Of a stretch of 20,143 nucleotides of DNA, positions 1-20,143 are shown piece by piece; the stretch's first letter is position 1; every line of letters begins with the position of its first letter. The stretch is taken from the IMG/VR virus record IMGVR_UViG_3300045411_000075, positions 1-20,143 of that record. One strand, written 5' to 3'. This DNA comes from a virus. The translations under genes were made by a program, and so were the position numbers. The notes beneath the pieces were generated by a model. That model was not told the origin of the DNA, did not search any database, and worked only from the letters and a program-made list of their open reading frames with translations.

Positions 1-7
1 CAATCAA

Positions 8-265
8 ATGAAATTGCTCACTCTTCTTTTACCACTATATCTTTTGGCAGAAGACAAAGCAATGCTGTTCTTCAACGAAGAAACGATAAACTATCGTTTC
101 AACTCTTCTACAGACAAAATCGATTATTCAAGCAGACTAAGATTTTTCAAGATCGATAATTTTAGTTCTGGCGTGATCATTCACTACAAATTCGAACCTA
201 CAAAAATATCTGAGATAACACAAACAACTCCAGATTCTCTCTTTTACATTAAATACAAATTTTAA
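8..265 (+). CDS. Small exported protein, unknown function
   Basis: An 85-residue protein that I do not recognise. It opens with a short hydrophobic stretch (one Lys, then a Leu-rich segment to about residue 14, ending in Ala-Glu), which looks like a short signal peptide of the kind common in Campylobacterota. The rest is polar and rich in aromatic residues and Ser/Thr, with no further membrane segment, so a periplasmic location is likely. It has no cysteine. The start is the first ATG. Only seven bases lie upstream, so its ribosome binding site cannot be judged. It is followed by another small exported protein behind its own promoter. Roles such as superinfection exclusion or lysis control are possible for small exported phage proteins, but nothing here shows them. 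Confidence 0.6.
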   Translation: MKLLTLLLPLYLLAEDKAMLFFNEETINYRFNSSTDKIDYSSRLRFFKIDNFSSGVIIHYKFEPTKISEITQTTPDSLFYIKYKF

Positions 266-271
266 ACTTTC

Positions 272-294
272 TTTTATGTAAATCACGTTATACT
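272..294 (+). promoter_or_regulatory. Promoter with TTTTA box and TATACT -10
   Basis: TTTTA at 272-276 lies 17 nt before the first T of TATACT (289-294). A second TATACT follows at 299-304. The same box-plus-hexamer arrangement recurs before five other genes in this window. It would drive the gene at 322. Confidence 0.5.
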
Positions 295-321
295 ATGCTA
301 TACTAAATTCAAAGGAATGAG

Positions 322-561
322 ATGAAATTTTTTACTATCCTTTTAATTTCCATTAGTTTGTTCGGCAAACAATGCGTTGTATATGAAGAAGCGTTCGTTA
401 CTTCAGCAGACTTGTATGAAGATACAAAAAACTGTTACGACTTGAAATATAGCATCTTGAGTTTCAAGCAAATGATCCTCATGGAATGTGATATGGATCC
501 AGATTATGTAACAATCATTTGGTATCTTCAAAATCAATATAATCAAAATTGCGAAAAATGA
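322..561 (+). CDS. Small exported cysteine-containing protein, unknown function
   Basis: A 79-residue protein with an N-terminal hydrophobic segment (residues 3-14, ending Leu-Phe-Gly) that looks like a signal peptide. Mature-part cysteines fall at 18, 38, 56 and 77. Four cysteines in a small exported protein suggest two disulfides in the periplasm. The Lys-Gln before Cys18 does not fit a lipobox, so a lipoprotein is less likely. AAAGGA at 311-316 sits five bases before the ATG, and a promoter-like sequence lies just upstream. It has a general likeness to the preceding exported protein (short signal, acidic and aromatic body) but no clear sequence identity. Function unknown. Confidence 0.65.
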   Translation: MKFFTILLISISLFGKQCVVYEEAFVTSADLYEDTKNCYDLKYSILSFKQMILMECDMDPDYVTIIWYLQNQYNQNCEK

Positions 562-580
562 ATTTCAATAGGAAATAAAA

Positions 581-643
581 ATGACACTTAATGAAATTGT
601 AAAGAAAGCTGATGAAAAGCCAGAACTTGATCCGATTGTTTAA
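581..643 (+). CDS. Possible 20-residue peptide or degraded gene start
   Basis: An ATG preceded by AATAGGAAAT (ribosome-binding-site-like, 567-576) opens a 20-codon frame that ends in TAA at 641-643. The peptide is charged, with Lys, Glu and Asp and a Pro near the end. The same frame stays open after the stop through the 11-bp repeat tract and beyond, which would fit a gene broken by a nonsense change and repeat expansion. It may equally be a leader peptide or chance. No function is proposed. Confidence 0.25.
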   Translation: MTLNEIVKKADEKPELDPIV

Positions 644-670
644 GAGCAAGCTGTAGTCCAGTTCAGGAAA

Positions 671-703
671 GGGATCCAGAAGGGATCCAGAAGGGATCCA
701 GAA
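671..703 (+). repeat. Three perfect 11-bp tandem repeats
   Basis: The unit GGGATCCAGAA occurs three times head to tail, at 671-681, 682-692 and 693-703, without mismatch. Each unit contains a GGATCC hexamer. The unit length is not a multiple of three, so copy-number change would shift any reading frame through it. The tract lies between a tiny frame ending at 643 and the promoter of the gene at 769. Confidence 0.9.
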
Positions 704-716
704 AGGTTAAGATTTC

Positions 717-739
717 TTTTAGCAATTGTATGGTATAAT
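717..739 (+). promoter_or_regulatory. Promoter with TTTTA box and TATAAT -10
   Basis: TTTTAGCAATT starts at 717, 17 nt before TATAAT (734-739). It closely matches the promoter at 3130, sharing TTTTA, CAATT and a GG just before the -10. It would drive the overlapping pair at 769 and 1104. Confidence 0.6.
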
Positions 740-768
740 ATGAATATCAATAAAGCAGGAGAAGAACA

Positions 769-1107
769 ATGTCAGACTATATAGTAGCAGAAACAATCCT
801 CTCACAAATCAAAGCTCTCGACCCTAGAGCTACATTGGCATGGGGTGCTAAAGAATTCATTGGTTTCACAGAATCTTCAAAAAATTTAGGCTCTCTTAGA
901 TTCAAAGCAACAAACAATCCAAATTTCAAAAGCATCTTCATCACAATCTCACTTGAATTCAATGATACATATACAATTTCTGCGTGGAAGATTGTCAAAC
1001 ATGAAGTTGTAGTGAAGACTAAACATTCTGATGTCTACTGCGATATGCTTGTAGATGTCATTGATTCAATTTTAGGATATACACGCTTGAAGAGTATAAA
1101 GCTATGA
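769..1107 (+). CDS. Conserved small phage protein (TILxQ...GAK family)
   Basis: A 112-residue soluble protein. The N-terminal pattern Glu-Thr-Ile-Leu-Ser-Gln (8-13), a Gly-Ala-Lys at about 26-28, a central Leu-Arg-Phe, and the Asp-Thr-Tyr (about 66-68) and Asp-Val-Tyr motifs match a widespread small protein of phages and prophages whose members usually read TILxQLGG then GAKxF. That family has no established function as far as I know. AGGAG at 757-761 supports this ATG. The stop overlaps the next ATG (ATGA), so it is translationally coupled to the HAD phosphatase gene. It is probably an early or middle gene, given the promoter upstream. Confidence 0.75.
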   Translation: MSDYIVAETILSQIKALDPRATLAWGAKEFIGFTESSKNLGSLRFKATNNPNFKSIFITISLEFNDTYTISAWKIVKHEVVVKTKHSDVYCDMLVDVIDSILGYTRLKSIKL

Positions 1108-1643
1108 AAAAACAATTGTTAGCAGTAGACGTTGACTTAACTGTCGTTGATCCAGTCACCCATCCAACACATGGATGGGTAAAATGGTATCATGATCAAA
1201 CTGGACATGATATCTATGAAGACGTAATCGGGAAGGAATTTCACTTGGACGACTTGATGCACAATCATCATGATCCAATGATTTTTTGGAAGAATCCTCA
1301 TATGTACGATAAGCTTGAACCAATGCCAGATTCGGTTCGTGTTTTGAAAGCGTTGTCAGAAAAATATGCAATTGCTTTTGTCAGTCATTGTTATCCCGAA
1401 CATCATCATTCGAAACATTATTTCCTAAAAAGACATTTTCCTTTCATGAGTGGATTTATCGACACGGGTGACAAACACTTGGTGCGTCCAGATGTGTTCA
1501 TCGATGACTATGCAAAATATCTTCGTCAGGTGAAAGATTTCAATCCCGCTTGCAGATGTATCAAAATCAAATCATCGATCAACAAAGAATCGGATGATTT
1601 CGAATTCCTTGACTGGAACGAAATTTGGCTAGCTTTAAAATAA
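1104..1643 (+). CDS. HAD-superfamily 5'(3')-deoxyribonucleotidase-like phosphatase
   Basis: A 179-residue HAD-fold protein. Motif I is the Asp-Val-Asp-Leu-Thr-Val-Val-Asp run at residues 9-16, with Asp9 as likely nucleophile and Asp11 as acid/base. Motif II Ser is in Val-Ser-His (about 93-95). The late segment Asp-Lys-His-Leu-Val-Arg-Pro-Asp-Val-Phe-Ile-Asp-Asp supplies the Lys of motif III and the acidic pair of motif IV. This resembles small 5'(3')-deoxyribonucleotidases, which dephosphorylate dNMPs. It is rich in His (for example 51-53 and 99-101). It overlaps the preceding gene by four bases and sits just before the modification cluster. A role in lowering dTMP in favour of a modified pyrimidine is an inference; another small-molecule phosphatase is possible. 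Confidence 0.7.
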   Translation: MKKQLLAVDVDLTVVDPVTHPTHGWVKWYHDQTGHDIYEDVIGKEFHLDDLMHNHHDPMIFWKNPHMYDKLEPMPDSVRVLKALSEKYAIAFVSHCYPEHHHSKHYFLKRHFPFMSGFIDTGDKHLVRPDVFIDDYAKYLRQVKDFNPACRCIKIKSSINKESDDFEFLDWNEIWLALK

Positions 1644-1703
1644 GCAGAAAGACAGCGTCGTTGAAAACGACAATCGAGTATATTTTATGGAAAAGGATAA
1701 CTG

Positions 1704-2573
1704 ATGAAGAAAAGAGACAGCGTAATTGCCGATTTAAAACAAAATGGATATGTAATCTTCCGCCATGCGATAGATGAACATGAAGCACAGAAAATCAAAA
1801 AAGATGCAATTGAGCTTCGAAATTTCTACAGCGAAGAGCTTGTTCAGGAACGTATGTTCTATCGCAGAGAGGGATCTCGCAATCGTCAAGGTGATGCAAT
1901 CATGGTTACGGACAGTACTGGGGCGTCCCTTCCAAATCTGAATATCAATATCTATCCTGAAATCAGTAAATGGTTAGCAGTGTATAATGATATCATCGAA
2001 GCAGCAATCGGTCGTGAAGCTATGAAGCCAGCATACCGTCGTTCAATGATGAATATTCAACAATATTTTGAAAATAGTTTCGAGGTTGTTGATCATTATG
2101 ATGGCGAATTCATTTCATATCACCATGAAAAGGATTCAATAACTGATGAAAATGTGTTGATGGTAGATAAGGCGTTGCTTCCACAATATGTAATGGTTCT
2201 CATTCTTGAAAATGAGAATGCAAACGGTAAGGGTACATACGTAAGAAAACATGATTCGGATGAACGTATCGATGTTGAACTGTTTGCAGGAGACGTTCTC
2301 ATTTTCGACAATATCAATATGCGTCATGGCGTTCCAGCACTCGACAAGCCTCGTATGATGATCGGCTTTAGAAACTTCGATTTCTATCCCATGTATTTCG
2401 AAGCTCACCCAGAAGGTGGACACAATTGGATTGAACTTCCTGATAACAAAAATGCGGGATGGATTCAAGATTGTATACCAGAAGATTCAGTGATGTTACA
2501 ACAAAATTTTATAACAGAATGGAAAGAGAAGGGATATGAAGAAAATGTCAGGAATTCACAACCAGCATTCTAA
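1704..2573 (+). CDS. 2-oxoglutarate/Fe(II)-dependent dioxygenase, PhyH-like
   Basis: A 289-residue protein with the features of the 2OG-Fe(II) oxygenase double-stranded beta-helix. The N terminus has the phytanoyl-CoA-dioxygenase-like opening Asn-Gly-Tyr-Val-Ile-Phe-Arg (14-20). The metal triad is probably His131-Tyr-Asp133 plus His208, in Gly-Asp-Val-Leu-Ile-Phe-Asp followed by Arg-His-Gly-Val. Arg217, nine residues after His208, is placed to bind 2-oxoglutarate. Such enzymes hydroxylate their substrate with O2. The substrate is not shown: free nucleotide, modified base in DNA, or a small metabolite are all possible. Its place before the P-loop, TS-family and hypermodification genes makes a base-tailoring role attractive. 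AAAGGA at 1692-1697 supports the start, and the 3' end overlaps the next gene by about 29 bases. Confidence 0.8.
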   Translation: MKKRDSVIADLKQNGYVIFRHAIDEHEAQKIKKDAIELRNFYSEELVQERMFYRREGSRNRQGDAIMVTDSTGASLPNLNINIYPEISKWLAVYNDIIEAAIGREAMKPAYRRSMMNIQQYFENSFEVVDHYDGEFISYHHEKDSITDENVLMVDKALLPQYVMVLILENENANGKGTYVRKHDSDERIDVELFAGDVLIFDNINMRHGVPALDKPRMMIGFRNFDFYPMYFEAHPEGGHNWIELPDNKNAGWIQDCIPEDSVMLQQNFITEWKEKGYEENVRNSQPAF

Positions 2574-3114
2574 ATGCAAACACATCTGTTTGTATGGTGG
2601 TCCAGGAGTTGGAAAATCTGGTACGGCTTCAGGTCTGTTCTCGAAAATGAAACGCAATCATATGGTCTGTGAGTACGTGACAGAGTACGCAAAGGATAGA
2701 GTGTTCTCGAAAGATTTCTTTACACTCGGTGATCAGCTTATGATCCTTGCAAAACAACATCACTCTTGGTACAAACTCGAAACGCAAGTTGAGTATACAA
2801 TCAATGATGGACCATTTTTACTGTCACTGGCATATGTTCAGGAAGGTGAGCATCTCCCCATAGACACATTCACGAAACTTATCATTGAGATGTATAAATC
2901 TTATGATACTCTTAATGTGTTCTTGGAACGTGATGCAGTAAGAAATGGTTATCAACAGTACGGGCGGAATCAGACACTTGATGAAGCAATCGAACTAGAC
3001 AACAAAATCAAAAGAATATTAAATGACAATGATATACCGTACGTCACGGTAAAAGTTGGGAAGAAAACAATCAAAAACATTTTCAAAATCATCAAGGAAC
3101 TAGAAGATTCTTAA
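2545..3114 (+). CDS. P-loop ATPase/kinase, AAA_28 (NadR-like) type; candidate 5-hmdU kinase
   Basis: A 189-residue single-domain P-loop protein. Walker A is Gly-Gly-Pro-Gly-Val-Gly-Lys-Ser at 18-25. A Val-Thr-Glu-Tyr-Ala-Lys-Asp motif, an Asn-Asp-Gly-Pro in the Walker B region and a late Phe-Leu-Glu-Arg with Arg-Asn-Gln are typical of a common phage ATPase family related to NadR ribosylnicotinamide kinase. ATG 2545 is preferred to ATG 2536 because AGAAGGG (2527-2533) is 11 nt from the former and only 2 nt from the latter. The family's function in phages is not settled. Here it lies upstream of a TS-family enzyme and a protein of the 5-hmdU DNA kinase helical family that lacks its own P-loop, so it could be the separate kinase that activates 5-hydroxymethyl-dU. 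That role is inferred from context only. Confidence 0.75.
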   Translation: MSGIHNQHSKCKHICLYGGPGVGKSGTASGLFSKMKRNHMVCEYVTEYAKDRVFSKDFFTLGDQLMILAKQHHSWYKLETQVEYTINDGPFLLSLAYVQEGEHLPIDTFTKLIIEMYKSYDTLNVFLERDAVRNGYQQYGRNQTLDEAIELDNKIKRILNDNDIPYVTVKVGKKTIKNIFKIIKELEDS

Positions 3115-3129
3115 CGAATTTTAAACTAG

Positions 3130-3153
3130 TTTTAACAATTCTTGAGGTATACT
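3130..3153 (+). promoter_or_regulatory. Promoter with TTTTAA box and TATACT -10
   Basis: TTTTAACAATT starts at 3130, 18 nt before TATACT (3148-3153). A strong AAAGGAAAGG ribosome binding site follows at 3161-3170, and the TS-family gene starts at 3179. It lies in the 64-base gap that separates the first part of the cluster from the TS-family operon. Confidence 0.65.
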
Positions 3154-3178
3154 CATTAAGAAAGGAAAGGAAATTCGA

Positions 3179-4294
3179 ATGCATATAATCAACGGTAACA
3201 CAATTAATGAAATCGCTCTAAAATCATGGAATTTGATTTTCAACACTGGAAATACTTCAACAAATCGCAATGCAGCATCGCTTGGTGGAATCAACGTAGC
3301 ATATGACGTATCTATACTTATGGAAAATCCACGCTCACGTCACCTCTATTTGGAAGGTCGTAAGAACAACATCTTTGCTGTATTCGGTGAAATGTTTTGG
3401 GTAATGGCTGGTCGGGAAGACACTGAATATCTAATGAACTTTATTCCACGTGCAAACGACTTCTCAGATGATGGGAAAACATGGCGTGCAGCATACGGTT
3501 CTCGATGGTATGAATATGGTCAGCTTCAAAATCTTGTAGACAAGTTCGTTGATGACGGTCTTTATACACGTCAAGCAATGTTGACTCTTTGGCATCCTGA
3601 GAAAGACACTAAAGAAATGCTTCAAGAAAAATATGGTCTCGAAAAAACAAAAGACACACCATGTAATCAGTGGTTGCAATTTTGGGTTGAATCTAAAACA
3701 AACCAGTTGAATATGAAAGTCATCCAACGTTCTGGTGATGCAATCTGGGGTACATTGAATATAAATCTTCCTGAATTCTCATTTTTGCACGAATTCGTCT
3801 ATCAAATGGTAAAACAAACGTACCCAGAAGTAAAGCTCGGAGTGTATCATCACAGCGTAACAAACTTCCATATCTATGAAGCAACAGCTCAACAAGCAAA
3901 GGATGCAATCGCAATCAAATATGACGGCAATTTTACTGAAAATGTAAAAAGAGCAGTGTTTCCAACAACTGTAACAAAAATGAAGCAGTTCTTCAACAAC
4001 ATCTGTGAAATTGTAGTGGATGAAAATCCTAATGCATATGATCGTATTCGTAACATCTTCAACTTCTTCGAAGTTCCAATGGAAGACAATATTGTCTATG
4101 ATTACGTAATCTTCACAAGAGTTTGGATGGCTTCTAAACGTGCTGGATACAAAAATGCAACGAAAGAAGAAAATGAAATCAGTGTTCCAGCTTTCTGTAA
4201 AACATCAAAGGATTTGATGGTTGCTATCGAAAATAGTCAGTTCAGAAACTTTGTTATTAGAGACAACGGGATGACAGTCAATACTATGTATTGA
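3179..4294 (+). CDS. Thymidylate-synthase-family enzyme, probable dUMP hydroxymethylase
   Basis: A 371-residue member of the thymidylate synthase/pyrimidine hydroxymethylase family. Visible family residues are Glu71 in Phe-Gly-Glu-Met-Phe-Trp, the Tyr-Gly-Ser-Arg-Trp segment at 106-110, Arg131, nucleophile Cys162 in Pro-Cys-Asn, the phosphate-binding Arg184-Ser-Gly-Asp187, Asn196 (at the dUMP-selecting Asn position on my alignment) and His231-Ile-Tyr233. The tryptophans of the usual Ile-Trp-Asp-Glu-Trp loop are replaced (Pro90, Asn93), and the usual Pro-Cys-His is Pro-Cys-Asn. Asn196, rather than the Asp of dCMP hydroxymethylase, argues for a dUMP substrate. The protein is about 100 residues longer than typical bacterial ThyA, with an extra C-terminal region after about residue 240. 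Given the downstream hypermodification genes, formation of 5-hydroxymethyl-dUMP is the better guess; plain dTMP synthesis remains possible. Confidence 0.8.
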   Translation: MHIINGNTINEIALKSWNLIFNTGNTSTNRNAASLGGINVAYDVSILMENPRSRHLYLEGRKNNIFAVFGEMFWVMAGREDTEYLMNFIPRANDFSDDGKTWRAAYGSRWYEYGQLQNLVDKFVDDGLYTRQAMLTLWHPEKDTKEMLQEKYGLEKTKDTPCNQWLQFWVESKTNQLNMKVIQRSGDAIWGTLNINLPEFSFLHEFVYQMVKQTYPEVKLGVYHHSVTNFHIYEATAQQAKDAIAIKYDGNFTENVKRAVFPTTVTKMKQFFNNICEIVVDENPNAYDRIRNIFNFFEVPMEDNIVYDYVIFTRVWMASKRAGYKNATKEENEISVPAFCKTSKDLMVAIENSQFRNFVIRDNGMTVNTMY

Positions 4295-4308
4295 AAGGAG
4301 AGAGAGAT

Positions 4309-4869
4309 ATGATAGCATTAACTGGTATCAGTGGTAGTGGAAAAGACTACCTTGTTTCATATTTGGTGAATGAACTCGGGTACACTCGAGTATCATTCTC
4401 AGACCAACTTAAAGAAATCTCCAATATGATATATCCATGGTTAGAAAAAGACTACCCACCAATTGTGAAAGAACAGCCTCTCGATGTGACAACTTCCATT
4501 GGTGAACACATTACGAAAACGCCACGCCAAATCTGGTTGAAACTCAATATGCTCAGAGATATTGAAGATGGCATTTTCATCCGAATGTTGGAAGAAAAAC
4601 TGGTAGCAATGGGGAGCCCCGACAAAATTGTAATTTCTGATATCAGACCTCAACTTGAATGGGACTGGTGCAAGAAAATGGGATTCACTACCATCTACAT
4701 TGATCCATTGAAATTGATCTATGAACCAAACGATTTCGACAAGCAAGTTCTCACATATAAAGACCAAGCTGATTATGTTTTCGAGAACGATTTTAAAGGA
4801 TTAAATAAATTTATACAATTTATGAAGGATGTGAATGAAAACAAAAAGGGAAGACATCCATTATTGTGA
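4309..4869 (+). CDS. Deoxynucleoside monophosphate kinase (T4 gp1-like)
   Basis: A 186-residue P-loop kinase. Walker A is Gly-Ile-Ser-Gly-Ser-Gly-Lys-Asp at 6-13, followed by a Ser-Phe-Ser-Asp-Gln-Leu-Lys segment typical of phage dNMP kinases. A later Ile-Ser-Asp-Ile-Arg-Pro motif includes the conserved Asp-x-Arg. T4 gp1 phosphorylates dTMP, dGMP and hydroxymethyl-dCMP to diphosphates; here the likely special substrate is 5-hydroxymethyl-dUMP from the preceding enzyme. The frame is open from a TTG at 4291 that overlaps the TS-family stop, but ATG 4309 has AAGGAG at 4295-4300 at good spacing and starts right before the first beta strand, so it is preferred. The 3' end overlaps the next gene by 35 bases. 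Confidence 0.85.
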   Translation: MIALTGISGSGKDYLVSYLVNELGYTRVSFSDQLKEISNMIYPWLEKDYPPIVKEQPLDVTTSIGEHITKTPRQIWLKLNMLRDIEDGIFIRMLEEKLVAMGSPDKIVISDIRPQLEWDWCKKMGFTTIYIDPLKLIYEPNDFDKQVLTYKDQADYVFENDFKGLNKFIQFMKDVNENKKGRHPLL

Positions 4870-5974
4870 TGTTGACATTTACAAAATCCGTATGGCTAAA
4901 CCAGAACTGAATGAGGATATCGTAAGGCTTCATCACTTGTACCTTACAGAACGTCACGAAATTTACAAGAAAAAAGAAATCGAAAAAGTGCCTGCTCCAT
5001 GGACAGAAGACGAAGTGTTCTTGAACTATCGTTTTACCAATATCCGTAGAGAACTTGACCGTGAATCGAAATGGCTGATCCAAAATGTTTGCGAGGTGGA
5101 CATTCCGTTGAAGGACAAAATCCTCAACTGTATTTTGTTTAGAACTTTCAATAAGAGCGAAACATCAAAACTGATTAACATGCCAATCATCGACATCGAG
5201 AACATAGATCTTGAATACTACAAACAGATTTTTATCGCTAAAGCGAAAGCTGACCCAGCTTATGTTTTCTTTACACCAGCTTTCATGACTGGTGGTCTTA
5301 AGAAAGGAAATGCATTTAAGAATGCTCCATACGTTAGAAGGACGGCAACAATTATCGACGCCATAGGCAACGTAGTCCGCACTGGTGAGTATATCGACTG
5401 TCGTGATTTCGTAAATGAAAACGATGGATATGATATCGTTGACTGGGAAAAGAATATTCCAACACGTATGTTACGTTTCGTACAGCGTGAAGCTAATGAT
5501 GGACTCGTTGACGACATTCTAAACGCAAAAGACCAAAAGACTGTATTTGACCGTTTGACTACAATCACTGGTCTTGGAGCTTTCTTGGCATATCAAATCT
5601 TCGTCGACTTCACATATATTCCTGAATTCAAATTCAGTGAGAATGAATTCGTTGTTTCTGGTCCTGGATGTTCACGTGGTCTTGACATGTACTTTAAGAA
5701 TAGAGATGGAATGAACTACGAGGAAGCATTATTCTGGTTACGTGACAATCTTGAAGGGGTGTGGAAGCAATATGGATTGCAATACTATCCAGAAGAGCTG
5801 TTTGATCACCTTGAAGAATTTGACAGAAACTACAATGTCATGATGCTAGAAAATAGTTTTTGCGAGCTACAAAAACTAGTCAAAGCAAAAACTGAAACTG
5901 GTCGTCCTCGTAACCGTTATACACCAACGCCGACTAAACAAGTTAACAAAACTACATTAGAAAATTTCTTCTAA
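4835..5974 (+). CDS. 5-hmdU DNA kinase helical-domain / aGPT-pyrophosphorylase family protein
   Basis: A 379-residue all-helical protein related to the DNA-glycosylase fold. It carries the family hallmarks: Pro-Trp-Thr-Glu-Asp (55-59), then Tyr-Arg-Phe-Thr-Asn-Ile-Arg-Arg-Glu-Leu-Asp-Arg (65-76), a helix-hairpin-helix-like Thr-Gly-Leu-Gly-Ala-Phe-Leu-Ala-Tyr-Gln (245-254) and Gly-Pro-Gly-Cys-Ser-Arg-Gly-Leu (276-283). Relatives occur in phages with thymidine hypermodification, as the helical part of 5-hydroxymethyl-dU DNA kinases and as alpha-glutamyl/putrescinyl-thymine pyrophosphorylases. They act on 5-hydroxymethyl-dU already in DNA. No P-loop is present here, so activation would need a separate kinase such as the one at 2545. 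The C terminus (from about 355) is Thr/Lys/Pro-rich and probably disordered. AAGGAT at 4825-4830 supports the start. Confidence 0.85.
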   Translation: MKTKREDIHYCDVDIYKIRMAKPELNEDIVRLHHLYLTERHEIYKKKEIEKVPAPWTEDEVFLNYRFTNIRRELDRESKWLIQNVCEVDIPLKDKILNCILFRTFNKSETSKLINMPIIDIENIDLEYYKQIFIAKAKADPAYVFFTPAFMTGGLKKGNAFKNAPYVRRTATIIDAIGNVVRTGEYIDCRDFVNENDGYDIVDWEKNIPTRMLRFVQREANDGLVDDILNAKDQKTVFDRLTTITGLGAFLAYQIFVDFTYIPEFKFSENEFVVSGPGCSRGLDMYFKNRDGMNYEEALFWLRDNLEGVWKQYGLQYYPEELFDHLEEFDRNYNVMMLENSFCELQKLVKAKTETGRPRNRYTPTPTKQVNKTTLENFF

Positions 5975-5993
5975 TCTAAGGGTCGTAAATATC

Positions 5994-6203
5994 ATGGATA
6001 TTCATAAACTGAGAATAACTCCAGAAAAATTGGATAGATTGTCTCAAGCTGAACTTGAGTATGTCATCCAATTGATAGACGAACACACTACAAATTACTC
6101 TTACGCTGCAAGAAATTACCCTCCTGAACGTCATGAAAAATACTCTGTACCATACTTGAAATTGTGGTCAGCTTTTAAATTGAAAGTGCTAGCTAAAGTT
6201 TAG
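5994..6203 (+). CDS. Small unknown protein in the modification cluster
   Basis: A 69-residue protein that I do not recognise. It is predicted mostly helical and is charged, with an aromatic-rich middle (Tyr-Ser-Tyr, Tyr-Pro-Pro-Glu-Arg) and a basic C-terminal helix. No signal peptide, no cysteine. An AAGG (5978-5981) precedes the ATG by 12 bases, a weak ribosome binding site. It lies 19 bases after the helical-family gene and before a promoter, so it ends that transcript segment. A small DNA-binding or partner protein is possible but unsupported. Confidence 0.6.
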   Translation: MDIHKLRITPEKLDRLSQAELEYVIQLIDEHTTNYSYAARNYPPERHEKYSVPYLKLWSAFKLKVLAKV

Positions 6204-6207
6204 CTGT

Positions 6208-6231
6208 AATTAATGTTAATTAGAGTATAAT
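6208..6231 (+). promoter_or_regulatory. Promoter with TTAA box and TATAAT -10
   Basis: TATAAT at 6226-6231 has TTAA at 6210-6213 and again at 6216-6219, placing the first at the same offset as in the promoters at 3130 and 11608. It lies in the 54-base gap before the amidotransferase gene, which has AAAAGGAAAG just ahead of its ATG. Confidence 0.5.
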
Positions 6232-6257
6232 AAAAATATTAAAAAAAGGAAAGAAGT

Positions 6258-6941
6258 ATGTGTGGAGTAGTAGGTGTAACCCTAACCAACCCAACTGCCG
6301 ATGATTTGCAGTTAATTAGAAACGTATTCATGGAAACTCAGATTCGTGGAAAACATGCTTCTGGCATCGCTTGGTATAATGGTGTCTCTCTTGAGATGAT
6401 CAAGGATGGAGTACCAATTTCAGTTCTATTGAAAAGCATCGATTTCGGTAACATGATGTACGTTTCTCAGGATGACCGAACATTAAAAATTTCTTGCATT
6501 GGTCACATTCGCTATAGCACTTCCGATATTCACTATCATCAACCACTCGGTCATTCAGACTTTGGATATATCGTCCACAATGGGGTCATTACACAAGAAG
6601 ACCCCTCCTCATGGAACGAAACGTACGGATATGAATGTGAAACAAAGAATGACTCGGAATTGATCTATCATACAATCAAAAGTGGAAAACATCCTCTTGA
6701 AGAATTCCCAACAGCAAGTATCAGTGCACTTAGCATCGACACTTATGGAAATATTGTTTCGTATCGGAATTCCCTTAGACCTCAGTGGAAATACGAAAAA
6801 GAAAATGGCATAATTTACGCAAGTACTAAAAATATCCTTCTTAGAGCAGGAGCTGAGCTAGCCAAAATTTCGATGGTTCAATCACCGTTCGAAGAAAAAC
6901 AAATTCGACATATGGAGTTAGATTATGCAGAAACGCATTGA
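6258..6941 (+). CDS. Stand-alone class II glutamine amidotransferase domain
   Basis: A 227-residue Ntn-hydrolase glutaminase. Met1 is followed by Cys2 in Cys-Gly-Val-Val-Gly-Val, the nucleophile exposed after Met removal. Gly-His-Ile-Arg-Tyr-Ser-Thr (82-88), His-Asn-Gly (107-109) and Asn-Asp-Ser-Glu (131-134) are the glutamine-binding motifs seen in GlmS, PurF and AsnB. Those enzymes carry a second synthetase domain; this protein stops after the glutaminase, so the ammonia acceptor must be another protein. It lies between the 5-hmdU helical-family gene and the amino acid:DNA transferase-like gene, overlapping the latter by 17 bases. That suggests an amide or amine step in base modification. 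A fused amidotransferase-QueC occurs in some Campylobacter phages for 7-deazaguanine synthesis, but no QueC-like sequence is present here. Confidence 0.85.
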   Translation: MCGVVGVTLTNPTADDLQLIRNVFMETQIRGKHASGIAWYNGVSLEMIKDGVPISVLLKSIDFGNMMYVSQDDRTLKISCIGHIRYSTSDIHYHQPLGHSDFGYIVHNGVITQEDPSSWNETYGYECETKNDSELIYHTIKSGKHPLEEFPTASISALSIDTYGNIVSYRNSLRPQWKYEKENGIIYASTKNILLRAGAELAKISMVQSPFEEKQIRHMELDYAETH

Positions 6942-7932
6942 TGATTTCAAGACATATTATACTCTGTCACAATCGGTAAGGGACGTTGATCCTAGTATCT
7001 GGATGTCGAATTATATCGTTGATCGGATGGAATTGAATCAAGAACAGATTCTTTGGTTTTGCTTTCTTTCTTCTATTACGTATCAGCTCCCAACAGCGTA
7101 TATGATTATCAACGAGTATCCTGACCTCGAAAATGTAGGTGAAGACCGTTTACGTCACTGGTGGAATGAAGTTCAAGGATCTTGTCCATTTCAGAATGAC
7201 AAATTGAAGCAACGTAAATATCTTCCAGCAAGCGTCATCTCATACAAGCACCTTGTGAACGGTTCACAAGTCGAATATTTCAAGAGTGTTCTAACAGATA
7301 ATCCAAATGAGAATTTCAATATCCTTCTTAAGATTGGATATGATAGTATAGAACATTTCGGTCGGTTCAGTATCTGGAACTGGGCTCAGATGTTGAAGCA
7401 AGTTGCTCATCTACCCATTGAACCAGACACATTATTGCTCGGTGATAGCAACTCAGAATCTCATACTCATGGAATTTGTTATGCTCTTGGGAAAGACGAT
7501 TGGGCTAAGAAAATTCGTTATACGGATGAAGCGACGGGAAAGCGTAAAAAAGAGGTTCATAAATTCACAACTGAAGATTGTAAGTATCTTGAAGATGAAT
7601 GTAAGGAACTGATATTATCGTTGAAGGCTCAGGGGGATGTACCTGTAGACAATTTTTATATTGAGACCATTGCGTGTGCATATAAGAAATTGTTCAGGGA
7701 AAACGATAGTCGTTACATCGGATACTATCTTGACCGCCAGGCAGAAGACATTATAAAAACTTCTGCTAACTGGCAGGGAGTTGATTGGGACTTGCTGTGG
7801 CAGGCACGTAAAGAAATGATTAGACAGGATTTGCTGAACACTGCTGTTGACACTTCTAAATATAAATGGACTTATGAGAAAAAGTTCAGTGAAGTTGGTT
7901 CTAGCAAGAGTTTAAGCGATTTCATGTATTAA
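6925..7932 (+). CDS. Amino acid:DNA transferase-like protein (thymine hypermodification)
   Basis: A 335-residue helical protein. Hallmarks are Arg-Met-Glu-Leu-Asn-Gln-Glu-Gln near 34-41, Gln-Leu-Pro-Thr-Ala-Tyr (54-59), Leu-Pro-Ala-Ser near 100, His-Phe-Gly-Arg-Phe-Ser (144-149) and Gly-Asp-Ser-Asn-Ser-Glu-Ser-His-Thr-His-Gly (173-183). These match the phage family named amino acid:DNA transferase, related to aGPT-pyrophosphorylases. In studied thymidine hypermodification systems, such an enzyme displaces pyrophosphate from 5-(pyrophosphoryloxymethyl)-dU in DNA and joins an amino acid (glycine in Pseudomonas phage M6 and Salmonella phage ViI pathways). The acceptor amino acid here is unknown. 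GGAG at 6914-6917 supports the start, within the end of the amidotransferase gene. The GNAT-like gene follows closely. Confidence 0.8.
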   Translation: MQKRIDDFKTYYTLSQSVRDVDPSIWMSNYIVDRMELNQEQILWFCFLSSITYQLPTAYMIINEYPDLENVGEDRLRHWWNEVQGSCPFQNDKLKQRKYLPASVISYKHLVNGSQVEYFKSVLTDNPNENFNILLKIGYDSIEHFGRFSIWNWAQMLKQVAHLPIEPDTLLLGDSNSESHTHGICYALGKDDWAKKIRYTDEATGKRKKEVHKFTTEDCKYLEDECKELILSLKAQGDVPVDNFYIETIACAYKKLFRENDSRYIGYYLDRQAEDIIKTSANWQGVDWDLLWQARKEMIRQDLLNTAVDTSKYKWTYEKKFSEVGSSKSLSDFMY

Positions 7933-7956
7933 AAAAATATGCGGAGTATTCAGAAT

Positions 7957-8565
7957 ATGACAAACTTATTTGACAACATCTATCTTCTCACTCGAGAAGA
8001 TGTAGAAAGAACAATCCCATACTCTTCTCACAGAAAGGCTATGGTAAATGCAATGAACAGTCTCTGGGTTCGGTTCCAAAATTATGAGAAATTCCCCCCA
8101 ATTGCAGTCGTTGACGAAAATGGTCAAGTTATGGCGATTGCCATGATTACACACCTCAAAAATAATGACATCAACTTGTATGATATCGTATCATTCAAAC
8201 CAGGAGCTGGGACAACTCTTTGGAAAGCTATTCTAAAGATTTACTCGGAGAAAGGTGCTAAGAATATCAAGTTCAGAGCATTGAAGAGTGCATTGCGTTT
8301 CTACAGCAATAAGGGTATCTATTACTGGGGATTCGATGGAAAATCGTATACAGTATTTCAACCGTTGTTTGGGACAATCGAAGAAATGAAAAATTGGCAG
8401 AATGACTTCTTGAAGAATCCTATCGTGCTGAACAGAACGTCTCTCGAATTCAAAGCACCACCAAAGAAATATACAAGAGAGATTATCGACCAAATGGAAA
8501 GTTTAGGTGAAAATTTCTACATGCGGTACAAAATCAAAACGCTCAAGGAACACTCATATGAGTAA
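7957..8565 (+). CDS. GNAT-like N-acyltransferase
   Basis: A 202-residue protein with a likely GNAT core: a beta strand pair around Val-Met-Ala-Ile-Ala-Met-Ile, an Asp-Ile-Val-Ser strand, then Lys-Pro-Gly-Ala-Gly-Thr-Thr-Leu-Trp (about 86-94) in the place of the acetyl-CoA pyrophosphate loop Q/RxxGxG/A. Phe-Tyr-Ser-Asn-Lys-Gly-Ile-Tyr-Tyr-Trp-Gly resembles the terminal GNAT FYxKxGF motif. ATG 7957 is chosen over ATG 7939 because GCGGAG (7941-7946) is a good ribosome binding site only for the former. It follows the amino acid:DNA transferase-like gene by 24 bases. Acylation of an amino group on the hypermodified thymine is an inference. Free small molecules or proteins are alternative substrates. 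Confidence 0.65.
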   Translation: MTNLFDNIYLLTREDVERTIPYSSHRKAMVNAMNSLWVRFQNYEKFPPIAVVDENGQVMAIAMITHLKNNDINLYDIVSFKPGAGTTLWKAILKIYSEKGAKNIKFRALKSALRFYSNKGIYYWGFDGKSYTVFQPLFGTIEEMKNWQNDFLKNPIVLNRTSLEFKAPPKKYTREIIDQMESLGENFYMRYKIKTLKEHSYE

Positions 8566-9316
8566 ATTTATCTTTCTAGATACCGAGACTGCTCGGCTCC
8601 TGAATGAAATCAAACTAGAAGACGACATTATCATCCAGCTGTCTTACATTGTTATCGATGAAGATGCAGGTGGGTTTAAAAATCCAGCATTCATCGCTGA
8701 CGTTAAAACAGACCCCTCCTGTAATATTTCATTCACAACCATGACTGTCCACCACACTACACAAGAAATGTTGGAAGGACGTCCGAATGTAAAGAAAACA
8801 CCTGAATACAAGTATCTGAAAGAACTTGTTGAATCTGGAGAATATGTATTCGTTGCTCATAATGCTAGCTTCGATATTCAGGTTCTTAAAATGGTTGGGA
8901 TTGATATAACGAAATATTGTGATGTAATCGATACACTCAGAATTTCTGAAATTATCAATGACCAAACTGGATTGCAACTAGAAATGAACAAATTGCGATA
9001 TCTTATCTACTATTATGGTCTATATAAGAAAAAACAAAAATTGTGTGATCTTTACGGATTGTCTGACAAGAACACTTATCACGAAGCAATCAGTGATATC
9101 TTGGACTTGATCCTCGTATACTTGCATTTCAAGAACGAATTTAAGGCTACAAATGAACACATGTTGTATCTTAGTAACAATGCCGTGAAACTTAAATACG
9201 TTCCATTCGGAATCAACAGGGGTAAACTGTTCGAAGATTTGAGTTACAACTCATTGAAATGGTATTCAGAAACTGACAATCCAAACGTAGCATATACTGC
9301 TAGCCTTTACATTTAA
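8558..9316 (+). CDS. DEDDh 3'-5' exonuclease, exodeoxyribonuclease X-like
   Basis: A 252-residue RNase T/DnaQ-fold exonuclease. Catalytic residues are visible as Asp8 and Glu10 (Phe-Leu-Asp-Thr-Glu-Thr), Asp106 (His-Asn-Ala-Ser-Phe-Asp), and His175 with Asp180 (His-Glu-Ala-Ile-Ser-Asp), the DEDDh type. The C-terminal segment Val-Pro-Phe-Gly-Ile-Asn-Arg-Gly-Lys with a later Leu-Lys-Trp-Tyr is like the small C-terminal module of exodeoxyribonuclease X. The frame is open further upstream (8507), but ATG 8558 starts just before the first catalytic strand and has AAGGAA at 8545-8550. It overlaps the GNAT-like gene by eight bases. Proofreading, repair or host DNA turnover are possible roles. Confidence 0.85.
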   Translation: MSKFIFLDTETARLLNEIKLEDDIIIQLSYIVIDEDAGGFKNPAFIADVKTDPSCNISFTTMTVHHTTQEMLEGRPNVKKTPEYKYLKELVESGEYVFVAHNASFDIQVLKMVGIDITKYCDVIDTLRISEIINDQTGLQLEMNKLRYLIYYYGLYKKKQKLCDLYGLSDKNTYHEAISDILDLILVYLHFKNEFKATNEHMLYLSNNAVKLKYVPFGINRGKLFEDLSYNSLKWYSETDNPNVAYTASLYI

Positions 9317-9327
9317 TAGGAGAAATT

Positions 9328-9933
9328 ATGTTTAAAGATTTTAGAACAATGTTAGATGCTCAAGAGGCTCTAAATAGCAAATATAATCCAACGTGGAGGG
9401 AAAGTGTTGTTATCGAACAACAATTGAGTGCAGCATTCACTGAATTGGCAGAGTGGTTCGAAAGTGCTCCTAGAAGCGGAGGTGTAACAACTAATGGTAT
9501 TCGTGGATGGAAATTTTGGAAGAGAAATCTTGAAGATGATCACCAAAACAAACGTATCGAAGTAATCGATGTATGGCACTTTATGATGAGTGTATGGTTG
9601 TATCTCGGTACAAAAGATGATGTAGAACATTTTGTCAGTAAATATAATTACTGTGCAAACAATGAAATGTCACCATTGAAGAAAATTCATCTTTATCAAG
9701 CGAAGTTCACAATGCACAGCATGGAAGAAAATCTTGAGAAAAGTGTCTTCGCTGGGATGACATTGTTGAAATATTTGATGGATGAAACTGACATGACTTG
9801 GAGTGCTCTCGAGAACGGGTACTTCGTAAAAAATCAATTGAACCATGCTCGTGTTGATGGTGGGTACCAAGATGGACACTACACTAAACACGACGAAAAT
9901 GGAAATGAAGATAACGCTTCCCTAAATGTATGA
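9328..9933 (+). CDS. Dimeric all-alpha dUTPase
   Basis: A 201-residue member of the all-alpha NTP pyrophosphatase group (dimeric dUTPase, related to MazG). Metal ligands are Glu39-x-x-Glu42 and Glu78-x-x-Asp81. The C-terminal half carries the dUTPase signature Lys168-Asn, Asn172, Arg175, Gly-Gly-Tyr (178-180), Gly183, Tyr185 and Glu-Asp-Asn (194-196). It hydrolyses dUTP to dUMP and pyrophosphate, limiting uracil in DNA and feeding the TS-family enzyme. In a phage that makes 5-hydroxymethyl-dU, control of the dU pool is especially useful. Dimeric dUTPases occur in Campylobacter and many phages. TAGGAG upstream supports the start. Confidence 0.85.
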   Translation: MFKDFRTMLDAQEALNSKYNPTWRESVVIEQQLSAAFTELAEWFESAPRSGGVTTNGIRGWKFWKRNLEDDHQNKRIEVIDVWHFMMSVWLYLGTKDDVEHFVSKYNYCANNEMSPLKKIHLYQAKFTMHSMEENLEKSVFAGMTLLKYLMDETDMTWSALENGYFVKNQLNHARVDGGYQDGHYTKHDENGNEDNASLNV

Positions 9934-9961
9934 TATTAAATAATCTTCAAAAGGATTGTAA

Positions 9962-10165
9962 ATGATCAAACTTGTAAATGAAATATTCACTGATATGTTC
10001 TGCTCGGCTCCAATGCGTCCAGAAGGATGTTCAAAGGGAATGAATCTATGCTGTCTTCTTTGCGATGACAGACATATGTGTATTGCATCTAATCGCAATC
10101 GCAGTGTAGTTCCGTGTTCTCCAGAACATTTTGACGATGAAGAGAAATGTGAATTTCTCTCTTAA
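9962..10165 (+). CDS. Small cysteine-rich protein, unknown
   Basis: A 67-residue protein with eight cysteines (14, 23, 30, 31, 34, 40, 52, 63), about one residue in eight. The central Cys-Cys-Leu-Leu-Cys and spaced partners suggest zinc binding rather than disulfides, since there is no signal peptide. The second half is acidic. AAAAGGAT precedes the ATG. I do not recognise the family. The 3' end contains an AT-rich 8-bp inverted repeat (10141-10160) that could act in mRNA folding. Confidence 0.65.
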   Translation: MIKLVNEIFTDMFCSAPMRPEGCSKGMNLCCLLCDDRHMCIASNRNRSVVPCSPEHFDDEEKCEFLS

Positions 10166-10184
10166 AAAGGAAAATTAACCTTAC

Positions 10185-10207
10185 TATAAGAATACATGTA
10201 GTATAAT
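10185..10207 (+). promoter_or_regulatory. Promoter with TATAAG box and TATAAT -10
   Basis: TATAAT at 10202-10207 is preceded by TATAAGAAT starting at 10185, 17 nt upstream, matching the TTTTAAGAA box of the promoter at 11608 at the same offset. It drives the gene at 10241 and, by coupling, the RNase H gene. Confidence 0.55.
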
Positions 10208-10240
10208 ACTACTATATCTAAAGTAGTAAAAGGAATTGAA

Positions 10241-10489
10241 ATGTCAGTAGTAAAAGGTAATGGTCTTAAAGCAGTTGGAGAATTGTTCCCAAGAAATAAA
10301 ATCGCAACCCCTGCCGTTGGATCAAAAGATTCTGAATTCGCAAAAATCGAAGGTTCTATTTTGACCTACAAAGATAAGTGTTATGAAATTTCTGCAGTAT
10401 CCCCGTTAGGTGTTCTTGTGTTGGAAACTGATGAACTAACTCAATTTTCTAAAATGGGTGACGAATTTCCATTGGTAATGGTGCGCTAA
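10241..10489 (+). CDS. Small unknown protein coupled to RNase H gene
   Basis: An 82-residue protein that I do not recognise. It has alternating hydrophobic residues in the second half (Glu-Ile-Ser-Ala-Val, Gly-Val-Leu-Val-Leu-Glu), suggesting a small beta-rich domain, and a basic, Gly-containing N terminus. AAAAGGA lies just before the ATG. Its stop overlaps the RNase H start (TAATG), so the two are translationally coupled. A role in replication is possible by association only. Confidence 0.65.
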   Translation: MSVVKGNGLKAVGELFPRNKIATPAVGSKDSEFAKIEGSILTYKDKCYEISAVSPLGVLVLETDELTQFSKMGDEFPLVMVR

Positions 10490-11583
10490 TGTCAGGGAAT
10501 ATCGACGAAATACTGGACTGCAATGACACTTATGTCTTAGTCGATTATTCTCACCTCTCATTCCGTAATTTATTCATCGCTAAAGTTGAAATCGAAAAAT
10601 CAAAACAAAGTATGTGGAGTATTCCATCTAACATTGAAGAATATCCAAAAATTATCCCAGATAATGAATTGAAAAGTTCGATGGTGATCGACATGTATTA
10701 CCATTTAATGTTCAAAAGCTTGATCAGCATCAAGAAGCTCGCTAGCGTAAAATCCAATAAAGTTGTTTTGTGCATCGATGGAAATTCTTGGAGAAAGAAA
10801 TTTTACCCAGCGTACAAGGCTCATCGAAAAGCCAAACGTGACAAAGAAAAGGATATATTCGATTGGACTGAATTTTTCAAGGTTACAGACGAATTGCTTC
10901 GCATCTTGGAAGTTACAACAAAGATTAGAATTCTAAGATCTAATGGTGCTGAAGGAGATGACTCCATTTTCGTTCTTTCAGAACATCTTTCTAAAAAGAA
11001 CATAAACAGCATCATTGTTTCTTCGGATAAAGATATCAAGCAAGTCTTGCGTCAACGGCACGTTCAAATGTATGACCCAATCAAGAAAGAATACATAGTT
11101 GACTATGATACGAAATCGTTGTTGCATCACGTAATCCTAGGAGACAGTGGCGACAATATTCCTTCAATCAAAGAAGGCACCGAATATGATGCTGCATTCT
11201 TGAAACATTTGAAAACTTCTGGTATTCATCTTTCTAATGTAGAAGACGTAGAGAAACTTGAAGTGTTTGGTGAAGTTTTAGGAAATTATACAGGTAAACT
11301 CGTATACAAAAAAGCAAGATTTGGTACGGTCGGTGCTCAGAAGATTGTTGACGCTAGCAACATTCGAGAGGTTCTTCGTGAAAACAAATTATATCTCAAG
11401 AACTTCAGACGTAACCGTAAGTTGATTGACATGCGTAAAATTCCATATGATATCAAACAGGATATCATCCGTGTATTCGATGAACATGAAGAACGAAAGA
11501 ATGATTTATTTACGCTTCAAGACTGGTTGGTATCACATAAATGCAAAGATGTTCTTAAAAATGTAAGTAGCATTTTATTGTAA
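10489..11583 (+). CDS. rnh: RNase H / 5'-3' exonuclease, T4 Rnh-like
   Basis: A 364-residue FEN/PIN-fold nuclease like T4 RNase H, which removes RNA primers and adjacent DNA from lagging-strand fragments. Acidic metal-binding residues are Asp19 (Val-Asp-Tyr-Ser), Asp97 (Cys-Ile-Asp-Gly-Asn), Glu155, Asp157 and Asp158 (Gly-Ala-Glu-Gly-Asp-Asp), Asp180 and Asp182 (Ser-Ser-Asp-Lys-Asp), and Asp219 and Asp222 (Gly-Asp-Ser-Gly-Asp). Trp101-Arg-Lys-Lys with Tyr-Pro-Ala-Tyr-Lys-Ala-His-Arg matches the helical arch region. It is somewhat longer than T4 Rnh (305), with an insertion of about 30-40 residues between Asp19 and the next motif. The start overlaps the preceding stop by one base. Confidence 0.9.
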   Translation: MSGNIDEILDCNDTYVLVDYSHLSFRNLFIAKVEIEKSKQSMWSIPSNIEEYPKIIPDNELKSSMVIDMYYHLMFKSLISIKKLASVKSNKVVLCIDGNSWRKKFYPAYKAHRKAKRDKEKDIFDWTEFFKVTDELLRILEVTTKIRILRSNGAEGDDSIFVLSEHLSKKNINSIIVSSDKDIKQVLRQRHVQMYDPIKKEYIVDYDTKSLLHHVILGDSGDNIPSIKEGTEYDAAFLKHLKTSGIHLSNVEDVEKLEVFGEVLGNYTGKLVYKKARFGTVGAQKIVDASNIREVLRENKLYLKNFRRNRKLIDMRKIPYDIKQDIIRVFDEHEERKNDLFTLQDWLVSHKCKDVLKNVSSILL

Positions 11584-11607
11584 CATTAACTCATTGCTCT
11601 TATAGAA

Positions 11608-11631
11608 TTTTAAGAAACTCTATAGTATACT
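11608..11631 (+). promoter_or_regulatory. Promoter with TTTTAAG box and TATACT -10
   Basis: TTTTAAGAAACT starts at 11608, 18 nt before TATACT (11626-11631). It lies in the 82-base gap before the gene at 11666. It shares the layout of the promoter at 3130. Confidence 0.65.
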
Positions 11632-11665
11632 ATCTCAAATATATAAAAAATTCGAGGTATGAGAA

Positions 11666-12010
11666 ATGTATCCGTATCCAAACATGTTCACATCGCAAAC
11701 GTACAAAAGTAAAGAACGTCCACAAGTCGGTGATCCTTGTACAATGTTTAGTTACTCTGATCGTAAACCAGGAACTATCAAAGAAATTTCTGGAAAAACA
11801 ATTATCGTCGCAGCAGACGATTGGGTTCGTATCGACAAACTTGGTATGTCCGATTGCCAAGAATATGAATATACAACAAATTTGAACAATGCTACATATG
11901 AGTATACATTGCGCAAAAATGGTAGTTGGGTTCGAAAAGGATGCAACATGTGGGATTCAAGGGGGTTAATCATCGGATTCAGAGAACGTTATCACGATTT
12001 TACATTTTAA
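11666..12010 (+). CDS. Conserved small phage protein, unknown function
   Basis: A 114-residue protein. The segments Val-Gly-Asp-Pro-Cys-Thr near 21-26, Tyr-Ser-Asp-Arg-Lys-Pro-Gly-Thr-Ile (30-38), Gly-Lys-Thr-Ile (43-46), Met-Ser-Asp-Cys-Gln-Glu-Tyr-Glu-Tyr and the C-terminal Arg-Lys-Asn-Gly-Ser-Trp-Val with Tyr-His-Asp-Phe match a small protein seen in many unrelated phages and prophages; its function is not known to me. It looks like a compact beta-rich domain. GAGG at 11654-11657 supports the start. Its final codons and stop fall inside a 17-bp repeat that recurs after the neighbouring methyltransferase gene. Confidence 0.75.
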   Translation: MYPYPNMFTSQTYKSKERPQVGDPCTMFSYSDRKPGTIKEISGKTIIVAADDWVRIDKLGMSDCQEYEYTTNLNNATYEYTLRKNGSWVRKGCNMWDSRGLIIGFRERYHDFTF

Positions 12011-12015
12011 GAAAG
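11999..12015 (+). repeat. 17-bp direct repeat, left of methyltransferase 1
   Basis: TTTACATTTTAAGAAAG, identical to 13278-13294. This copy covers the last codons and TAA stop of the gene at 11666 and the start of the methyltransferase ribosome binding site. Confidence 0.9.
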
Positions 12016-12022
12016 GCAGAGT

Positions 12023-13276
12023 ATGAATATCGATACTGAACACTACGCCCTAACATGGGTTGGAAAAACCGAAGCCAAAAAGATAGCCCAAACGCCATCT
12101 GCGGGAACCCTTCAACCTTGTAAAGATGAGTCAAAAGATTGGGATACGACCAAAAACCTTTATATCGAGGGGGATAACTTAGAGGTGTTAAAACTTCTTC
12201 AAAAGTCGTATCATAAAAAAATAAAGACGATATACATTGACCCACCATATAACAAGGGAAAAAAATTCGTATACAACGACAATTTCCGCAATCATTCTAA
12301 TTGGCTCAACATGATGTATCCACGCCTCAAGCTTGCTCGTAATCTTCTTAAAGATGATGGTGTGATTTTTATCAGTATCGATGATAATGAAGTGGCGAAT
12401 TTGCGGTTATTGTGTGATGAGATATTCGGAGAAAAGAATTTTATTAGGAATGTTATTTGGGAGAAAAAATATTCACCTGCAAATGATTCAAAAGTTATAA
12501 GTGATACACACGACCATATTTTAGTATATGCTAAAAATATATCCGAATGGACAATGAAACTCTTACCAAGAACAGAAGAGATGAATAAAAGATATTCTAA
12601 TCCTGATAATGATTCAAGGGGGGCATGGAAGCCTGGATGTTTATCAGCAAAAACTTATAGTTCTAAATATGATTATCCTGTAGTTACTCCATCTGGAAAA
12701 ACAGTTTATCCTCCAACTGGTAGTTGTTGGCAAGTTTCGCAAGAAAAACTTGAAATGTTAATAAGCGATAATAAAATATATTTTGGAAAGAAAGGCGATG
12801 CTAAACCTCAAATAAAACAGTTTTTAACTGATGTTCAGGATGGAGTAGTTTCTAAAAGTATATGGAAATATGATGAAGTTGGACATAATCAAACATCCAG
12901 AAAAGAGTTGACAGACTTATTTGATGGAGAGTTTTTATTTGACAATCCTAAACCTACGACATTGATAGAAAGAATATTTGATATTACAACATTTGCTGAA
13001 AATGATATTGTTTTAGATTTTTTTTCAGGCTCAGGTTCAACAGCCCATGCGGTATTAAAATATAATTTAAAGCACAATTTAAATCTGCATTTTATTCTTA
13101 TTCAGATTCCTGATAGAGTAACTGTAAATAGTGTTGCAGAGCAAAAAGGATATAAAAACATATGCGAAATAGGAAAAGAGCGCATCCGACGGGCAGGGGA
13201 TAAAATTATCGCCGATAGCCCTAATAAAGATTTATCGGGACTCGATACTGGGTTTAAAGTCTTCAAAATATCATAA
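12023..13276 (+). CDS. Orphan type III Mod-like N6-adenine/N4-cytosine DNA methyltransferase
   Basis: A 417-residue beta-group amino-methyltransferase. Motif IV is Asp-Pro-Pro-Tyr at 73-76, and the SAM-binding motif I, Asp-Phe-Phe-Ser-Gly-Ser-Gly-Ser-Thr, comes later at about 332-340, the order of type III Mod proteins. Ile-Glu-Gly-Asp-Asn-Leu-Glu-Val-Leu and His-Ser-Asn-Trp-Leu-Asn-Met-Met-Tyr-Pro-Arg are also Mod-like. The central region would hold target recognition. Typical Mod proteins have roughly 50 more N-terminal residues; here the Leu-Thr-Trp-Val-Gly-Lys segment begins at residue 10, so the gene seems trimmed. No restriction gene is nearby. Base use is unlike the neighbours, with more GGGG/CCC and T runs. 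It lies between 17-bp direct repeats, which suggests recent gain. It may protect phage DNA from host restriction. Confidence 0.9.
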   Translation: MNIDTEHYALTWVGKTEAKKIAQTPSAGTLQPCKDESKDWDTTKNLYIEGDNLEVLKLLQKSYHKKIKTIYIDPPYNKGKKFVYNDNFRNHSNWLNMMYPRLKLARNLLKDDGVIFISIDDNEVANLRLLCDEIFGEKNFIRNVIWEKKYSPANDSKVISDTHDHILVYAKNISEWTMKLLPRTEEMNKRYSNPDNDSRGAWKPGCLSAKTYSSKYDYPVVTPSGKTVYPPTGSCWQVSQEKLEMLISDNKIYFGKKGDAKPQIKQFLTDVQDGVVSKSIWKYDEVGHNQTSRKELTDLFDGEFLFDNPKPTTLIERIFDITTFAENDIVLDFFSGSGSTAHAVLKYNLKHNLNLHFILIQIPDRVTVNSVAEQKGYKNICEIGKERIRRAGDKIIADSPNKDLSGLDTGFKVFKIS

Positions 13277-13277
13277 A

Positions 13278-13294
13278 TTTACATTTTAAGAAAG
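13278..13294 (+). repeat. 17-bp direct repeat, right of methyltransferase 1
   Basis: Second copy of TTTACATTTTAAGAAAG, 1279 bp after the first, directly followed by the ribosome binding site of the GapR-like gene. Collapsing the two copies would restore a direct junction between the genes at 11666 and 13309. Confidence 0.9.
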
Positions 13295-13308
13295 TTAAGG
13301 AAAAGAAC

Positions 13309-13602
13309 ATGGCACGTAAACCAAAACAAGTGATCGAAGCAGCAGATATGAATGAACCTGCAGCACAGGAATTATTGACCTCTATGGCGAAAGACATTAT
13401 CGCTGTTGAAGACAAAGTTATTGCACTGAAAGAAGAAATTGCTGAAATTATGAAAACAGCGAAAAATGAAGGATTCAATCCTAAAGCGGTCAAAGTTGCA
13501 ATCAAGCGTTATCGTGAGTATTTGAAAGGTCTAAAAGATAGCGAAGTAACTCTTACAGAGTCTGACATTTACTTTGATGTCCTAAAAACATCTTTGGCTT
13601 AA
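13309..13602 (+). CDS. GapR-like (DUF2312) DNA-binding protein
   Basis: A 97-residue protein. From about residue 28 there is a long coiled-coil-like helix (Ile-Ile-Ala-Val-Glu-Asp-Lys-Val-Ile-Ala-Leu-Lys-Glu-Glu), then Ala-Lys-Asn-Glu-Gly-Phe-Asn-Pro-Lys-Ala-Val-Lys and a final helix with Tyr-Phe-Asp-Val-Leu. This matches the GapR/DUF2312 pattern, where an AKxxGFDxKAxR motif follows a coiled coil. GapR binds overtwisted AT-rich DNA and aids replication; phage homologues are known. The first 25 residues are an extra, probably flexible, segment. AAGGAAAAG precedes the ATG. It stands beside the primase gene, which fits a replication role. Confidence 0.6.
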   Translation: MARKPKQVIEAADMNEPAAQELLTSMAKDIIAVEDKVIALKEEIAEIMKTAKNEGFNPKAVKVAIKRYREYLKGLKDSEVTLTESDIYFDVLKTSLA

Positions 13603-13613
13603 TATGTTCCATA

Positions 13614-14564
13614 ATGTCTAAAAAATATATCCAAGAGCATTTTATCTCTCTATTACCATTGGATGGATATAAAAAGCTATCATCTACCAAAATAAACTGC
13701 AGATGTTTCATTTGTGGTGACAGTAAAACAAACAAACGTAAAAAACGTGGATTCTTCCTATGGAACAAACGCTACGATACATACGTATTTACATGTCACA
13801 ACTGTGGTGCTTCTACAAATTTCAATAATGTCTGCAAAACATATGCTCCATCACTATATGAACAGTACAAAATAAAAGAACGTGAAGAAAATTTCAATGC
13901 GTTCCTTAAGACACAACGAGAGGAAGTAGAAGACTACGATGACGATGTAGTTGGGATCAGTATCCTACCCGATGGTTCAAGAAAATGCATCGATGTTCCT
14001 GAATGTCTCGACAAACTTATTGAACGTAAAGTTCCAATGATGTTCATAAAGAAATGGATGTATCATAAAGACTTTGGTCTTGTAGTTCCATTCGAACTTG
14101 ACGATGAAGACATTTACGGTTGGCAAGCTAGACAACTGAAAGAAAAAGTTTTTCATATTGAATTACCAGAAGAAAATTATAAGATTTGGAATTGGTATGG
14201 TGTAGATAAAAAGAAACCTGTTTTTATATGTGAGAGTATCATCGATGCTACCATGTTGTATAGAATTGGCTATCAAGCTATTGCAATTCTTGGTTCTGAT
14301 ATTGAAACAAGAGCGATAGAAGAATTATCTGAACCGATTTTTATTTTTGACAACGATGAAACTGGGTTTAAAAAGTTGATTAAATATTCTAAAGCCTTCA
14401 ACCAGGCTAAGTTTCTCCAATTCGACAAAAGAATCAAACAAAAAGACCTCAATGAAATCGTGAAAGATGGTATACCAGACGACAAGCTCAAAAAGTTTAT
14501 CGACACTCACATCAAAACAGGATTTCAAATTCAAGTAGAACTAAAGCTCTCACAAATATTGTAA
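13614..14564 (+). CDS. DNA primase, T4 gp61-like
   Basis: A 316-residue primase. An N-terminal zinc ribbon has Cys31-x-x-Cys34 and Cys61-x-x-Cys64 (with Cys29 nearby). A TOPRIM catalytic core follows: Glu207 in Cys-Glu-Ser-Ile-Ile-Asp, then Gly-Ser-Asp, and Asp246-Asn-Asp248 in Phe-Asp-Asn-Asp-Glu-Thr-Gly. It makes RNA primers for the lagging strand with a replicative helicase that is outside this window. A ribosome binding site is hard to see; translation may depend on the gene ending 11 bases upstream. The last codons (Lys-Leu-Ser-Gln-Ile-Leu-stop) lie inside a 25-bp repeat shared with the start of the AAA+ gene, so the C terminus may have been affected by the neighbouring insertion. Confidence 0.85.
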   Translation: MSKKYIQEHFISLLPLDGYKKLSSTKINCRCFICGDSKTNKRKKRGFFLWNKRYDTYVFTCHNCGASTNFNNVCKTYAPSLYEQYKIKEREENFNAFLKTQREEVEDYDDDVVGISILPDGSRKCIDVPECLDKLIERKVPMMFIKKWMYHKDFGLVVPFELDDEDIYGWQARQLKEKVFHIELPEENYKIWNWYGVDKKKPVFICESIIDATMLYRIGYQAIAILGSDIETRAIEELSEPIFIFDNDETGFKKLIKYSKAFNQAKFLQFDKRIKQKDLNEIVKDGIPDDKLKKFIDTHIKTGFQIQVELKLSQIL

Positions 14565-14567
14565 AAT
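14543..14567 (+). repeat. 25-bp direct repeat, left of methyltransferase 2
   Basis: A perfect 25-bp match to 15933-15957. It begins AAAGCTCTCA and ends TTGTAAAAT. This copy encodes the last six residues and the stop of the primase; the other copy encodes residues 3-10 of the AAA+ protein in a different frame. Confidence 0.92.
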
Positions 14568-14609
14568 AACCCAAAAATTGGTCAGCTTAATCTTTCTGTT
14601 ATGGGTAAA

Positions 14610-14649
14610 TCCTTAAAAACTAACGAAACGAAAGGATCTTAAAAAATGG
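14610..14649 (+). repeat. Leader repeat before methyltransferase 2
   Basis: TCCTTAAAAACTAAC (14610-14624) recurs exactly at 15886-15900, and ACGAAAGG followed by ATCTTAAAAAATGG (14628-14649) recurs at 15909-15930 with one mismatch. Both copies end in a ribosome binding site and an ATG-G, so the methyltransferase and AAA+ genes share a duplicated translation start region. Confidence 0.8.
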
Positions 14650-15899
14650 ATTTAAAAGGGAAAAAGAAGGTTCTATCGCTTTTTTCTGGCTGTGGTGGTA
14701 TGGATTTAGGATTAGAAGGCAATTTTCAAGTCCATAAAGCTTCAATCAATGAATATTTACACCCTAATTGGATTCAAAAACAAATTAACGAGCACTTCGT
14801 TCAGTTAAGCCCTACCCCCTTTGAAACAGTTTTTGCGAATGATATTTTATCTTCCGCAAAAATGGCGTGGGTTCCATTTTTTCAAAAGAGGGGCAGGAAT
14901 CCCGAAGTTTTTCATAGTGAAAGCATAGTTGATATGGTCAAAAAAGCAAAAGAGGGGGCATTTGCCTTCCCTCCCGACATAGATATTGTAACTGGTGGAT
15001 TTCCTTGTCAAGATTTTAGTATCGCAGGAAAACGTTTGGGGTTTCAATCTCACAAAAGCCATAACGGGTGTGATATTTCTGACCCTACAACCGAAAATCG
15101 TGGAATGTTATATATGTGGATGAAAGAAGTTATCGAACTTACCAAACCTAAAATTTTTATAGCCGAAAATGTTAAGGGGTTAGCTTCTCTTGGAGAAGTT
15201 AGGAAAATTATTGAAAACGATTTTCGCTCCATCGATGAAAATGGATATTATGTATTACCTTCAAGAGTATTGAATGCGGCGGATTATGGAGTTCCCCAAG
15301 GAAGAGAGCGTATTATTTTTATTGGTTTGAATAAAAAATATTTACGACCAGCTATACTCGCTATGATTGAAAATGGTACTCTTGATGAGAGTGTGAACCC
15401 TTATCCGTCGCCAACACACGCTTGCACACCTTTAAATAAAAGCAATCTGTTAAAGCCATATATGACGGTTTCGCAAGCATTCGAAAATTTACAAGAGCCT
15501 GCGCAATCAAGCGACCCATCTCAACAAGTGTATTCAAAGGCTAAATTTTTTCCAAAAACACAGGGTAATACTGAAGTGAATTTACAAGGTATTAGCCCAA
15601 CAATTCGAGCAGAGCACCACGGAAACATTGAATTTCGTAGATTATCAGAAGAAAATGGTGGTAAAAATTTCGATGAATTGAAAAAAGGCTTACAAGAAAG
15701 ACGCTTAACCGTTAGAGAATGCGCAAGACTTCAAACATTCCCCGATAATTACGAATTTGTTAAAAATAAAAAGGAAGCATATCCATTGTCGGCTTCCAGT
15801 GCCTATAAAGTTATTGGTAATGCCGTTCCACCTCTTTTGGCGTATAATTTGGCAAAGCGTATTGAAAAAGTATGGGATGACCTATTCCTTAAAAACTAA
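14646..15899 (+). CDS. Orphan DNA (cytosine-5)-methyltransferase
   Basis: A 417-residue m5C methyltransferase with all main motifs in order: motif I Phe-Ser-Gly-Cys-Gly-Gly (13-18), motif IV Pro-Cys-Gln with catalytic Cys121, motif VI Glu-Asn-Val, motif VIII with Gln-Gly-Arg-Glu-Arg, a target-recognition stretch, motif IX [10 protein letters not shown], and motif X Gly-Asn-Ala-Val-Pro-Pro. It therefore looks complete and active. The segment between motifs I and IV is long (about 100 residues). No restriction enzyme gene is adjacent. Composition differs from the surrounding phage genes, with GGGG and CCCC runs. It is flanked by a 25-bp direct repeat and an inner leader repeat. Protection of phage DNA from host restriction is the likely role. 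Confidence 0.93.
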
Positions 15900-15930
15900 C
15901 AATTAATAACGAAAGGTTCTTAAAAAATGG
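15886..15930 (+). repeat. Leader repeat before the AAA+ gene
   Basis: Partner of 14610-14649. Its first 15 bases include the last codons and stop of the methyltransferase; its last 22 bases hold the ribosome binding site and start codon of the AAA+ gene. A 5-bp length difference separates the two copies. Confidence 0.8.
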
Positions 15931-17195
15931 GAAAAGCTCTCACAAATATTGTAAAATGTAAGGATTTGAATGTGGAAAAATTAAATGATGTAAAAATCGT
16001 TGTATCTCAGGACAGTTATCAAGATCCATCTAATTGTATGGTCAATAACTGGATGTTGCAACGGTTCTCATTTTCAGTTGTTCAGGTACAATGTACAAAA
16101 GACAACTTCTGGAAATATATTGAAGAGCTAACTGGTAAGTTCGGAGAAGAAAATATCAGCTCCAACAAATTCGAAATATCACCAACAAATCGCCTTTACT
16201 ATGTACATGAAATGAACGACAAATTCATGATCGTCGGTGATGTTGGGTTCGGTGAATTATTTACTGTGAACATTTACGGTAATACAATTGAAATGACTGC
16301 CCACCTTTATGAAGTTTTCAAAGAATATGAACACGAAAACGATGATGTAGATATTCAATTGGTGCATGTTGGCATTCAAGGTGGGAAGCTAGTCGAAAAC
16401 ACTACTCGCTTAAAACCAAAAAATTTCGAAGATGATATTGCTGATTTCTATCCATATATTGATACAGATGCAATGTTCGAACAATTTGTTAGAAGCAACG
16501 AAAACATTCTTGTTCTGATTGGTCCTCCAGGAGTCGGTAAAAGCCGTCTTGCAAATATGTTTATGCGTTGGATGCTTGATCATGCTGATATTTGCACTGA
16601 ATTGAAAATGCAAGACAAACAATTCGAAGATTATGATGACGATGAAAAGAACATTTCGTTCAGCGTTTCATACGTTAAAAACGAAGAAATTCTTGCTATG
16701 GATGAGTACTGGGCAAGGCTTACAAAAACTACACATGCTCTTGTTTTCTTGGATGATACTGACTATTCAATTACGTCTCGTCAAAAACAAATCAACGGTG
16801 TAGAGGATTTGACAAAGAACAAATTCCTTTCCCAACTCTTGAGCTTTACCGATGGTATTACTAAAAACAATACCAAATTCATTATAACCACCAATATCGA
16901 GGTTGATGATATCGATACAGCAGTATTGCGTAAAGGTCGTACATTCGACATCTTGCGCCTCAGATATCTCAACGAAGAAGAAGCAAGAACAATTTGGAAG
17001 AAACAAGGATTCGAACTTGAGCACTATTTTGACAATATTGTAGAAGGCGATGTACCAGCGTGTGATCTTGGGTCGGCTATAAATAAAGAAAAGATTCGCT
17101 TACAAAATGGTTCAAGTAAACAACAATCTTATCTGAAAGAAGATGGTATCAGTATCTTGAACTGTAACGGTACTACTTCTGTCGGATTTCTTTAA
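15927..17195 (+). CDS. AAA+ ATPase, phage replication/assembly type
   Basis: A 422-residue protein. The first 180 residues are a phage-specific N-terminal region. A single AAA+ module follows: Walker A Gly-Pro-Pro-Gly-Val-Gly-Lys-Ser (199-206), Walker B Val-Phe-Leu-Asp-Asp-Thr-Asp (273-279), sensor 1 Asn323 in Ile-Thr-Thr-Asn, and Arg335/Arg338 in the sensor region Leu-Arg-Lys-Gly-Arg. It resembles classical AAA remodelling ATPases more than a clamp loader. The target is unknown. The start codon and codons 3-10 lie in sequence duplicated around the methyltransferase gene, so the native start may have been replaced. AAAGG at 15912-15916 supports the present ATG. Confidence 0.8.
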   Translation: MGKALTNIVKCKDLNVEKLNDVKIVVSQDSYQDPSNCMVNNWMLQRFSFSVVQVQCTKDNFWKYIEELTGKFGEENISSNKFEISPTNRLYYVHEMNDKFMIVGDVGFGELFTVNIYGNTIEMTAHLYEVFKEYEHENDDVDIQLVHVGIQGGKLVENTTRLKPKNFEDDIADFYPYIDTDAMFEQFVRSNENILVLIGPPGVGKSRLANMFMRWMLDHADICTELKMQDKQFEDYDDDEKNISFSVSYVKNEEILAMDEYWARLTKTTHALVFLDDTDYSITSRQKQINGVEDLTKNKFLSQLLSFTDGITKNNTKFIITTNIEVDDIDTAVLRKGRTFDILRLRYLNEEEARTIWKKQGFELEHYFDNIVEGDVPACDLGSAINKEKIRLQNGSSKQQSYLKEDGISILNCNGTTSVGFL

Positions 17196-17209
17196 AAAAG
17201 GAGAAAGAA

Positions 17210-17437
17210 ATGATTTCAAGAAAAAAATTTGATCCAAAAAATATTTCAGTAACAGAGATAGATAACGGATTTAATATCAATTATAAAGATGGATTCAACT
17301 TATTCTTTGGGGAAGCAAATCTTTATGACTTAACTTGGTACAATCCCCAATTTAAAATTGAGCTAGTAGAAAGATTAATCCAACGCACTCTTGAATATAT
17401 TCAAGAGAACCCAAATCCAAATAAGGAAAAGTTATAA
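17210..17437 (+). CDS. Small unknown protein
   Basis: A 75-residue protein that I do not recognise. It has a basic N terminus, a beta-like middle with Asn, Gly and Phe (Gly-Phe-Asn-Ile-Asn, Gly-Phe-Asn-Leu-Phe-Phe-Gly) and a C-terminal amphipathic helix. A strong AAAAAGGAG ribosome binding site precedes it. It follows the AAA+ gene by 14 bases and overlaps the next gene by one base (TAATG). Confidence 0.65.
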   Translation: MISRKKFDPKNISVTEIDNGFNINYKDGFNLFFGEANLYDLTWYNPQFKIELVERLIQRTLEYIQENPNPNKEKL

Positions 17438-17673
17438 TGATTGATGTAAAAATCGATAACGTCTTAAAAGACGACAAATTTGTTGTGGCTATCTGCAATG
17501 ATGGTGAAGTTGAAATGTATATCCCATTCAGAGGAAACTCTTTGGATATCATCCGTTCAAAATTTAAAATCAATGTAGCAAAGAAATATACAACTACAGA
17601 CATCCATGTAATCCAAAATGCTGTTTTTGCGCATCTTGGAATCACTGCGTCAGCAACTGAGATTGAGGTGTAA
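17437..17673 (+). CDS. Small unknown protein
   Basis: A 78-residue soluble protein of unknown family, with alternating beta-like segments (Phe-Val-Val-Ala-Ile, Glu-Met-Tyr-Ile-Pro-Phe) and a C-terminal helix. It is coupled to the preceding gene by a one-base overlap and preceded by AAGGAAAAG. Its last four codons and the stop lie inside a perfect 28-bp palindrome that probably ends the transcript, making it the last gene of the replication block. Confidence 0.65.
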   Translation: MIDVKIDNVLKDDKFVVAICNDGEVEMYIPFRGNSLDIIRSKFKINVAKKYTTTDIHVIQNAVFAHLGITASATEIEV

Positions 17674-17687
17674 TTACACCTCAATCT
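17660..17687. terminator. Perfect 28-bp palindrome, likely terminator
   Basis: A perfect palindrome with half-site AGATTGAGGTGTAA; as RNA it gives a 12-bp stem with an AAUU loop. It contains the stop codon of the gene at 17437. It is followed by a pyrimidine-rich stretch (CTCCTCTTT) rather than a long T run, so termination would be partial or aided. It separates replication genes from late genes. Protein binding is an alternative. Confidence 0.6.
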
Positions 17688-17692
17688 ACTCC

Positions 17693-17703
17693 TCTTTAAA
17701 TAA
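17693..17703 (+). promoter_or_regulatory. Candidate late promoter before gp4
   Basis: TCTTTAAATAA; its TTTAAATA matches the T4 late -10 element TATAAATA in seven of eight positions. It begins just after the palindrome and ends 31 nt before the gp4 start. A near copy precedes the portal gene at the same distance. Confidence 0.45.
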
Positions 17704-17734
17704 CCTTATATACAATTGTAAGGTTGAAACTTCA

Positions 17735-18187
17735 TTGGCAAAATTCAAACAAGGTATCTTTACACCAACATATCCAGATAAATGGTATGGTAAAAAACAG
17801 ATTGTATATAGAAGTTCATGGGAAAAGATATTTATGATATACTGCGATAAAAACAGTGCAGTAACTAAAGTTGCATCAGAAGAAGTTGTGATATCATATT
17901 ATTTTGAATTAGATCAAAAAGTCCACAGATATTTTCCAGATTTCTTAATGGAATATACTGACAAACATGGAAATATAAGAACAATCATGATCGAAATTAA
18001 ACCACACATAGAAACAATTATGCCTGTCAAGAGACGTGGGCAATCTGAAAAATCATTCGTTGATAGAATGGTAACATATCAGAAAAATCAAGCAAAATGG
18101 GAAGCTGCAAAGAAATGGTGTGATGAAAAAAATATAACATTCAGTGTCATGACAGAATATGATCTTGGAATCAAGAAAAGGACATAA
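17735..18187 (+). CDS. Head completion nuclease, T4 gp4-like
   Basis: A 150-residue protein, the same length as T4 gp4, if it starts at TTG 17735. Family features are Gly-x-Phe-Thr-Pro near the N terminus, Tyr-Arg-Ser-Ser-Trp-Glu-Lys with Met-x-Tyr-Cys-Asp, Ser-Glu-Glu-Val-Val-Ile, His-Arg-Tyr-Phe-Pro-Asp-Phe and Ile-Glu-Ile-Lys-Pro-His. The Glu, Asp and Glu-x-Lys of these motifs form a restriction-endonuclease-like (TnsA-like) active site. gp4 completes the filled head and is thought to trim DNA ends. There is no suitable ATG; the frame runs open from 17618 but that would cross the palindrome and the upstream stop. TAAGG at 17719-17723 fits the TTG. Coupled to the next gene by close spacing. 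Confidence 0.85.
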   Translation: MAKFKQGIFTPTYPDKWYGKKQIVYRSSWEKIFMIYCDKNSAVTKVASEEVVISYYFELDQKVHRYFPDFLMEYTDKHGNIRTIMIEIKPHIETIMPVKRRGQSEKSFVDRMVTYQKNQAKWEAAKKWCDEKNITFSVMTEYDLGIKKRT

Positions 18188-18190
18188 AGG

Positions 18191-18799
18191 ATGATTATAA
18201 CAAAAAGGATGATCCTCGAAGGAGATACATTCACGAAGGACATGACAAAAGCTAATCAAGAACGGTTTTTGATTGCATCAAAATCATTGGCATTTAGAAA
18301 ATATATTCAGCCAGGTAGTTTTGTTGCGTTTGAATATGATCCTCTCACAAAAGAAACATTATTATTTTGGGACAAAAATCCTGCAGTAATAGTTCTTGGT
18401 ATTAGAAACTCTAGAATGCTTGGGCTGAATTTACACTTTGTACCATTCAACATGAGAAAACTTATCGTTGAATACGTCCTAAAAAAGAATGCTTCTAATA
18501 TCAAATTAAATAAACCCATAAGCATCAATTACAAAGAAATGAAATCTTTCCTCAAAGCAATTAAGGCTACAATCTGCATAAGATTGTATATCATTAGTCG
18601 TATGAAGGACAGAATGACAATTGTTCGTTCTCATCGTGACTATATAATTGGAGCAACTGCATTAAAGACAGATAAAATTTACAAAATGACATCTGATCAA
18701 ATTTACAAGCTAGCACTTGGAAAATCGTATAGTTCCAAGAAAAAAGTTGGTCAACGTAAAACTGATAGAGCTCAGAAGAAAAAAGCTCTTAAAACGTAG
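18191..18799 (+). CDS. Conserved virion assembly protein, possibly DNA-end protector (gp2-like)
   Basis: A 202-residue basic protein. Residues about 42-60 read Gly-Ser-Phe-Val-Ala-Phe-Glu-Tyr-Asp-Pro, then Leu-Leu-Phe-Trp-Asp-Lys-Asn-Pro, followed by Gly-Leu-Asn-Leu-His-Phe-Val-Pro. This pattern occurs in a protein of T4-like phages from marine and other hosts, found near gp4 and sometimes called DNA end protector. I am unsure that it is a true T4 gp2 orthologue. The last 30 residues are strongly Lys/Arg-rich, fitting DNA contact. AAAAGGA at 18176-18182 supports ATG 18191. It lies between gp4 and the portal gene. Confidence 0.5.
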   Translation: MIITKRMILEGDTFTKDMTKANQERFLIASKSLAFRKYIQPGSFVAFEYDPLTKETLLFWDKNPAVIVLGIRNSRMLGLNLHFVPFNMRKLIVEYVLKKNASNIKLNKPISINYKEMKSFLKAIKATICIRLYIISRMKDRMTIVRSHRDYIIGATALKTDKIYKMTSDQIYKLALGKSYSSKKKVGQRKTDRAQKKKALKT

Positions 18800-18809
18800 T
18801 CTTAAATAA
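18800..18809 (+). promoter_or_regulatory. Candidate late promoter before portal gene
   Basis: TCTTAAATAA, a near copy of the motif at 17693, ending 30 nt before the portal ATG. It starts right after the stop of the gene at 18191. Confidence 0.45.
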
Positions 18810-18838
18810 AGATAAGAAATCCAATAATAGGGCAATAA

Positions 18839-20143
18839 ATGAGTTGGTTATCAGAAACACTTAAAAAACCATTTTTCAAACAGGATACAGACATATCTAA
18901 TCTTTCAACCATTGACGCTACAAAAGTTGAAGACATGCTCGGTTCTGATTTGGATATGAGTCAATTGTTTACACCAAATATGGTGAGTTATGACAGAAAA
19001 ACCAAAGATCTAACAAACGCACAATGGATCAAATTATACAGAAATCTTGCTTCCTCTGCAGAAGCGTCTGTTATCATCGATGAAATTATCAATGAATTCT
19101 ATTCAGGAGTAAATGAGAATAATCCAGAAATTACAGTAGACAAATATGAAATCCCCTCTTCATTGAACAAGAAAATCGAAGAAGCATTCTTAAAAATCGT
19201 TAATCTTGTGGATTTTAGACGTAATGGGCAAGGTCTTTTTAGACATTGGTATGTTGACGCTCATTTGTTTTTGGAATGTATCTATGACGAAACCAAAATG
19301 AAAGAAGGTATCAAGCATATTGCTCGTCTTGACCCTCTTGGAATGACAAAACAATTTGATGAGAAAACTAGAAAACATAAATACAAATATGTAAATGGTA
19401 CTGCTGGGTTCTTCGGAAAGGACAGTGCATCATTCTTGTATGATCCTGAACAAATAGTTTATATCAATAGTGACTTGAAAAACGAAGAAGGTAAGATCAT
19501 CAGTTACATTCACCCTGCATTAAAAATCTATAATCAAATGCAGACAATCGAAGACATGCTTGTTGTTTACCGCATTACTCGTGGGTCTGAAAAACGTGCC
19601 ATCAAGGTAAACGTAGGTAACATGCCAAAAGCCAAAGCAGTTACATATATGTCTGAATTGGTTAACAAATTCAGATACAAAAAATCATATAACTCACAAA
19701 CTGGTACTGTAGAAAACAATTCTCATATCGTTGCTGTTACAGAAGACATCTGGCTTCCAACTAAAAACAGCACAAAAGATATCGAAATTGATACACTACA
19801 AGGTGGTATGCAACTTGGTGAACTTGATGATTTGAACTACTTCAGAAATAAATTATTGTTTACACTGCGTGTTCCTTCAAACAGATTCAGTGAAGATGGA
19901 GGTTCTTTCGATATCACTGCTACTGAAATTAACAGACAAGAAATGCGTTTCATGAAATTCATTGCTGGGCTACGTTTAAAATTCAACGAAATGTTCATTG
20001 AACTTCTTCGTAGAGAATTGCTTGCTACTGGTGCAATGAATGATGATGAGTTCTATAAACTACGTCCACATATTATCATTAAATATCCAGGAGAAGGTGC
20101 TTTCCTCAAAAAAGAATTTAATTCACTTTTCAAAAGTAGACTT
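18839..20143 (+). CDS. Portal vertex protein, T4 gp20-like (3' end outside window)
   Basis: 435 codons are open from ATG 18839 to the window end, so the C terminus is missing (T4 gp20 has 524 residues). Clear gp20 features are the Ala-Gln-Trp-Ile-Lys-Leu-Tyr-Arg and Ile-Ile-Asp-Glu-Ile-Ile-Asn-Glu region near the N terminus, Val-Tyr-Arg-Ile-Thr-Arg, Val-Gly-Asn-Met-Pro-Lys-Ala-Lys-Ala, Glu-Asp-Ile-Trp-Leu-Pro, and Leu-Gln-Gly-Gly-Met-Gln-Leu-Gly-Glu-Leu-Asp-Asp. The portal is the dodecameric ring at one head vertex through which DNA is packaged. AGGG at 18829-18832 supports the start. A candidate late promoter lies 30 nt upstream. This gene is the strongest evidence for a T4-like myophage. 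Confidence 0.93.
   Translation, partial: MSWLSETLKKPFFKQDTDISNLSTIDATKVEDMLGSDLDMSQLFTPNMVSYDRKTKDLTNAQWIKLYRNLASSAEASVIIDEIINEFYSGVNENNPEITVDKYEIPSSLNKKIEEAFLKIVNLVDFRRNGQGLFRHWYVDAHLFLECIYDETKMKEGIKHIARLDPLGMTKQFDEKTRKHKYKYVNGTAGFFGKDSASFLYDPEQIVYINSDLKNEEGKIISYIHPALKIYNQMQTIEDMLVVYRITRGSEKRAIKVNVGNMPKAKAVTYMSELVNKFRYKKSYNSQTGTVENNSHIVAVTEDIWLPTKNSTKDIEIDTLQGGMQLGELDDLNYFRNKLLFTLRVPSNRFSEDGGSFDITATEINRQEMRFMKFIAGLRLKFNEMFIELLRRELLATGAMNDDEFYKLRPHIIIKYPGEGAFLKKEFNSLFKSRL

Follow-up and report, generated by a model that had tools for sequence, protein, structure and literature searches.

A glutamine amidotransferase paired with an ADDT-family protein in a predicted thymidine hypermodification cassette of a T4-like phage

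The closest described thymidine hypermodifications are those of Salmonella phage ViI and the Ackermannviridae, whose product is 5-(2-aminoethoxy)methyl-dU, and those of Pseudomonas phages M6 and PaMx11, namely 5-NedU, N-alpha-glycyl-T and 5-NmdU. The amino acid attached is serine in ViI and glycine in PaMx11, and PLP and radical-SAM enzymes accompany amino-acid adducts in thymidine hypermodification. The window analyzed here is the whole of a 20-kb T4-like phage fragment (20,143 nucleotides) from an incomplete genome, for which no close DNA relatives were found in phage records. A preliminary description had proposed that a T4-like phage probably hypermodifies its thymidine. The T4-like ancestry is supported by the presence of RNase H, a primase, a DNA end protector and a head-closure protein of the T4 type, and the pathway by HMUDK_hel and ADDT proteins and a TS-family hydroxymethylase. 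All of the genes it named are present where it had placed them and run in a single direction (Table 1), with intact ORFs and conserved active sites throughout the cassette.

Table 1. Features of the cassette and its flanks, with positions in the window and the matches on which each assignment is based.
Feature	Position	Strand	Basis
NT5C-type 5'-deoxynucleotidase	1104..1643	+	PF06941 6.9e-15
2OG-Fe(II)-dependent oxygenase, PhyH-like, predicted	1704..2573	+	PhyH 0.005 (weak Pfam match) and conserved motif
P-loop nucleotide kinase, AAA_28	2536..3114	+	AAA_28 5.6e-12; PHROG 2107 thymidylate kinase 7.2e-16
TS-family dUMP 5-hydroxymethylase (yielding 5-hmdUMP), predicted	3179..4294	+	PF00303 Thymidylat_synt 5.2e-16
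T4 gp1-type deoxynucleoside monophosphate kinase	4291..4869	+	PHROG 139 9.8e-28
HMUDK_hel (5-hmdU DNA kinase helical-domain family) protein	4835..5974	+	PF18723 2.0e-63
Standalone class-II (Ntn) glutamine amidotransferase (GATase)	6258..6941	+	GATase_6 PF13522 1.4e-5; purF 2.6e-9
ADDT subtype II (ADDT-II), predicted 5-phosphomethyl-dU aminating/amino acid transferase	6925..7932	+	PF18724 2.1e-12; PHROG 3271 2e-40
GNAT-fold acyltransferase, predicted	7939..8565	+	Model fold and scores of relatives
DEDDh 3'-5' exonuclease	8558..9316	+	RNase_T 2.7e-11; PHROG 192 6e-24
dUTPase_2-type dUTPase	9328..9933	+	dUTPase_2 1.4e-19

A predicted 5-hmdU-based pathway with a core of the known ViI/M6 kind is well supported, because HMUDK_hel and ADDT profile matches coincide with a PUGT fold and a TS hydroxymethylase signature. 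That signature is an Asp three residues N-terminal of the Cys (PMC6400193). The TS-family protein, already recognized as such from its sequence and confirmed by profile, has CMP hydroxymethylases as its closest solved structures (best PDB match MilA, 3e-12). Leu143 is replaced by Asp and Trp80 by Ala, as in the ViI-type and M6-type enzymes (M6 has Met at 80), while Cys146 and the uracil-type Asn177 are retained. Asp at -3 of the Cys, loss of Trp80 and retention of Asn177 together mark a predicted dUMP 5-hydroxymethylase, and the retained Asn177 rules out a dCMP hydroxymethylase. The dNMP kinase, also correctly named beforehand, starts at a TTG at 4291 or an ATG at 4309 and lies directly after the TS gene, as it does in Vibrio phage K469, VPALA and the related locus L100. 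The dUTPase named shortly downstream was confirmed, and the same gene is in the cassettes of L055, L097-L100 and L147; the enzyme would provide the hydroxymethylase with dUMP. Proteins of the NT5C family, predicted to clear competing dNMPs, are encoded close to ADDT in ViI-type phages as well as in L055 and L097-L100. The NT5C gene and the oxygenase gene, both absent from the preliminary description, share a modification-gene neighborhood in relatives. The HxD...H...R motif of the oxygenase (H131, D133, H208, R217) is invariant in the window and three relatives, and its homologues adjoin TS/AAA_28 in L055, L097 and L098 and lie within the cassette of L180. Since L097 and L098 carry the oxygenase and no GATase, we do not assign it to the GATase step.

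The P-loop protein, described beforehand as kinase-like, is by profile of an AAA_28/'thymidylate kinase' type and does not belong to a 5-hmdU DNA kinase family. A Pfam search gave no PF18747 or PF18748 match, and the HMUD1 and HMUD2 profiles scored no better than noise; with filters off, a Ploopntkinase3-type match reached 5e-4. Relatives of this protein occur in jumbo phages. In L055 and L097-L098, AAA_28 P-loop proteins are found together with kinases of the HMUD type, which also argues against a DNA kinase. It is likely, judging from these sequences, a dNMP/hmdUMP kinase of the phage 'thymidylate kinase' type. Profile searches of the 20-kb fragment, which is incomplete, found no 5-hmdU DNA kinase (PF18747 or PF18748); in the closest relatives (L055, L100, L147, L180 and L182) such a kinase sits beside ADDT.

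Profile searches placed the proteins starting at 4835 and 6925 in the HMUDK_hel and ADDT families suggested for them, the latter above the cut-off. The HMUDK_hel protein is about 38-40% identical to Ackermannviridae (ViI-like) proteins. PDB sequences searched with the profiles of HMUDK_hel and ADDT returned nothing useful. For the AlphaFold2 model of the ADDT protein (pLDDT 94), the sole significant fold match in the PDB was PUGT, the PaMx11 5-phosphomethyl-dU (5-PmdU) glycinyltransferase (8z2n/8z2m; E 2e-4, prob 1.00, 13-14% identity, TM 0.52-0.60). Profile and fold thus agree on the ADDT/5-PmdU amino acid transferase family. ADDT-II has Gln at positions 90 and 155, where ADDT-I has invariant acidic residues (D and E), which hints that the substrate has changed; ammonia and a small amino acid both fit the fold and profile data.

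The class-II amidotransferase assignment was upheld by profile matches and by Cys2, Arg85, Asn108-Gly109 and Asp132, the N-terminal Cys, Arg, Asn-Gly and Asp of class-II (Ntn) enzymes, which are invariant in the 10 sequences compared (ten relatives). Arg85 and Asp132 are the usual contacts for free glutamine, and the protein is predicted to be an ammonia donor. Its ORF overlaps that of ADDT by 17 nt in the window, and the two overlap or abut in L055, L147, L100 and L182 as well. The GNAT-like protein has no Pfam match of its own; its relatives score as Acetyltransf_1, and its AlphaFold2 model matches many GNATs (Foldseek prob 1.00, best E 2.4e-6), in line with the earlier assignment. Its homologs, detected by phmmer in 27 loci, lie beside GATase/ADDT, and it is predicted to acylate the newly made amine.

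GATase relatives were recovered by a profile scan, a single-sequence scan having returned nothing; cellular genomes yielded only three weak matches. The pairing of GATase with ADDT-II is obligate in the loci examined: with near-duplicates and best-80 lists making the loci non-independent, GATase was present in 60/60 ADDT-II loci with at least 3.7 kb of upstream sequence and in 0/16 ADDT-I (ViI-type) loci, and ADDT was present in all 45 GATase loci with at least 5 kb of downstream sequence. The pair recurs in more than 100 related environmental phages and across several gene orders. Within one syntenic lineage, the same NT5C-kinase slot holds GATase and ADDT-II in L055 and L147 versus ADDT-I alone in L097-L099. 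Nearly all GATase loci (121/123) carry a GNAT, an amidoligase or both. The amidoligase is present in 78/123 and often directly adjoining; in L147 and L100 it is fused to an HMUD2 kinase domain, and in one case a GNAT-amidoligase is fused to a 5-hmdU kinase domain. The front end of the pathway in these relatives is either TET/JBP or TS, never both together. A PLP decarboxylase was not found in five relatives tested, a TrpB-like PLP enzyme was found in 0/8 relatives, and radical SAM was absent from the closest relatives L055, L180 and L147, although some contigs had a radical-SAM match distant from the cassette.

There is, in our estimate, an even chance that the greater part of a hypermodification pathway is encoded here, one that builds on 5-hmdU and includes an amination step driven by glutamine. 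We infer all of its chemical steps from sequence, and above all the use of ammonia as nucleophile, which rests on linkage. Starting from dUMP provided by the dUTPase, with competing dNMPs removed by NT5C, the TS-family enzyme would form 5-hmdUMP, which dNMP kinases would convert to the triphosphate for insertion of 5-hmdU into DNA by the polymerase. A 5-hmdU DNA kinase, predicted to be encoded elsewhere in the genome, would then phosphorylate the 5-hydroxymethyl group with HMUDK_hel assisting. The GATase would hydrolyze glutamine and hand the ammonia to ADDT-II, which would exchange the phosphate for ammonia to give 5-aminomethyl-dU, and GNAT would acylate the amine, with the amidoligase added or substituting in many relatives. 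More broadly, we tentatively propose, at somewhat less than even likelihood, that a glutamine-dependent DNA amidotransferase made up of GATase and ADDT-II aminates 5-phosphomethyl-dU directly in DNA, that the amine is capped by GNAT and/or amidoligase, and that this back end is common to convergent TS-made and TET/JBP-made 5-hmdU front ends and widespread in environmental T4-like phages. Such use of a class-II amidotransferase on a pyrimidine base of DNA would be the only one known to us. The class-II GATase is the new element; the proposed route is without description in the literature surveyed, and key pathway papers, which lay outside that survey, may hold an earlier one.

The preliminary description had called the product an amino-acid-derived thymidine. 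The modification pathway stands, but the amino-acid origin is doubtful: because GATase is an obligate partner and the relatives tested lack PLP enzymes, the closest of them also radical SAM, ammonia drawn from glutamine has at least as good a claim to be the nitrogen source. By the known amino-acid route, ADDT-II would attach a free amino acid, and GATase would come in afterwards as an amidohydrolase of the EgtC kind, for instance to cut back a glutaminyl or gamma-glutamyl adduct; EgtC and other standalone class-II GATase folds are amidohydrolases. This route predicts the obligate pairing equally well and agrees with the family of the ADDT protein and its glycinyltransferase fold match, yet we consider it rather unlikely given the two Gln substitutions in ADDT-II, the invariant free-glutamine contacts of the GATase and the missing PLP and radical-SAM enzymes. 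Less probable still is that ADDT adds an amino acid whose carboxylate is then amidated by GATase together with the amidoligase. The frequency of amidoligase at GATase loci makes such a partnership possible there, and its fusions to HMUD2 kinase domains are in keeping with it. However, the constant partner of GATase is ADDT, no amidoligase was detectable in the window, and the amidoligase profile, which detected three positive controls, found none in nine long GATase and ADDT contigs (up to 146.6 kb), at least eight of which carry GNAT; amidoligase is therefore not the obligate partner of GATase.

A role for GATase in a cell-wall or host-takeover pathway, adjoining DNA-modification genes by chance, would match the published reading of amidoligase/GATase genes in phiEco32/LUZ24-type and OM43 phages (PMC10580990; PMC5498523). 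We judge it highly improbable from the reciprocal ADDT linkage through several gene orders, the swap of GATase with ADDT subtype inside one lineage and the GNAT-amidoligase that is fused with a 5-hmdU kinase domain; LUZ24-type GATases are, moreover, longer and in different operons. Equally improbable is that the phage makes only 5-hmdU DNA or that its cassette is decaying, so that thymidine is not hypermodified at all: the fragment has no recognizable 5-hmdU DNA kinase, but it is incomplete, the kinase adjoins ADDT in the closest relatives, and ORFs and active sites are preserved. If glutamine-dependent amination is correct, phages would obtain the nitrogen of amine-bearing DNA bases directly from glutamine, with no amino acid installed and then carved, and a GATase/amidoligase pair usually taken as cell-wall enzymes would have a role in DNA modification. 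It would also account for the GNAT or amidoligase that nearly always accompanies the GATase-ADDT pair, allow acylated aminomethyl-thymine to be predicted in the DNA of a set of environmental phages and provide enzymes as a new means to label or protect DNA.

That the gene set differs from those of M6 and ViI, as first noted, was borne out. Like the window, the ViI-type pathway (represented by ViI, K469 and VPALA) has a dUMP hydroxymethylase, dNMP kinase, HMUDK_hel, ADDT and NT5C, with the same TS-dNMP kinase order. It differs in carrying ADDT subtype I together with 5-hmdU DNA kinases (PF18747/PF18748) and in giving no match to GATase, whereas the window combines ADDT-II with GATase and GNAT and lacks a recognizable DNA kinase. 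M6/PaMx11 share the TS-type hydroxymethylase and HMUDK_hel, and PaMx11 the PUGT matched by the ADDT model; M6 carries radical-SAM and TrpB-like PLP genes (named from sequence), neither of which is in the window, and the window's relatives also differ from M6 in the PLP and radical-SAM enzymes missing from them. The LUZ24/tf-type operon has a class-II GATase domain 26-30% identical to that of the window, there near an amidoligase, in a protein of 500-590 residues beside ATP-grasp and gamma-glutamyl cyclotransferase-like genes and no ADDT; its published reading is peptidoglycan modification (PMC5498523). In nine longer contigs searched from the environmental T4-like phages with TET/JBP cassettes, no HMUDK_hel or TS was found, and a TET/JBP oxygenase, rather than a TS-type hydroxymethylase as in the window, is predicted to produce their 5-hydroxymethyl group, with the reaction taking place in DNA. 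These TET/JBP-GATase-(amidoligase)-GNAT-ADDT-P-loop kinase cassettes (L016, L210, L072 and about 100 more) encode homologs of the same GATase, GNAT and ADDT-II as the window.

The pathway genes named in the preliminary description were real, consecutive and in one direction in the window. Two of them had been proposed as members of the HMUDK_hel and ADDT families, and Pfam profiles placed them there, not in unrelated families, with both matches above the cut-off (2.0e-63 and 2.1e-12, respectively). The HMUDK_hel protein showed about 38-40% identity to Ackermannviridae proteins, and the ADDT 24-30% to Ackermannviridae and some mycobacteriophage proteins. The ADDT structure predicted by AlphaFold2 (pLDDT 94) had three significant PDB matches, all to PUGT from phage PaMx11, a 5-phosphomethyl-dU glycinyltransferase (probability 1.00, E 2e-4 to 6e-4). 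At two positions, the Asp and Glu invariant in the ViI-type subtype, ADDT-I, are both Gln in ADDT-II, the subtype found in the window.

Coordinates of features in the window and in environmental contigs (L-numbers) with related loci
Sequence	Coordinates	Feature
Window	2536-3114	AAA_28 P-loop kinase
Window	3179-4294	TS-family enzyme
Window	4835-5974	HMUDK_hel
Window	6258-6941	GATase (class-II glutamine amidotransferase)
Window	6925-7932	ADDT-II
Window	7939-8565	GNAT
Window	12023-13276	DNA methyltransferase, N6/N4 type
Window	14646-15899	DNA methyltransferase, C5-cytosine type
L016	8716-10011	Putative homing endonuclease
L016	12125-12991	~284-aa protein, cluster 6
L055	13825-15897	TS-family gene split by intein
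L100	6680-8299	Amidoligase-HMUD2 kinase fusion
L147	16313-18415	GNAT-amidoligase-HMUD2-kinase, single ORF
L176	8000-9019; 16336-18539	Permuted gene set
L182	26-4564	Compact cassette

A T4-like ancestry of the window phage was supported by its T4-type head-closure protein (phrog_218, 2e-46), DNA end protector (phrog_429, 2e-28), RNase H and primase; no close DNA relative was found among 50,697 phage records. As the window is the entire IMG/VR record of 20,143 bases, a fragment that does not cover the phage genome beyond it, a gene missing from it is uninformative about the phage as a whole. GATC was scarce across positions 1-20143 (56 sites observed, 95 expected).

Alignment of the TS-family enzyme with phage relatives and E. 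coli ThyA showed that Cys146 and Asn177 are retained and that Ala replaces Trp80 and Asp replaces Leu143. ViI-type relatives had the identical pattern except VPALA, with Ala at 143; the M6 enzyme has Met at position 80. Asn177 marks a uracil, not cytosine, substrate, and MilA has Asp at the equivalent position. The hydroxymethylase signature is an Asp located three residues ahead of the catalytic Cys (PMC6400193). The best solved-structure matches of the enzyme were CMP 5-hydroxymethylases (3e-12), then thymidylate synthase (6e-3). On this evidence, it is most likely a dUMP hydroxymethylase. In L055, the closest long relative, an intein that carries an HNH endonuclease domain (PF14890, PF13392) splits the TS-family gene.

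The profiles did not place the P-loop protein at 2536 among the 5-hmdU DNA kinases; its relatives occur in jumbo phages that infect Prevotella, Caulobacter and Erwinia and are frequently labelled thymidylate kinase. The ViI-type phage K469 carries both kinase families (PF18747 and PF18748), and in the closest relatives of the window a kinase comes after ADDT. We predict that the 5-hmdU DNA kinase of the window phage sits outside the fragment.

The GATase had no match in known ADDT phages and matched only six phage records, the annotated ones being LUZ24-type operons. Among the best 80 contigs of an ADDT profile scan, the majority carried a same-strand GATase. With family HMMs, among matches listed, GATase was present in 60/60 ADDT-II loci having at least 3.7 kb upstream and in 0/16 ADDT-I loci, and the reverse scan found ADDT in 45/45 GATase loci having at least 5 kb downstream, though these loci are not independent and the counts are therefore not to be taken as probabilities. 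The 12 GATase loci without ADDT were truncated contigs. Within one syntenic lineage, HMUDK_hel-dUTPase-NT5C-X-kinase-TS, X is GATase plus ADDT-II in L055 and L147 and ADDT-I alone in L097, L098 and L099. The pairing was retained across gene orders (TET-GATase-amidoligase-GNAT-ADDT; GATase-GNAT-ADDT-TET; GATase-ADDT directly), and the GATase and ADDT ORFs are overlapping or abutting in L055, L147, L100, L182 and the window. The L182 cassette combines GATase, ADDT, HMUD1 kinase, a possible glycosyltransferase, P-loop kinase and TS. Just upstream of ADDT there are repeated insertions of putative homing endonuclease ORFs of GIY-YIG type, named from sequence only (L016; clusters 16 and 27).

GNAT and/or amidoligase accompanied 121/123 GATase plus ADDT-II loci among those listed; the window GNAT is identified by homology and fold. 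Fusions to 5-hmdU DNA kinase domains in L147 and L100, the latter with a separate GNAT, link GNAT and amidoligase to the chemistry of DNA bases. The amidoligase profile found no match in nine long contigs, one of 146.6 kb, while detecting three positive controls; the cassettes of at least eight of these contigs contain GNAT, and the constant partner of GATase is thus ADDT. In L176, another gene permutation, amidoligase, HMUD1 kinase, HMUDK_hel and TS occur together with M6-type PLP and radical-SAM enzymes.

Among the 123 loci listed, a TET/JBP oxygenase was present in 111, a TS-family enzyme in 6 and both in none; neither TS nor HMUDK_hel was found in the searched longer contigs of the TET/JBP group. 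In L016, L072, L210 and about 100 further contigs from environmental T4-like phages, the TET/JBP oxygenase occurs together with GATase, GNAT, ADDT and P-loop kinase. No C5-cytosine methyltransferase was found in L016, L072 and L210 (147-162 kb), suggesting thymine as the substrate; a thymine-oxidising (JBP-like) role fits, with host 5mC a possible alternative. The C5-cytosine methyltransferase of the window was not found in ten related contigs searched. In 37 loci the TET-type cassette is followed by the ~284-aa protein, which has a faint Anp1 glycosyltransferase match.

We propose that GATase would release ammonia from glutamine and hand it to ADDT-II, which would convert 5-phosphomethyl-dU to 5-aminomethyl-dU (5-NmdU), then acylated by GNAT or amidoligase. 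This would account for the obligate GATase-ADDT-II pair, the altered acidic residues, the dispensable amidoligase and the near-constant acylating enzyme, as well as the absence of PLP enzymes from the tested relatives and of radical SAM enzymes from L055, L180 and L147. The chief rival is an amino-acid route with GATase acting as an amidohydrolase, and the sequence is compatible with either. A glycine route to 5-NmdU is known. The base itself has already been reported from phage DNA (Wen, 2024). The GATase-ADDT-II back end appears undescribed in the accessible literature, key hypermodification papers excepted; phage GATase and amidoligase genes have been interpreted as cell-wall enzymes (PMC10580990, PMC5498523). 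The core pathway of the window belongs with the ViI and M6 pathways.
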